Positions 1 through 64,000 of a stretch of DNA of 64,000 nucleotides are shown here, piece after piece. The stretch is from positions 124,001-188,000 of the forward strand of contig NZ_BONK01000005.1 in assembly GCF_016862675.1 (NCBI RefSeq), written 5' to 3'. Every line of letters begins with the position of its first letter. The first letter of the stretch is position 1. The notes under the pieces were generated by a model. It searched no databases, was not told the origin of the DNA, and worked only from the letters and a program-made list of their open reading frames with translations. This DNA comes from Cellulomonas chitinilytica (GTDB lineage Bacteria > Actinomycetota > Actinomycetes > Actinomycetales > Cellulomonadaceae). A program made the position numbers and the translations under genes.

Positions 1-532
1 CGTCGACCCGGTCGACGATCCCGCGCAGCTGCGGCCCGTCCTCGAGCTCCGTCGTCACCGCCAGCTCCCGTTCGCGCGGCTGCAGGCGGGTCGGGTCCTC
101 GAGCGTGAAGTAGGTGGCGAGCAACCGTTCGGCGCTCGTGAGCCAGTCCGTGAGCTCGTCGGGCGTCGCGAACATCTCGGTCACCTGGGGCGAGCGTTCC
201 CGCAGCTCGTCCCACCGCTGCGGGAGCAGGCCGGTGGCGGCCTCGAGCGTGCGTTCCACCGCGGGCAGGTCGAAGAGGTGCTCGAGCACCGCGTGCACGA
301 GCGTGCCACGCGCGGCCGCGACGCTGGGCGGCTCGGGCAGGCGGTCCACGACCCGGAGCCGGAACATCAGCGGGCACTGCAGGAAGTCGTTCGCGCGCGA
401 CGGCGACAGACCCGGCTTCGAGGGCGGCCGCGCGGCGGTCGCCTCGACCTGCGCCTCGACGAGCTCCTCCACGGAGTCGTCCTGCGCCGTCGCCAGGTCC
501 GGCACCACCTCGTCGACGTCCTGAGAGCTCAC
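1..532 (-). CDS. RecB-family exonuclease, N-terminal part (cut by window edge)
   Basis: The N-terminal 177 residues of a PD-(D/E)XK exonuclease of the RecB family; the 3' end lies outside the window, so the nuclease motifs cannot be checked. The GTG at 532 opens a frame with the family's N-terminal signature SPSRANDFLQCPLMFRLR from about residue 43 and a GTLVHAVLEHLF helix about 30 residues later, as in the stand-alone RecB-like proteins of actinomycetes. It is divergent from the M50 protease, with 73 bases between the two starts. The family acts on DNA ends, probably in repair; the exact role is not known. Confidence 0.85.
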   Translation of the reverse strand, partial: MSSQDVDEVVPDLATAQDDSVEELVEAQVEATAARPPSKPGLSPSRANDFLQCPLMFRLRVVDRLPEPPSVAAARGTLVHAVLEHLFDLPAVERTLEAATGLLPQRWDELRERSPQVTEMFATPDELTDWLTSAERLLATYFTLEDPTRLQPRERELAVTTELEDGPQLRGIVDRVD

Positions 533-593
533 ACGACGAGGGTAGGCGCCGGCACCGACATGCAGGCCGCACGGGCCCGCGCGTCGCGCCACC

Positions 594-599
594 TAGGCT
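594..599 (+). promoter_or_regulatory. -10 box (TAGGCT), leaderless-type, for the M50 protease
   Basis: TAGGCT ends 6 bases before the GTG at 606 and no Shine-Dalgarno sequence lies between. This is the usual spacing of actinobacterial leaderless transcripts. The assignment is an inference from spacing and motif. Confidence 0.5.
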
Positions 600-601
600 G
601 A

Positions 602-2800
<2,199 letters not shown>

Positions 2801-2906
2801 GGGCTGCGGTCACGCTCGGGCGTCTCGTCCACCGGACCCGCGTCCGCACCGCGAGACGTTCCGGACACACCGCACCTGTTCGCGCAGACCGGTTGACACT
2901 GGTGGT

Positions 2907-2912
2907 TAGGGT
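2907..2912 (+). promoter_or_regulatory. Candidate -10 box (TAGGGT) for arc
   Basis: TAGGGT in the 201-base gap between trmI and arc matches the -10 boxes of dop and pup. It implies an untranslated leader of about 80 bases ending in the GGAGG at 2990-2994. A TTGACA at 2893-2898 is only 8 bases away and so is not a properly spaced -35 for it. Confidence 0.35.
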
Positions 2913-3001
2913 CGTCGGACCAGCAGGCACAGCGCCGTGCACGGTGGTGGCAGACGTGGTTCGAGACACACCCCGGTACGACGCGGAACGGAGGCCGAGA
3001 C

Positions 3002-4636
3002 ATGACCGACCCGAACGCCCCTGGACGTGACCTGCAGCGCGAGCTCGCGGTGCTCGCGGCGAAGAACGAGCGCCTCAGCGAGGCTCTGGTGGCCGCACGA
3101 GAGCAGATCCTCGACCTCAAGCGCCAGGTCGACGACCTCGCCAAGCCGCCCGGGACGTACGCGACGTTCCTCGGCGCCCGCACCGACGGCAGCGTCGACG
3201 TGGTGTCGTCCGGCCGCAAGATGCACGTCGGCGCGAGCCCCGCGATCGACGTGCACCGGCTCAAGCCCGGCCAGGAGGTCATGCTCAACGAGGCGCTCAC
3301 GGTCGTCGAGGCGGGCGGGTACGAGAAGGTCGGCGAGATCGTCACCGTCAAGGAGATGCTCGGCGAGGGCCGCGCCCTCGTGGTCGGTCGCGGCGACGAG
3401 GAGCGGGTCGTCCGGTTCGCGGGCCAGGTGCTCGACGCCCCGGTCCGCATCGGCGACGCGCTCACGATCGACTCGCGCAGCGGGTTCGTGTTCGAGGTCA
3501 TCCCGCGCGCCGAGGTCGAGGAGCTCGTCCTCGAGGAGGTGCCCGACATCGACTACACGGACATCGGCGGGCTCGGGCCGCAGATCGAGGCCATCCGTGA
3601 CGCCGTCGAGCTGCCGTTCCTGCACCCCGAGCTGTTCCGCGAGCACGGGCTCAAGCCGCCCAAGGGCGTGCTGCTGTACGGCCCGCCGGGGTGCGGCAAG
3701 ACGCTCATCGCGAAGGCCGTCGCCCACTCGCTCGCCGCCACGGCGGCGGAGGCGCGCGGCGACGACCTCACGGAGGCGCGCAGCTACTTCCTCAACGTCA
3801 AGGGCCCGGAGCTGCTGAACAAGTACGTCGGCGAGACCGAGCGGCACATCCGCCTGATCTTCGCCCGGGCCCGCGAGAAGGCGTCGCAGGGGCACCCGGT
3901 CGTCGTGTTCTTCGACGAGATGGAGTCGCTGTTCCGCACGCGCGGCACGGGCGTCTCGAGCGACGTCGAGACGACGATCGTCCCGCAGCTGCTCAGCGAG
4001 ATCGACGGCGTCGAGCGGCTCGAGAACGTCATCGTCATCGGTGCGTCGAACCGCGAGGACATGATCGACCCCGCGATCCTGCGCCCCGGTCGGCTCGACG
4101 TGAAGATCAAGATCGAGCGGCCCGACGCCGAGGGCGCCCGCGAGATCTTCGGCAAGTACCTCACGCCGGACCTGCCGATCCACCCCGACGACATCCACGA
4201 GCACGGCGACTCCGCGGCTGAGGCCGTCGAGGCGATGATCACGCGGGTCGTCGAGCGGATGTACACCGAGAGCGAGGAGAACCGCTTCCTCGAGGTGACG
4301 TACGCGAGCGGCGACAAGGAGGTCCTCTACTTCAAGGACTTCAACTCGGGCGCGATGATCCAGAACGTCGTCGACCGGGCCAAGAAGTCGGCGATCAAGG
4401 ACCTGCTCTCGACGGGCCAGCGCGGCATCCGGGTCGACCACCTGCTCAACGCGTGCGTCGACGAGTTCCGCGAGAACGAGGACCTGCCGAACACGACCAA
4501 CCCCGACGACTGGGCCCGGATCTCCGGCAAGAAGGGCGAGCGGATCGTGTTCATCCGCACGATCGTCCAGGGCAAGAAGGGCACCGACGGCTCGCGGACC
4601 ATCGAGACGGTCACGAGCACGGGTCAGTACCTCTGA
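3002..4636 (+). CDS. arc: Proteasome-associated AAA+ ATPase ARC/Mpa
   Basis: Hexameric ring ATPase that recognises Pup-tagged proteins, unfolds them and feeds them to the 20S proteasome. The 544-residue product has an N-terminal coiled coil (about 10-50) that binds Pup, an OB-fold interdomain (about 60-175), and one AAA+ module with Walker A GPPGCGKT at 227-234 and Walker [10 protein letters not shown] near 300. It ends in GQYL, the C-terminal motif that docks into the proteasome alpha ring. The ATG follows GGAGG at 2990-2994 with normal spacing. It is first of the pupylation cluster that runs to pafA. Confidence 0.98.
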
Positions 4637-4667
4637 GCACGCGCCCGGCGCACGGTCACCGGCCACC

Positions 4668-4673
4668 TAGGGT
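4668..4673 (+). promoter_or_regulatory. -10 box (TAGGGT), leaderless-type, for dop
   Basis: TAGGGT ends 6 bases before the GTG at 4680 and there is no Shine-Dalgarno sequence in between, the leaderless arrangement. It supports the GTG at 4680 over the ATG at 4698 as the start. Confidence 0.5.
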
Positions 4674-4679
4674 GGACCC

Positions 4680-6305
4680 GTGACCGTGCGCCGCGTGATG
4701 GGGATCGAGACCGAGTACGGGATCCTCCAGCCCGGACGGCCCTTGGCCAACCCGATGCTGCTGTCGAGCCACGTCGTCGCCGTGCACGCCGCCGCCCGCG
4801 AGGGCGCTCGCACGAAGGCGCGCTGGGACTACGACGACGAGGACCCGCTGCACGACGCGCGCGGCTTCCACCTGCAGCGGGCGTCCGCGCACCCGTCGCT
4901 GCTCACGGACGACCCGACGGCGCCGGCCCCGTCCGGGGACGCGAAGGCGTCGTCCGACGGACCGCAGGCCCTGCCGCGCGCGACCACCGAGGAGTACGAG
5001 GACCCCGGCGCCGCGAACGTCATCCTCACGAACGGCGCGCGGCTGTACGTCGACCACGCGCACCCCGAGTACTCGTCGCCGGAGGTCACGAACCCGCTCG
5101 ACGCGGTCCGCTGGGACCGGGCGGGCGAGCTGGTCATGCTCGCCTCGGTGCGGGCGCTCGCCTCGACCGCGGCGCTGCCCGACGTGGCGCTCTACAAGAA
5201 CAACGTCGACGGCAAGGGCGCCACGTACGGCACGCACGAGAACTACCTCGTGGAGCGGGCCGTGCCGTTCGGCGACCTGGCCGCACGCCTCATCCCGTTC
5301 CTCGTCACCCGCCAGGTGTTCACGGGCGCCGGGCGGGTCGGGATCGGTCAGCGCGGCGAGCAGCCCGGGTTCCAGCTGTCCCAGCGGGCCGACTACATCG
5401 AGGCCGAGATCGGGCTCGAGACGACGCTGCGCCGCCCGATCGTCAACACGCGCGACGAACCGCACGCCGACCCCGACCGGTGGCGCCGCCTGCACGTCAT
5501 CATCGGCGACGCGACGATGCTGGAGGTCGCGACGTACCTGCGTCTGGGCACGGCGTCGCTCGTGCTGTGGCTCATCGAGCGGGCGGTCGCCGACGGTGGT
5601 GCCGGGGGCGGGCTCGCGATGGTGGACCGCCTGACGCTGCGCGACCCCGTGTCGGCGGTGCACACCGTGAGCCACGACCTGACCCTGACGGCCCGCCTCG
5701 AGCTGGCGGACGGGCGGCGGCTGACCGCCCTCGAGATCCAGCGGGAGTACCTCGCCGCGGTCCGGACCGCTCTCGACCACGTCGGCGGCGAGCGGGACGC
5801 GCAGACCGTCGACGTGCTGGCGCGGTGGGAGGCCCTGCTCGCGGCCCTGGGCACCGACCCCGCGTCGTGCGCGCGGCAGGTGGAGTGGCTCGCCAAGCTG
5901 CGGCTCCTCGAGGGCATGCGCCGCCGGGACAGGCTGGCGTGGGACCACCCGCGGCTCGCCGCGGTGGACCTGCAGTGGTCGGACGTCCGACCGGAGCGCG
6001 GCCTGTACCACCGCCTCGTGGCCGCGGGCGCGGTGGACCTGCTCGTCACCCCCGAGCAGGTCGACGATGCCGTCGCCCGCCCGCCCGCCGACACGCGGGC
6101 GTTCTTCCGCGGTGAGGTGGTGGCCCGCTACGGGGGTGAGATCTCGGCGGCGAGCTGGGACTCGGTGGTGTTCGACGTGCCCGGCGCGGCGACCCTGCAG
6201 CGCGTCCCCATGCGGGACCCGCTGCGCGGGACGCAGGCGCACGTCGGCGACCTGCTGGACCGCTGCCCCGACGCCGCGTCGCTCCTCGTCGCGCTCGGTT
6301 CCTGA
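4680..6305 (+). CDS. dop: Pup deamidase/depupylase Dop
   Basis: Converts the C-terminal Gln of Pup to Glu so that PafA can use it, and also removes Pup from tagged proteins. It is a glutamine-synthetase-like ATP-grasp protein, 541 residues here. MGIETEYGILQPG at the N terminus carries the metal-binding glutamates, and a 40-50 residue low-complexity insert near residues 75-105 is the 'Dop loop' that PafA lacks. [19 protein letters not shown] is the shared Dop/PafA nucleotide-site stretch. The GTG at 4680 fits the -10 box; an ATG lies 18 bases in. pup follows 144 bases downstream. Confidence 0.97.
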   Translation: MTVRRVMGIETEYGILQPGRPLANPMLLSSHVVAVHAAAREGARTKARWDYDDEDPLHDARGFHLQRASAHPSLLTDDPTAPAPSGDAKASSDGPQALPRATTEEYEDPGAANVILTNGARLYVDHAHPEYSSPEVTNPLDAVRWDRAGELVMLASVRALASTAALPDVALYKNNVDGKGATYGTHENYLVERAVPFGDLAARLIPFLVTRQVFTGAGRVGIGQRGEQPGFQLSQRADYIEAEIGLETTLRRPIVNTRDEPHADPDRWRRLHVIIGDATMLEVATYLRLGTASLVLWLIERAVADGGAGGGLAMVDRLTLRDPVSAVHTVSHDLTLTARLELADGRRLTALEIQREYLAAVRTALDHVGGERDAQTVDVLARWEALLAALGTDPASCARQVEWLAKLRLLEGMRRRDRLAWDHPRLAAVDLQWSDVRPERGLYHRLVAAGAVDLLVTPEQVDDAVARPPADTRAFFRGEVVARYGGEISAASWDSVVFDVPGAATLQRVPMRDPLRGTQAHVGDLLDRCPDAASLLVALGS

Positions 6306-6405
6306 CGACGGTCGAGCCGGCACCTGCGGCCCCGTCGTGGTGTCCTGACCTGCCCAGGTTGTCCGGGACTCGGGCGCGCGACCCGGATGCGTCGGAGGAT
6401 GGGCC

Positions 6406-6411
6406 TAGGGT
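6406..6411 (+). promoter_or_regulatory. Candidate -10 box (TAGGGT) for pup-prcBA
   Basis: TAGGGT lies 38 bases before the pup ATG, leaving room for a short leader with GGGGAGG (6438-6444). It is the same hexamer as in front of dop and may start a pup-prcB-prcA transcript. Confidence 0.4.
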
Positions 6412-6449
6412 GGTGTCGAGAAGGATCGTCGGTGCACGGGGAGGTCTTC

Positions 6450-6647
6450 ATGGCTGGTCAGGAACAGGTGCGGCCCCGCCGCGACGACGAGGAGCCGGTC
6501 GACGGCCCGGACACCCCGACGCCCGCCACGCCCTCGGCTCAGGCCCGGGACGCGGAGGTCGACGCGCTGCTCGACGAGATCGACGACGTGCTCGAGTCGA
6601 ACGCGGAGCAGTTCGTGCGGGGCTTCGTCCAGAAGGGCGGTCAGTGA
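6450..6647 (+). CDS. pup: Prokaryotic ubiquitin-like protein Pup
   Basis: The small disordered modifier that is attached to lysines to mark proteins for the proteasome. The 65-residue product has an acidic, Pro-rich N-terminal half, the helix-forming core VDALLDEIDDVLESNAEQF that binds the ARC coiled coil, and the C-terminal VQKGGQ. Because it ends in Gln, it needs deamidation by Dop before ligation. The ATG at 6450 is preceded by GGGGAGG; an upstream in-frame ATG at 6387 would give an atypical N terminus. prcB begins 6 bases after the stop. Confidence 0.97.
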   Translation: MAGQEQVRPRRDDEEPVDGPDTPTPATPSAQARDAEVDALLDEIDDVLESNAEQFVRGFVQKGGQ

Positions 6648-6653
6648 GCGCCG

Positions 6654-7508
6654 ATGACGCCATGGACTCCGGGGCCCGACGCCACCACTTCCGGGCGGCT
6701 GCCGCACGCGTTCACCACCCCAGGCTCGTCGTCGTTCGTGGACTTCCTCGCGGGGTACGCCCCGCAGCTGCTGCCGGGGCACAGGCCGCTGCCGACCTCT
6801 GAGGTGGCGGCGCCGCACGGCACGACGATCGTCGCGCTCGCGTTCGAGGGCGGCATCGTCATGGCGGGCGACCGCCGGGCCACCATGGGCCCGATGATCG
6901 CGAGCCGCGAGATCGAGAAGGTGTTCCCGGCGGACGAGTACTCGGCCGTGGGCATCGCCGGCGCCGCGGGCCTGGCCGTCGAGCTGGTGCGCCTGTTCCA
7001 GCTCGAGCTCGAGCACTACGAGAAGATCGAGGGCAGTCTGCTGTCGCTCGACGGCAAGGCCAACCGGCTCGCGACGATGATCCGGGGCAACCTCGGGCTC
7101 GCGATGCAGGGCCTGGCGGTCGTGCCGCTGTTCGGCGGGTTCGACCTGGACCGCGGCGTCGGGCGGATCTTCTCGTACGACGTCACGGGCGGGCGTTACG
7201 AGGAGCACGACCACCACTCGGTGGGTTCCGGGTCGGTGTTCGCCCGCGGCTCCCTCAAGAAGCTGTGGCGTCCCGGTCTCGACGCCGACGGTGCCGTGCG
7301 GGTCGCCGTCGAGGCGCTCGTGGACGCAGCGGACGACGACTCGGCGACGGGCGGCCCGGACACGGTCCGGCGGATCTGGCCCGTCGTCGCGACCGTCACG
7401 GCCGCCGGCTACCTGCGCGCGGGCGACGAGCAGCTCGGCGAGATCGTCGAGCGCGTGGAGCAGGAACGTCGAGAGGCCCACCGCGGGCGGGGAGGTGCCG
7501 CCCGATGA
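6654..7508 (+). CDS. prcB: 20S proteasome beta subunit PrcB
   Basis: Catalytic subunit of the proteasome. The 284-residue precursor has a propeptide of about 56 residues, cleaved before Thr57 in the motif HGTTIVAL so that Thr57 becomes the nucleophile. [10 protein letters not shown] and EIEKVF hold the residues that complete the active site (Asp17/Lys33 equivalents), and SVGSGSVFA is the conserved late motif. The gene overlaps prcA by four bases (ATGA), so the two subunits are probably translated together. Confidence 0.97.
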
Positions 7509-8233
7509 GCATGCCGTTCTACGTCGCGCCCGAGCAGCTGATGAAGGACCGGGCGGACTACGCGCGCAAGGGCATCGCCCGCGGCCGGTCCGTCGTGGTC
7601 CTGCAGTACGACGACGGCATCGCCTTCGCGACCGAGAACGCGTCCCGGGCGCTGCACAAGGTCTCGGAGATCTACGACCGGATCGCGTTCGCCGCGGTCG
7701 GCAAGTACAACGAGTTCGAGAACCTGCGCGTCGCGGGCGTGCGGTACGCGGACCTGCGCGGCTACTCGTACGACCGTGAGGACGTCACGGCCCGCGGCCT
7801 GGCGAACGCGTACGCGCAGACGCTCGGCACGGTGTTCACGACGGAGTCGAAGCCGCTCGAGGTCGAGCTCTGCGTGGCCGAGGTCGGCCGCGCGCCGGCG
7901 GGCGACCAGATCTACCGGTTGTCCTACGACGGCTCGGTGGCGGACGAGCACGGGTTCGTCGTCATGGGCGGCCAGGCCGACCGGCTCGGCGGGCTCCTCG
8001 AGGACGGCTGGTCGCCCGGGATGACGCTCCCCGAGGTCCTCGCGCTCGGCGTGCGGGTGCTCGGCTCGGCGGGGGAGGACGGCGGCGAGGTGCGGGCCAT
8101 CCCCGCGCAGCAGCTCGAGGTCGCGGTGCTGGACAGGACGCGGCCGCGGCGCGCGTTCCGCCGCCTGACGGGTGCGCTGCTCGAGGACCTGCTGGCGACG
8201 CCCCAGCCGGGCGCCGACGTCGGCACGGACTGA
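7505..8233 (+). CDS. prcA: 20S proteasome alpha subunit PrcA
   Basis: Forms the outer rings and gate of the 20S proteasome. The 242-residue protein begins [20 protein letters not shown], with the alpha-subunit N-terminal helix that gates the pore and contacts ARC. It lacks a catalytic Thr, as expected. [20 protein letters not shown] is typical of actinobacterial PrcA. The C terminus ([10 protein letters not shown]) is an acidic tail. The start overlaps the prcB stop; pafA follows 43 bases later. Confidence 0.97.
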
Positions 8234-8276
8234 CCGGCCGGCGAGCAGGGAACGACGAGGGGAGCGGGGAGCAGGC

Positions 8277-9638
8277 ATGGACCGACGGATCTTCGGCCTG
8301 GAGACCGAGTACGGCGTGACGTGCGCCGCCCAGGACGGGCGCGGGCTGTCGGCCGACGAGGTCGCGCGCTACCTGTTCCGCAAGGTCGTCGCGTGGGGCC
8401 GTTCGTCGAACGTGTTCCTGCGCAACGGCTCGCGGCTGTACCTCGACGTCGGCTCGCACCCCGAGTACGCGACGGCCGAGTGCGACGACGTGCGCCAGCT
8501 CGTCGCGCACGACCGGGCGGGCGAGCGGATCCTCGAAGGTCTCGTCGCGGACGCCCAGCAGCGCCTCGAGCACGAGGGGCTGCCCGGCAAGATCCACCTG
8601 TTCAAGAACAACACGGACTCGGCGGGCAACTCCTACGGCTGCCACGAGAACTACCTCGTGCGCCGGCAGGGCGACTTCTCGCGGCTGTCGGACGTGCTGG
8701 TCCCGTTCCTCATCACGCGCCAGATCCTCACCGGTGCGGGCAAGGTCCTGAGCACGCCCCGCGGCGCCGTCTACTGCCTGTCGCAGCGCGCCGACCACAT
8801 CTGGGAGGCGGTCTCCAGCGCGACGACGCGGTCCCGGCCCATCATCAACACGCGGGACGAGCCGCACGCGGACGCCGAGCACTACCGGCGGCTGCACGTG
8901 ATCGTGGGTGACTCCTCGATGTCCGAGACGACGACGATGCTCAAGGTCGGCACGACGGACCTGCTGCTGCGCATGATCGAGGCGGGCATCCCGATCCGGG
9001 AGATGTCGCTCGAGAACCCGATCCGGGCCATCCGGGAGATCAGCCACGACATGACGGGGATGCACCCGGTCGTGCTCGCGAACGGCCGGACGGTGACGGC
9101 GGTCGACCTGCAGGAGGAGTACCTGGCGCGGGTGACGGACTTCGTGTCCTCGGACGGGGGCCCGACGCCCGAGACGAAGATGGTGCTCGACCTGTGGGAG
9201 CGGGGCCTGCGCGCGCTGCGCACCGGGGACCTGTCGCTCGTGGACCGGGAGCTCGACTGGGTCATCAAGTACAAGCTCATCGAGCGCTACCGCGCCAAGC
9301 ACGGCCTGGAGCTCTCGGACGTGCGCGTCCAGCGCCTCGACCTGGCGTACCACGACATCTCGCGCACCGAGGGGCTGTACAACCTGCTGGCCGCGAAAGG
9401 TCTCGTGGAGCGGGTCAGCACCGACCTGGAGATCTTCGAGGCGACGGCGGTGCCCCCGCAGACGACCCGGGCCAAGCTGCGCGGCGACTTCGTGCGGGCC
9501 GCGCAGGAGGCCCGGCGCGACTACACGGTCGACTGGGTCCATCTGAAGCTCAACGACCAGGCGCAGCGGACGGTGCTGTGCAAGGACCCGTTCCGCAGCG
9601 TCGACGAGCGCGTGGACAGGCTCATCGAGTCGATGTAG
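8277..9638 (+). CDS. pafA: Pup-protein ligase PafA
   Basis: Links the C-terminal glutamate of deamidated Pup to substrate lysines, using ATP. The 453-residue protein is close to the family length. It starts [16 protein letters not shown], with the metal-binding Glu of the glutamine-synthetase fold, and has [18 protein letters not shown], where the conserved catalytic Asp sits, plus [19 protein letters not shown] near the middle. It lacks the extra loop seen in Dop. The ATG is preceded by GGGGAGCAGG. It is the last gene of the pupylation locus. Confidence 0.97.
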
Positions 9639-9752
9639 CCGCGACCTCGGCCTCACGGTCCCGGGCCGTACAGTGTGGCGGTGCTCGGCCGTCCGCGGCC
9701 GGGACACCGTCGTGCCCGTGCCCGGGTGCGCGCCCCACCAGGAAGGAACACC

Positions 9753-10631
9753 GTGCGACGACTGCGTGTCACGGCTGCCGCCGCGGTCCTGGCGCTGGTC
9801 GCCCTCGCGGGGTGCACCGCCGACGCGACCTCGAACCCGGACGTCACCGTCACGGGTGAGCCCGGCGAGGCCCCGACCGTCACGTACGTGACGCCGCTCG
9901 AGGTGTCGAAGACCTACCGCGAGACGGTGTGGCCGGGCACCGGTCCCGAGCTCGTGGAGGGCGGGCCGGTCCTCATCGACTTCTGGCTCGAGAACGCGAC
10001 GGACGCCTCGCTCGTCGACGAGAGCTTCACGTCGAACCCGACGCCGCGGCTGCTCACCGAGGAGGACCTCGGGACCGACCTGTACAAGACGCTCAAGGGT
10101 CAGCAGGTGGGTGCCCGGCTGCTGCAGGTGAGCCCCGGGTCGGGCTCGGGTGCGCTGGACTATCCGACGGTCACCGTGCTCGACGTGCTCCCGACGCGTG
10201 CAGACGGCGAACCGGTGCCGCCGCGCGAGGATCTCCCGGCCGTGACGCTGGCGGACAACGGCGCCCCGTCGATCACGCCGACGGGCACGGACCCACCGGC
10301 CGACCTCGTCGTCCAGGCGCTCGTCCGGGGCACGGGGGACCAGGTCGCGGAGGGCGACGTGATCACCGTGCAGTACACGGGCTTCGCGTGGACCACCGGC
10401 GAGGCGTTCGACTCGACGTGGCACAACGGGCTTCCCGTGTCCTTCTCGTTGCAGGACGTGGAGGCCTGGCAGGAGGGCCTGGTCGACCAGCCCGTCGGCA
10501 GCCAGGTGATGCTGGTGGTGCCGCCGACGTACGCCCTGGGCGTCACCGAGAGCCCCGAGCTCGCGGGGCAGACTGTCGTCTTCGTGATCGACATCCTTGC
10601 CACGGGCACCCCGGACGGAGGCACCAAGTGA
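9753..10631 (+). CDS. FKBP-type peptidyl-prolyl isomerase, lipoprotein
   Basis: A predicted extracytoplasmic proline isomerase of 292 residues. The GTG at 9753 follows AGGAAGGA and gives a lipoprotein signal with lipobox LAGC (Cys21). Two FKBP-like domains can be seen: a degenerate one at about 45-145 and a well-kept one at about 190-285 ([22 protein letters not shown], with a late VFVIDIL strand). It probably helps fold secreted proteins. It overlaps hisF by four bases (GTGA), so the two are likely co-translated. A TACAGT -10 box lies at 9669-9674. Confidence 0.9.
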
Positions 10632-11398
10632 CGCTGGCCCTGCGCGTGATCCCTTGTCTCGACGTCGACGCCGGTCGTGTCGTCAAGGGCGTCAACTTCG
10701 AGAACCTGCGTGACGCGGGCGACCCGGTGGAGCTCGCCCGCCGGTACGACGCGGAGGGCGCCGACGAGGTGACGTTCCTCGACGTGTCGGCGTCGCTCGC
10801 GGGCCGGGACACGACGTTCGACGTGGTGCGCCGCACCGCGGAGGAGGTCTTCGTGCCGCTCACCGTGGGTGGTGGCGTCCGGTCGACCGACGACGTGGAC
10901 AAGCTCCTGCGGGCGGGTGCCGACAAGGTCGGCGTCAACACCGCCGCGATCGCCCGCCCCGAGGTGATCTCGGAGATCGCCCAGCGGTTCGGCAGCCAGG
11001 TGCTCGTCATCTCGATCGACGCGCGTCGCGTCACGGGGGACGTGCGCACGGAGTCCGGGTACGAGGTGACGACGCACGGCGGCAAGCGGGGGACCGGCAT
11101 CGACGCGGTCGTCTGGGCCGCGCGCGCCGCCGAGCTCGGGGCCGGCGAGGTGCTGCTGAACTCGATGGACGCGGACGGCACCGAGGACGGGTTCGACCTG
11201 GAGATGATCCGCGACGTGCGGGGCGTCGTGCACGTGCCGCTGATCGCGAGCGGGGGAGCGGGCACGGTCGAGCACTTCGTCGAGGCGGCCCGGGCGGGCG
11301 CCGACGCGGTGCTGGCGGCGAGCGTGTTCCACTTCGGGCAGCTCACGGTGCGCCAGGTGAAGGACGGGCTGCGCGACGCGGGGATCACCGTCCGCTGA
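10628..11398 (+). CDS. hisF: Imidazole glycerol phosphate synthase subunit HisF
   Basis: Cyclase subunit that uses ammonia from HisH to turn PRFAR into imidazole glycerol phosphate and AICAR in histidine synthesis. It is a 256-residue (beta-alpha)8 barrel with the N-terminal catalytic motif [14 protein letters not shown] (Asp12), LTVGGGVRS as the first phosphate site, SIDARRV with the second catalytic Asp, and ASGGAG as the second phosphate site. No hisH is nearby; hisI lies 4.5 kb downstream beyond the exporter genes. Confidence 0.97.
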
Positions 11399-11425
11399 TC
11401 GTGGGCCTTGTCGGTCCGGGGTGCC

Positions 11426-12070
11426 TCAGGCCGGCAGCCGACGCTCCAGCGCGGCCACGTCGTGCGGTGCGCCCTCGGGCGTGACGTCGGCGGCACGTCC
11501 GCGACCGAACGCGTGCAGCAGCAGCTCGCCGACCTCGCCGCGGACCACGACCGTCCCGTGGTCTCCCCGGGCCTTCGCGACGCGGCGGCGGACGCCGTCG
11601 GGCCGGACGAGCACGAGGCCGACCCCGGTGCCGCGCGACCGCAGGGGCGCGTTGCGCACGAGCTGGCGCCACAGCGCCTCGGCGAGCTCGGGGTCGAGCG
11701 TCCGGGGCGCGACGGGCCCGCCTCCCCGCCGGACGTCCTCGGTGTGCACGAAGAGCTCGACGAGGTTCGCCGCGTCGCCGGCCCACGACATGGGGTGCCA
11801 GGCGGCGGGCGGCGCGGCGACGCGTGCGACGAGGTCGCGGTACGCCCCGGGCGTCGCCGCGGAGTCGCCGAGCTCCTGGATGGCCCGTTCGGTGCGGTCG
11901 GCGAGCGCCGGCACGACGATGCCGGCGCCGACGAGCGGGGAGCTCTCCCGCAGCACCACGTGCGCGGCGAGGTGGCGGGCCTCCCAGCCTTCGCAGAGCG
12001 TCGGCGCGTCGGGCGGGACGGCCGCGAGGGCCTGCGCGAGCGCGGCGCGTTCGTGCTGGTGCCAGGTCAT
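11426..12070 (-). CDS. TIGR03085 family (DinB/maleylpyruvate isomerase-like) protein
   Basis: A 214-residue member of the actinobacterial TIGR03085 family, a branch of the mycothiol-dependent maleylpyruvate isomerase/DinB four-helix fold. It shows the N-terminal WHQHERAALAQALAAVPPDAPTLCEGW stretch with LAAHVVLRE, and WAGDAANLVELFVHTEDVRR, where metal-binding histidines are expected. Substrate unknown. The ATG at 12070 was preferred over an upstream ATG that would add a charged, unconserved extension. It converges on hisF and is divergent from the exporter genes. Confidence 0.8.
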   Translation of the reverse strand: MTWHQHERAALAQALAAVPPDAPTLCEGWEARHLAAHVVLRESSPLVGAGIVVPALADRTERAIQELGDSAATPGAYRDLVARVAAPPAAWHPMSWAGDAANLVELFVHTEDVRRGGGPVAPRTLDPELAEALWRQLVRNAPLRSRGTGVGLVLVRPDGVRRRVAKARGDHGTVVVRGEVGELLLHAFGRGRAADVTPEGAPHDVAALERRLPA

Positions 12071-12106
12071 CCCCGCATGCTCGCACGGCTCCCGGGAGCG
12101 GGGGGT

Positions 12107-12118
12107 TGGAACGTTCCA
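12107..12118. promoter_or_regulatory. 12-bp perfect palindrome, candidate operator
   Basis: TGGAACGTTCCA is a perfect palindrome with a central CG, in the 92-base gap between the divergent TIGR03085 gene (37 bases away) and the ABC exporter gene (45 bases away). A dimeric repressor could control one or both genes from here. No regulator gene is adjacent. Confidence 0.4.
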
Positions 12119-12162
12119 TGAGAAGATCGTCGCGTCCCCCTTCGTCCCCCGGAAGGTCTGGC

Positions 12163-14037
12163 GTGCGCACGCGAGTCGAGCCGTCACGGTCGATGGCTCT
12201 CACCGGTTCCGCGGTGCGCCGCGCCGTCACCCTCATGGCCCGGGGCATGCGTGCGCACCCCGGCACGTACGGTCTCGCGATCGGCACCTCCGCGGTGTTC
12301 GGGGCCGTCACCGTCGGGGTCAGCCGGGTGCTCGGGGCGGTGACGGACCGGGTCGTGGTGCCGGCGCTGGCGGGTGACGCGGAGGCGCGCGGGGACATCT
12401 GGGTGGCGGGTCTGGCGCTCGTCCTCGTCGCGCTCACCCTGAGCCTGTCGGTCGCGGGCCGGCGGGTGTTCGCCGGCAAGGGGTACGCGATGATCCAGGC
12501 GGACCACCGGGAAGCCGTCACCCGCCAGTACCTCCGACTGCCGATGTCGTGGCACCGGCGGCACCCCACGGGCCAGCTCCTGTCGAACGCGAGCGCGGAC
12601 GTCGAGGCGGCGACCTCGATCTTCAACCCGTTGCCGTTCGCGCTCGGGGTCGTCGTGATGCTCGCGGTGGCGGCCGTGGCGCTGTTCCGCACCGACGTGT
12701 GGCTCGCGCTGGCGGCTCTCGTCGTACTCCCGCTGGCGATCGTCGCGAACGTCGTCTTCCAGCGGCACATGTCGCCCGCGGTCGGGAAGGCGCAGCAGCT
12801 GCGGGCCGAGGTCGCCGACGTCGCCCACGAGAGCTTCGAGGCGGCGCTGCTGGTCAAGGCCCTCGGCACCGAGCACCGCGAGGAGGTCCGGTTCGCCGAC
12901 CGGGCCGCCCAGCTGCGTGACGCGAACGTGCGGGTCGGGACGGTCCGTGCGCTCTTCGACCCGGTGATCGACCTGCTGCCGAGCCTCGGGACGCTGCTCG
13001 TGCTGGTCGTCGGCACGGTCCAGGTGACCGAGGGGCGCGTCGAGACGGGCGACGTGGTGGCCGCGGCCTACCTGCTGACCCTCCTCGCGGTCCCGGTCCG
13101 GGCGTTCGGGTGGGTCCTCGGGGAGGCGCCGCGGGCCCTCGTCGGCTACGACCGGATCTCACGCGTGCTGGACGCGCGCGGCGAGCTGCCCGACGGCACC
13201 ACCAGGTGGGAGCCACGGGGTCCGGGCGCCCGGGTCGAGCTGCGCGACGTCCACCTCACCGTGCCGGGGCACACCGGCCCGGTGGAGCTCCTGCGCGGCG
13301 TCGACCTCGCCGTCGCGCCCGGCCGGACCGTCGCCGTGGTCGGGTCGACCGGCGCCGGCAAGACGACCCTGGTGTCGCTCGTCAGCCGGCTCGCGGACCC
13401 GACGACCGGTGCGGTGCTGGTCGACGGCATCGACCTGCGCCAGCTGGCCGCCGCCGACCTGACCCGGCACGTCGCGTTCGTCGCGCAGAGCACGTTCGTC
13501 TTCGAGGACACGGTGCGCGGGAACGTCACCCTCGCCGACGTCGGCGACCCGGGGTCACCGACCGACGACGAGGTGTGGGACGCGCTGCGCCTCGCGCACG
13601 TCGACGACGTGGTCCGGGCGCTGCCCGGCGGGCTGGACGCGGCGCTCGGCGAGCGTGGCGCGAACCTCTCCGGAGGACAGCGGCAGCGGCTCGCCCTGGC
13701 CCGTGCTCTGGTCCGGCGACCGCGCGTGCTCGTGCTCGACGACGCCACGTCCGCCGTCGACCCCCGCATCGAGCAGGCGATCCTCACCGGCCTGCGCGGC
13801 GCGCAGGGGTCGCCGACCGTCCTGCTCGTCGCCTATCGCATGTCGTCGGTGCTGCTCGCCGACGAGGTGGTGCACGTCGACGGCGGCCTGGTCGTCGACC
13901 GCGGCACCCATGCCGAGCTCCTCGCACGCGACCCGGGGTACCGCGAGCTCGCCACCGCGTACGAGCAGGAGTCGGCCCGGCGGGCCGCGGAACGGGCCGA
14001 CGAGGACGCGACCGAGGTCGTCGAGGAGCACGCGTGA
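12163..14037 (+). CDS. ABC exporter half-transporter (first of a pair)
   Basis: A membrane exporter with a fused ATPase, 624 residues. Residues about 20-300 form the six-helix type 1 exporter domain; the ATPase domain follows with Walker A GSTGAGKTT, signature LSGGQRQRLALARAL and Walker B VLVLDDATS, where Asp stands in place of the usual catalytic Glu. AYRMSSVLLAD replaces the usual switch-His stretch (AHR), so this half probably holds the degenerate site of a heterodimer. The GTG at 12163 has GGAAGG 6 bases upstream. It overlaps the next gene by four bases (GTGA). Confidence 0.9.
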   Translation: MRTRVEPSRSMALTGSAVRRAVTLMARGMRAHPGTYGLAIGTSAVFGAVTVGVSRVLGAVTDRVVVPALAGDAEARGDIWVAGLALVLVALTLSLSVAGRRVFAGKGYAMIQADHREAVTRQYLRLPMSWHRRHPTGQLLSNASADVEAATSIFNPLPFALGVVVMLAVAAVALFRTDVWLALAALVVLPLAIVANVVFQRHMSPAVGKAQQLRAEVADVAHESFEAALLVKALGTEHREEVRFADRAAQLRDANVRVGTVRALFDPVIDLLPSLGTLLVLVVGTVQVTEGRVETGDVVAAAYLLTLLAVPVRAFGWVLGEAPRALVGYDRISRVLDARGELPDGTTRWEPRGPGARVELRDVHLTVPGHTGPVELLRGVDLAVAPGRTVAVVGSTGAGKTTLVSLVSRLADPTTGAVLVDGIDLRQLAAADLTRHVAFVAQSTFVFEDTVRGNVTLADVGDPGSPTDDEVWDALRLAHVDDVVRALPGGLDAALGERGANLSGGQRQRLALARALVRRPRVLVLDDATSAVDPRIEQAILTGLRGAQGSPTVLLVAYRMSSVLLADEVVHVDGGLVVDRGTHAELLARDPGYRELATAYEQESARRAAERADEDATEVVEEHA

Positions 14038-15839
14038 GCGCCGACCACCGGTTCGCCCCGGCCGCGGGGCTGGGCGTCCTCGCGACGCTCCGGCGGGGCG
14101 TCCAGGTGTCCCCGCAGCTCGTGCAGGGGCTGGGCGTGACCCTCCTGCTCGCCGTCGTCGCGTCGCTCGGCAAGGTCCTCGTCCCCGTGGCCGTGCAGCA
14201 GACCGTCGACACGGGGATCCTCGCCGCGGGTGGCCCCGACGTGTCCCGGGTCACGACGCTCGCGGGTGTGGCCGCGCTCGGTCTGCTGGTCGGCGCGGCG
14301 TGCTCGGCGTTCGTCAACGTGCGCCTGTTCCGGTCCAGCGAGGCGGGCCTGTGGACGTTGCGCACGCGCGCGTTCCGGCACGTGCACGACCTGTCGGTCC
14401 TCACGCAGAACACGGAGCGGCGCGGCTCGCTCGTCTCGCGCGTCACGTCCGACGTCGACACGATCTCGTTGTTCGTGCAGTGGGGCGGCATCATGCTGCT
14501 CGTCTCGGTGCTGCAGATCGGCGTCGCGACGGTCCTGATGTCGGTCTACTCGTGGCAGCTCACGCTGCTCGTCTGGCTCGGCTTCGTCCCGCTCGTGGTG
14601 GCGCTGCGTCCGCTGCAGAAGCGGGTCAACGCCCGGTACACCGCGGTCCGCGAGCAGTACGGCGCCATGCTCGGGTCCATCTCCGAGGCCGTCGTCGGCG
14701 CGCAGACGATCCGGGCGTACGGCGTCGCCGCCCGCACCCAGCGCCGGGTGGACGCGGCCGTCGTCGCGACGCGGCGGGCGATGATCAGGGCGCAGAACCT
14801 CGTCGCGGTGGTCTTCTCGAGCGGTGTGCTGGTCGCCAACCTCGTCCTCGCGGTCGTCGTGGTCGCCGGCACGTACCTCGGGATCGCCGGCGAGCTGACC
14901 GCGGGCCGGCTGCTGGCGTTCCTCTTCCTGGTCCAGATGTTCACCGGCCCCGTCCAGCAGGCCACCGAGATCCTCAACGAGCTGCAGAACGCGACCGCGG
15001 GGTGGCGCCGCGTGCTGGGCATCCTGGAGACGCCGGTGTCAGTGGTCGACGCGGGACCGGCCGGGGTGCCGAGCCCGCGCGGCGCGGCGACCGTGGAGCT
15101 GCGCGGGGTCGGGTTCGCGTACCCGGACGGCCCGCCGGTGCTGCACGACGTCGAGGTGACCGTCCCGGCCGGCGCGTCGGTCGCCGTCGTGGGGGCGACC
15201 GGTTCCGGCAAGACGACGATCGCGCGCCTGGTCGCCCGGCTCATGGACCCGACGAGCGGGAGCGTGCTGCTGGACGGCGTGGACCTGCGGGACGTCCCGC
15301 TCGCCGACCTGCGCCGCCGGGTCGTGCTCGTCCCGCAGGAGGGCTTCCTGTTCGACGGCACGGTCGCGGAGAACGTCGCCTACGGCTTGCGGGACGCCGA
15401 CGGCGCGATGCCGTCGCCCGACGACGCCCGGGTGGCCGAGGCGATCGACGCGCTGGGCCTGCGGCCGTGGGTCGACGAGCTCGCCGGTGGCCTGTCGGCG
15501 CCCGTCGGCCAGCGCGGCGAGTCGCTGTCGGCCGGGGAACGGCAGCTCGTCGCCCTCGCGCGGGCGTACCTCGCGGCGCCGGACCTGCTCCTGCTCGACG
15601 AGGCCACGTCGGCCGTCGACCCCGCGACCGAGGTCCGCATCGCACGGGCGCTCGAGAAGCTCGCGCGCGGGCGCAGCACGCTGACGATCGCGCACCGGCT
15701 CTCGACGGCCGAGGCGGCGGACCTGGTGGTCGTCGTGGAGGCCGGGCGCGTCGTCGAGGTGGGACCCCACGCCGGTCTCGTCGCGCAGGGCGGCACGTAC
15801 TCCGCGATGCACGAGGCATGGGTGGCCCAGACGCGCTGA
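14034..15839 (+). CDS. ABC exporter half-transporter (second of a pair)
   Basis: Partner of the preceding half-transporter, 601 residues. A six-helix exporter domain (about 25-315) precedes an ATPase domain with Walker A GATGSGKTT, signature LSAGERQLVALARAY, intact Walker B LLLLDEATS with its Glu, and the switch His in IAHRLST. With the first gene's Asp in that place and lost His, this is the usual asymmetric heterodimeric exporter, one active and one degenerate ATP site. The substrate cannot be told from sequence; lipid or drug export is typical. Confidence 0.92.
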   Translation: MSADHRFAPAAGLGVLATLRRGVQVSPQLVQGLGVTLLLAVVASLGKVLVPVAVQQTVDTGILAAGGPDVSRVTTLAGVAALGLLVGAACSAFVNVRLFRSSEAGLWTLRTRAFRHVHDLSVLTQNTERRGSLVSRVTSDVDTISLFVQWGGIMLLVSVLQIGVATVLMSVYSWQLTLLVWLGFVPLVVALRPLQKRVNARYTAVREQYGAMLGSISEAVVGAQTIRAYGVAARTQRRVDAAVVATRRAMIRAQNLVAVVFSSGVLVANLVLAVVVVAGTYLGIAGELTAGRLLAFLFLVQMFTGPVQQATEILNELQNATAGWRRVLGILETPVSVVDAGPAGVPSPRGAATVELRGVGFAYPDGPPVLHDVEVTVPAGASVAVVGATGSGKTTIARLVARLMDPTSGSVLLDGVDLRDVPLADLRRRVVLVPQEGFLFDGTVAENVAYGLRDADGAMPSPDDARVAEAIDALGLRPWVDELAGGLSAPVGQRGESLSAGERQLVALARAYLAAPDLLLLDEATSAVDPATEVRIARALEKLARGRSTLTIAHRLSTAEAADLVVVVEAGRVVEVGPHAGLVAQGGTYSAMHEAWVAQTR

Positions 15840-15908
15840 GGTGCCGCTGAGGCGCCTGTGAGGAGCACTGACACCTGGACGCCGGGCGGGCCGGTGAGCT
15901 CGCCGTGG

Positions 15909-15914
15909 CAGGAT
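15909..15914 (+). promoter_or_regulatory. Candidate -10 box (CAGGAT) for hisI-trpE
   Basis: CAGGAT ends 6 bases before the GTG at 15921 with no Shine-Dalgarno between, the leaderless spacing seen elsewhere in the window. It favours the 15921 start for hisI and may drive the hisI-trpE unit. Confidence 0.4.
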
Positions 15915-15920
15915 CGGTCC

Positions 15921-16340
15921 GTGCCTGAGAACGGTCCTGGTCCCCGCCCCGCCGACGTCCTGCTCGACCCCGCCGTCGCCGACCGCCTGCGTCGCGACGA
16001 GCACGGCCTCGTGGCCGCCGTCGTGCAGCAGCACGACTCGCACGAGGTTCTCATGGTCGGCTGGATGGACGACGAGGCGCTGCGCCGCACGCTCACCACC
16101 GGCCGCGTCACGTTCTGGAGCCGGTCCCGGCAGGAGTACTGGCGCAAGGGCGACACGTCCGGCCACGCGCAGTACGTCAAGGCCGTGAGCATCGACTGCG
16201 ACGGCGACGCCCTGCTCGTGCAGGTCGACCAGGTCGGCGCCGCGTGCCACACCGGTGCGCACACCTGCTTCGAGGCGGGCGGGGCCCTGCCCGCCGTCGT
16301 GGGCCAGCGGCCCGAGACCCCTGTGGGAGGAACCCGATGA
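15921..16340 (+). CDS. hisI: Phosphoribosyl-AMP cyclohydrolase HisI
   Basis: Opens the ring of phosphoribosyl-AMP, the third step of histidine synthesis. The 139-residue stand-alone enzyme shows [17 protein letters not shown], then [18 protein letters not shown], and the zinc cysteines in the IDCDGDALL and [10 protein letters not shown] stretches. No HisE domain is fused. The GTG at 15921 gives the normal length and sits 6 bases after a -10-like box. Its stop overlaps the trpE ATG by four bases (ATGA), tying histidine and tryptophan genes together in translation. Confidence 0.95.
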
Positions 16341-17905
16341 CCGCGCCCAGCGTCACCCCCGGCATCGTCGCAGCGGACGTCCCCTGGGGTGCGACGTGGC
16401 CGGCCGTCGGCACGTTCCGGGGCCTGGCTCGCGATCGCCGGGTCATCCCGGTGGTCCGGCGGCTCCTCGCCGACGACGTGACCCCGGTGGGCCTGTACCG
16501 GTCGCTCGCGGCGGGACGTCCCGGCACGTTCATCCTCGAGTCGGCCGAGTCCGACGGCACCTGGTCGCGCTGGTCCTTCGTCGGCGTCCGGTCCCGCGCC
16601 ACGCTCACCGTCCGCGACGGCGCGCCCGTCTGGGTCGGCGACGTGCCGGTGGGCGTGCCGACGGAGGGCGACGCGCTCGAGGTCCTGGAGCAGACGCTCG
16701 ACGTGCTGCGGACCCCGGCCGTGCCCGGTCTGCCGCCGCTCACCAGCGGGCTCGTCGGCGCGCTGGGCTGGGACATCGTGCGCCACTGGGAGCCGACGCT
16801 CCCCGCCAAGGCGCCGGAGGAGCTCGGGGTGCCCGAGCTGACGCTGCTGCTGGCGACCGACCTCGCCGTCGTCGACCATCAGGACGGGTCGGTGTGGCTG
16901 GTCGCGAACGCGATCAACTTCGACGACACCGACGAGCGCGTCGACGAGGCGCACGCGGACGCCGTCGCCCGGCTCGACGCGATGCAGGCCCTCCTGCTGC
17001 ACCCGGTCGACCCCGACGTGTCGGTCCTGGTGGACGCCGACGAGCCCGAGCTCGCGTTCCGCTCCACGCGCGAGGAGTTCGAGCAGCAGGTGCGGATCGG
17101 CCAGGAGGCGATCCGGGACGGCGAGGTGTTCCAGGTCGTCCTCTCGCAGCGGCTCGACCTGGACTGCCCGGCGGCCCCGCTCGACGTGTACCGCGTGCTG
17201 CGCACGATCAACCCGAGCCCGTACATGTACTACCTGCAGCTGCAGGACGCGGACGGCGCGGACTTCGCGGTCGTCGGGTCGAGCCCGGAGACGCTCGTCA
17301 AGGTGACGGACGGCCGGGTCGTCACGTTCCCGATCGCCGGCTCGCGACCGCGCGGCGCGACGCCCGAGGAGGACCGCGCCCTGCAGGACGAGGTGCTCGC
17401 CGACCCCAAGGAGCGGGCGGAGCACATCATGCTCGTCGACCTGTCCCGCAACGACCTGGTCAAGGTGTGCGAGCCGACCAGCGTCGAGGTGGTCGAGTTC
17501 ATGGAGGTCAAGCGGTACTCGCACATCATGCACATCTGCTCGACGGTCGTCGGGCGGCTCCGGGCGGGGGCCACGGCGCTGCAGACGCTCGTCGCGACCT
17601 TCCCTGCCGGCACGCTGTCGGGGGCGCCGAAGCCGCGGGCGATCGCGCTGATCGACGAGCTCGAGCCCGCCCGGCGCGGCATCTACGGCGGCACCGTCGG
17701 GTACTTCGACTTCGCGGGCGACATGGACATGGCGATCGCGATCCGGACCGCGCTCATCCGTGACGGCCGCGCGAGCGTCCAGGCGGGCGGCGGGATCGTC
17801 GCCGACTCGGTGCCCGCGCTCGAGTACGAGGAGTCGCGGAACAAGGCTGCCGCCGCGGTGCGGGCGGTCCAGACGGCGTCCCGGCTGCGCCGGGCGGGGG
17901 CATGA
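16337..17905 (+). CDS. trpE: Anthranilate synthase component I TrpE
   Basis: Makes anthranilate from chorismate with ammonia supplied by TrpG, the first step of tryptophan synthesis. The 522-residue protein has the N-terminal regulatory domain, including LLESAE-like [12 protein letters not shown] near residue 65 that forms part of the Trp site, and the chorismate-binding domain with [21 protein letters not shown] and [12 protein letters not shown]. trpG and trpD are not in this window. It overlaps the Trp-associated membrane protein gene by four bases (ATGA). Confidence 0.97.
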
Positions 17906-18507
17906 CGGCGGCCGCTCCCGGCGGACGGGCGCCCACGCCGGCGCCCCGGCGCGGCACGCGTGGGCGTGCCGCGGGTGTGATGGTCCTGCTCGCGGTCGTC
18001 TCCGCGGTCCCGGCGCTGCCGACCTGGCTGACCACGACCGGGACGACGCCGTTGCGGGGCACCGTGCCCGTGTCCGTCTCGGGCTCGCAGGTCGCGCCGG
18101 GGATCTTCGCCGCGGCTGTCGCGCTGCTCGCGGCGGCCGCCGCCGTCGCCCTGGTCGGCCGCGTCGGGCGGTGGGTCGTCGCGGTCGTCGTCCTGGGGTG
18201 CGGCGTGCTCGTCGCCGTGGCTGCGGGCTCGGTGATCGCCGACCCGCTGGCCGCCGCGGCACCCGTCGTCGCGGAGGTCACGGGGGTGGGGCACATCTCC
18301 GGGCCCGTGCAGACCACGGCGTGGCCCTGGGTCGCGGTCGTGGCGGGGGCCGTCGTCGTGCTCGGCGCGCTCTGGTTCGTCCGGTCGTCGGCCGGGTGGG
18401 CCGGGGCCTCGCGCCGGCACGAGGCGGCGGCGGGCCGCGCGGTCGACGGGCCGGACGACGAACGTTCGGCGTGGGACGCGCTGAGCCGGGGCGACGACCC
18501 GTCGTGA
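17902..18507 (+). CDS. Trp-biosynthesis-associated membrane protein (TIGR02234-like)
   Basis: A 201-residue membrane protein with four predicted hydrophobic segments at about 23-42, 68-86, 92-112 and 145-165 and a polar C-terminal tail. Proteins of this type (Trp_oprn_chp) occur in actinobacterial trp operons directly after trpE; their function is unknown. The SVSGSQVAPG loop between the first two segments is typical. The ATG overlaps the trpE stop by four bases, so it is translated with TrpE. Confidence 0.85.
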   Translation: MTAAAPGGRAPTPAPRRGTRGRAAGVMVLLAVVSAVPALPTWLTTTGTTPLRGTVPVSVSGSQVAPGIFAAAVALLAAAAAVALVGRVGRWVVAVVVLGCGVLVAVAAGSVIADPLAAAAPVVAEVTGVGHISGPVQTTAWPWVAVVAGAVVVLGALWFVRSSAGWAGASRRHEAAAGRAVDGPDDERSAWDALSRGDDPS

Positions 18508-18534
18508 GGACGTCGTGCGCAGGTCGCGGTCCGA

Positions 18535-18540
18535 TAAGGT
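18535..18540 (+). promoter_or_regulatory. Candidate -10 box (TAAGGT)
   Basis: TAAGGT lies 33 bases before the ATG of the small membrane protein gene at 18574. It suggests an internal promoter in the trp region. Motif evidence only. Confidence 0.3.
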
Positions 18541-18573
18541 GATGCTCGAATCCCGCACGAAGGGCACCACCTG

Positions 18574-18879
18574 ATGGCTGACCAGTCCCTTGCGCACCGC
18601 GCGCAGCACCCCACCCGCACCGAGACGATCCACCTGCCGCCGAGCGCGCCGCCGACGAACCACGGCAAGACGTTCGCCGCCTGGTTCACCACGTACGGGG
18701 TCGTCGCCGGTGCCGTCGTCGCCGGCCTCGCGATGGCGTTCGCCGTCGTCTGGCTGTTCTGGGTCGGCCTCGGCGTCATCGTCGTGACGCTGATCCTCGG
18801 CAAGGTGCTCCAGGTCCTCGGGCACGGCCAGGGCGGTGCGGCGACGCTCGCCCGCCAGGCTCGTTCCGGCGGTCACTGA
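18574..18879 (+). CDS. Small membrane protein, HGxxPAAW-type
   Basis: A 101-residue protein with a polar N terminus, the motif HGKTFAAW (the HGxTxAAW signature of a small actinobacterial family found between trpE and trpC), and two membrane segments at about 45-60 and 64-84. The function is unknown. It follows AAGGGCACCACCTG, a weak ribosome-binding site. Its place in the trp cluster is conserved among actinomycetes as far as known, but no link to tryptophan has been shown. Confidence 0.75.
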   Translation: MADQSLAHRAQHPTRTETIHLPPSAPPTNHGKTFAAWFTTYGVVAGAVVAGLAMAFAVVWLFWVGLGVIVVTLILGKVLQVLGHGQGGAATLARQARSGGH

Positions 18880-19002
18880 GCCACCGAGGTCGCACCTCCC
18901 GGAGAGGTCGCGCGGGGCGCTCGTCGAGCAGCTCGGCTCCAGCGCAGCGTGAGGAACGCCGTACGACCCCCGGCTCCCGCCGGGACCCACCGAGGAGGAC
19001 CG

Positions 19003-19548
19003 ATGTCGACCCCCCAGGACCCGCAGAACCCGACCGGTGGCGGCACGCCCCAGGACCCGGCGTCCCCCTACGGTGCACCGACGCCGCCTCCGGACCCGTC
19101 GGCGTCGCAGTACCCGCCGGCGCCTCAGTACCCGACGTACGGGCAGGGCCCGGAGGCGTCGCAGTACCCGCCGGCTCCGCAGTACCCGGCCGGCCAGTAC
19201 CCGCAGGCCGGGCAGTACCCGCCGGCCGGGCAGTACCCCGCGGCGACCCCGTACGGAGCCGGTCAGTACGGGTACGTGTACCCGAAGAACTCGCTCGGCG
19301 TGTGGGCGCTCGTGCTCGGCATCGCCAGCATCGCCCTCGGGTGCGGCTTCTTCGCCGGCATCCCGGCCATCATCGTCGGCAACAACGCGAAGCGCGCCGT
19401 GGCCGAGGGGCAGGCCAACAACGGTGGCCTCGGCTCGGCCGGGGTGATCCTCGGCTGGATCGGCGTGGGCCTGTCCGTCCTCGGCATCGTCGCCTGGGCG
19501 ATCATCATCGGCGTGGCCGGCATCGATGCGGGCACGTCCGGCTACTGA
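19003..19548 (+). CDS. DUF4190 membrane protein with Pro/Tyr/Gln-rich N terminus
   Basis: A 181-residue protein with a cytoplasmic N-terminal half made of repeats of the type QYPPAPQYP and GQYPxAGQYP (residues about 30-90), followed by a DUF4190 domain with two membrane segments (about 100-125 and 145-172) around a short NNAKRAVAEGQANNGG loop. Such tails may mediate self-association. The ATG at 19003 has GAGGAGG at 18993-18999. Function unknown; the next gene overlaps its end by 23 bases. Confidence 0.8.
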   Translation: MSTPQDPQNPTGGGTPQDPASPYGAPTPPPDPSASQYPPAPQYPTYGQGPEASQYPPAPQYPAGQYPQAGQYPPAGQYPAATPYGAGQYGYVYPKNSLGVWALVLGIASIALGCGFFAGIPAIIVGNNAKRAVAEGQANNGGLGSAGVILGWIGVGLSVLGIVAWAIIIGVAGIDAGTSGY

Positions 19549-20017
19549 CGCCGGGTCGACCGGGCAGCCGGGTGCCGCACCGGGCCTCGCCGGGACGGCA
19601 ACGGCTCGGGGGTCGCGTGCCGACACGTTCGCACGGGTCCGTCGCCCGCTCGTCGTCGCTGCCGGGACGGCGGCCGGCACGGTGCTGCTCGCGATGCGTG
19701 ACCCGCACGTGCCGGGCAGCTATGCGGTGTGCCCCCTCAAGGCCCTGACCGGGCTCTCGTGCCCCGCGTGCGGGTGCCTGCGCGCGACGCACGACCTCGC
19801 CCACGGCGACCTCGCCGGCGCGTGGGGCATGAACCCGTTGTGGGTGCTGGCCGTGCCGCTCGTCGCGGCGCTGTGGTTGCGGTGGTTCACCGCGGCGGCC
19901 ACCGGCCGGCCGTCCCGGGCGATCCCCGTCCGGGCGGGATGGGTCGGCCTGGCGGTCGTCCTGGTGTTCGGCGTGCTGCGCAACGTGCCCGCGCTGGCCC
20001 CCTGGCTGGCGCCCTGA
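19526..20017 (+). CDS. DUF2752 membrane protein
   Basis: A 163-residue protein with the DUF2752 signature: a GSYAVCPLKALTGLSCPACG stretch with paired cysteines, then LRATHDLAHGDLAGAWGMNPL and two later membrane segments. Function unknown; the cysteine pair may bind metal. The ATG at 19526 overlaps the previous gene by 23 bases; no later GTG or ATG exists before the conserved region, so this start is the only plausible one, but it has no clear ribosome-binding site. Confidence 0.75.
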   Translation: MRARPATDAGSTGQPGAAPGLAGTATARGSRADTFARVRRPLVVAAGTAAGTVLLAMRDPHVPGSYAVCPLKALTGLSCPACGCLRATHDLAHGDLAGAWGMNPLWVLAVPLVAALWLRWFTAAATGRPSRAIPVRAGWVGLAVVLVFGVLRNVPALAPWLAP

Positions 20018-20106
20018 CCGCTCGACCGGATCGTCCGGATCCGGTCTGTCCCGGCCGTCGCGGTCCCACGGACCGGTGTGTGGTCGGGGTCACCCCCGGA
20101 CGCCTC

Positions 20107-20112
20107 TACGAT
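20107..20112 (+). promoter_or_regulatory. Candidate -10 box (TACGAT) for trpC
   Basis: TACGAT lies 70 bases before the trpC ATG in a 165-base gap. It may start a separate trpCBA-lgt transcript. No attenuator, Trp-rich leader peptide or T-box was seen in the gap. Confidence 0.3.
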
Positions 20113-20182
20113 GGCCTGCGGAGACTCCGTCGCCACCGAGGGCAGCGGGACGGCTCCGCACCGGGGAAGGGGTGAGGCTTCG

Positions 20183-20995
20183 ATGACCGTGCTGGACGAC
20201 ATCGTCGCAGGCGTCAGGGAGGACCTTGCCGTCCGAGAGGCGGCGACGCCGCTGGCGCTCGTCAAGGAGCTCGCGGCCAAGCGGCCGTCGGCGCTCGACG
20301 CGGTGGCGCGCCTGCGCGTCGAGGACGCGGTCACGGTGATCGCCGAGGTCAAGCGCTCGAGCCCGAGCAAGGGCTCGCTGGCGGCGATCAAGGACCCGGC
20401 CGCGCTCGCCGTGGAGTACGAGAAGGGCGGCGCGGCGGTCATCTCGGTGCTCACCGAGGAGCGCCGGTTCAAGGGCTCGCTCGCGGACCTCGACGCCGTG
20501 CGGGCGAAGGTCGACATCCCCGTGCTGCGCAAGGACTTCGTGGTCACGCCGTACCAGGTGTGGGAGGCGCGCGCGCACGGCGCCGACGTGGTGCTGCTCA
20601 TCGTCGCGGCGCTGGAGCAGACCGTGCTCGAGTCGCTCGTGGAGCGGGTCCACTCGCTCGGCATGACGGCGCTCGTCGAGGTGCACGACACCGAGGAGGT
20701 CGCACGGGCGGTGGACGCCGGTGCGCGCGTGATCGGTGTCAACGCGCGGAACCTCAAGTCGCTCGAGGTGGACCGGACCACGTTCTCGCGGGTCGCACCG
20801 TCCATCCCGTCGCACATCGTGAAGATCGCGGAGTCGGGCGTGCGCGGCCCGCACGACGTCGTGGACTACGCGCGCGCCGGTGCCGACGCGGTGCTCGTCG
20901 GCGAGGCGCTCGTCACGGACGACGCTCCTCGCAACTCGGTCGCCGACCTGGTGGCCGCGGGTGCGCACCCGTCGCTGCGGGCGGTGCGCCGGTGA
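20183..20995 (+). CDS. trpC: Indole-3-glycerol phosphate synthase TrpC
   Basis: Closes the indole ring: converts carboxyphenylamino-deoxyribulose phosphate to indole glycerol phosphate. The 270-residue (beta-alpha)8 barrel has [13 protein letters not shown] (catalytic Glu and Lys), [12 protein letters not shown] with the second catalytic Lys, [13 protein letters not shown], and IAESGVRG with the conserved Glu and phosphate site. The ATG follows GGGGTGAGG. It overlaps trpB by four bases (GTGA). Confidence 0.97.
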
Positions 20996-22296
20996 GCGGA
21001 CGGCCCGACGTCCCCGGCATCCGGGACATCCGTTCCGGCGGCGGTCCGCTCGCGGCCCACCTCGGCCCGTACTTCGGTGACTTCGGCGGCCGTTTCGTCC
21101 CCGAGGCGCTGATCGCCGCGCTGGACGAGATCGACACCGAGTACCACAAGGCGCTCACCGACCCGGCGTTCGGCAAGGAGCTCGCCCGGCTCCACCGCAC
21201 CTACACGGGCCGGCCGAGCCCGCTGACCGAGGTGCCGCGGTTCGCGCGCCACGTCGGCGAGGGCGTGCGGGTGTTCCTCAAGCGTGAGGACCTCAACCAC
21301 ACCGGCTCGCACAAGATCAACAACGTGCTGGGCCAGGCGCTGCTCGTGAAGCGCATGGGCAAGACCCGCCTCATCGCGGAGACGGGCGCCGGCCAGCACG
21401 GCGTCGCGACGGCCACCGCCGCGGCGCTCATGGACCTCGAGTGCACCGTGTACATGGGCGAGGAGGACACCCGCCGTCAGGCGCTGAACGTCGCCCGGAT
21501 GGAGCTGCTCGGCGCCACGGTCGTGCCGGTCACGATCGGCACCCGCACCCTCAAGGACGCGATCAACGAGGCGCTGCGCGACTGGGTCGCGAACGTCGAG
21601 ACGACGCACTACCTGCTCGGCACCGTCACGGGCCCGCACCCGTTCCCCGAGATGGTCCGCGACTTCCACCGGGTCATCGGCGAGGAGGCCCGCGCGCAGC
21701 TCCTCGAGGAGATCGGCCGCCTGCCCGACGCCGTCGCGGCGTGCGTCGGCGGCGGGTCGAACGCGATGGGCATCTTCAACGCGTTCCTCGACGACCCCGA
21801 CGTCCGCCTGTTCGGGTTCGAGGCCGGGGGAGAGGGCATCGAGTCCGGCCGGCACTCCGCGCGGTTCCGCGGCGGTGCGCCGGGCGTGCTGCACGGCGCG
21901 AAGTCGTACCTGCTCCAGGACGAGGACGGGCAGACGCTGCCGAGCCACTCGGTGTCGGCGGGGCTCGACTACCCGAGCGTCGGGCCCGAGCACGCCTGGC
22001 TGCACGACATCGGCCGCGCGGACTACCGGCCGGTGACGGACGTCGAGGCGATGGAGGCGTTCCGCCTGCTGTGCCGCACCGAGGGGATCATCCCCGCGAT
22101 CGAGTCGGCGCACGCGCTCGCCGGTGCGATCCAGATCGGCCGCGAGGCGTCGGCGTGGCGCGAGGACGGTCAGGAGCCCGTGCTGCTGGTGAACCTGTCG
22201 GGTCGCGGCGACAAGGACGTGGCGACCGCCGCCGCGTGGTTCGGCCTGATCGAGGACGAGCCGGTCGTGCTGGCCGACGAGGGGGAGCAGCTGTGA
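20992..22296 (+). CDS. trpB: Tryptophan synthase beta subunit TrpB
   Basis: Condenses indole with serine to give tryptophan, using pyridoxal phosphate. The 434-residue protein has the PLP lysine in [23 protein letters not shown], the phosphate-binding GGGSNAMG and the C-terminal NLSGRGDKD, all typical of TrpB1. It starts at a GTG overlapping the trpC stop and ends overlapping trpA, so the three are translationally coupled and the alpha/beta complex is made in balance. Confidence 0.97.
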
Positions 22297-23132
22297 GCGT
22301 GGTCGTACGGTCGCAGGTCGGCGAGCGGCTGGACGCGCTGAGGGCGGCCGAGGGGCGCGCCGCGCTCATCGGGTACCTGCCGGTCGGGTACCCGACCGTG
22401 GGCGGGTCGGTCGAGGCGGTCCGGACCATGATCGACGCGGGCGTCGACATCGTGGAGCTCGGGGTCCCGTACACCGACCCGGTGATGGACGGCCCCGTGA
22501 TCCAGCGGGCCGCCGACGCCGCGCTCGTCGGGGGCGCCCGCGTGCGGGACACGATCGACGCCGTCGAGAAGGTCGCCGGTCGCGGTGCACCGATCCTCGT
22601 CATGACGTACTGGAACCTCGTCCTGCGCTACGGCGTCGACGCGTTCGCGCGCGACCTGGCCGCCGCGGGCGGCGCGGGGCTCATCACGCCGGACCTCATC
22701 CCGGACGAGGCCGCGGAGTGGATGGCCGCGTCGGACGCGCACGGTCTCGACCGGGTGTTCCTCGTCGCGCCGAGCTCGACCCCGGAGCGCCTCGCGTCGA
22801 CCGCGGCGGCCTCGCGGGGCTTCGTCTACGCGGCGTCGACGATGGGTGTCACGGGCGAGCGTGCGACCGTGGGCCCGCGCGCCGAGGAGCTCGTGACGCG
22901 CACCCGGGCCGCGGGTGCGGAGCACGTGTGCGTGGGGCTCGGCGTCTCCCGCCCGGAGCAGGCGGCCCAGGTCGGCGCGTACGCGGACGGTGTCATCGTG
23001 GGTTCGGCGCTCGTCCGGACGCTGCTCGACGCGCAGGACGCGGGCACGCCCGCCGCCGGTCTCGACGCGCTCGCCCGGCTGACGGCCGACCTCGCCGCCG
23101 GCGTGGCCTCGTCCGCCGGGGTCGCCCGGTGA
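22293..23132 (+). CDS. trpA: Tryptophan synthase alpha subunit TrpA
   Basis: Cleaves indole glycerol phosphate to indole, which passes to TrpB through the inner tunnel. The 279-residue barrel shows the catalytic Glu in [20 protein letters not shown], the second catalytic Asp just before [16 protein letters not shown] and GLGVSRPEQ as a phosphate-site motif. The GTG overlaps the trpB stop and its own stop overlaps the lgt start. Confidence 0.96.
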
Positions 23133-24007
23133 GGGCGCTCGCCACCTCGATCCCCAGCCCGTCCCAGGGCGTCTGGCACCTCGGGCCCTTCCCGGTCCGG
23201 GCGTACGCGTTCGCGATCCTCCTCGGCATCGTCGTCGCGCTCTGGATGACCCGGCGACGGTGGGTGGAGCGTGGCGGCGATGCCGACACGGTGCTCGAGA
23301 TCTCGTTCTGGGCGGTGCCCTTCGGCATCCTCGGCGGCCGGATCTACCACGTCATCACGTCGCCGGACGCGTACTTCGGTGCGGGCGGTGAACCGTTGCG
23401 GGCGTTCGCGATCTGGGAGGGCGGCCTCGGGATCTGGGGGGCCGTCGCGCTCGGTGCGGTCGGCGCGTGGATCGGGTGCCGCCGCAACGGTGTGCGGCTC
23501 GCCCCGTTCGCCGACGCGCTCGCGCCGGGCCTGCTCGTCGCGCAGGCGATCGGCCGGCTCGGCAACTGGTTCAACCAGGAGCTGTTCGGCGGCCCGACGA
23601 GCCTGCCGTGGGGCCTGCAGATCGACGACGCCCACCTGCCCCCGGGCTACGAGCCCGGCACCCTGTTCCACCCGACGTTCCTGTACGAGATCGTGTGGAA
23701 CCTCGCGGGCGCGGCCCTGCTGATCTGGCTGGACCGGCGCTACCGCCTCGGGCACGGCCGCGTCTTCTGGCTCTACGTCGTCGTCTACACGACCGGACGC
23801 CTCTGGATCGAGCTGCTCCGGATCGACACGGCGCACCACATCCTCGGGCTCCGCCTCAACGTCTGGACGTCGATCATCGTGGGCCTCGGCGCGCTGGTAG
23901 CGTTCGTGGTGGTCGGGCGCCGGCATCCTGGGCGCGACACGACCCTCCTGCGAGAACCCCCTAACGCGCAGGACGACGAGGAGAGCACGTCGGAGCCCGC
24001 TCGCTGA
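23129..24007 (+). CDS. lgt: Prolipoprotein diacylglyceryl transferase Lgt
   Basis: Attaches diacylglycerol to the lipobox cysteine of prelipoproteins at the membrane. The 292-residue protein has about seven membrane segments and the Lgt signature region IWEGGLGIWGAVALGAVGAW, followed by AIGRLGNWFNQELFGGPT with the conserved Arg and Asn, and HPTFLYE. The GTG overlaps the trpA stop, making lgt the end of the trp unit, an arrangement common in actinomycetes. FKBP and two lipoproteins in the window are likely substrates. Confidence 0.95.
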   Translation: MRALATSIPSPSQGVWHLGPFPVRAYAFAILLGIVVALWMTRRRWVERGGDADTVLEISFWAVPFGILGGRIYHVITSPDAYFGAGGEPLRAFAIWEGGLGIWGAVALGAVGAWIGCRRNGVRLAPFADALAPGLLVAQAIGRLGNWFNQELFGGPTSLPWGLQIDDAHLPPGYEPGTLFHPTFLYEIVWNLAGAALLIWLDRRYRLGHGRVFWLYVVVYTTGRLWIELLRIDTAHHILGLRLNVWTSIIVGLGALVAFVVVGRRHPGRDTTLLREPPNAQDDEESTSEPAR

Positions 24008-24163
24008 CCGCGAGCGACCGAACGAGCCGCCTCATCACGAGCGGCGATGCGGCCACGGATCAGTCCGGGTTGTATCGTCGCCCACACGTCTGGGCCGACG
24101 ACGTCCCGCGTTCCCCATGTTCGTGCTAATCCCCGCCCCCGGGGACCCGTGAGGACGGTGCTG

Positions 24164-28727
<4,564 letters not shown>

Positions 28728-28735
<8 letters not shown>

Positions 28736-30188
28736 CCCCCGCGGCTTCCTGAAGGTCCGCGAGCGCGAGCTTCCGGCCAACCGTCCCGTCGAGGTGCGTC
28801 TGCGCGACTGGAAGGACGTGCACGCCCACCTGGAGGAGGGCCAGCCGTTCCTCAAGGAGCAGGCGGGCCGCTGCATGGACTGCGGCATCCCGTTCTGCCA
28901 CAACGGCTGCCCGCTCGGGAACCTCATCCCGGACTGGAACGACCTGGTGTGGCGCGGGCAGTGGTCGGACGCGATCGACCGACTGCACGCGACGAACAAC
29001 TTCCCGGAGTTCACCGGTCGGATCTGCCCCGCGCCGTGCGAGTCCAGCTGCGTGCTGGGCATCAACCAGCCGGCGGTGACGATCAAGAACATCGAGGTCT
29101 CGATCATCGACGAGGCCTACGAGCGCGGCTTCGTCACCCCGCAGGTGCCGCAGCGGCTCACCGGGCACACGGTCGCGGTCGTCGGCTCGGGTCCCGCGGG
29201 GCTCGCGGCCGCCCAGCAGCTCACGCGCGCGGGCCACACCGTCGCCGTGTACGAGCGTGACGACGCCATCGGCGGCCTCATGCGGTACGGCGTGCCCGAC
29301 TTCAAGCTCGAGAAGGTCCACATCGACCGCCGGCTGGCGCAGATGGAGGCCGAGGGCACCCGGTTCCGCCCGGGCGTCGAGATCGGCCGCGACGTCACGT
29401 GGGCGCAGCTGCAGGCTCGCTACGACGCGATCGTCATCGCCACCGGGGCGACGGTCCCGCGCGAGCTGCGGGTGCCCGGCAAGGAGCTCGGCGGCGTGCA
29501 CGTCGCCATGGAGTTCCTCCACCAGGCCAACGGGGTCGCGGCCGGTAGGACGGTCGAGAACCAGATCAGCGCGGCCGGCAAGCACGTCGTCATCATCGGC
29601 GGCGGCGACACCGGCTCGGACTGCCTGGGCACCGCGCTGCGTCAGGGGGCGGCGTCCGTCACCACCCTCGCGATCGGCAAGCGCCCGCCGGAGGAGCGCC
29701 CCGCGCACCAGCCGTGGCCGACGGACCCGATCCTGTTCGAGGTCTCCTCGTCGCACGAGGAGGGTGGCGCGCGCGACTACCTCGCGTCGACCGTCGAGTT
29801 CCTCGGCGACGGGAAGGTCGAGCGCCTGCGTCTGGCGACCACGGAGTACCTCTCGGACGGCCGGCGGGTGCCGACCCCCGGCACCGAGCGGGAGATCCCG
29901 GCGGACCTCGTGCTCGTCGCGATGGGCTTCACCGGCCCGGAGACGGACCCGCTCACCGAGCAGCTCGGCGTCGAGCTGACCGAGCGTGGTCTGGTCACGC
30001 GCGGCGACGACTTCGCGACGACGGTCCCCGGCGTGTTCGTCGCCGGTGACGCCGGCCGCGGCCAGTCGCTCATCGTCTGGGCGATCGCCGAAGGTCGAGC
30101 CGCGGCCGCCGCCGTCGACACCTACCTCTCGGGAAGCACGGAGCTGCCCGCCCCGGTCACAGCGTCGACCGTGGCGATGCGCCCCTGA
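28728..30188 (+). CDS. gltD: Glutamate synthase small subunit GltD
   Basis: NADPH-oxidising partner of GltB. The 486-residue protein has an N-terminal region with cysteines for two 4Fe-4S clusters ([19 protein letters not shown] and CPAPCESSC), an FAD site at [13 protein letters not shown] (about 145), and an NADPH site at [12 protein letters not shown] (about 290). The final [14 protein letters not shown] motif binds FAD. It starts within the last 8 bases of gltB, so the two subunits are coupled. A hairpin after it may end the transcript. Confidence 0.97.
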
Positions 30189-30214
30189 GACCACCCCTCG
30201 ACCTCGTCGCCCTA

Positions 30215-30239
30215 CCGGCCGCCCCTGGGGGTCGGCCGG
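30215..30239 (+). terminator. Hairpin after gltBD
   Basis: CCGGCCG at 30215-30221 pairs with CGGCCGG at 30233-30239, with an inner CCCC/GGGG extension, giving a compact GC-rich stem 27 bases after the gltD stop. No U-tract follows, as is common in actinomycetes. Confidence 0.55.
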
Positions 30240-30274
30240 GACGTTTGGTCTGATCACGAAAAACCAGGAAGGCA

Positions 30275-30280
30275 TAGGCT
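30275..30280 (+). promoter_or_regulatory. -10 box (TAGGCT), leaderless-type, for pyk
   Basis: TAGGCT ends 7 bases before the pyk ATG. AGGAAGG lies before the box and so would not be in the transcript, which points to leaderless translation. Confidence 0.45.
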
Positions 30281-30287
30281 CGTCCCC

Positions 30288-31724
30288 ATGCGTAGAGCAA
30301 AGATCGTCTGCACCATCGGCCCCGCCACGGAGTCCGCCGAACAGCTCCAGGCCCTCGTGGACGCCGGGATGGACGTGGCCCGGATCAACCGGAGCCACGG
30401 TGACACCGAGGCGCACAAGAAGGTGTACGACAACGTCCGGGCGGCCGCGAAGGCCTCCGGGCGTTCCGTTGCCGTCCTCGTGGACCTCCAGGGCCCGAAG
30501 ATCCGCCTCGGGCGGTTCATCGAGGGCAAGCACGACCTCGCCGTCGGTGACGTGTTCACCATCACGACCGACGAGGTCGAGGGCACCAAGGAGCGCGTCG
30601 GGACGACGTTCAAGGGCCTGCCGGGCGACGTGAAGCCGGGCGACCCGATCCTCATCGACGACGGCAAGGTGCTCGTCCGCGTCACCGCCGTCGAGGGCAA
30701 CGACGTCGTCACGCGCGTCGAGGTCCCGGGCCCCGTGTCGAACAACAAGGGCCTCAACCTGCCGGGCGTCGCTGTGTCGATCCCCGCGATGAGCGACAAG
30801 GACGAGGCGGACCTGCGCTGGGCCCTCCAGATCGGCGCCGACATCATCGCGCTGTCGTTCGTCCGCAACGCGGCCGACTACGACGACGTGCGCCGGATCA
30901 TGGAGGAGGAGGGCCGGGTCGTCCCGGTCATCGCCAAGATCGAGAAGCCGCAGGCCGTCGACAACCTTGCGGAGATCGTCGCCCGGTTCGACGGCATCAT
31001 GGTCGCCCGCGGCGACCTCGGCGTGGAGCTGCCCCTCGAGCAGGTCCCGCTCGTGCAGAAGCGTGCCGTCGAGCTGGCCCGCCGCAACGCGAAGCCCGTC
31101 ATCGTCGCCACCCAGGTGCTCGAGTCGATGACGACGAACCCGCGCCCGACGCGCGCCGAGACGTCCGACTGCGCCAACGCGGTGCTCGACGGCGCGGACG
31201 CGGTGATGCTCTCGGGCGAGACGAGCGTCGGCGACTACCCGATCGAGACGGTCCGCACGATGGCCCGGATCATCGAGGCCACCGAGGAGCTCGGCCGCGA
31301 GCGCATCGCGCCCCTCGGCTCGACGCCGCACACCCGTGGTGGTGCGATCACGCGGGCCGCGGCCGAGATCGGCGAGGCGCTCGGGGTCAAGTACCTGGTG
31401 ACGTTCACGCAGTCCGGCGACTCGGCGCGTCGCATGTCGCGTCTGCGTTCGGCGATCCCGCTGCTCGCGTTCACGCCGGTCGACTCGGTGCGCAACGTGC
31501 TGTCGCTCAGCTGGGGCGTGAACACCTACCAGGTGCCGTCCGTCGACAACACGGACCAGATGGTCAACCAGGTGGACGCCACGCTCCGCGCGAACGGGCT
31601 CGCCGAGATCGGCGACTACGTGGTGGTCGTCGCCGGCACGCCCGTCGGCGTCGTGGGCTCGACGAACTCGATCGTCGTCCACAAGATCGGCGACGAGGAG
31701 AACCCGGGCGGCCGCGTCGCCTGA
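30288..31724 (+). CDS. pyk: Pyruvate kinase
   Basis: Last step of glycolysis: phosphoenolpyruvate plus ADP gives pyruvate plus ATP. The 478-residue enzyme begins MRRAKIVCTIGPAT, has the metal/substrate motif IIAKIEKPQAVDN, the active-site MVARGDLGVELPLEQVP and ATQVLESMTTNPRPTRAE, and a C-terminal allosteric domain. A strong hairpin follows it. Pyruvate phosphate dikinase, which runs the opposite way, is encoded later in the window. Confidence 0.98.
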   Translation: MRRAKIVCTIGPATESAEQLQALVDAGMDVARINRSHGDTEAHKKVYDNVRAAAKASGRSVAVLVDLQGPKIRLGRFIEGKHDLAVGDVFTITTDEVEGTKERVGTTFKGLPGDVKPGDPILIDDGKVLVRVTAVEGNDVVTRVEVPGPVSNNKGLNLPGVAVSIPAMSDKDEADLRWALQIGADIIALSFVRNAADYDDVRRIMEEEGRVVPVIAKIEKPQAVDNLAEIVARFDGIMVARGDLGVELPLEQVPLVQKRAVELARRNAKPVIVATQVLESMTTNPRPTRAETSDCANAVLDGADAVMLSGETSVGDYPIETVRTMARIIEATEELGRERIAPLGSTPHTRGGAITRAAAEIGEALGVKYLVTFTQSGDSARRMSRLRSAIPLLAFTPVDSVRNVLSLSWGVNTYQVPSVDNTDQMVNQVDATLRANGLAEIGDYVVVVAGTPVGVVGSTNSIVVHKIGDEENPGGRVA

Positions 31725-31744
31725 CGCTCCGCTCGCACGACGTG

Positions 31745-31777
31745 ACGGGCCCCGGGGAGATCCTCCCCGGGGCCCGT
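31745..31777 (+). terminator. Strong terminator-like hairpin after pyk
   Basis: A perfect 15-bp inverted repeat (31745-31759 with 31763-31777, loop ATC) starts 20 bases after the pyk stop. It is the strongest hairpin in the window and separates pyk from the accessory block. There is no U-tract. Confidence 0.8.
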
Positions 31778-31895
31778 CGGCGTCTCGGCGGGGTCACCAG
31801 GGCCCGGTCCGGCGCACCGTCGGCGACCTCGGGTGCTCGTGCCCGGGAGCGAGCACACTGGTCGCGTCCGGTATCGGCGGCGGCCGGGGGAGACG

Positions 31896-34280
31896 GTGGC
31901 GAAGAAGTCCACGCAGCAGCCTGTCGTCCATCTCGTCACGGGTGACGTCCTGGACCAGCGGGGCGAGATGCTCGTGATCCCGACGTCGGGGCGCGGCCCG
32001 GTCGGCGACCCGTGGGCCACCTACCTGGGCTCGATCCGGGCAGTGCCGCCCACGGGGGTCCTCCGGGTCGGTCAGGTGGTGCACCAGGAGGCGCCCACGG
32101 GGTCGACCTTCCGGCACCTCGTGTACGCGGTCATCATCGAGTCGCCGTCCGGGTCCGCGGATGCCGCGGTGATCGAGGGGATCGCCGGGTCGATCGGGAA
32201 GCTCGCCGGTGGCGTCGGGGTGCGGTCGGTCGTGTCGCCGCTCCTCGGGACAGCTGTCGGTGGTCCGACCGACGACATCGCGCTGTCGGCGATGCGGGCG
32301 GGGTTCCGCCGGACCGCGTCGCCCGACGCGGAGCTCATCGTGGCGGTCCATGACCCGGAGCGGTCCGACGCCCTGCTCGCCGTCCCGGGCACGGGCGAGG
32401 GCGACGGGCCGGGGGTGGGGCGCGACGACCCCGCCGGGGCCGACGACGCCGCCGAGACCGGCGTCGGCGCCGGATCCGGGTCGATATCGATCGTGCGCCC
32501 GGGCCACGGCACGGCGCCGGTCGCAGGAGAGCCGGCCGCGAGCGGGACGGACGGGAGCGCGGCGAACCCGCCGGACGAGGACGGGGCGAGCGGTGCGCCG
32601 CGGGAGCTGCCGACCGACGCGTCGCCTGCACAGCCCGTGCCGCCGGCACCGCACGCGCCGCCAGGACCGCACGCGCCGCCTTCACAGCCCGCGCCGCCGG
32701 TGTCCGCGGCCGGCCGGACGCGGCTCGTGCACGACCAGCCGGCGGGGGACGACGAGCTGGGGCGGATGAGCCTCGCGGTCGAGGTCGCGTCGCTCGTGCG
32801 GGAGATGGGCAGGTCCCACGACCGGCCGGAGGCCTTCGCGATCCATCTCGACGCCCCGTGGGGCGCGGGGAAGAGCACCCTGGTCGGTTTCATCGGCCGG
32901 GCGCTGGCGGAGGAAGGGCCGGACGGGGACCCGGCGTGGACCGTCGTCTCGCTGGACGCCTGGCGGGAGTCGCAGCTGTCCCCGGCGTGGTGGGCCATCC
33001 TCGGTCACCTCCGACGAGGGGTCGCGGAGTCGCTGGACGGGCGGGCGCGGGTGGGGTTCGCGCTGCGGCGGACGTGGCGGTCGGTCCGCCGGCTCTGGCG
33101 CATCTGGGTGCCGCCGGCGCTCGTGCTCGTCGTGCTCGCGGTCCTCGCCCGGTACACGGACGTCGCGGGTCTCGTCCCGGTCGTCACGGCGCTGGTCGCC
33201 GTCGTGGTCGCGGTCGGAGGGCTCGGGAGCCGGTTCCTGTCGCTCGGGTCGCTGCAGGGCGCCCGTGTCCACCAGCTCCTCAACGACAACCCCATGGAGG
33301 AGGTCGTCGACCAGATCTGGGCCATCCGCCGCGCGTCGCCCCGGCCGGTCCTGCTGGTGCTGGACGACCTCGACCGGTGCAACGAGCGGTTCACGGTCGA
33401 GCTGCTCGACGCCGTCCAGACGCTGCTGCGTTCCGGGCCGGAGGGCGGCGACGGGCGGCCGGACCGTTCGCGACCGCCCGCGCTGATCGTGCTCGCCGTC
33501 GGTGACGGCCGGTGGTTGCGTGCGGCGTACGAGAACGCGTACGCGGTGTTCTCCGACTCGGTGAGCGAACCGGGGCGGCCTCTCGGGCACCTGTTCCTCG
33601 ACAAGCTGTTCCAGCTGCGGGTCGAGCTGCCGCGCCTGGACCGGTCCCAGGTGTCGCGCTACCTGTCGCACCTCCTCGACGTCCCGCAGGCCACGGGACC
33701 GGTCGACGCGGGTGCCCTGGAGGAGAGGATCCGGGCCGCGCCGTCCGACACGGCGGGTGCGCACTCGCTCGACGAGCGCATGTCGACGCTCCTGAGCGAG
33801 GCGCAGGGTCTCGGTGACGCGGAGCGGCAGCGGCTCGCGGCCGTCGCCCTCGAGGCGCGGCGCACCGACCCCGCCCGTGAGGCGCGGCAGCGCCACCTCC
33901 TCGAGGAGTACGCGGACCTCCTGGAGCCGAACCCGCGCGCCACCAAGCGGTTCCTCATGGCGTACAACGTGGGGTTCGCGGCGCGCCTGACGGAGCTCGA
34001 GCCGCTCGACCCGCGCACGCTCGCGCTGTGGACGGTGGTCGCGACCCGCTGGCCGGCGCTGGCCGAGTGGGTCCGCGACGAGCTGCCGCACGGAGACCTG
34101 CGCCCCGTCGACGTCCCCGGGCACCCGAGCCTGCTGCTGCGGGAGCCGCAGGTGCAGGACGTCGTGACGTCCGCGCTCGGTGGGCCGCTCGACCGTGACG
34201 CGGTCCTGCGGTGCTGCGGCCACCTCGTCCTGCGTGAGACCGACCCGTCCTCGTCCCACGTGGACGGCGCACGGCGGTGA
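31896..34280 (+). CDS. Macro-domain-like / KAP-family P-loop NTPase fusion, membrane-anchored
   Basis: An unusual fusion of 794 residues. Residues about 10-165 resemble a macro (ADP-ribose-binding) domain: HLVTGDVLDQRGEMLVIPT, then RHLVYAVIIES and the late VVSPLLGTAVGGPTDDIAL loop. The N-terminal Asn and Gly-rich loop of active ADP-ribosyl hydrolases are missing. A disordered Pro/Ala/Gly linker (170-290) leads to a KAP NTPase: Walker A APWGAGKST (Lys326), two membrane segments inserted at about 405-445, Walker B LLVLDDLDRCN near 490, and the C-terminal NPRATKRFLMAYN near 678. KAP ATPases are often found in defence and membrane-complex settings. The GTG at 31896 follows CGGGGGAGA; an earlier GTG at 31833 is possible. 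It overlaps the next gene by four bases. Function unknown. Confidence 0.8.
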   Translation: MAKKSTQQPVVHLVTGDVLDQRGEMLVIPTSGRGPVGDPWATYLGSIRAVPPTGVLRVGQVVHQEAPTGSTFRHLVYAVIIESPSGSADAAVIEGIAGSIGKLAGGVGVRSVVSPLLGTAVGGPTDDIALSAMRAGFRRTASPDAELIVAVHDPERSDALLAVPGTGEGDGPGVGRDDPAGADDAAETGVGAGSGSISIVRPGHGTAPVAGEPAASGTDGSAANPPDEDGASGAPRELPTDASPAQPVPPAPHAPPGPHAPPSQPAPPVSAAGRTRLVHDQPAGDDELGRMSLAVEVASLVREMGRSHDRPEAFAIHLDAPWGAGKSTLVGFIGRALAEEGPDGDPAWTVVSLDAWRESQLSPAWWAILGHLRRGVAESLDGRARVGFALRRTWRSVRRLWRIWVPPALVLVVLAVLARYTDVAGLVPVVTALVAVVVAVGGLGSRFLSLGSLQGARVHQLLNDNPMEEVVDQIWAIRRASPRPVLLVLDDLDRCNERFTVELLDAVQTLLRSGPEGGDGRPDRSRPPALIVLAVGDGRWLRAAYENAYAVFSDSVSEPGRPLGHLFLDKLFQLRVELPRLDRSQVSRYLSHLLDVPQATGPVDAGALEERIRAAPSDTAGAHSLDERMSTLLSEAQGLGDAERQRLAAVALEARRTDPAREARQRHLLEEYADLLEPNPRATKRFLMAYNVGFAARLTELEPLDPRTLALWTVVATRWPALAEWVRDELPHGDLRPVDVPGHPSLLLREPQVQDVVTSALGGPLDRDAVLRCCGHLVLRETDPSSSHVDGARR

Positions 34281-35752
34281 CGCGGACGTCGGACGCGGAC
34301 GGGGCGGCGGCTCGCGGGGACGTCGTGGGCCCGGGGGTGCGTGCGACGCCGGTGACGGTCGTGACGCTCGCGACGATGGTCGTCGGGTCGATGGTCGGGG
34401 CCGGGGTCTTCTCGTTGCCGCAGCGCTTCGCAGAGGAGACGGGGGTCGTCGGGGCCCTCATCGCCTGGACGGTCGCCGGCACGGGGATGCTCATGCTGGC
34501 GTTCGTCTTCCAGAACCTCGCCGTGCGCAAGCCGCACCTCGACGCGGGGGTGTACGCGTACGCGAAGGCCGGGTTCGGCGAGTACCTGGGCTTCTTCTCG
34601 GCGTTCGGGTACTGGGCGAGCGCGTGCGTCGGCAACGTCACGTACTGGGTGCTGATCATGTCGACCGCGGGGGCGCTGGTCCCGGCGCTCGGCGACGGCG
34701 GGACGCCCGCGGCGTTCGTGGCGTCGACGGTCGGCCTGTGGGTGTTCTTCTGGCTGGTCCGTCGTGGCGTCCGCACGGCGACGTCGGTGAACCGGGTCGT
34801 CACGATCGCCAAGGTGGTCCCGATCGTGGTGTTCGTGCTGCTGTGCGCGTTCGCGCTGGACGTCGACGTGCTCGTGGCGAACCTGCGGGGGATCGACTCG
34901 GCGGGGTCGCTGTTCGAGCAGGTGCGCGGCACGATGCTCGTCACGGTGTTCGTGTTCCTCGGCGTCGAGGGCGCGAGCGTCTACTCCCGGCACGCGCGGC
35001 GGCGTCAGGACGTCGGCCGGGCGACGGTCCTCGGGTTCCTCAGCGTGTTCGCGGTGTTCGCGTCGGTGACGATCGTCTCGTACGGGATCCTGCCGATGAG
35101 CGAGCTCGCCGGGCTGCCGCAGCCGTCGATGGCCGGGGTCCTCGAGGCCGCGGTGGGCGGCTGGGGGCGCGCGTTCGTGAGCGTCGGGCTCGTCGTCTCC
35201 GTGCTGGGGGCGTACCTCGCGTGGACGCTCATGGCGGCGGAGGTGCTGTTCGTCGCCGCGACCGACCGGGACATGCCCCGGTTCCTCACCGGCGTGAACG
35301 CCGCCGACGTGCCGGTGCACGCGCTCCTGATGACCGCGGTGCTGGCGCAGGTGTTCCTCGTCGTCACGCTGTTCTCCGAGTCCGCGTTCGACTTCGCGCT
35401 GAACCTGACGAGCTCGCTCGCGCTCGTCCCGTACCTGCTGGCCGCGGCGTACGGCCTCAAGCTCGTGCTGACGCGCGACTCGTACCCGGCGGGCTCGCCG
35501 ACCGTCCGTCGGGATCTCGTCGTCGGTGCCCTGGCGACCGTGTACACGGCGTTCCTGCTGTACGCGGCCGGGCCGACGTACCTGCTCGTCTCGTTCGTGG
35601 TCTACGCGCCGGCGACGATCCTGTTCGTCATGGCCCGGCGCGAGCAGGGTCGGCGGCTGTTCTCGGCGCGGGAGGTCGTCATCCTCGTCGTGTCGCTCGC
35701 CGGCGCTGTCGTCGGCGTCGTCGCGCTCGTCGCGGGGTGGATCCACCTGTGA
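34277..35752 (+). CDS. APC-superfamily amino-acid permease (basic amino acid antiporter-like)
   Basis: A 491-residue transporter with about twelve membrane segments. The first segment carries MVVGSMVGAGVFSLPQ, the substrate-binding GxG loop of the APC fold, and VFLGVEGASVYSRHARRRQDVGRAT matches the mid-helix motif of the arginine/ornithine antiporter (ArcD/YjdE) group. An exchanger of basic amino acids is the best guess. The GTG overlaps the stop of the macro-KAP gene (GTGA), so they are translated together, although nothing else shows a functional tie. It converges on the LuxR-type regulator. Confidence 0.87.
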   Translation: MTRTSDADGAAARGDVVGPGVRATPVTVVTLATMVVGSMVGAGVFSLPQRFAEETGVVGALIAWTVAGTGMLMLAFVFQNLAVRKPHLDAGVYAYAKAGFGEYLGFFSAFGYWASACVGNVTYWVLIMSTAGALVPALGDGGTPAAFVASTVGLWVFFWLVRRGVRTATSVNRVVTIAKVVPIVVFVLLCAFALDVDVLVANLRGIDSAGSLFEQVRGTMLVTVFVFLGVEGASVYSRHARRRQDVGRATVLGFLSVFAVFASVTIVSYGILPMSELAGLPQPSMAGVLEAAVGGWGRAFVSVGLVVSVLGAYLAWTLMAAEVLFVAATDRDMPRFLTGVNAADVPVHALLMTAVLAQVFLVVTLFSESAFDFALNLTSSLALVPYLLAAAYGLKLVLTRDSYPAGSPTVRRDLVVGALATVYTAFLLYAAGPTYLLVSFVVYAPATILFVMARREQGRRLFSAREVVILVVSLAGAVVGVVALVAGWIHL

Positions 35753-35776
35753 CCGTCGCGCGGCCGAGGGCGCCGG

Positions 35777-38566
35777 TCAGCTCCGGGTACCCGCGGCGGG
35801 AGGCCCGAGACGCCCGACGAGCTCGGCCCGGTTGCGGACGCCCAGCTTGCGGTAGACCCGGGTGAGGTGCGCCTCGACGGTCGACTCGCTGACGAACAGC
35901 CGCCCGGCGACCTCGCGGTTGCGCAGGCCCGCCGAGACCAGCCCCGCCACCTCCTGCTCGGTGGCGGTGAGCTCGTCGTCCGGTCCGCCGCGGACGCGGG
36001 CGAGCAGGTCGAGCGCGACCGTCTCCCAGCCCCGCACGCGTTGCGCGGCGAAGGTGGCGTGCGCGTCCTCGGCCACCTGGCGCACCGCGAGCCGGCGCCC
36101 GGCACGGAGCGCGGCGGCCACCTCGAACACCGCGGTGCGGGCGGCGTCGAGGTGGTACCCGAGGGCGTCCATCGCCTGTCGGGCGCCGGCCAGGGTCGGG
36201 TGGGCGTCCGCGTCGTCGCGCAGCAGCAGGAGCTGCCCCCGGGCGGCGAGCGCCTGCGCGTCGGCCCAGGGGGCGCCGAGGTGCTCGGCCTGGTGCCTCA
36301 GCCGGTCGGCGAGGTGCTCGACGGTGCCCGTCGCGCCGGCGTGCGTCGCGGCCGCGACGGCGTGGGGGAGGACCGGGACGACGCCGGGGTGGGCGAAGCC
36401 GAGGTGGTCGAGGAGCGCGAGGGCGCCGAGCAGGTGGTCGAGGGCGGCCCCCCAGTCCTGCCGGGACGCGGCGAGCGTGCCGCGCACGTGGCCCGCCATG
36501 GCTGACCGGGGGCGTTCACCGACGCGCGCCGCCCAGTGCTCGAGGCGCGCCGCGCCCCAGGTGGCACCCGCCTCGTCGCCGCGGAGGGCCGCGACCAGCC
36601 CTGCCGGGTAGGCGAGCCATGCGACGGCGCGTTCGTCGCCGCAGTCGTCGGCCGCCTCGAGCCCGTCGACGGCGTGCTGCGCGGCGAGGTCCAGGTCGCC
36701 CTGCGCGAGGGCGACGTGCGCGAGGTCGGCGAGCCGGTACGAGCGCTGGAACTCCGCGCCGTTCGCGACCGCGCTGCGGTACATCACCTCGAGGTTCGTC
36801 CGGGCGGCCGGCAGGCGCCCGTCCCAGAGCTGGTGGCGGCCCTGCAGCACGCGCGGCCACAGCGCGAGCTGGGACTGCACGACCTCGGGCCCGAGCCGGA
36901 CCGCTTCCTCGACGAGGTCGTCGGCGCGTCGTCCGAGCAGCAGCGACGTCGTCCCGACGGCCGCGGCGGCCTGGGCCACGAGAACCGTGTCGCGGTGCGC
37001 GCGGCCGATCGCGAGCGCGTCGGAGGCGTGGCGCAGGCCGTCCGCCGGTCTGCCCAGGTGGATGCCGAGCAGCCAGCCCAGCAGCCCGAGGAGCCGGCCC
37101 CGCAGGAGCTCGTGGTCGGGGAGACCGTCGGCGGGGACGTCGTCGAGCGACGTGCGCAGGAACGCCTCGGCGTCCGTGAACTCGAGGACCACCCGTCCGG
37201 TCACCACCTGTGCCCGCAGCGGTCCGGGCCCGAGCTCGTCGAGCAGCCCGTCGGCCAGGCGCAGGGCCGCGGGCAGGTCGCCGGCGGTGGCGCACTGCAT
37301 CATCCGGGCCAGCGTGCGCCGGACCCGCGGCTCGACGTCGCCGGGCGGTGTCACGCGGGCGGCGTCGGCGAGCAGGTCGGCCGCGAGCTGCGGTGCGCCG
37401 CGGCGTGCCACCCGGGCGGCGGCCGCCTCCAGCTCGTCGGCGACCGCGACGTCGGGCGTCGCGACGGCCCGCGCCAGGTGGACCGCCCGCGTGTCCGGGT
37501 CGGTGACGGCGTCCGCGAGCGCACGGCGCAGCTCCCGGGCGTCGAGGGTGTTGGTCGCGGCGAGCACGGCGGTCGCGATGAGCGGGTGCGTGAAGCGCAG
37601 GACGAAGTCGGGCCCGAGGGTGAACGTGTCGGAGTCGAGCCCGGGCCGCACGGCCCGCTCGACGTCGGCGAGGTGCCCGACGGCGGCGAGGAACGGCACG
37701 GGCGCCGGTCCGGCGACGGCCAGGAGGCGCGCGAGGTGCAGCGTGTCCGGCGGCAGCCCGTGGACGCGGGCGGCGAGCGCCGCGAGCGGCGCGCCGTCGC
37801 GCGGTGCCCGGGCCGACGGGTCACGCGCGGTGCGGGCGAGCTCGAGCGCGAAGAAGGGGTTGCCGTGGGCGAGCTCGCCGGCCCGGAGCGCGCACGGTGC
37901 GCTGGTGCCGGGCAGGGCGGCGACGACGAGCCGCCGCAGGTCGACGGGGGACAGGGCGCCGACGGCGAGCAGGTCCACGCCGGGGCCGACGTCCGGCACC
38001 GCGGTGGTGAGCGTGTCGGGGGCCCACGTGCGGGCGGTCGCGAGCAGCGACACGCGCGCGTCCGTGAGCCGTCGCAGGGCGAACCGGAGGGCTCGCCAGG
38101 TGACGTCGTCCAGCCACGGCAGGTCGTCCACCGCGACCACGACAGGCCCGTGACCGGCGAGGGCGCGCAGCGCGTCGAGCGTCGCGCGCGACCGGTCCAG
38201 CGCCGGCAGGTCGTCGGCCAGCAGGTGCGTCCTCGGGACGTCGTCGGGCAGGCGGTGCCCGTCGAGCAGGTCCCGCAGCCCCTGGCCGGCGCTGTGCCGG
38301 TCCTCCTCGGCGGGTCGCGTGACGAGCACCCGGGCTCCGGCGTCCCGGCAGCGCGCGACGGCGTGCGTCCAGAGCGTCGTCTTGCCGATGCCCGCCTCCC
38401 CGACCAGGACGAGCGAGCGCGCGCCGGTGTCGAGCGTGCGGACCAGCTCCTCGACACGGGCGAGCTCGGCGTCCCGGCCGACGATCTCGCCGCGTGGCGG
38501 CGTCGTCGTGCGTGTCGCGGCCTGGGGCGGCTGCCGCGGCGGACGGGTGGCGGTCGTGACGGTCAT
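35777..38566 (-). CDS. Large ATP-binding LuxR-family regulator (LAL type)
   Basis: A 929-residue regulator of the LAL/MalT-like class. An N-terminal AAA/NACHT-like ATPase has Walker A GEAGIGKTT at 56-64 and Walker B VVVAVDDLPWLD near 155. A long helical, TPR-like middle follows, and the last 65 residues form a LuxR helix-turn-helix (LTATEQEVAGLVSAGLRNRE, then STVEAHLTRVYRKLGV). These proteins switch on DNA binding when ATP and a ligand bind. The ATG at 38566 was chosen over an upstream start that adds an Arg/Pro-rich stretch. Its target is unknown; it converges on the permease gene and diverges from rlmC. Confidence 0.92.
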   Translation of the reverse strand: MTVTTATRPPRQPPQAATRTTTPPRGEIVGRDAELARVEELVRTLDTGARSLVLVGEAGIGKTTLWTHAVARCRDAGARVLVTRPAEEDRHSAGQGLRDLLDGHRLPDDVPRTHLLADDLPALDRSRATLDALRALAGHGPVVVAVDDLPWLDDVTWRALRFALRRLTDARVSLLATARTWAPDTLTTAVPDVGPGVDLLAVGALSPVDLRRLVVAALPGTSAPCALRAGELAHGNPFFALELARTARDPSARAPRDGAPLAALAARVHGLPPDTLHLARLLAVAGPAPVPFLAAVGHLADVERAVRPGLDSDTFTLGPDFVLRFTHPLIATAVLAATNTLDARELRRALADAVTDPDTRAVHLARAVATPDVAVADELEAAAARVARRGAPQLAADLLADAARVTPPGDVEPRVRRTLARMMQCATAGDLPAALRLADGLLDELGPGPLRAQVVTGRVVLEFTDAEAFLRTSLDDVPADGLPDHELLRGRLLGLLGWLLGIHLGRPADGLRHASDALAIGRAHRDTVLVAQAAAAVGTTSLLLGRRADDLVEEAVRLGPEVVQSQLALWPRVLQGRHQLWDGRLPAARTNLEVMYRSAVANGAEFQRSYRLADLAHVALAQGDLDLAAQHAVDGLEAADDCGDERAVAWLAYPAGLVAALRGDEAGATWGAARLEHWAARVGERPRSAMAGHVRGTLAASRQDWGAALDHLLGALALLDHLGFAHPGVVPVLPHAVAAATHAGATGTVEHLADRLRHQAEHLGAPWADAQALAARGQLLLLRDDADAHPTLAGARQAMDALGYHLDAARTAVFEVAAALRAGRRLAVRQVAEDAHATFAAQRVRGWETVALDLLARVRGGPDDELTATEQEVAGLVSAGLRNREVAGRLFVSESTVEAHLTRVYRKLGVRNRAELVGRLGPPAAGTRS

Positions 38567-38632
38567 CCCCTCGGAGGAGCGTCGCGGGCGGGTCGGTGAT
38601 ACGCCCGCGCGGGGGCTGTCGGGGCGGCGACC

Positions 38633-38638
38633 TAGACT
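38633..38638 (+). promoter_or_regulatory. -10 box (TAGACT), leaderless-type, for rlmC
   Basis: TAGACT ends 7 bases before the rlmC ATG and no Shine-Dalgarno lies between them, fitting a leaderless transcript. Confidence 0.45.
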
Positions 38639-38645
38639 CGTCCGC

Positions 38646-39773
38646 ATGCAGTGCTCCTACTTCGACGCGGAGCGGTGCCGTTCCTGCACGTGGATGGGGC
38701 AGCCCTACGCGGCGCAGGTGGCCGGCAAGGAGGAGCACTGCCGGCACCTGCTGGGCGAGCGCCCCGACCTGGTGTGGTCCTCGGCGGTGACGAGCGCCGA
38801 GCAGGGGTTCCGGAACAAGGCGAAGATGGTCGTCACCGGGTCGGTCGAGGACCCCGCCCTGGGGATCGTCGACGCGGACGGCGTCGGGGTCGACCTGCGG
38901 GACTGCGGCCTGTACCCCGAGGGCCTGCGCTCGACGTTCCCGGTGCTCGCCGAGTTCGTGACGGCGGCCGCGATCCAGCCGTACGACATCGTGCGGCGTG
39001 CCGGTGAGCTCAAGTACCTGCTGGTCACGCAGTCGCCGGACGGCGAGCTCATGGTCCGGTTCGTGCTGCGGTCCCAGGAGGCCGTGGCGCGGATCCGCAA
39101 GCACCTGCCCGTGCTGCTCGGTGCGCTCCCGCTGCTGCGGGTCGTGTCGGTGAACCTGCAGCCCGAGCACAAGGCGGTGCTCGAGGGCGAGCGGGAGATC
39201 GTGCTCACCGCGCAGGACACGCTGCGGATGCGGCTCAACGGGATCGACATGCACCTGCGGCCGCAGAGCTTCTTCCAGACGAACACCGAGGTGGCTGCGG
39301 CGCTGTACCGGCAGGCGCGCGACTGGGTCGACGAGCTGGCGCCGTCGTCGGTGTGGGACCTGTACTGCGGTGTGGGCGGTTTCGCGCTGCACTGCGCCGA
39401 CGGGTCGCGGGACGTGACCGGCATCGAGACGAGCGCCGAGGCCGTGACGAGCGCCGAGACGAGCCGCCGCGAGGCGGACCTGACCCGGCTGGACTTCCGG
39501 GTGGGCGACGCCACGGCGTTCGCGGTCGGTGCCGGCCGCGAGCCCGACCTCGTGATCGTGAACCCGCCGCGGCGGGGGATCGGTCCGGAGCTGTCCCGGT
39601 GGCTGGAGGGGTCGTCGGTCGACCGGGTCATCTACTCGAGCTGCAACGCGACGTCGCTGGCCCGGGACCTCGCAGCGATGCCGTCGCTGCGACCACGGCG
39701 TGCCCGGCTGCTCGACATGTTCCCGCAGACCACCCACTACGAGGTGGTCACGCTGCTGGAGCGGGCCGCGTGA
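38646..39773 (+). CDS. rlmC: 23S rRNA (uracil-C5)-methyltransferase RlmC-like
   Basis: Methylates C5 of a uracil in 23S rRNA (U747 in E. coli) with S-adenosylmethionine. The 375-residue protein begins with a cysteine cluster (Cys3, 11, 14, 32) that would hold a 4Fe-4S centre, followed by the TrmA-type methyltransferase fold: SFFQTNTEVA, SAM motif WDLYCGVGGFALHCA, NPPRRGIG, and YSSCNATSLARDL with the catalytic Cys. The related RlmD cannot be fully excluded, but the length and the lack of a TRAM domain favour RlmC. It overlaps the DUF1905 gene by four bases. Confidence 0.9.
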   Translation: MQCSYFDAERCRSCTWMGQPYAAQVAGKEEHCRHLLGERPDLVWSSAVTSAEQGFRNKAKMVVTGSVEDPALGIVDADGVGVDLRDCGLYPEGLRSTFPVLAEFVTAAAIQPYDIVRRAGELKYLLVTQSPDGELMVRFVLRSQEAVARIRKHLPVLLGALPLLRVVSVNLQPEHKAVLEGEREIVLTAQDTLRMRLNGIDMHLRPQSFFQTNTEVAAALYRQARDWVDELAPSSVWDLYCGVGGFALHCADGSRDVTGIETSAEAVTSAETSRREADLTRLDFRVGDATAFAVGAGREPDLVIVNPPRRGIGPELSRWLEGSSVDRVIYSSCNATSLARDLAAMPSLRPRRARLLDMFPQTTHYEVVTLLERAA

Positions 39774-40075
39774 CGGCGTACGACTTCACGGCCGAGCTGT
39801 GGGTGTGGGACGCGCGTCGCACCGACCGGTGGACGTTCGTCAGCCTGCCGACCGACGTCGCGGACGAGGTGCTCGAGCGCGGCGCGGCGGTCGCTCGGGG
39901 GTTCGGCTCCCTGCGGGTCCGGGTGTCCGTCGGGACCTCGGTGTGGACGACGTCGATCTTCCCGGACGACAAGGCGGGCACCTACGTGCTGCCGGTGAAG
40001 AAGGCGGTGCGGACCGCGCAGGGCGTCGACGCGGGAGACTCCGTCGGCGTGCACCTGGAGCTGCTCGACGTCTGA
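39770..40075 (+). CDS. DUF1905 family protein
   Basis: A 101-residue small beta-barrel protein of the DUF1905 family, with the typical TAELWVWDARRTDRWTFVSL start, a VARGFGSLRVRVSVGTSVW core and FPDDKAGTYVLPVKKAVR near the end. The function is unknown; members are often fused to or near YdeI-like proteins. The GTG overlaps the rlmC stop (GTGA), so expression follows RlmC. Confidence 0.85.
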   Translation: MTAYDFTAELWVWDARRTDRWTFVSLPTDVADEVLERGAAVARGFGSLRVRVSVGTSVWTTSIFPDDKAGTYVLPVKKAVRTAQGVDAGDSVGVHLELLDV

Positions 40076-40096
40076 GCGGCCGTGGTTCCGCGTCGT

Positions 40097-40915
40097 TCAC
40101 GGCCGTCCGCGGTGCTCCTCGACCCGGTCGAGCCACTCGTCGACCAGCGCCGCGAGGAGCCGCTGCTGCTCGTGCGGCAGCGCGTGCCCCGCACGGTCGA
40201 GGACGGCGAACGTGGCCCGGGAGTAGCGCTCGACGAGGTCCCAGGCGGACGCGTAGCCCACGCTCGAGTCCTGCCGTCCGGCGACGACGAGGACCGGGAC
40301 GTCGATCGGCCCCGCGTCCGTCTCGTCGAGCTCCCACCGGCTTGCGATCCGCTCGAGCGCGGGACGGTCGAGCAGGTCCGCCGCGGGCCGCACCGTCTCG
40401 TCGAACCGGCGCCGCGTCGCGGGCGTCCGGACCACGAAGTAGTCGCGGAACGACGCGGCGTCCGCGGGGTCCATCCCGTCGTCCGCCCCGACCTCGGCGT
40501 GCCGCACGACGGGCGTGGGGACGTCGCGCGACCGCGCGCCCGCGGGGCACAGCAGCGCCAGGCCCGCCACCCGGGGCGCGCGGCGTCCCGCGAGGACGCG
40601 CGCGAGGTACCCGCCGTAGGAGTGCCCCACGAGGAGCACGGGCTCCTCCCCGACAGTCACGTCGAGCCAGTCGGCCAGGAGCGAGACGACGTCGTCGGAG
40701 CTCGCGATCCCGGCCGGTGCCGTGGTCGCGCCCATGCCGGGCAGGTCCGGGTACAGACGTCGGTAGCCGTGCCGTGCGCCGAGCACCGGCTCGAGCGCCG
40801 CGGCGGGCTCGCGGTGGTCGACGCCCATGCCGTGCAGGACGACCACCGGGGTGCCGGACCCCCGCTCCGCGTGGTGCACCGTGACGTCGCCGACCTGCGT
40901 GACCGTGGTGTCCAT
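40097..40915 (-). CDS. Alpha/beta hydrolase
   Basis: A 272-residue alpha/beta-hydrolase. The oxyanion-hole motif is VVLHGMGVDH, the nucleophile elbow GHSYGG holds the Ser, an Asp is expected in PVLVVAGRQDSS, and the catalytic His is in DRAGHALPHEQQ. The substrate is unknown. It converges on DUF1905 and is divergent from the universal stress gene, with 146 bases between them. Confidence 0.9.
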   Translation of the reverse strand: MDTTVTQVGDVTVHHAERGSGTPVVVLHGMGVDHREPAAALEPVLGARHGYRRLYPDLPGMGATTAPAGIASSDDVVSLLADWLDVTVGEEPVLLVGHSYGGYLARVLAGRRAPRVAGLALLCPAGARSRDVPTPVVRHAEVGADDGMDPADAASFRDYFVVRTPATRRRFDETVRPAADLLDRPALERIASRWELDETDAGPIDVPVLVVAGRQDSSVGYASAWDLVERYSRATFAVLDRAGHALPHEQQRLLAALVDEWLDRVEEHRGRP

Positions 40916-41013
40916 CCGCCCATCCGTACCGCAGGTCGTCCGGACCCGCGATCGGATGGCGCCTGTACCGCCCGTACCGCACGGCCGGGCCTCGCAGCCG
41001 GTGCCCGTCGTCG

Positions 41014-41019
41014 TACAGT
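41014..41019 (+). promoter_or_regulatory. Candidate -10 box (TACAGT) for the usp-crcB unit
   Basis: TACAGT lies 42 bases upstream of the universal stress protein ATG, which itself has GAGGAGG 6 bases upstream. Motif evidence only. No convincing fluoride riboswitch was found in the gap. Confidence 0.3.
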
Positions 41020-41061
41020 CGCCCGTGGCGACGACCTGTCGCCCGACCCGAGGAGGCGACG

Positions 41062-41577
41062 ATGAGCCGGACGCGACCGCGACCGTGGTCCGGACCCGTG
41101 CCCGAGCGGCCGCTGGTGGTGGGCGTGCAGCCCGACCAGGCCCCGACCGTCCTCGAGCAGGCCGCCGGGATCGCCCTGGCGCTGGGCACCGGACTGGTGT
41201 GCGTGTGGGTCGACCCGTCGCAGGTGGTCGTCACCGTCGAGCCGGACGGGACCTGGGACACCACCCCCGTCGACCCGGACCGGGACGACGACGTCGACGG
41301 CAGCCCGGCCGAGGCGACCCTGTTCACCCACGTCCGCGACCTGCTCGCCGACGCGGGCGTCCCCTGGCGGTTCGAGTACGCGGTCGGCGAGACCGCCCGC
41401 GGCCTGCACGCCGCCGCGGAGGCGCACGACGCCGCGCTGATCGCGGTCGGCACCCGGCGGCCCGGGTTCGGCGGGTGGATGACGGAGGTCGTCGGCGGGT
41501 CCGTGGCCGGCCGGCTCGCGCACACCCAGGACCGACCCGTCCTCGTGATCCCCGTGCACCACGGCCCCACCCGATGA
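41062..41577 (+). CDS. Universal stress protein (UspA family)
   Basis: A 171-residue single UspA domain with the ATP-site motif in VGTRRPGFGGWMTEVVGGSV, a G-x2-G-x9-G(S) variant, then RPVLVIPVHH. The ATG follows GAGGAGGCGACG. It overlaps crcB by four bases (ATGA), which links it with the two fluoride channel genes and suggests a stress-related unit. The role of such proteins is usually to bind nucleotides under stress; the exact task is not known. Confidence 0.87.
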   Translation: MSRTRPRPWSGPVPERPLVVGVQPDQAPTVLEQAAGIALALGTGLVCVWVDPSQVVVTVEPDGTWDTTPVDPDRDDDVDGSPAEATLFTHVRDLLADAGVPWRFEYAVGETARGLHAAAEAHDAALIAVGTRRPGFGGWMTEVVGGSVAGRLAHTQDRPVLVIPVHHGPTR

Positions 41578-42011
41578 GCGGCCGCCCGCACCACACGGAC
41601 CCGCGGCTCGTCGCGGTCGTGGCCGCCGGGGGCGTCGTCGGCACGCTCGCCCGCTACGGGCTCAACCAGGTCCTGCCGCACCCGGCGGGCGGGCTGCCTG
41701 TCTCGACGCTCACGGAGAACCTCGTGGGCGCGTTCCTGCTCGGGGTCCTCCTGGAGTCGCTCGTGCGGGCGGGGGCCGAGGACCGCCGCCGGCGGGTGAT
41801 CCGGCTGGGCGTCGGCACCGGGGTGCTCGGCGGGTTCACGACGTGGTCGAGCCTCGCGTTCGAGGTGCAGCAGCTCGGCGCCGGCGGCGACGTGCGCCTC
41901 GCGGCGGCCTACGGCGTCGGCAGCGTGGTCGCCGGGTTCGTCACGTGCAGCCTTGGGGTGCTGCTGGCCGCGTCGCTGCGGCGCCCCCACGGCACGGAGG
42001 ACGACCGGTGA
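41574..42011 (+). CDS. crcB: Fluoride ion channel CrcB/Fluc, first of a pair
   Basis: Half of a probable heterodimeric fluoride export channel, 145 residues with four membrane segments. GGVVGTLARYGLN near residue 19, the asparagine in TENLVGAFLLG and GTGVLGGFTTWSSLAFE with the polar-track Phe and Thr residues are Fluc features. It overlaps the next crcB by four bases (GTGA). Two genes side by side usually encode the two antiparallel subunits. Confidence 0.94.
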   Translation: MSGRPHHTDPRLVAVVAAGGVVGTLARYGLNQVLPHPAGGLPVSTLTENLVGAFLLGVLLESLVRAGAEDRRRRVIRLGVGTGVLGGFTTWSSLAFEVQQLGAGGDVRLAAAYGVGSVVAGFVTCSLGVLLAASLRRPHGTEDDR

Positions 42012-42385
42012 CGGTCCTGCTCATGGCCCTGCTCGGCGGGGCGGGAGCCGCGACGCGGTTCGTCGTCGACGGGTGGTTCCGCGGCCGCTGGTCGACGCGG
42101 CTGCCGTTCGCGACGATCGTCATCAACACCACCGGGTCGCTGCTCCTGGGGTTCCTCGGCGGGGCGCTCGCGACGGGCGCGGTCGGCCCGTCCGTGCTCG
42201 TCGTCGCCGGCACCGGCTTCTGCGGCGGGTACACGACGTTCTCGACGGCGATGGTCGAGACGGTCCGGCTCGCGCAGGCGGGCGCGTACCGGCGGGCGGT
42301 GCTCAACGCGTTCGGGTCGCTCGTCGTCACCGTCGCCGCGGCCGCCCTGGGCGTCGCCCTCGCGGACGTCCTGCTCGGACGCTGA
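42008..42385 (+). CDS. crcB: Fluoride ion channel CrcB/Fluc, second of a pair
   Basis: Second subunit of the fluoride channel, 125 residues with four membrane segments: GGAGAATRFVVDG, INTTGSLLLGFLGG with the conserved Asn, and GFCGGYTTFSTAMVE with the Phe-box residues. The GTG overlaps the first crcB. The stop is 69 bases from the convergent APC permease, and a 10-bp repeat array fills the gap. Confidence 0.94.
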   Translation: MTVLLMALLGGAGAATRFVVDGWFRGRWSTRLPFATIVINTTGSLLLGFLGGALATGAVGPSVLVVAGTGFCGGYTTFSTAMVETVRLAQAGAYRRAVLNAFGSLVVTVAAAALGVALADVLLGR

Positions 42386-42390
42386 CCGGC

Positions 42391-42450
42391 CCGGTCCGGG
42401 CGGGTCCGGGCTGGTTCGTGCGGGTCCGGGCAGGTCCGGGCTGGTCCGGT
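42391..42450. repeat. Six-unit 10-bp tandem repeat, consensus CNGGTCCGGG
   Basis: Six consecutive decamers fill the space between the convergent stops of crcB and the APC permease; units 1-2 and 4-5 match the consensus closely, units 3 and 6 diverge, giving a 30-bp higher-order period. It may act in termination or be a slippage-prone spacer. Confidence 0.7.
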
Positions 42451-42454
42451 TCCG

Positions 42455-43693
42455 TCAGCGTCGCCGGACCGCCCACGCGACGCACCCCGCCGCGAGCACG
42501 ACGGCACCGCCCGCGACCGCGGCCGGCGGCACGGTCAGGGCCAGTGTCGCGCAGCCGACGAGCCCGAGGACCGGGACCCCGCGGGCGGGACGGCGCTCGT
42601 CGGGCCGCATCCGCAGCGCCGACGCGTTCGCGAGCGCGTAGTACGTGAGCACGAGGAACGACGAGAAGCCGATCGCCCCGCGCAGGTCGACGGCGAGCAC
42701 GAGCACCACGACGACCGCGGCGACGGCGAGCTCCGCGTGGTGCGGCGTGCGGAACCGCGGGTGGACGGCGGACAGCGCGCCGGGCAGGTGCCCGTCGCGG
42801 GCCATCGCGAGGGCCGTCCGCGACACCCCCAGGCCGAGGCCCAGCAGCGCCCCGAGCGACGCGACGGCCGCACCGACCCGGACGACGGGCGCGACCGCGC
42901 CGAACGCGCCGGCCTCGACGACGGTGCGCAGCGGCGCGGCGCTCGTGGCGAGCGCGTCGGGCCCGACGGCGAGCAGCGCGCTCGTCGCGACCACGGCGTA
43001 CACGCCAAGCACGACGCCCAGCGCGACGGCGACGGCCCGGGGGATGGTGCGTGCCGGGTCGCGGACCTCCTCGCCGAGCGTGGCGATCCGCGCGTACCCG
43101 GCGAACGCGAAGAACAGCAGACCCGCGGACTGCAGGACGCCGCGCGCGTCGGCGCCCGGGAACGGCCGCAGGTGGTCCGCGCTGGCGGTACCGCCGGCGA
43201 GTGCGGCGACGACGACGACGGTCAGGGTGGCGAGCGTGAGGGCCACGACCACCCGGCCGACCCGAGCCGTGCGCTCGACCCCGCGGTAGCTCACGGCCGT
43301 GAGGGCGACCACTGCCAGCACCGCGACGAGCCGCTCGTGCCCGGGAGCCGCGTACGCGCCGAACGTCAGGGCCATCGCCGCGCAGCTCGCAGTCTTGCCG
43401 ACCACGAAGGACCACCCGGCGAGGTAGCCCCAGAACGGCCCGAGCCGGTGCCGCGCGTACACGTACGTGCCGCCGGACTCGGGGTGGACGGCCGCGAGGC
43501 GTGCCGAGGACGTCGCGTTGCAGAGCGCGACGACTGCCGCGACGGCCAGGCCGACGAGCATTCCGGACGCTCCCGCCGCTGCGGCGGGCCCGAAGGCGCC
43601 GAACACGCCGGCGCCGAGCATCGCGGTCAGGCCGACCACGACCGCGTCGGTCAGGTTGAGGCGCCGCTGCAGGCTGCCGTCGGCGGCGGTCAC
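42455..43693 (-). CDS. APC-superfamily amino-acid permease
   Basis: A 412-residue transporter with about twelve membrane segments. The APC signature TAMLGAGVFGAFGPAAAA in the first segment and FFAFAGYARIATLGEEVRDP in the sixth are clear. The second differs from the window's other APC protein, so the two are not recent duplicates. The substrate is unknown; this subgroup includes cationic and small neutral amino-acid permeases. It converges on the crcB pair. Confidence 0.88.
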   Translation of the reverse strand: MTAADGSLQRRLNLTDAVVVGLTAMLGAGVFGAFGPAAAAGASGMLVGLAVAAVVALCNATSSARLAAVHPESGGTYVYARHRLGPFWGYLAGWSFVVGKTASCAAMALTFGAYAAPGHERLVAVLAVVALTAVSYRGVERTARVGRVVVALTLATLTVVVVAALAGGTASADHLRPFPGADARGVLQSAGLLFFAFAGYARIATLGEEVRDPARTIPRAVAVALGVVLGVYAVVATSALLAVGPDALATSAAPLRTVVEAGAFGAVAPVVRVGAAVASLGALLGLGLGVSRTALAMARDGHLPGALSAVHPRFRTPHHAELAVAAVVVVLVLAVDLRGAIGFSSFLVLTYYALANASALRMRPDERRPARGVPVLGLVGCATLALTVPPAAVAGGAVVLAAGCVAWAVRRR

Positions 43694-43817
43694 GGTCGCG
43701 CCTGCGTGCGGGCGGGTCGCAGTCGGGTGTCGAGGCGCGTGGGCACGACGCCGATCATCCCGGCTGGACCGGCTGACGTGCGACGCCCACGCTGCTGCCC
43801 CGGATCCGGGCCGGGGT

Positions 43818-43852
43818 GGCCCCCCGACCCGCGTGATGCCGCGTCGGGGGCC
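43818..43852. other. GC-rich hairpin in the 280-base APC-PspC gap
   Basis: GGCCCCCCGAC (43818-43828) can pair with GTCGGGGGCC (43843-43852) with one bulged C. It lies in the gap 43694-43973 between the divergent permease and pspC genes, where no coding region is seen, so it is not an obvious terminator of either gene. Confidence 0.4.
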
Positions 43853-43973
43853 GGTTCAGGGTCGGTCCGGGGGAGGTCCCCGATGTGCCGGCGGACCCCG
43901 GGCGGCATCGTGGAGGTCGTCGACGTCGGGCTGCGGCGTCGGGCACGAGTGACCGAGGACGAGGAGACGGACG

Positions 43974-44192
43974 ATGGGCGAGATCCACGACGGCATGGCG
44001 CGCAGCGGGCTGGCGCGCCCCTGGCAGGGGAGGGTGCTCGGCGGCGTGTGCGCGGGGCTCGGCCGGCGGTTCGGCATCTCGCCGTGGCCCGCCCGGCTGC
44101 TGTTCGTGCTGCTGCTCATGCTCATCCCCGGCAGCCAGCTCCTGGTGTACCCGATCCTGTGGATCCTCATGCCGAGCGACCCTCGGGCGTAG
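43974..44192 (+). CDS. PspC-domain membrane protein
   Basis: A 72-residue PspC-like protein: GRVLGGVCAGLGRRFGISPW followed by a hydrophobic hairpin (about 40-68) ending in PSDPRA. PspC proteins sense membrane stress in other bacteria; this stand-alone short form is common in actinomycetes and its role is unknown. The ATG has GAGGAGACGG upstream. Confidence 0.88.
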   Translation: MGEIHDGMARSGLARPWQGRVLGGVCAGLGRRFGISPWPARLLFVLLLMLIPGSQLLVYPILWILMPSDPRA

Positions 44193-44265
44193 CGGTTCGC
44201 GACGGAATCTGCAGGGGGCAGGTTCTGTTATGTCACCTGAGAATCGTGTGCGAGAAGAGGGTGGC

Positions 44266-44691
44266 ATGGTGAGGAAGGCCGGACGTGTCGAGTTCGAGGA
44301 CGACAGCGGGCGGGTGGTGCGGTACGACCGGCACCCGAACGGCGGCGGGCTCGTGTCCCCGCGCGCCGTCGTCGACCCGGACGCGTCGATCGCGCCGACC
44401 GCGTACGTCGAGGAGGGCGCGCACGTCGGCCGACGGACCACCGTCGGCGAGGGGAGCTGGGTCGACCAGGGCGTGAGCGTCGGCGTCGGCGTGCGCGTCG
44501 GCGGGAACGTGCACCTCGGGCCCGGGACCTGGGTCGGCGACCACGCCCGCATCGGCAGCCGCGCGAAGGTCGGCGCGGGCGTCGTCGTCGAGCCGGGCGC
44601 GCACGTCGGCCCCGACACGCTCGTCCCCGACGGCGCCCTGGTGACCGGCGGGCGCGACGCACGGACCGCGGGGCGGCGCGACGCCGCCTGA
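44266..44691 (+). CDS. Left-handed beta-helix (hexapeptide repeat) protein
   Basis: A 141-residue protein. From about residue 38, hexapeptide repeats run to the end: IAPTAYVEEGAHVGRRTTVG, then SVGVGVRVGGNVHLGPGTWVG and AHVGPDTLVPDG, forming a parallel beta helix as in acyltransferases and gamma carbonic anhydrases, but no catalytic histidines are evident. An N-terminal EFEDDSGRVVRYDRHPNGGG precedes it. ATG 44266 has AAGAGGG upstream; an in-frame ATG at 44230 would add 12 residues. The upstream 50 bases are notably AT-rich for this window. Function unknown. Confidence 0.75.
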   Translation: MVRKAGRVEFEDDSGRVVRYDRHPNGGGLVSPRAVVDPDASIAPTAYVEEGAHVGRRTTVGEGSWVDQGVSVGVGVRVGGNVHLGPGTWVGDHARIGSRAKVGAGVVVEPGAHVGPDTLVPDGALVTGGRDARTAGRRDAA

Positions 44692-44706
44692 CGTCGGGAC
44701 CGCCGG

Positions 44707-45687
44707 TCACCACCAGCCCTGACGGCGGGCCCACCACAGCAGGCCGCACGACATCGCCAGCATGATCGCGAGGGCCACCGTCAGCGGCACCGCGGACGTG
44801 TGCTGGTTGACGATGAGGTTCATCCCCAGCACCGACGCGAGCGCGGTGATCGGCAGCGTGACGACGGCGATCACCGCGAGCCGCTCCGCGGCGATCGTCA
44901 TCTTCGTGTCGGTCCGCGTCCGGTAGAACTCGATCACGCCCTGCAGGTAGTCCTTCTCCTCGCCGGCCAGGCCCGCGATGCGGTCGAACTGGTCGATCAG
45001 GTCGCCGACCAGGTGCCGGCTCTCCTCCGGGACGGCCGACAGGGTCGCCACGCGACGGTAGATCTCGGCCGTCTGCGTCGCGATCGTCTTCACCGACAGC
45101 AGGCCGTGCCGGGTGCGGAACATCTCGTCGAGGAACTTCTCGGGGTCGTGGTACGAGTCGGCCGTGACGCGCTGCTCGAGGTCCCACACGTCCTCGGTGA
45201 GCGTCTCGACGAAACGCTCCATCCGCCGGGTGATCGTCGAGACGATCGCGTGCGAGATGTCGAACGACGTGCGCGGGTGCAGCCTGCCCGACCGGATCCG
45301 CTCCAGCACCTCGCGGGTGTCCCGGAGCGTCACGTCGAGCGGGACCGCGGGGTTGACCGGCCCGTGCACCGTGATCAGGAACCGCCGGCCGACGAACCGG
45401 TCGAGCTCGACGTGGTGGATGTGCCCGCCGTTCCCGCGCTCGGGGGCGTGCAGCACGAGGAACAGCACGTCCGGGTAGGCGTGCACCTTCGGCAGCCGGT
45501 TGCGCACGGCGCAGTCCCGCAGCGCGAGCGGGTGCAGGCCGAACACCCGGCCCAGCACGTCCTCCGCCTGCGCGTCCCACTGCGGCACGTCCACCCAGAG
45601 CAGCCCGTGCCGCGCCTCGAGCAGGGCGGGGATCTCGTCGACCTCGCACGTCCGCACGCCCTGGCCATCGATGAGGTGCACGTCCAT
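44707..45687 (-). CDS. corA: CorA-family magnesium/divalent metal transporter
   Basis: A 326-residue pentameric channel. The long cytoplasmic domain holds alpha/beta and stalk helix segments; two C-terminal membrane helices flank the pore signature GMN in SVLGMNLIVNQHTS. The last residues QGWW follow a basic R-R. ATG 45687 was chosen because it follows GGAGGCGGGCC on this strand. It is transcribed in the same direction as the secreted PI-PLC gene 103 bases upstream. Confidence 0.93.
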   Translation of the reverse strand: MDVHLIDGQGVRTCEVDEIPALLEARHGLLWVDVPQWDAQAEDVLGRVFGLHPLALRDCAVRNRLPKVHAYPDVLFLVLHAPERGNGGHIHHVELDRFVGRRFLITVHGPVNPAVPLDVTLRDTREVLERIRSGRLHPRTSFDISHAIVSTITRRMERFVETLTEDVWDLEQRVTADSYHDPEKFLDEMFRTRHGLLSVKTIATQTAEIYRRVATLSAVPEESRHLVGDLIDQFDRIAGLAGEEKDYLQGVIEFYRTRTDTKMTIAAERLAVIAVVTLPITALASVLGMNLIVNQHTSAVPLTVALAIMLAMSCGLLWWARRQGWW

Positions 45688-45790
45688 CGGCCCGCCTCCT
45701 GTCCCCGCGCCATCATGCTGCGCCGGGGGCCGGCACGCAGGGCGGGAGCGGCCGCGGTGGCGACACCCGCCGTGCTCGACGGGGATCAGG

Positions 45791-46843
45791 TCAGCTCCCG
45801 TTGAGCCGGTCGACGACGGCGAACAGGTCACCCCGGTCGTAGAAGTCGACGGCGACGAAGCTGGGCACCTGCCCGCGCTGCTCGCGGCACTGCTCCACCC
45901 GTGGCCACAGGACGTCCTGCGCGTTGACCTCGGTCGCGTCGGAACGTCGGGTCGCGGTGCTGCTCAACCAGTGGTTCACCAGGAGCAGCGCGTTGTCCGG
46001 CGAGCCGCGCAGCAGGTCGCAGCTGAAGTCGGAGGCATGGTCGAACGAGTACGGCGTGTCCTGCACCGCGTCGAACGCCTGCAGCAACCACGGGTAGCGC
46101 GCGCCGCCGCCGACGTGCTCCATCATCACGACGACCCGGCGGCCCGACGCGACCATCCGACCCAGGGTCGGCCACGACCCGTCGTGCGGAGGCCGGTAGA
46201 CGGACGGCAGCAGGCCCGCTCGCGTCACCACGCCGGCCAGCTGGGCGGGGGTGACGCCCTCGTCCTGGACCACGAACGTGACGACCTCCCGTGGGTGGTC
46301 GGCGAGCCAGCCGGCGACCCTCTCCAGCTCGGCACCCATCGGCGTCGCACCGAGCTCGCACAGGTTGTGGCAGAGGTACGGCTCGACCGGCCCGACCCCG
46401 ACCGCCTCCGTGGCCCCGCTGAGCGTCAGCGCGTCGTCGACGGCGGCGGCGCCCCACTCGTCGTCGGCGGCGGCGCGCGCCTGGAACCGGGACCTGTCGG
46501 CGGTGGTCACGAGCCCCGGGTGCTGGGTCGCGCGGCCGGGCCACGCATCGACCAGGAAGGCCCGGACACCCGCGTCGAGCTGACCCACGATCCCGGTCGG
46601 CTGCTCCGCGAAGTACCAGCCGGGCGCGTCCGCGGCCGACATCGAGTTGTGCGTCGTGGGGAAAGCGACCTCGTCGTACGGGCGGTCGCACAGCGCGACC
46701 GACCCGTTGCAGGCGTGGGCCGCCGGATCGGACCCGGCCGGGTCGTCCGGCGCGAGCAGCGCGCCCGCCGCGACGAGCAGCACGGCCGCCCCCGTCACGA
46801 GCAGCACGCGCCGGCGGCCGCTCGTGGGTCGGGCGTCCGCCAT
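45791..46843 (-). CDS. Secreted PI-PLC X-domain-like phosphodiesterase
   Basis: A 350-residue protein with an N-terminal signal/anchor (about 11-32) and a phosphatidylinositol-specific phospholipase C X-like domain. The first catalytic His is in PTTHNSM near residue 64 and the second in LCHNLCELGATPM, with DAWPG between; HPREVVTFVVQDEG is the later conserved strand. The family cleaves phosphodiester or related bonds; here the true substrate is unknown. The start has CACAAT 6 bases upstream, fitting a leaderless transcript. Confidence 0.82.
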   Translation of the reverse strand: MADARPTSGRRRVLLVTGAAVLLVAAGALLAPDDPAGSDPAAHACNGSVALCDRPYDEVAFPTTHNSMSAADAPGWYFAEQPTGIVGQLDAGVRAFLVDAWPGRATQHPGLVTTADRSRFQARAAADDEWGAAAVDDALTLSGATEAVGVGPVEPYLCHNLCELGATPMGAELERVAGWLADHPREVVTFVVQDEGVTPAQLAGVVTRAGLLPSVYRPPHDGSWPTLGRMVASGRRVVVMMEHVGGGARYPWLLQAFDAVQDTPYSFDHASDFSCDLLRGSPDNALLLVNHWLSSTATRRSDATEVNAQDVLWPRVEQCREQRGQVPSFVAVDFYDRGDLFAVVDRLNGS

Positions 46844-46849
46844 GACGGC

Positions 46850-46855
46850 ATTGTG
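46850..46855 (-). promoter_or_regulatory. -10 box (CACAAT) for the PI-PLC-like gene
   Basis: On the minus strand CACAAT ends 6 bases before the ATG at 46843, the same leaderless spacing seen for other genes in this window. Motif evidence only. Confidence 0.4.
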
Positions 46856-46912
46856 GCGCGCGCCGGTCGGGCGGGCGCGCGGGATCGCCGCCTCGCGGGC
46901 CGGTGTCCCGTC

Positions 46913-47341
46913 TCAGGGGACCTGACGTCGCCCGCCGGGCCAGCCCAGCAGGACGCACAGGTCGCGGGCGTCGCGCGGGCCCGTGAGCGTGGCTCGCGCG
47001 ACGGCCTCGACGCCGTCCGCCTCGCACCGGGCCAGCTCGCGCTCGATGTTGCGGTTCCACGGCTCCGGCAGCAGACCGAGGTCGTCGCCGGCGAGGTCGA
47101 GGACACGGACGGCGTGGCCGTCGTCGCGCACGAGGCGGACGGACAGCCGGCCGAGGGCGTCGCACGCGGGTGCCGCCGCGCGGGTCCGCTCGTCGAACCC
47201 GGCGACGCGCACGGTGACGTGCCCGCCGGACTCCGGGACGACGCGCTGCTCGGGCCGCAACGTCGGGAGACGGATTGCGGTGACCACCCTCGAGGCTGGG
47301 CGGTCGTCTGGTTGCTGGGGCGCGACCTGGTCGATGACCAC
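46913..47341 (-). CDS. Small protein with HIRAN-like domain
   Basis: A 142-residue protein. Residues about 40-125 (VTVRVAGFDERTRAAA, then HAVRVLDLAGDDLGLLPEPWNRNI and EADGVEAVARATLTG) resemble a HIRAN fold, a single-stranded DNA end-binding module, but the resemblance is by eye and not strong. The GTG at 47341 follows AAGGAGA on the minus strand. It is followed on the same strand by the PI-PLC gene and is 283 bases from the divergent potassium channel leader. Could also be an unrelated small regulator. Confidence 0.55.
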   Translation of the reverse strand: MVIDQVAPQQPDDRPASRVVTAIRLPTLRPEQRVVPESGGHVTVRVAGFDERTRAAAPACDALGRLSVRLVRDDGHAVRVLDLAGDDLGLLPEPWNRNIERELARCEADGVEAVARATLTGPRDARDLCVLLGWPGGRRQVP

Positions 47342-47577
47342 GGGTCTCCTTCGCCGCGCGAGGTCGGTGGCCCCGGGGGCGGTCCGCCTTCGACGCGTGG
47401 TGGATCGGTCGCAACCGCGTCCTGCTGCTCGAACGAGCGGGCGACCTGTCGAGGCCCATGGTGCCCGCCCGCACGGGTGCCCGCATCCGGGGCGGGCGGC
47501 GCGACGGCCGCCGGGGCGCGTCCGACGGCGGCGCGGCTCACCCGGTGGGTGTGATGCCCGTGCCCGGCGCGGGCTCC

Positions 47578-47583
47578 TAGCCT
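47578..47583 (+). promoter_or_regulatory. -10 box (TAGCCT) upstream of the K+ channel leader
   Basis: TAGCCT lies 41 bases before the leader-peptide ATG at 47625, giving a short leader with a GGAGGA ribosome-binding site. Motif evidence only; the rest of 47342-47577 shows nothing recognisable. Confidence 0.4.
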
Positions 47584-47624
47584 CGTCGAGGACGGCTACC
47601 CCAGGACCCCGACGGAGGACGAGC

Positions 47625-47660
47625 ATGCGCCTCGCGACGACCACGGTGGTCCGCCGGTGA
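47625..47660 (+). CDS. 11-residue leader ORF coupled to the potassium channel gene
   Basis: MRLATTTVVRR is encoded behind a strong Shine-Dalgarno (GGAGGA, 47614-47619). Its TGA overlaps the GTG start of the channel in another frame (GTGA). The channel's own start lacks a good ribosome-binding site, so its translation probably depends on ribosomes ending here. Whether the peptide itself matters is unknown. Confidence 0.55.
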   Translation: MRLATTTVVRR

Positions 47661-48265
47661 GCGGCGAGCCCGAGACACCTCTCCAGACGCTCGGCCTCAC
47701 CTGGACCGAGCGGGCGCGGCACGTGCTGACGATGTTCGTGCGGGCGTCGGCGTCCGTCGTGCTCATCCTGGTCGTGTTCGCGGTCACGCCGTTCGACCTG
47801 CTGTCCGACGTCCCGCTGCCGCTCTCCCTGGCGGTCGGTCTCCTGGCGCTGCTCGTCGTGACAGGGCTGCAGATCCGGTCGATCGTGACGTCCCCGTTCC
47901 CGGCCCTCCGGGCGGTCGAGGCTCTCGCCGTCACGGGCACGCTCTTCCTGTTCCTCTTCGCGTCGGCGTACCTGGTGCTGGAGCAGGCGCAGCCCACCAG
48001 CTTCACCGGTGACGGGCTGACCCGTGTCGACGCGCTGTACTTCACGGTCACCGTCTTCGCGACCGTCGGCTTCGGGGACATCGTCGCGACCAGCGAGACG
48101 GCGCGGGTCATGGTGACCGTCCAGATGGTCCTCGACCTGCTGGTCCTCGGCCTCGGCATCCGGGCCTTCGTCGGCGCGGTCGAGCGCGGACGGGAACGGG
48201 TCAGCCGTGGGGCGCCCGGAGGGCAGGACGGGCGGCCCGCGGCACCGCCCGAGGATGGGCCTTAG
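47657..48265 (+). CDS. Two-TM potassium channel family protein
   Basis: A 202-residue ion channel-like protein with two predicted N-terminal membrane segments (about 30-48 and 54-72) and a pore module: TM segment at about 92-112, the filter TVGFGD near residue 136 (a variant of TVGYGD), and a last helix at about 150-172. It has no cytoplasmic RCK domain; the polar tail is short. It likely conducts K+. The GTG at 47657 overlaps the leader ORF stop and is presumably translated by coupling. Confidence 0.9.
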   Translation: MSGEPETPLQTLGLTWTERARHVLTMFVRASASVVLILVVFAVTPFDLLSDVPLPLSLAVGLLALLVVTGLQIRSIVTSPFPALRAVEALAVTGTLFLFLFASAYLVLEQAQPTSFTGDGLTRVDALYFTVTVFATVGFGDIVATSETARVMVTVQMVLDLLVLGLGIRAFVGAVERGRERVSRGAPGGQDGRPAAPPEDGP

Positions 48266-48352
48266 ATCCCACCCGTGACGGCGCCCTCGGCGCGACGATG
48301 GTGGAGTCGGCGACCCCGACACCCTGATCGTGCACCCACGAGGAGCGCTCCG

Positions 48353-48550
48353 ATGACCACCGCACCCACCTCCGCACCTGTCACCGTTCGCGGCGTCGCG
48401 CGCGCCGTCCGCTGGGCACCCGCCCCGCTGTGGGAGCCCGGTCGCCGTGCCCGGTTCGTCGCCTACCTGGGCGGCAGCATGATCGCGTGGACGGCCGTCG
48501 GGCTCGGGCTGGCTGCGCTGCTGGCACAGGTGCTGCCGCTGCTCGGCTGA
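48353..48550 (+). CDS. Small single-TM hypothetical protein
   Basis: A 65-residue protein with a polar N-terminal half (APVTVRGVARAVRWAP, with Trp and Arg) and one membrane segment at about 42-63. ATG 48353 has GAGGAGCG upstream with good spacing, which makes it a credible gene. No family was recognised; no functional hint. Confidence 0.6.
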   Translation: MTTAPTSAPVTVRGVARAVRWAPAPLWEPGRRARFVAYLGGSMIAWTAVGLGLAALLAQVLPLLG

Positions 48551-48564
48551 GCGGTCGAGGGGTC

Positions 48565-49074
48565 TCAGCCCTTCCCTCTGCCCGGGCCTTTCGGCCCGCT
48601 CGGGCCCTTCTTGTCCTTCGGCGCGGGCGCAGGCTGGGGGTCGGCGGGCCGGGCGGGCGTGGCGGCCGCCGCACGGTCGGCTGCCGCCTGGTCGGCCGCA
48701 GCCTGTGCTGCTGCCTGTTCCGTGGCGGCCTGCACCGCGGCCGCCTGCTGCGCAGCCGCCTCGGCCGCGACCGCCTGCGCGCGGGCCGCCGCCAGCGCAC
48801 CCGCGACCCGGTCGAGCGCGCGATCGACCTCGCGGTACCGGGAGGTGGAGACCTCGCCGGCGTCGACGCCGTCGTCGAGCCGGCCGCGGGTGTCCACCAG
48901 TGCCGCCTCGGCGTCGTCCCACCGGCCCGCAGCGGCGGCGGACGTGACGTCGAGGACCGCGGCCTGCAGGGACGCGGCGCGTTCGTCCGCGAGGTCGGGA
49001 CGCTCGGCGCACCCTGCGGTGACGAGCGCGACCGCGAGCACGACGACGGCCACGGCCCGCGCACGCCCGGTCAC
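48565..49074 (-). CDS. Ala-rich lipoprotein coupled to a Ser/Thr kinase
   Basis: A 169-residue protein with a lipoprotein signal (lipobox VTAGC, Cys about 22), a helical part (about 30-85), a long Ala/Gln-rich helical stretch (about 90-140) and a Lys/Gly/Pro-rich tail ending KGPGRGKG. It likely sits outside the membrane as a coiled rod. Its GTG overlaps the stop of the kinase gene by four bases (GTGA), so the two are made together and may act together. Function unknown. Confidence 0.75.
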   Translation of the reverse strand: MTGRARAVAVVVLAVALVTAGCAERPDLADERAASLQAAVLDVTSAAAAGRWDDAEAALVDTRGRLDDGVDAGEVSTSRYREVDRALDRVAGALAAARAQAVAAEAAAQQAAAVQAATEQAAAQAAADQAAADRAAAATPARPADPQPAPAPKDKKGPSGPKGPGRGKG

Positions 49075-50270
49075 GGCGCGACGCTTTCCTGCAGCGCCGT
49101 CAGAGCGTCGCCCAGGTCGCCGTCGACCCGTGGGTAGGTCGGAGGGGGCGGCAGCTCGTCCGAGCCGGACGCGCGCACGCCGACCACGACCGCGCCCGCG
49201 GCGAGCAGCACGGCCCCCGCGCCGGCCAGCCACCGGCGTCGTGCCCGTGCGGTGGCCGTCGGCGCGGCGTTGGCCAAGGGCCGGGTCGTGGCCGTGCGCG
49301 GCGACCGGGTGCCGGGCACGTCGACCTGCTGCACGGGACGGGTCCGGGGCAGGCCGGCGTGCCCGTGCGGCGGCGCCGCCGTCAGCGCCGCGACCTCCTG
49401 CGCCGCGGGCCGGTCGCCCGGCTCCAGGGCCGTCATCCGCCTCAGGAGCGCCCCGAGCTCGGTGCCCGCCTCGTCCGGCACCGGTGGTCCGGCCGTGAGC
49501 CGGACCGCGGCCGACTCCGCCGCCGTGCCCGCGAACGCGGGCGCGCCCGTGAGGCACTCGACGAGCACCAGGCCGAGGGCGTACACGTCCGTGGCCGGGC
49601 CGACAGGCCCGCCGACCGCCTGCTCCGGGCTCAGGTAGCGCATCGTGCCCACGGTGACGCCCGTCATGGTCAGGCGCGTCGTGCCGGCCAGGCGGGCGAT
49701 GCCGAAGTCGGCCAGCTTGACGACCGGTCCGGTGCGGGGATCGTGCCCGCGCAGGCCGGTCGCCGACGTGAGCAGCACGTTGCCCGGCTTGACGTCCCGG
49801 TGCACCACCCGTCCGGCGTGCACGGCCGACAGCGCGTCGGCGAGCTCGTGGGCGACGACCAGCGTCTCCTCGAGGGTCAGCGGGCCGTCCGCGAGGCGTT
49901 CGGCGAGCGTGGGGCCGTCGACGACCTCCATGACGAGGTACGTCTGGTGGCCGCCCTGCGCGGCGACGGAGCCCGCGTCGAGCAGCGTGACGAGGTTCGG
50001 GTGGTCGAACGCCGCCAGCACCCGGATCTCGGCGGCGTGCCGCGACAGGTCGTCGGCGTCGTCGACGCAGGGGAACAGCTTGACCGCGACGTCACGCTCG
50101 AGCACCAGGTCGTGCGCGCGGAAGACGGTCGCCATCCCGCCCCGGCCGAGGACGTCGCCGAGGCGGTACCGGCCGTCGAGCGTCGGCGACGGTCCGGCCG
50201 CGTCCGCGCCGGCCGCGTCCACGGGGGCGCCCGACGGACCCGGCCGGGTCTCGCCCCGTCGATCCAGCAT
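49071..50270 (-). CDS. PknB-type Ser/Thr protein kinase, single-TM
   Basis: A 399-residue receptor-like kinase. The kinase domain (about 35-290) has GRGGMATVF, the Lys in VAVKLF, the catalytic HRDVKPGN and DFGIARL followed by a Thr-rich activation loop. A basic stretch precedes one membrane segment (about 350-368) and a short outside tail of about 30 residues; there are no PASTA repeats. The ATG at 50270 was chosen over an upstream start without a ribosome-binding site. The overlapping lipoprotein gene may encode its partner. Confidence 0.92.
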   Translation of the reverse strand: MLDRRGETRPGPSGAPVDAAGADAAGPSPTLDGRYRLGDVLGRGGMATVFRAHDLVLERDVAVKLFPCVDDADDLSRHAAEIRVLAAFDHPNLVTLLDAGSVAAQGGHQTYLVMEVVDGPTLAERLADGPLTLEETLVVAHELADALSAVHAGRVVHRDVKPGNVLLTSATGLRGHDPRTGPVVKLADFGIARLAGTTRLTMTGVTVGTMRYLSPEQAVGGPVGPATDVYALGLVLVECLTGAPAFAGTAAESAAVRLTAGPPVPDEAGTELGALLRRMTALEPGDRPAAQEVAALTAAPPHGHAGLPRTRPVQQVDVPGTRSPRTATTRPLANAAPTATARARRRWLAGAGAVLLAAGAVVVGVRASGSDELPPPPTYPRVDGDLGDALTALQESVAP

Positions 50271-50366
50271 CGTTCGACGGTAGGTGCCCCGTCCCGGAGC
50301 CGCACGCGGACCCACGGGCGTGCGTGGGCGCCGACGGCGGTCGCCCGGGACGTCGCCGGCCCCCGC

Positions 50367-50924
50367 TCAGCGGGACGAGCTGTCGCGTCCCGGCAGGTCA
50401 GGGCGTCCGGGGCCGTCGAACGGGAACGCCGGCCCGGACCGCTGGGTCCAGCCCGGACCGCCGTCCCACGGCGTCTCGTCGTGGAACCGGTGCACGGCGA
50501 CCGCGGCCAGGACCAGCCAGGCGAGCGAGACGAGGACCGACAGCACGATCAGCCCGGCGCCGACGCACACGCTGACGACGCTCCAGCGCCTCGCGCTCGC
50601 CGCCTCGCGGACCCCGACGGGCTCGTCGCCGGCGCCGAACGCCCGCGCGGCCCGGTGCGAGGCCAGCAGCGCCGGGATGCCGGTCGGCCAGAACAGGATC
50701 ATCGCGGCGACGACCCAGCCGACGGGGGCCGACGGCGCGGGAGGCTGGGGCGGGGACGGGGGGAGCGGCTGCGTGGCCCAGCCCGCGGGCGGCGGCCCTA
50801 CGGCGGGACCGGCGGCGGGACCGGCGGGGGGTGGACCGGCGGGCTGGGCGCTGGGCGCTGCCGCGGGGACGTGCGGGTCCGGCGACGGGTCCGGTGCGGG
50901 CTGCGGGTTCGACTCCGTGGTCAT
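50367..50924 (-). CDS. CD225/dispanin-like membrane protein
   Basis: A 185-residue protein with a Pro/Ala-rich disordered N terminus (about 1-75), then two membrane segments (about 76-98 and 125-150) around the GDEPVGVREAASARRWS loop, as in CD225/dispanin proteins of actinomycetes. The function is unknown. It lies 97 bases upstream of the kinase gene on the same strand and may be in the same unit. Confidence 0.7.
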   Translation of the reverse strand: MTTESNPQPAPDPSPDPHVPAAAPSAQPAGPPPAGPAAGPAVGPPPAGWATQPLPPSPPQPPAPSAPVGWVVAAMILFWPTGIPALLASHRAARAFGAGDEPVGVREAASARRWSVVSVCVGAGLIVLSVLVSLAWLVLAAVAVHRFHDETPWDGGPGWTQRSGPAFPFDGPGRPDLPGRDSSSR

Positions 50925-51036
50925 GGCTCCTCCAGCGGTCGTGACGGCTGCTGCCCACGCTAGGACGCGTCCCTGGGAGGAGCCTTGGGATCGGCTCTCC
51001 CGAGCCGTCCGGGACGCCGGTGTCACCTGTGCGGTC

Positions 51037-51042
51037 TAGCCT
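51037..51042 (+). promoter_or_regulatory. -10 box (TAGCCT) for the endonuclease IV gene
   Basis: TAGCCT lies 41 bases before the GTG at 51084, giving a short leader holding GGAGGGAG. An in-frame GTG at 51048 sits 5 bases downstream and could serve as a leaderless start. Confidence 0.4.
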
Positions 51043-51083
51043 GGCGCGTGGTCCACCCGGACCGACACCGGAGGGAGAGCGAC

Positions 51084-51845
51084 GTGGTGCTGATCGGCGC
51101 GCACGTGCGCGGCGACGACCCGGTGGCAGGCGCCGCCGAGCTCGGCGCGCAGGCGGTGCAGGTGTTCCTGGCGGACCCGCAGGGCTGGAAGAAGCCGGTG
51201 CCGCGCGGCGACGCGGCCGCGATCGTCGCCTCCGGCCTCGGCGTGTACGCGCACGCGCCGTACCTGGTGAACGTCGCGTCGACCAACAACCGGATCCGCA
51301 TCCCGAGCCGGAACATGATTGCCCAGCACTCCGCGGCCGCCGCGGAGCTCGGTGCCCGCGGGCTGATCGTGCACGGCGGGCACGTGGGGGACGGCGACGA
51401 CATCGCCGTCGGCATCGAGAACTGGCGCAAGACGTTCGAGCGCGCGACGTTCCCTGTGCGCGTGCTCGTCGAGAACACCGCAGGCGGCGAGAACGCCTGC
51501 GCCCGCACGCTCGACCGGCTCGCGATGCTCTGGGACGCGATCGGCGAGTACGAGGTCGGGCTCTGCCTGGACACGTGCCATGCCTGGGCGGCGGGCGAGG
51601 ACCTCGAGACGATCGTCGAGCGCGTCCGCGCGATCACGGGTCGCGTGGACCTCGTGCACGCGAACAGCTCGCGCGACGAGCAGGGCTCCGGTCGGGACCG
51701 GCACGCGAGCTTCGCCACCGGCACGATCCCGCCCGAGCTCATCGCGCACGTGGTGCGGGAGGCGGGCTGCGACGCCGTGGTGGAGACGCCGGCCGAGGGG
51801 CAGGCCGACGACATCGCGTTCCTCCGGGCGGCGCTGGGCGACTGA
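51084..51845 (+). CDS. nfo: Endonuclease IV (AP endonuclease)
   Basis: Cuts DNA at abasic sites and some oxidised ends in base-excision repair. The 253-residue TIM barrel has the metal-site residues expected of Nfo: YAHAPYLVNVAS (His), GLIVHGGHVGDG (His), RVLVENTAGG (Glu), GLCLDTCHAW (Asp, His), LVHANSSRDEQGSGRDRHA (His, Asp), and VVETPAE (Glu). The GTG at 51084 has GGAGGGAG 6 bases upstream; the 51048 GTG is an alternative. It converges on the gamma-glutamyltransferase gene. Confidence 0.93.
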   Translation: MVLIGAHVRGDDPVAGAAELGAQAVQVFLADPQGWKKPVPRGDAAAIVASGLGVYAHAPYLVNVASTNNRIRIPSRNMIAQHSAAAAELGARGLIVHGGHVGDGDDIAVGIENWRKTFERATFPVRVLVENTAGGENACARTLDRLAMLWDAIGEYEVGLCLDTCHAWAAGEDLETIVERVRAITGRVDLVHANSSRDEQGSGRDRHASFATGTIPPELIAHVVREAGCDAVVETPAEGQADDIAFLRAALGD

Positions 51846-51874
51846 CCGTCAGCCGTCGCGCCGTCGGCGGTGGG

Positions 51875-53668
51875 TCAGTGCCACCTGTCGGGACGCACGA
51901 CCCCCGCGGCGCCGCCTCCACGGCGTACCGGCTCGGCGACGGCCTGCATCCGACCGTGGTCGAGGAACTCGATCGCCGTCGCCGCCCCGATCTCGGGCGT
52001 GTCGGTGAACGTGTGCCCGAGCGCGGCGAGCTCCGTCCGGGGGAACTGCGGTTCCGCCTGCACCGACGCGCTGTTGCGCTGGGACGCGCGCGGTGCGGCG
52101 ACGGCCGACGGCAGGTCCATCCCGAGGTCGAGCCGGTTCACGAGCACCTGCAGGACGGTCGTGATGATCGACGCCCCACCCGGCGAGCCGAGCGCGAGCA
52201 ACGGCGTCCGGCCGGACAGGACCACGGTCGGCGCCATCGAGCTGCGCGGCCGCTTCCCGGGCGCGGGCAGGTTCGGGTCGAGCCCGCCCTGGGTGTCGGT
52301 GAAGTTGAAGTCCGTCAGCTCGTTGTTCAGCAGGAACCCGCGGTGCGGGACGACGATGCCGTTGCCGCCGATCGACTCGATGGTGAGCGTGTACGACACG
52401 ACGTTCCCCCACCGGTCGGCCGTCGTCAGGTGGGTCGTGGACTGCCCGTCGGTCCCTGCCGCACCGACCGCCGCGGACGCGCCGCACCCGGCGTAGTCGC
52501 CGTCGGGGCTGCCGGGTGCGACGGGCTTGACGGCGGCCGTCGGGCCGATCAGGCACGCGCGCTCCGCCGCGAACCCGGGGGAGAGGAGCTCGGTGAGCGG
52601 CACGTCGACGAAGGCCGGGTCGCCGACGAAGCGGTTGCGGTCCGCGTACGCGAGCGCGCTGGCCTCGAGGTACCGGTGCGTCGCCTGCGTCGTCCCGAGC
52701 GCTGCCAGGTCGCTCGTCCCGAGGATGTTGAGGGCCTCGCCGACCGTGGACCCGCCCGACGACGGCGGGCCCATCGAGTACACGTCGAGCCCCCGGTACT
52801 GCACGTGCGTCGGCTCGCGCAGGACGGCCTCGTAGGAGGCGAGGTCGGTGGTCTCGAGCAGCCCGGGTCGGACGACGAGCGTGCTGCCCGGGGCGACCGG
52901 CGGTCGGTGCACGGTGTCGACGACCTCCTGCGCGAGGCGGCCGGTGTACAGCGCGTCGACGCCGCGCCGGGCGAGCAGGTCGTACGTGTCCGCGAGGTCC
53001 CGGTTGCGCAGCACGGACCCGACGACCGGCGGTGCGCCGTCCGGGAGGTAGAGCTTCGCGGTCGAGGTGAACGCCGCGAACCGGGTCGCGTTGGTGGCGA
53101 CCTGACCGGCGAAGGTCGGGTCCACGACGAAGCCTCGGCGGGCGACCTGCGTCGCGCCCTGCAGCGCCCGGCGCAGGTCGAGGGTGCCCCACTGCTCGAG
53201 CGCGGTCTCCCACGTGGCGGGGGTGCCGGGGACGCCGGCGGACAGCCCGGACGTGACGGCGTCGGCGAACGGGATCGGCACGCCGTTCTCGACGAAAGCG
53301 TCGCTCTGCATGGCCTGCGGTGCGGTCTCGCGGCCGTCGATGGTGTGCACCTGGCCGGTCGCCGCGTCGTAGTACACGAAGAAGCCGCCCCCGCCGATGC
53401 CCGACGAGAACGGCTCGGTGACGCCGAGGGTCGCGGCCGCCGCGACGGCGGCGTCGACGGCGTTGCCCCCGCGGCGCAGCACGTCCAGCCCGACGCGTGT
53501 CGCGTCCGCGTCGACGGTCGCGACGGCGCCGCCGCTGCCGACGGCGACGGGCACCTTGTCGGTCGGTCGGGGGTGGTGGGCGGACGCCGGGGCCGCCGTG
53601 ACGACGAGGGCGAGCACGGCTGCGGCGGCGAGCCCGCCGAGGGTGCCGGGACGACGGGACGCGCGCAC
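51875..53668 (-). CDS. ggt: Secreted gamma-glutamyltransferase
   Basis: Cleaves or transfers the gamma-glutamyl group of glutathione and similar compounds; the 597-residue precursor has a signal peptide (about 1-30, cleavage near APASA) and is made as one chain that splits into two subunits at a Thr near residue 409 in the motif STTHLTTADRWGN. FSSGIGGGGFFVYY is the N-terminal signature and GSPGGASIITTVLQ the late one. The GTG at 53668 has GGAGG in front. Actinomycetes have mycothiol rather than glutathione, so the natural substrate is uncertain. Confidence 0.92.
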   Translation of the reverse strand: MRASRRPGTLGGLAAAAVLALVVTAAPASAHHPRPTDKVPVAVGSGGAVATVDADATRVGLDVLRRGGNAVDAAVAAAATLGVTEPFSSGIGGGGFFVYYDAATGQVHTIDGRETAPQAMQSDAFVENGVPIPFADAVTSGLSAGVPGTPATWETALEQWGTLDLRRALQGATQVARRGFVVDPTFAGQVATNATRFAAFTSTAKLYLPDGAPPVVGSVLRNRDLADTYDLLARRGVDALYTGRLAQEVVDTVHRPPVAPGSTLVVRPGLLETTDLASYEAVLREPTHVQYRGLDVYSMGPPSSGGSTVGEALNILGTSDLAALGTTQATHRYLEASALAYADRNRFVGDPAFVDVPLTELLSPGFAAERACLIGPTAAVKPVAPGSPDGDYAGCGASAAVGAAGTDGQSTTHLTTADRWGNVVSYTLTIESIGGNGIVVPHRGFLLNNELTDFNFTDTQGGLDPNLPAPGKRPRSSMAPTVVLSGRTPLLALGSPGGASIITTVLQVLVNRLDLGMDLPSAVAAPRASQRNSASVQAEPQFPRTELAALGHTFTDTPEIGAATAIEFLDHGRMQAVAEPVRRGGGAAGVVRPDRWH

Positions 53669-53794
53669 GAGGACCTCCGGGGTCAAGGCGACGGGAGACT
53701 CCAGTCGTACCAGGTCTTCCCGATCGCGCCACCGCACGGGCAGGGCCTCGCACGCGTGTGGACAGGGCGGCTGCGGGTCCAGCACGCTGGGACG

Positions 53795-55018
53795 GTGCCG
53801 CCGACGGGGGCCGAGGGGGAGCGACGGGCAGCGGTGCTGCCCGCGGACGCGCACGAGACGACGCACCCGTCCCGCCCGCTCCCGGTGGACGTGGTCCCGC
53901 ATCTCGACCCGGCCGCCACGCCGCTGCGGGTGTACCTGCCGTCCGTGGGTCGAGCGCACGTCGCACGGGTCGGCCGTGCCGTGAGCGGCGCGGCGGTCGA
54001 CGGTGTCCGGGTCCGGGCGGCATACAGCATCAAGACGAACCCCGACCCGCGCCTCCTCGCGGCCGTGCGGGACGACGGGTTCCACGTCGAGGCCATCAGC
54101 CAGTCCGAGGTCGAGCACGCGGTCGCAGCCGGGTTCGCGCCGCACCGGATCGTCCTGAACGGACCCGCGAAGTGGTGGCCCGCTCCCGTCACCCCGGGGC
54201 CGTTCGGCGCCGTGTTCTGCGACTCGGTCGAGGAGCTGCGCGAGACGGCGGACCGCCCGCACGGCGGTGCGCCGGTCGCCGGGGTCGTCGGTGTGCGCGT
54301 CCGCCCGCCCGGCGTCACGTCGCGCTTCGGCGTGGAGCTGCACGACCCGTCCGTCCTCGACGCCGTCGTCGGGTCCCTGTCGCGGCTGCGCCCGGACGTC
54401 CGGCTCGGCCTGCACGTGCACGTCCCGCCCCGCGACGTCGGGGCGCCACGGTGGTGGGAGCTCGTCGACGGGGTGGTGCGCGCAGCCGCCGAGCTGGAGT
54501 CACGGTCGGGCCGCGCCGTGCGGTGCCTGGACCTCGGCGGCGGCTGGGAGCCGGCCGACCTGCTCGACGGCATGCTGCCGCGCCTGCGCCGGACGCTCGG
54601 CGGGGTGCGCCGGCGGCTGGAGCGGCTCGACGAGGTCCTGCTCGAGCCCGGGCGGGCGGTGGCGCAGCCGCTCGTCGCGCTCGTGACCCGGGTGCTCGCC
54701 GTGCGCAGCGCGGCGGCGTGGACCGACGTCGTGGTGGACGCCTCCATCGCCGACGTCCCGGAGATCGGACGGACCGCGCACGACTGGTGGCTCGCGCGTC
54801 CGGGACACCGCGTGCCGGTCCTCGCCGGGGGCGGCGGCCGCGTGCTCGGCCGCACGTGCATGGAGACCGACGTCCTGCACGACCGGCTCAGGGTGCCGGA
54901 CGGCACGCGCGCCGGCGACGTGCTCGTCATCACCGACGTCGGCGCGTACGACACCAGCAAGAGCTACCGGTTCGGCCGCGGTGACGCCCGGCGACCGGTG
55001 GACGTCACCGAGGTTTGA
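53795..55018 (+). CDS. Group IV PLP decarboxylase-like protein (DapDC/ornithine family fold)
   Basis: A 407-residue protein of the alanine-racemase-fold decarboxylase family. The PLP-lysine region is AYSIKTNPDPRLL (Lys about 85), with FHVEAISQSEVEHA and IVLNGPAKW next; CLDLGGGWEP is the Gly-rich phosphate site and GRTCMETDVL the C-terminal Cys/Asp motif of the beta-barrel domain. Real diaminopimelate decarboxylase is usually closer to 460 residues, so this may act on another substrate. GTG 53795 was used; GTG 53834 is also possible. It precedes the deazaflavin oxidoreductase gene by 13 bases. Confidence 0.75.
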   Translation: MPPTGAEGERRAAVLPADAHETTHPSRPLPVDVVPHLDPAATPLRVYLPSVGRAHVARVGRAVSGAAVDGVRVRAAYSIKTNPDPRLLAAVRDDGFHVEAISQSEVEHAVAAGFAPHRIVLNGPAKWWPAPVTPGPFGAVFCDSVEELRETADRPHGGAPVAGVVGVRVRPPGVTSRFGVELHDPSVLDAVVGSLSRLRPDVRLGLHVHVPPRDVGAPRWWELVDGVVRAAAELESRSGRAVRCLDLGGGWEPADLLDGMLPRLRRTLGGVRRRLERLDEVLLEPGRAVAQPLVALVTRVLAVRSAAAWTDVVVDASIADVPEIGRTAHDWWLARPGHRVPVLAGGGGRVLGRTCMETDVLHDRLRVPDGTRAGDVLVITDVGAYDTSKSYRFGRGDARRPVDVTEV

Positions 55019-55031
55019 CGAGGAGACCCCC

Positions 55032-55397
55032 ATGGACCGGTCCGTCGCCGACGCGCTGCACCGCAGCCAGGTCATCGACCTGACCACCACCGGCCGCCGC
55101 ACGGGCGAGCCGCGCCGGGTCGAGATCTTCCTGCACGAGCTCGACGGGCAGCTGTTCATCTCCGGCATGCCGAGCCCGCGCAAGCGCGCCTGGCTGCGCA
55201 ACGTCGAGGCGGACCCGCACGTCGTCGTGCACCTCAAGGGCGGCGTGCAGGCCGACGTGGCGGCGCTGGCCAGGGCCGTGGACGACCCGCAGGAACGGCG
55301 TCCGCTCATCGAGGCGGCGGCCGCGCGGTGGGGCCGGACCGACGTCGACCTCATGATGGAGCAGAGCCCGCTCATCGTGCTCGCACCGGCGGGTTGA
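55032..55397 (+). CDS. Deazaflavin-dependent nitroreductase-like protein (DUF385)
   Basis: A 121-residue split beta-barrel protein of the F420-binding DDN/DUF385 family, with the motif VIDLTTTGRRTGEPRRVEIF and MPSPRKRAWLRNVEADPHV, typical of the cofactor site. The physiological substrate is unknown. The ATG at 55032 has AGGAGA upstream. It starts 13 bases after the PLP enzyme gene, so the two may be co-transcribed. Confidence 0.85.
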   Translation: MDRSVADALHRSQVIDLTTTGRRTGEPRRVEIFLHELDGQLFISGMPSPRKRAWLRNVEADPHVVVHLKGGVQADVAALARAVDDPQERRPLIEAAAARWGRTDVDLMMEQSPLIVLAPAG

Positions 55398-55409
55398 GCG
55401 GGCGTCGCG

Positions 55410-55793
55410 TCAGGGCCAGACGTGCGCGGCGCCGGCGAACTCGTCGGGGTCGCTGTGCACCGGGATGACGCAGACGAGGTGCCCGCCAGGCACGCGCAGC
55501 GTGCGGCACTCGAGCCAGCCGCCGACCTCGACCGCACCGAGCGCGAGGAGACGGTCCGTCTCGGCGGCGACGTCGTCGGACTCGATGTCCAGGTGGTAGC
55601 GCGGGGCGTCGTCGACCGCCTGCACGGACGTGACGAGCCCGGGGACCGCGCGCGGCAGCGACGTGAACTGCTCCTCGCCGGGGACCGGTCGCGCCTCCCC
55701 GCCGAGGGCGGCTGCCCAGAAGGCGGCCGCCCTCGCGGCCTCGTCGACCGGCACGTCGATCAGCAGGGTCGAGACCCGGCTCCGGTGCGTCAC
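55410..55793 (-). CDS. VOC-family (glyoxalase-like) protein
   Basis: A 127-residue single VOC domain: VSTLLIDVPVDEAARAAAFW, then YHLDIESDDVAAETDRLLAL with a His typical of metal binding, and RVPGGHLVCVIPV. The substrate is unknown; stand-alone proteins like this often act as glyoxalases or resistance proteins. The GTG at 55793 has GGACGGAG upstream on the minus strand. It converges on the DUF385 gene. Confidence 0.85.
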   Translation of the reverse strand: MTHRSRVSTLLIDVPVDEAARAAAFWAAALGGEARPVPGEEQFTSLPRAVPGLVTSVQAVDDAPRYHLDIESDDVAAETDRLLALGAVEVGGWLECRTLRVPGGHLVCVIPVHSDPDEFAGAAHVWP

Positions 55794-55816
55794 GGCTCCG
55801 TCCTGTGCCCCGGTCG

Positions 55817-56365
55817 CTAGCTCTCCGTGGCCGCCACCTCGTCGGCCGCGGCTTTGAGCTCGGCGGCCTCGGCCTTGTCGACGGCCTTCTCGACGATGCC
55901 CTCGGCCTTGTCGAGCGCCTTGCGGAGCTCGACGACGGCGGGGTCCGAGACGAGCACGAGGATCCCCGAGTGGCCCGGTGCGACGGCGTCCTTGAGATCG
56001 TCCTCGAGCCCCTTGCGGTTGCGGATCTCGAGGCCCTTGCCGGTCGCGGCCCCGACGGCCCCCAGGGCGACGGCGCTGCCGAGGATCGACGGCGGGAAGA
56101 TCAGGCCGAGGGCGACGCCGCCGACGACGCCCCACGTCAGGCCGCGGCGCGTGCTGTGGTCGGTCGCGGTGAGGACCTCGACCTTGCCGCCGACCTCGCG
56201 CTTCACGACGAGCGCGCCCTCGACCTTGACGGTCGAGCCGTCCTCGGCTTCCTTGATCGCCTCGTAGGCCTCCCAGGCGACCTCGGTGTCGGCGAAGTCG
56301 GCGATGAGCAGGGTGTACGCGCCGTCGCTGACCGCGGCGGCCTCGATGATGACGTCGTCCGACAT
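55817..56365 (-). CDS. DUF1269-like protein
   Basis: A 182-residue protein. An N-terminal part (about 1-70) with IADFADTEVAWEAYEAIKEA and VKVEGALVVKREVGGKVEV is followed by a Gly-rich hydrophobic hairpin (about 75-108), then a helical C-terminal half with alternating Lys/Glu/Ala (KALDKAEGIVEKAVDKAEAA). This matches the DUF1269 type. The function is unknown; the hairpin may insert into or lie along the membrane. The ATG has AGGAGC upstream. Confidence 0.8.
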   Translation of the reverse strand: MSDDVIIEAAAVSDGAYTLLIADFADTEVAWEAYEAIKEAEDGSTVKVEGALVVKREVGGKVEVLTATDHSTRRGLTWGVVGGVALGLIFPPSILGSAVALGAVGAATGKGLEIRNRKGLEDDLKDAVAPGHSGILVLVSDPAVVELRKALDKAEGIVEKAVDKAEAAELKAAADEVAATES

Positions 56366-56436
56366 GGTGTGCTCCTCCGAGTGGTGTGTGTGCTCGACGC
56401 TAGGTCGGGGGCGGCGCGGGCCGCCTCCCTCGGTGC

Positions 56437-56472
56437 GGGTGAGGTCGGGGGTGAGGTCAGGGGTGAGGTCAG
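56437..56472. repeat. Three-copy 12-bp tandem repeat (GGGTGAGGTC[A/G]G)
   Basis: Three head-to-tail 12-bp units lie at the 3' end of the DUF7144 gene and overlap its stop codon (56469-56471), just upstream of the DUF1269 start on the minus strand. It looks like a slippage-type expansion. Confidence 0.7.
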
Positions 56473-56867
56473 ACCTGCGCGACGATGTCGCGGCCGTGCA
56501 CGGTGAGCGCCCAGATGACGAACACGTCGAGCGCGATGATGACGAGCGCCCAGACGGGGTAGTACGGCAGCCAGACGAAGTTCGCGACGACGCTCACCAC
56601 GGCGAGGACGACGCCGACGGTCCGCGCCCACACGGCACCGCTGAACAGGAAGAACCCGGCGACCGCGACGAGGATGCCGAGCAGCAGGTGCACCCAGCCC
56701 CAGGTCGTGACGTCGAACGAGAAGATCCAGTCCTCCCGGACCACGTAGAACGTGTCGTTGAACAGGGCGACGAGGCCCTGCATCGCGTGCAGGAAGCCGA
56801 TCATGATCATCAGGGTCGCGGCGAAGACGGTGACACCCACCGCCAGGCCGCTGCGGTTCTCGCTCAT
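56469..56867 (-). CDS. DUF7144-type four-TM membrane protein
   Basis: A 132-residue protein with four predicted membrane segments (about 10-30, 52-72, 78-98 and 102-124). LFNDTFYVVREDWIFSFDVTTWGWVH between the first two and LLLGILVAVAGFFLFSG match a small conserved actinobacterial membrane family (DUF7144). The function is unknown. It has AGGAACG upstream on the minus strand and is followed on that strand by the DUF1269 gene. Confidence 0.8.
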   Translation of the reverse strand: MSENRSGLAVGVTVFAATLMIMIGFLHAMQGLVALFNDTFYVVREDWIFSFDVTTWGWVHLLLGILVAVAGFFLFSGAVWARTVGVVLAVVSVVANFVWLPYYPVWALVIIALDVFVIWALTVHGRDIVAQV

Positions 56868-56999
56868 GGTCGTTCCTCTCGTCGGCGGACCACGGGACGG
56901 GTCGTCCCGATCCTGGGACGCGCGGGGGCTGTGCGGATCACCCGCCCCGGGTGGTCCGTCGCGCGCGTGACCAGCGCGGGGACGACGCCGGGGCGCCTG

Positions 57000-58505
57000 T
57001 CAGTCCGCCGCGCGGTCGCCCGCGTGGCGTTCGAGGAACGCGTACACCTCCGCGTCGTCGACCCCGGGGAAGTGGCCGGTCGGCAGCGGGGACAGGATGT
57101 GCGCGTGCACCGCGGCACTGGGCCACGCGTGCGGCGCCCACCGGGCGGCGAGCGCGGTGTCGGGCTGTCGGCAGCACGACGGGTCGGGGCACCGGGAGGC
57201 GCGTCGCGTCGGCGTGTCGCGGCCGCGGAACCACTTGGCGGAGGCGAACGGGACGCCGACGGTGATGGAGAAGCCACCGGCGGACGTCGATCCGGTCTGC
57301 GTGGTGCACCAGTACGTGCCGGTGGGCGTGTCCGTGTACTGGTAGTACTCCGTGGTGCGGTTGCGCCGCGTGAACGCCGCGCGTGCAGCCCACTGGCGGC
57401 ACACGATCTGGCCCTCGATCGCACCGGTGCCGTCGGTCGGGAACGGGACGCCGTCGTTCGCGTAGCCCTTGAACAGGGTCCCGTCGTCACCGGCCCGCAG
57501 GAAGTGCAGGCGGATGTCGAGGTGCTCGGTGAGCAGGTTCGTCAGCCGGTGGGCGGCGGCCCCGTGCGTCACGCCGAACGCGTCGCGGAAGTCCTCGACG
57601 GCGAGCTCCTTGCGACGCTTCGCGGCGTCGAGGTGCGCGACGGCGGCGGTGCGCGGCATCAGGCACGCCGCCGCGAAGTAGGTGATCTCGACGCGCTGGC
57701 GCAGGAAGTCGGCGTAGCTGCGGGGCGTCGAGTGCGCCAGCACCCGGTGCGCGATGGCCTGCAGCGCGAGGGACCGCAGGCCGTGGCCGCCGGGGATCGA
57801 CGCCGCCGGCAGGTAGATGCGCCCGTTGGCCAGGTCGGTGACCGTGCGGGTGGAGTGCGGGAGGTCGTCGACGTGCAGGAGCGAGAAGCCCAGGTCGGCG
57901 GCCATCTGCGCGACGGCGCTGTGCGTGAGCGCGCCGGACGTGTAGCCGCCGCGGCGCACGAGGTCCTCCGCGGCGTCCTCGATCTCGGGCAGGTGGTTGT
58001 TGCGCTCCCGCATCCACAGGCGCAGGGCCGTCGTCGCCCGCCGCGCCTCCTCGGGGGTGGCGATGGCCGCGTCCTCGCGGCGGGCGAGCTCGTGGTGCAG
58101 GCCGACGAGCGCCTCGAGCGCCTCGGTCGGCAGGTGCTTCGACGAGCGGACGGCCGGCAGCCCGAGCGCGGCGTACGTCGCGGTCTGCTGCGCACGCTCG
58201 AGCTCGACCTCCAGCTCGGCCCGTCGCGTCGGGGGAGCCGGGTCGAGGAGCTCGTTCGTGGTGGTGCCGAGTGCGGTCGCGAGGGCCTGCAGGAGGCTGA
58301 GGCGCGGCTCGCGACGGCCGTTCTCGACGAGCGAGAGCTGGCTGGCCGTCGAGCCGACCTGTCGCCCGAGCTCGTCGAGCGTGAGGCCGTGCGCGTTCCG
58401 TGCGTGCCGCAGGCGCCGTCCGAGCATGAGGAGCTGGCCCCCGGCGGGCGCCTCGCCGCGGGTGCTCGTCGGGATGTCGATGACCGGCCGCTCCGAGCTC
58501 GTCAT
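57000..58505 (-). CDS. RamB/ScfR-type regulator of short-chain fatty acid metabolism
   Basis: A 501-residue regulator with an XRE helix-turn-helix at about 27-85 (LRHARNAHGLTLDELGRQVG, STASQLSLVENGRREPRL), a middle IrrE/ImmA-like domain (about 180-320), and a C-terminal domain with CRQWAARAAF and cysteine-rich RCPDPSCCRQPD, which might bind metal. Related proteins (RamB, ScfR) control acetate, propionate and glyoxylate-pathway genes and sense acyl-CoA. It is divergent from ppdK across a 124-base gap that holds two GTTGACAG repeats. Confidence 0.87.
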   Translation of the reverse strand: MTSSERPVIDIPTSTRGEAPAGGQLLMLGRRLRHARNAHGLTLDELGRQVGSTASQLSLVENGRREPRLSLLQALATALGTTTNELLDPAPPTRRAELEVELERAQQTATYAALGLPAVRSSKHLPTEALEALVGLHHELARREDAAIATPEEARRATTALRLWMRERNNHLPEIEDAAEDLVRRGGYTSGALTHSAVAQMAADLGFSLLHVDDLPHSTRTVTDLANGRIYLPAASIPGGHGLRSLALQAIAHRVLAHSTPRSYADFLRQRVEITYFAAACLMPRTAAVAHLDAAKRRKELAVEDFRDAFGVTHGAAAHRLTNLLTEHLDIRLHFLRAGDDGTLFKGYANDGVPFPTDGTGAIEGQIVCRQWAARAAFTRRNRTTEYYQYTDTPTGTYWCTTQTGSTSAGGFSITVGVPFASAKWFRGRDTPTRRASRCPDPSCCRQPDTALAARWAPHAWPSAAVHAHILSPLPTGHFPGVDDAEVYAFLERHAGDRAAD

Positions 58506-58507
58506 CC

Positions 58508-58542
58508 GTTGACAGTAGGACAAGATCCACGATTGTTGACAG
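58508..58542. promoter_or_regulatory. Two GTTGACAG direct repeats between regulator and ppdK
   Basis: GTTGACAG at 58508-58515 and 58535-58542, 27 bases apart, lie between the divergent regulator and ppdK. Either may be an operator for the regulator; TTGACA also matches a -35, but no well-placed -10 follows either copy. Confidence 0.4.
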
Positions 58543-58629
58543 ATCGGCCTCGTTGAACCGTGCGAGCACGGCCCCGCACGCTGGAACGGGGCGGAATTCT
58601 CCCGTCCTTCGTCCACGACGGGAGTCCTC

Positions 58630-61326
58630 ATGAGCACGTACGTGTCCCGGTTCTGCGACGGTGACAAGGACCAGAAGGACCTGCTGGGTGGCAAGGGCGC
58701 CAACCTCGCCGAGATGACCAACCTCGACCTGCCCGTGCCCCCCGGCTTCACCATCACGACCCAGGCGTGCCGTGCGTACATGCGGGACGGGCACGTACCG
58801 CCCGAGCTGCGGGTCGAGGTGACCCTCGCGGTGCGGGAGATCGAGGACGCGCTCGGACGGCGGCTCGGGGACTTCCACGAGCCGTTGCTGGTGTCGGTGC
58901 GCTCCGGCGCCAAGTTCTCCATGCCCGGGATGATGGAGACCGTCCTCAACATCGGGCTCAACGACGCCTCGGTGAAGGGGCTCACGGAGTTCTCGGGCGA
59001 CGAGCGGTTCGCCTGGGACTCGTACCGCCGGCTCATCCAGATGTTCGGCAAGACCGTGCTCGGCATCGACGGCGACCTGTTCGCCGAAGCCCTCGACGAG
59101 CGCAAGACGGCCGTCGGCGCACGGTCGGACGTCGACCTGACCGCGCAGGACCTGCGCATCCTCGTGCACACGTTCAAGGAGATCGTGGTCGAGCAGACCG
59201 GCCGCGAGTTCCCGCAGCACCCGCGCGAGCAGCTCGACATGGCGATCGAGGCCGTCCTCGACTCGTGGAACACCGACCGGGCGCGGCTGTACCGCCGCCG
59301 CGAGCGGATCCCGCACGACCTCGGCACAGCGGTGAACGTGGTGAGCATGGTGTTCGGCAACCTCGGCGAGACGTCCGGCACGGGCGTGTGCTTCACGCGC
59401 GACCCGGCGACGGGGGAGTCCGGGGTGTACGGCGACTACCTGCCGAACGCCCAGGGCGAGGACGTGGTCGCAGGCATCCGGAACACGCTGCCGCTGTCCG
59501 AGCTCGAGCTGCTCGACCCCGTGTCGTACGACGCGCTGCGCCAGGCCATGCGGCGCCTCGAGACGCACTACCGCGACCTGTGCGACATCGAGTTCACGAT
59601 CGAGAACGGCAAGCTCTGGCTCCTGCAGACGCGGGTCGGCAAGCGCACCGCGGCCGCCGCGTTCCGCATCGCGACCGCGCTCGTCGACGAGAGCCTCCTC
59701 ACGATGGACGAGGCGATCACCCGCTGCTCGGGCGACCGGCTGAGCCAGCTGCTGTTCCCGCGGTTCGACCCGGCCGCGGCCAAGCAGCTGCTGACCCGCG
59801 CCATGCCGGCGTCGCCGGGGGCGGCCGTCGGCGAGATCGTGCTCGACAACGCGCAGGCGCTCGAGCGCACGGCTGCGGGGGCCCGCGTGGTCCTCGTGCG
59901 GCGCGAGACGAACCCGGACGACCTGCAGGGCATGATCGTCGCCGACGGCGTGCTCACCGCCCGGGGCGGCAAGACGTCGCACGCCGCGGTCGTCGCCCGC
60001 GGGATGGGCACGTGCGCCGTGGTCGGCGCCGAGGAGCTCGACGTGGACGTGGCCCGCGGCGAGGTCCGGGTCCGCGGGCAGGTGCTGAGGGCCGGCGACA
60101 CGATCGCCATCGACGGGGCGACGGGCGAGGTGTTCCGCGGCGAGGTCCCGGTCGTGGACTCCCCGGTCATGGTCTACGTCGCGGACGGGCTCGACGCCGG
60201 TCTGGCGGCGGCGACCGACGACGAGGCCCGGGCGCTCGTGACGTCGGTGGACCGGGTGCTGCGGCACGCCGACGCGGTCCGGCGCATGCAGGTGCGGACC
60301 AACGCCGACACCGCCGAGGACGCCCGCCGCGCACGCGACCGGGGCGCCCAGGGCGTCGGGCTGTGCCGGACCGAGCACCAGTTCCTCGGCGAGCGCCGCA
60401 CGTACGTCGAGCGGCTCGTGCTCGCGGACGACGACGCGTCCCGGCAGGCGGCGCTCGACGCGCTGCTCCCGTTGCAGCGCGAGGACTTCGTCGCCCTGCT
60501 CGACGCCATGGACGGCCTGCCGACGACGATCCGGCTCATCGACCCGCCGTTGCACGAGTTCCTGCCCGACCGCACCGAGCTGGCCGTCCGGGTCGCGACG
60601 GCGAAGGAGCCGGACCCGCAGGACGTCGCGCTGCTGGCTGCCGTCGAGCGGATGCACGAGCAGAACCCGATGCTCGGTCTGCGCGGCGTCCGCCTCGGCC
60701 TGGTGCTGCCCGGGCTGTTCGCCGTCCAGGTCCGCGCCGTCGCGGAGGCCACCGTGCAGCTGCGCGCCGCCGGGCGGGATCCGCGGCCGGAGATCATGGT
60801 GCCGCTCGTCGGGTCGGTCCGGGAGCTCCAGCTCGTCCGCGAGGAGGCCGAACGGGTCCTCGCGGAGGTCGGCGCGGAGTCGGGCACGACGCTGGAGCTG
60901 CCGATCGGCTGCATGATCGAGCTGCCCCGGGCGGCGCTGACGGCGCACCGCATCGCCGAGGAGGCCGACTTCTTCTCCTTCGGCACCAACGACCTCACGC
61001 AGACCACGTGGGGCTTCTCACGGGACGACGTCGAGCGGGCGTTCTTCGCCGACTACCTCCAGAACGGGGTCCTCACCATCTCCCCGTTCGACACGCTCGA
61101 CGCCGACGGCGTCGGTGCGCTGGTCCGGGCCGGTGCCGCGGGTGGCCGGGCGACCAAGCCGGGCCTGCACCTTGGGGTGTGCGGCGAGCACGGCGGCGAC
61201 CCCGAGTCGATCCACTTCTTCGACCAGGTCGGGCTCGACTACGTGTCGTGCTCGCCGTTCCGGGTGCCGATCGCACGGCTCGAGGCGGGCCGTGCTGCGG
61301 TGATGGAGACCTGGGCTGCCGCCTGA
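58630..61326 (+). CDS. ppdK: Pyruvate, phosphate dikinase
   Basis: Interconverts ATP, phosphate and pyruvate with AMP, PPi and PEP, allowing PEP to be made from pyruvate. The 898-residue enzyme has an ATP-grasp N-terminal domain (LLGGKGANLAEMT, SVRSGAKFSMPGMM), the phospho-carrier His451 in GGKTSHAAVVARGMG, and the C-terminal PEP/pyruvate barrel with PIGCMIELPRAALTA, FFSFGTNDLTQ and GVCGEHGGD holding the catalytic Cys. It works against the pyruvate kinase encoded earlier in the window, and the regulator next door fits control by carbon source. Confidence 0.97.
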   Translation: MSTYVSRFCDGDKDQKDLLGGKGANLAEMTNLDLPVPPGFTITTQACRAYMRDGHVPPELRVEVTLAVREIEDALGRRLGDFHEPLLVSVRSGAKFSMPGMMETVLNIGLNDASVKGLTEFSGDERFAWDSYRRLIQMFGKTVLGIDGDLFAEALDERKTAVGARSDVDLTAQDLRILVHTFKEIVVEQTGREFPQHPREQLDMAIEAVLDSWNTDRARLYRRRERIPHDLGTAVNVVSMVFGNLGETSGTGVCFTRDPATGESGVYGDYLPNAQGEDVVAGIRNTLPLSELELLDPVSYDALRQAMRRLETHYRDLCDIEFTIENGKLWLLQTRVGKRTAAAAFRIATALVDESLLTMDEAITRCSGDRLSQLLFPRFDPAAAKQLLTRAMPASPGAAVGEIVLDNAQALERTAAGARVVLVRRETNPDDLQGMIVADGVLTARGGKTSHAAVVARGMGTCAVVGAEELDVDVARGEVRVRGQVLRAGDTIAIDGATGEVFRGEVPVVDSPVMVYVADGLDAGLAAATDDEARALVTSVDRVLRHADAVRRMQVRTNADTAEDARRARDRGAQGVGLCRTEHQFLGERRTYVERLVLADDDASRQAALDALLPLQREDFVALLDAMDGLPTTIRLIDPPLHEFLPDRTELAVRVATAKEPDPQDVALLAAVERMHEQNPMLGLRGVRLGLVLPGLFAVQVRAVAEATVQLRAAGRDPRPEIMVPLVGSVRELQLVREEAERVLAEVGAESGTTLELPIGCMIELPRAALTAHRIAEEADFFSFGTNDLTQTTWGFSRDDVERAFFADYLQNGVLTISPFDTLDADGVGALVRAGAAGGRATKPGLHLGVCGEHGGDPESIHFFDQVGLDYVSCSPFRVPIARLEAGRAAVMETWAAA

Positions 61327-61337
61327 CGTGGGGCGGC

Positions 61338-61775
61338 CTACTCGTCGGCGCCGCCGTGCAGGGTTGCGCCGACGAGGACCGCGCCACCGGCGGTGACCGG
61401 CAGACCGGCAGTCGCCCACGCGTGGTACCCGCCCACGACGTCCGTGGCGCGGTGCAGGCCGAGGTCGGCCAGGGACGCCGCCGCGAGGCTCGACGTGTAC
61501 CCCTCGGAGCACAGCACGACGACCTGCAGGTCGTAGCCCGTCGCCGCCGGGATCCGGTGGGCGCTGGCCGGGTCGAGCCGCCACTCGAGCACGTTCCGCT
61601 CGATGACCACCGCGTCCGGCACCTCACCCTCGACGGCCCGCTGCGCCGCCGGCCGGATGTCGACGAGCAGCGCGCCGTCCTGCACCGCCGCCCAGGCCTC
61701 GCGGGGCGGGAGCCGGCGCAGGCGCGACCGAGCCTCGGCCAGGACGTCGTCGATGGTTCGCCGGACGGCCGTCAC
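61338..61775 (-). CDS. Rhodanese-domain protein (sulfurtransferase)
   Basis: A 145-residue single rhodanese domain. ALLVDIRPAAQR is the N-terminal Asp motif, and the active-site loop CSEGYTS carries the persulfide Cys. GGYHAWATAGLPV is the typical end. The gene overlaps the cysteine dioxygenase gene by four bases (ATGA), so both are in one operon behind the polycysteine leader; together they would handle cysteine sulfur. Confidence 0.92.
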   Translation of the reverse strand: MTAVRRTIDDVLAEARSRLRRLPPREAWAAVQDGALLVDIRPAAQRAVEGEVPDAVVIERNVLEWRLDPASAHRIPAATGYDLQVVVLCSEGYTSSLAAASLADLGLHRATDVVGGYHAWATAGLPVTAGGAVLVGATLHGGADE

Positions 61776-62275
61776 GACTCGGTCTCCGGCTCGTCGGTCT
61801 CGACGGTGCGGGTGGGCACGAGCCGGCCGTCGTCACCGGCGCCCCAGTACGTCATGCGGGTCAGCCGGGGCGAGTAGGCGTGGATGCTCACCGCGGGCTC
61901 GGTGCCGGTGTTGACGACGTCGTGCAGGTCGCCCGGGTCGACGGTCTGGGTGAGGCCCGTGGCGAAGTCCTGCGGCACCGGGCGTCCGCGGTCGTCCGGG
62001 CGGTTCTCGGTCAGCGTGCCGGCGGCGATCGTGAACGCGGCGGCCGAGGCGCCGTGGTCGTGCAGCTCCGTGCCGTGCGTCGGGAGCCACGTGATGAGCC
62101 AGACGTCGACACCGGGCGGGCCGTCGAGACGCGTCCACCACCGGCCGCTCTCCTGGAACCGGACGAGCGGACGCCACAGGTCGGGACGGTCGGCGAGCGA
62201 GCGGGTCAGCTCACTCAGCTCGTCGACCCCGAGGGTGGGGTGCGTGTCGGGTCGGTGGGACAGGTCGACGGTCAT
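61772..62275 (-). CDS. Cysteine dioxygenase
   Basis: Oxidises cysteine to cysteine sulfinate using iron and O2. The 167-residue cupin has HGTELHDHG with the two iron-binding His residues, and HDVVNTGTEPAVSIHAYSPRLT with the third His and the conserved Tyr region. The ATG at 62275 has GAGG upstream on the minus strand. It is followed by the overlapping rhodanese gene and preceded by a 30-residue Cys-rich leader ORF 107 bases upstream, which suggests control by cysteine supply. Confidence 0.9.
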   Translation of the reverse strand: MTVDLSHRPDTHPTLGVDELSELTRSLADRPDLWRPLVRFQESGRWWTRLDGPPGVDVWLITWLPTHGTELHDHGASAAAFTIAAGTLTENRPDDRGRPVPQDFATGLTQTVDPGDLHDVVNTGTEPAVSIHAYSPRLTRMTYWGAGDDGRLVPTRTVETDEPETES

Positions 62276-62382
62276 GGGGGTGCCTCTCGGAGTCTGCGGG
62301 TCTGCGTCTGCGGTCGGCCGCGCGGCGCCGGGGGCGGCCGGGGACCGACGTGCCTGCTCCCGGCGTCGGACCGGGGCGGGCG
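62276..62382 (-). promoter_or_regulatory. Candidate cysteine-responsive attenuator region
   Basis: The 107 bases between the polycysteine leader stop and the cysteine dioxygenase ATG hold a hairpin: 62315-62321 (CGGCCGC on the plus strand) pairs with 62334-62340 (GCGGCCG), and flanking GTCGG/CCGAC may extend it. Stalling at Cys codons could alter this fold. Inference from layout; no antiterminator pairing was proved. Confidence 0.4.
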
Positions 62383-62475
62383 TCAGTGCTGCTGACAGCA
62401 GGCGCGACAGCGGCGCGGGCCGGCCGGCACCGGCGGGGCGCCCGCGGGGAGCCCGGACATGCGGACGACGGTCAT
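62383..62475 (-). CDS. 30-residue polycysteine leader peptide
   Basis: A short ORF ending RRCRACCQQH, three cysteines among the last eight residues, with a strong Shine-Dalgarno (GGAGGGAG) 6 bases before its ATG. It lies upstream of the cysteine dioxygenase-rhodanese operon on the same strand. Polycysteine leader ORFs acting as cysteine-responsive attenuators are known in mycobacteria; the position and content here fit that model. Confidence 0.65.
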   Translation of the reverse strand: MTVVRMSGLPAGAPPVPAGPRRCRACCQQH

Positions 62476-62656
62476 CGGTGCTCCCTCCGTGCTCGGCGGC
62501 GGCGGCGTCGCGGTGGCTCGCGCGCCGGGGTGGCACACGGGAGCACGCGAGCTCGCCGCGGTCAACGGTCATGCGCCGGAGTCTTGGATCGTGGACGCCT
62601 GCGCCAGCGGCACGGACGGCCGCTCGAGCCCCGTCGGGCGGGTGCCGTGGGATGCC

Positions 62657-62686
62657 TTGACAGGCTTCGCCGGGCGTCCACAGAAT
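62657..62686 (+). promoter_or_regulatory. Promoter of the secreted-protein gene
   Basis: TTGACA at 62657-62662 and CAGAAT at 62681-62686 with an 18-base spacer form a sigma-A-like promoter. The start site would be near 62693, so the tandem palindromes lie directly on the beginning of the transcript. Confidence 0.55.
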
Positions 62687-62693
62687 GCACGCG

Positions 62694-62715
62694 GAGCGCT
62701 CTGAGAGCGCTCTCA
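62694..62715. promoter_or_regulatory. Tandem LacI/CebR-like operators
   Basis: GAGCGCTC occurs at 62694-62701 and at 62705-62712, 11 bases apart (one helical turn); the second is the core of the perfect 14-bp palindrome TGAGAGCGCTCTCA (62702-62715). The known cellulose-utilisation repressor CebR/CelR of actinomycetes binds TGGGAGCGCTCCCA, which shares the GAGCGCTC core. A repressor here would block the promoter just upstream. Confidence 0.6.
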
Positions 62716-62790
62716 CCCTCGAGCCACGTGGGGATCTCTTCGGCAGTCGAACGATCCGAGAGTCCGAGCTACGACATCTGGGGGAGTCCC

Positions 62791-63198
62791 ATGCGCCACC
62801 TCTCGACCGCCGTCCGCCGCGCTGCCGGGTGCCTCGCGGCACTCGCCGCCGTCGTCGCCCTCGCCGCACCGCCGGCGAGCGCGTCCTCCGACCGCGACAT
62901 CGCCATCCGCGGCCTCGCCCAGTGCGACGCCGTCGCGGGGCAGTGGGTCGTCACGTGGGAGGTCACCAACCACGCGGACGTCACCGGCACGATCGGCAAC
63001 GTCCGCGCCTACCCCGCGAGCCGCCCGCTCGTGGGCCTGCCGAGCCGGATCCAGCCGGGCGAGACCGTCCGCGGTGAGCAGCGGCTGCTCGCGAGCGAGT
63101 ACAGCGGCGAGATCCTCTTCGACGTGAACTGGGACGACGGCCCGGTCACGTACGACCATCACTGGCCGATCTACATCTACCTGTACTGCGGGGGCTGA
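62791..63198 (+). CDS. Small secreted protein of unknown function
   Basis: A 135-residue precursor with a clear signal peptide (about 1-32, cleavage near PASA). The mature part (IRGLAQCDAVAGQWVVTWEV, then IQPGETVRGEQRLLA) looks like a small beta-sandwich with two Cys residues far apart (early and final CGG) that may form a disulfide. ATG 62791 has GGGGGAG upstream. The LacI-type operators upstream suggest it is induced with plant-polysaccharide breakdown; the protein itself was not recognised. Confidence 0.72.
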   Translation: MRHLSTAVRRAAGCLAALAAVVALAAPPASASSDRDIAIRGLAQCDAVAGQWVVTWEVTNHADVTGTIGNVRAYPASRPLVGLPSRIQPGETVRGEQRLLASEYSGEILFDVNWDDGPVTYDHHWPIYIYLYCGG

Positions 63199-63228
63199 GC
63201 GGAGCGGCGTCCGTCGCTGTGCCTCCTG

Positions 63229-63279
63229 CCGACGAGCCCCGGTTCCCGTGCCCTCGCGGGTCGGGGCGGGGCTCGTCGG
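63229..63279 (+). terminator. Terminator-like hairpin after the secreted-protein gene
   Basis: Perfect 12-bp arms (63229-63240 and 63268-63279) flank a 27-base loop, starting 30 bases after the stop. No U-tract follows. Confidence 0.6.
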
Positions 63280-63624
63280 TCCGTCCGGGCAGAGCCGTCT
63301 CGACAGGTGGTCGGCGTTGACACCATGTGGACCCCTGTGGACACTCGTTGCATGCCCATCGCCCGGCCTGTGCCTCAGGTCCCGCTCCACGCGGGACGCG
63401 TCGACGCCATGTCGACGCGCCGGTGTCTGTGTCGAATGTGTCGCTGACGACCTCGTCGTCCCGGTCCGCGCAGCTCTGACGAGCCCCCGCAGGCGTTCCG
63501 CCTGGCTGGTGGGTGCGGACCAGTCCCGCCGCCTCGCGGCGCAGCCCGACACCGTCGTTCTCGCCCGTCAGGGCGCGACGGTGCGGAGCCGACACCGATC
63601 ACAGACAGAGCCCCTGGAGCTGAC
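63280..63624. other. 345-base gap with promoter-like box and inverted repeat
   Basis: No gene is seen here. It holds TTGACA at 63317-63322, a doubled TGTGGAC (63326-63342), and a perfect 9-bp inverted repeat (63397-63405 with 63411-63419, loop GCCAT). These may regulate the 91-residue gene downstream. Confidence 0.4.
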
Positions 63625-63900
63625 GTGGCCCACCACGCCCGTACCGACGTCCTTCCCATCCAGACGATCGTCGCCAACGCCTCGCCGGGTGCGTGGCGTG
63701 ACGGTCTCGTCACCGCGCGCGATCAGGACGCACTGACCGTCCTGCTCCTCGACGGCGGCGCCCTCGTCCTCTCGACGAGCGCGGCCCCGGAGCTCGGCGA
63801 GCCGGTCGCCGTGCACCCCGTCGCGGAGGTGATCGCGGTCGGGAGCGCGTGGTACTCGGCCCGCGCGCTCGCCGACCACGACGGAGCACCCCGCTCCTAG
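63625..63900 (+). CDS. Hypothetical 91-residue protein
   Basis: A small, probably cytoplasmic protein without signal peptide or membrane segment. DALTVLLLDGGALVLSTSAA and GEPVAVHPVAEVIAVGSAWYSAR suggest a small beta-rich fold. No family was recognised. GTG 63625 has CTGGAGC upstream. It converges on the copper-binding protein gene. Confidence 0.55.
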   Translation: MAHHARTDVLPIQTIVANASPGAWRDGLVTARDQDALTVLLLDGGALVLSTSAAPELGEPVAVHPVAEVIAVGSAWYSARALADHDGAPRS

Positions 63901-63918
63901 GCGGCTCCTCGGCGGGCC

Positions 63919-64000
63919 TCAGGCCGGCATCGAGCTCATGCACGCCGCGCACGCCGCGACCATCGCGCGGCAGGCCGACGCGCAGATCCGGCAGTGCTCC
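63919..64000 (-). CDS. Four-helix-bundle copper-binding protein, C-terminal end (partial)
   Basis: The last 26 residues of a Cys-rich protein: HCRICASACRAMVAACAACM is the repeating C-x2/3/6-C pattern of the DUF326/Csp copper storage family. The 5' part lies beyond the right edge. The stop is at 63919-63921. Confidence 0.7.
   Translation of the reverse strand, partial: EHCRICASACRAMVAACAACMSSMPA

What the first reader, a model, noticed from the sequence alone, without database searches (positions are those of the whole stretch)
31896..34280. Macro-domain-like / KAP NTPase fusion translationally coupled to an amino-acid permease
The sequence shows a macro-like N-terminal domain without the Asn and Gly-rich catalytic loop, a 120-residue disordered linker, and a KAP P-loop NTPase with inserted membrane segments. 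KAP ATPases are linked to membrane complexes and anti-phage defence; macro domains bind ADP-ribose or related nucleotides. One chain joining both would make a membrane-tethered ATPase that could sense an NAD-derived signal. The four-base overlap with an APC permease is an added oddity. This is the strongest candidate here for an undescribed system.
Basis: partly seen in the sequence, partly recalled or inferred. Interest (0 to 1): 0.75.

Follow-up and report, generated by a model that had tools for sequence, protein, structure and literature searches.

The report
Macro-domain KAP membrane ATPase
A Cellulomonas-like bacterium carries a membrane-anchored ATPase of a type linked to anti-phage defence, fused to a fast-changing and probably non-catalytic cousin of the ADP-ribose-binding macro domain; it looks like an undescribed variant of a known class of bacterial alarm proteins, but its function has not been tested.

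Summary
Residues ~8-165 have a macro fold: the AlphaFold2 model (pLDDT 79) matches macro protein TTHA0132 at Z 17.0, and weak sequence hits agree. The NAAN stretch is replaced in all three orthologues. A 107-residue Pro/Ala/Gly linker leads to a KAP P-loop NTPase (Pfam 1.7e-19) with two membrane segments between Walker A and B.

Five of 81 genus genomes match: three close intact copies, one remnant beside pyk, one distant KAP with another N-terminus. One intact copy lies within about 11 kb of type I restriction, AbiEi-like, Fic and NsnB-like genes; the other two follow pyruvate kinase. Relatives in other actinobacteria join the KAP to trypsin-like or WD40 modules. Between two orthologues, macro dN/dS is 0.48 and KAP 0.156.

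Best reading: a single-protein KAP-type conflict ATPase (a variant of the Tmn/PifA kind) with a degenerate macro module. ADP-ribose sensing is weakly supported. The antiporter overlap is a local operon, not an obligate partner. Function is inferred only.

The parts
31896..34280 (+). macro-like/KAP NTPase fusion gene, 794 aa, GTG start
   Evidence: ORF and translation; orthologue L002 with the same start; 3 orthologues aligned
31917..32390 (+). degenerate macro-fold domain (residues about 8-165); GD Asp17 kept, NAAN position reads I-P-T-S
   Evidence: AF2 model pLDDT 79, pTM 0.80; 2dx6_A Z 17.0, rmsd 2.5, 149 aligned; profile search
32391..32711 (+). low-complexity Pro/Ala/Gly linker (residues 166-272)
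   Evidence: composition; 47% identity over 70 aligned residues with L002 and 37% over 30 with the G012 copy
32712..34223 (+). KAP P-loop NTPase and C-terminal helical region (residues 273-776)
   Evidence: Pfam KAP_NTPase 1.7e-19 over residues 311-689; AF2 model pLDDT 73, AAA+/STAND-type core
32853..32879 (+). Walker A (APWGAGKST; the first Gly is Ala in the Cellulomonas copies aligned)
   Evidence: alignments
33093..33218 (+). two inserted hydrophobic (transmembrane) segments, residues about 400-441
   Evidence: hydropathy maxima 2.13 and 2.61; long helices in the model
33348..33380 (+). Walker B and KAP motif VLLVLDDLDRC
   Evidence: LDRC is invariant in all 7 aligned sequences
31725..31790 (+). 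strong hairpin between pyk and the KAP gene, probable pyk terminator (no T-run)
   Evidence: fold -51.1 kcal/mol, z -5.25; a similar inverted repeat is visible in L002 (by eye); the terminator scan found no site
34277..35752 (+). basic amino-acid/arginine-ornithine antiporter-type APC permease overlapping the KAP stop by 4 bases; neighbour, not shown to be a partner
   Evidence: same overlap in L002; no tblastn hit in the fetched G012 and G031 regions

Best explanation
An accessory, single-protein conflict (abortive-infection-like) ATPase of the KAP kind. Shown or predicted from sequence: a KAP NTPase with a two-pass membrane hairpin inserted in the ATPase core, joined by a probably flexible linker to a fast-evolving, degenerate macro-fold module. 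Inferred mechanism: the protein rests as a membrane-anchored nucleotide-bound monomer; the macro-like module recognises an infection-linked trigger, either a nucleotide-like ligand other than free ADP-ribose or a foreign protein; this permits ATP-driven ring assembly of the AAA+/STAND-like core; clustering of the membrane hairpins then perturbs the inner membrane and halts the cell or the phage. The N-terminal module is the exchangeable part of the chassis: macro-like here, trypsin-like or WD40 in relatives. No step of the mechanism has been tested.
For: KAP domain and membrane hairpin. The core model matches defence or cell-death oligomerising ATPases: RdrA Z 16.7, CED-4 Z 12.5, NRC4 resistosome Z 12.4; Orc/Cdc6 replication proteins reach 15.6 in the same list, so this supports the AAA+/STAND class, not a function. 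Patchy presence: 5 of 81 genus genomes, one of them a decayed remnant. The G012 copy lies within about 11 kb of HsdM, HsdS and HsdR, a NsnB-like AAA ATPase, an AbiEi_2 gene and a Fic gene. Different N-termini on related KAPs: Trypsin_2 and WD40. Macro domain identity 64% and 27.5%, against 86-91% and 58-76.5% for KAP segments; dN/dS 0.48 against 0.156 in one pair. PADLOC partial hits to PDC-S20, PifA and QatA over the KAP part. Tmn is a KAP defence protein with two membrane domains (PMC11846954, passages).
Against: Two of three intact close copies sit beside pyk and other housekeeping or regulatory genes. For the copies with other N-termini in G170, G372 and G403 I saw no defence system nearby (mostly read by eye, only two G170 neighbours scanned with Pfam; one of these, a glycosyltransferase, also passes the GT4-conflict cut-off, 56.6 against 26 bits, though general models score higher). 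No PADLOC or NCBIfam model fits the whole protein: NCBIfam QatA 28.5 bits against a cut-off of 600. No relative confirmed in the viral collection (6 peptide patterns) or found in phages; none in plasmids with the window protein, and only 22.5-28% identity with the G170 KAP. Faster evolution of the N-terminus could be relaxed constraint. CED-4 and NRC4 Z values are below the level (about 13) that the tool warns about for helical models. No activity data.
Confidence: 0.45

Rival explanations
1. The macro-like module is a true sensor of ADP-ribose or a related NAD-derived signal, and the KAP membrane part is its effector, by analogy with TM-macro ThsA of Thoeris.
For: Macro fold; Asp of the GD motif kept in 3 of 3 and the GTxVGG loop in 2 of 3; TM-macro ThsA precedent, in which nucleotides induce macro-domain oligomers that would cluster the membrane segments (PMC11204291, abstract and passages).
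Against: NAAN position replaced in 3 of 3 (IPTS, VPTA, VPAF), first loop shortened, second loop lost in G012. No TIR or other NAD-processing gene among the neighbours annotated here (not every window ORF was scanned).
Confidence: 0.15
2. The N-terminal macro-like module is an output or adaptor domain (as N-terminal domains often are in STAND proteins) and the trigger is sensed by the KAP/C-terminal part or by another protein.
For: A relative carries a trypsin-like peptidase at the same place, an effector-type domain; N-terminal effectors or adaptors are common in NTP-dependent conflict systems (PMC7159879, PMC8195603 and PMC10907252, passages).
Against: Two other relatives carry WD40 there, usually a recognition or scaffold module; the macro-like domain seems to lack catalytic residues, so it is a poor enzyme effector; the C-terminal part evolves more slowly than the macro part.
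Confidence: 0.2
3. A regulator or chaperone of the downstream arginine/ornithine-type antiporter, a housekeeping membrane function.
For: Four-base overlap, conserved in L002; two of three intact copies share the order pyk-KAP-antiporter.
Against: The G012 copy has no antiporter in the 44.6 kb fetched around it (tblastn at E 1e-3) and the G031 remnant has none in its 20 kb; KAP relatives elsewhere have unrelated neighbours. Present in few genus genomes.
Confidence: 0.12
4. Simply an orthologue of a known KAP defence system (Tmn, PifA or QatA) with nothing new.
For: Partial PADLOC hits to PifA 1.5e-9 and QatA 1.9e-4; Tmn also has two membrane domains.
Against: The PifA, PDC-S20 and better QatA hits cover only the KAP N-half. 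No QatB, QatC or QatD beside it, unlike a distant Rhodococcus plasmid relative, whose gene row (P-loop NTPase, two hypothetical genes, TatD) resembles a Qat row. About 270 extra N-terminal residues are not covered.
Confidence: 0.08

Closest known systems
Tmn (KAP-family anti-phage protein, E. coli)
   Same: KAP NTPase with two membrane domains, linked to phage defence (PMC11846954, passages)
   Different: No macro module is named in the passages seen; no direct sequence comparison was made here; Tmn's mechanism is unknown too
PifA (F-plasmid T7 exclusion, recalled) and PADLOC candidate PDC-S20
   Same: partial profile match over the KAP N-half (E 1.5e-9 and 5.9e-11)
   Different: match covers about 220-230 residues only; N-terminal module not covered
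QatABCD
   Same: QatA is the ATPase of the Qat anti-phage system; partial match (NCBIfam 28.5 bits, cut-off 600)
   Different: no QatB, QatC or QatD recognised among the neighbours annotated in the window or at the G012 copy
TM-macro ThsA of Thoeris
   Same: macro domain joined to membrane segments; nucleotide-induced oligomers are the model (PMC11204291, abstract and passages)
   Different: [quoted passage not shown] absence of a KAP ATPase there is recalled
TTHA0132 (2dx6) macro-domain protein
   Same: same fold, Z 17.0, 149 residues, 19% identity; GD and GTGVGG-type loop
   Different: NAAN motif replaced; part of a large multidomain membrane protein here
NTP-dependent conflict systems of multicellular bacteria (STAND or KAP with trypsin, WD40 or EAD modules)
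   Same: modular N-termini on an NTPase; KAP named as an alternative NTPase (PMC8195603; PMC10907252; passages)
   Different: a macro-KAP fusion was not found in the searches made

Membership tests
KAP_NTPase (PF07693) | profile score above curated cut-off | tested here: met
   70.6 bits, cut-off 20
[quoted passage not shown] paper itself not read) | tested here: met
   Walker A 320-328, hydrophobic peaks 400-441 and Walker B 485-495
Macro domain | macro fold | tested here: met
   predicted model pLDDT 79; 2dx6_A Z 17.0, rmsd 2.5, 149 aligned; a prediction from a 3-sequence alignment
Macro domain | significant match to a curated macro profile | tested here: not met
   no Pfam match up to E 10; NF001666 15.6 bits, cut-off 246, E 0.011
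Macro domain, ADP-ribose binding or hydrolysing | NAAN-type Asn and glycine-rich first loop (recalled) | tested here: not met
   IPTS, VPTA, VPAF at the aligned place in 3 of 3 orthologues
Macro domain, ADP-ribose binding or hydrolysing | binds ADP-ribose | not testable with these tools
   needs protein
Qat system | QatA score above cut-off | tested here: not met
   28.5 bits, cut-off 600
Qat system | adjacent QatB, QatC (QueC-like), QatD (TatD-like) genes (recalled) | tested here: not met
   adjacent genes are pyk, antiporter, LuxR-type regulator and an RNA-methyltransferase-type gene
Tmn | KAP NTPase with two membrane domains | tested here: met
   definition from PMC11846954 (passages)
Tmn | full-length homology to a tested Tmn and phage protection | not tested
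   no Tmn sequence compared; no assay
PifA | full-length homology | tested here: not met
   only residues 284-504 match model positions 15-203 of 720
Thoeris TM-macro ThsA | TIR (ThsB) partner gene beside it | tested here: inconclusive
   no TIR among the neighbours scanned, but not every window ORF was scanned with Pfam
NTP-dependent conflict ATPases | interchangeable N-terminal modules on a shared NTPase | tested here: met
   macro-like, Trypsin_2, WD40 in two, one without a Pfam match; KAP identities to the window 38, 32, 24 and 27% in the alignment

The most novel reading that the evidence does not exclude
A macro fold stripped of its ADP-ribose catalytic residues has been recruited as the trigger-recognition module of a membrane-embedded KAP ATPase. 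It would be an NLR-like, one-protein immune receptor in which the macro module diverges under pressure from phages, the ATPase assembles a ring, and the inserted hairpins act on the membrane. The same chassis would carry trypsin-like or WD40 modules in other actinobacteria.
Probability: 0.3. Interest if true: 0.75.

Novelty: new variant of a known kind. Interest (0 to 1): 0.5.

Why it matters
At least one KAP ATPase, Tmn, defends against phages by an unknown mechanism (PMC11846954). A family in which the ATPase and hairpin stay constant while the N-terminal module is exchanged would let the sensing and executing parts be separated by domain swaps. It would also add a macro domain that has lost its ADP-ribose motif to the list of possible immune recognition modules.

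Tried and rejected
In one search, 20 of 23 hits up to E 10 are TTHA0132 or viral nsP3/p200-type chains, which I take as macro domains (several are so titled); they reduce to about three lineages (TTHA0132, alphavirus, rubella); the other 3 are flavodoxins. Foldseek gave 202 hits at E 0.001 or better, 50 shown; 19 of these 50 are designed hydrolases of the OSH55 type (macro scaffold, recalled). Control: the reversed N-terminal sequence hit no macro domain (1 hit up to E 10, a peroxidase, E 0.28). A profile of the KAP part found no useful PDB relative by sequence (2 hits, E 0.14 and 0.19).

QatA orthology rejected (cut-off, neighbours). A PifA full-length match rejected. The antiporter as obligate partner rejected. 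A plasmid or phage origin was not found; in the viral collection 17 pattern matches, none confirmed. Genome contigs: 566 pattern matches, 1 relative; this search reaches close relatives only. A tRNA in the 20 kb around the G012 copy was not found. The promoter and terminator scan of 31650-31950 found nothing. Order-level search: own genome only, 1 of 59 at E 1e-15. Class-level: 2 of 197 at E 1e-10, with at most 7 first-look candidates scored in each listed genome, so misses are possible.

Literature: KAP NTPase + macro domain, 0 papers; KAP ATPase + macro domain, 1 paper with the terms in separate contexts; KAP + macro domain + NTPase, 0. Wider searches were read as listings, with passages of some papers. 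The survey of NAD-ADPr systems in viruses (PMC9503650) holds no word beginning with KAP in its main text. The founding KAP paper (10.1186/gb-2004-5-5-r30) is not held and was not read; a description there of macro-KAP fusions cannot be excluded.

Full report
What is there. The ORF at 31896-34280 (+) encodes 794 residues. The GTG start is shared with an orthologue in a Cellulomonas MAG (L002, BIN39), and the GGGGGAG stretch before it is the same in both (by eye). The window comes from a genome of 4.9 Mb, Cellulomonas-like by inference from L002. The gene follows pyk after a strong hairpin and overlaps an antiporter gene by four bases, as in L002.

Domains. Pfam finds KAP_NTPase at 1.7e-19. Walker A lies at residues 320-328 and Walker B at 485-495, with two hydrophobic segments between them, as expected of KAP proteins. 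An AF2 model of the KAP part (7 sequences, pLDDT 73, pTM 0.71) matches AAA+/STAND ATPases in PDB: RdrA Z 16.7 (230 aligned, rmsd 3.8), Orc2 15.6, CED-4 12.5, NRC4 12.4. This supports an oligomerising ATPase class, no more. Only model residues 2-328 are spanned by a fifth or more of the rows, and Foldseek alone gave 2 hits at E 0.001 or better, both RdrA, with low TM-scores of 0.30 and 0.29.

The N-terminus. No Pfam profile hits residues 1-175. Weak signals point to macro: NF001666 E 0.011, 2dx6 E 0.027 with one sequence and E 0.0054 with three. The reversed sequence gives none. The AF2 model (3 sequences, pLDDT 79, pTM 0.80; the five models average 79 to 52) matches TTHA0132 at Z 17.0 over 149 residues, rmsd 2.5. 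I take the macro fold as well supported, though it is a prediction. Of the ADP-ribose site, the Asp of GD is kept in 3 of 3 orthologues; NAAN is replaced in 3 of 3; the GTxVGG loop is kept in 2 of 3. The role of these residues in other macro domains is recalled.

Rate. Identity of the macro part to the two orthologues is 64% and 27.5%; that of four KAP segments is 86-91% and 58-76.5%. Nei-Gojobori dN/dS between window and L002 is 0.48 (macro, 157 codons), 0.60 (linker, 70) and 0.156 (KAP, 521). The module is constrained but changes fast; relaxed constraint and diversification cannot be told apart from one pair.

Distribution. In a 59-genome order sample only the own genome matched at E 1e-15. 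In a 197-genome class sample one further genome, G170, matched at E 1e-10. In the family of G170, 3 of 120 genomes, G170 included, matched its KAP at E 1e-12. No relative was confirmed in the viral collection or found in phages with the KAP part or in plasmids with the window protein. The G170 KAP finds 10 plasmid records at 22.5-28% identity, three of them annotated qatA.

Swapped modules. G170 has Trypsin_2 (E 1.7e-13) before the KAP. G293 and G372 have WD40/beta-propeller repeats. G403 has no Pfam hit before the KAP. So among the seven aligned sequences related KAP parts carry at least three kinds of N-terminus. The more distant of these KAPs are only 24-27% identical to the window's.

Neighbourhoods. 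The G012 copy lies within about 11 kb of HsdM, HsdS, HsdR, an AAA_21 ATPase with a NsnB match (2e-65), an AbiEi_2 gene and a Fic gene, the last being next to it. G+C is about 73% at the KAP gene and 62-65% in the restriction part, so the KAP gene may lie at the edge of that stretch and not inside it. In the window and L002 the neighbours are housekeeping or regulatory. Of 8 window neighbours scanned with PADLOC, 3 had matches at E 1e-5, which I judge generic (LuxR helix-turn-helix, methyltransferase, protein kinase). The G170, G372 and G403 copies sit beside genes without a recognised defence system (mostly read by eye; one G170 neighbour also passes the GT4-conflict cut-off). So 1 of 3 intact close orthologues has a defence context. 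This is suggestive, not decisive.

Mechanism. Shown or predicted: architecture, patchy presence, decay in one genome, module exchange. Inferred: trigger recognition by the macro-like module, ATP-driven assembly, action of the hairpins on the membrane. Precedents: Tmn, a KAP defence protein with two membrane domains and unknown mechanism (PMC11846954, passages); TM-macro ThsA, whose macro domain forms higher-order oligomers on nucleotide binding (PMC11204291, abstract and passages); KAP as an alternative NTPase in conflict systems (PMC8195603 and PMC10907252, passages).

Verdict. It is a new variant of a known kind. A macro-KAP fusion was not found in print, with the caveat that the founding KAP paper could not be read.

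Noticed in passing
L009:1318-3546 (G170): Trypsin-like peptidase fused to a related KAP chassis (PF13365 1.7e-13).
   Followed up: partly
L017:3941-6511 (G293) and L018:7868-11347 (G372): WD40/beta-propeller repeats fused to KAP; the G372 gene lies next to a row of genes that by eye resemble an amino-acid or siderophore biosynthesis set.
   Followed up: partly
L019:8654-11038 (G403): Another Cellulomonas KAP protein with an N-terminal region of about 270 residues without any Pfam match.
   Followed up: no
L008:9522-9866 (G031): Remnant of the KAP gene (75.7% identity over 115 residues) directly after pyk; the rest is missing and no antiporter was found in the fetched 20 kb.
   Followed up: yes
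L007 12000-20000 and L021 (G012): Lower-G+C stretch with type I restriction genes and a NsnB-like AAA ATPase, running to near the contig end; an ORF at L007:13101-14246 has a weak CARF3-model hit (E 0.0023).
   Followed up: partly
window 31845-31869: 25-base stretch upstream of the KAP start that is identical in L002 (compared by eye; one copy in the window); possible promoter or operator.
   Followed up: no
window 49071-50315 (-): Protein-kinase-like ORF that matches PADLOC PD-T4-6 kinase models (2e-71); probably a general Ser/Thr kinase.
   Followed up: no
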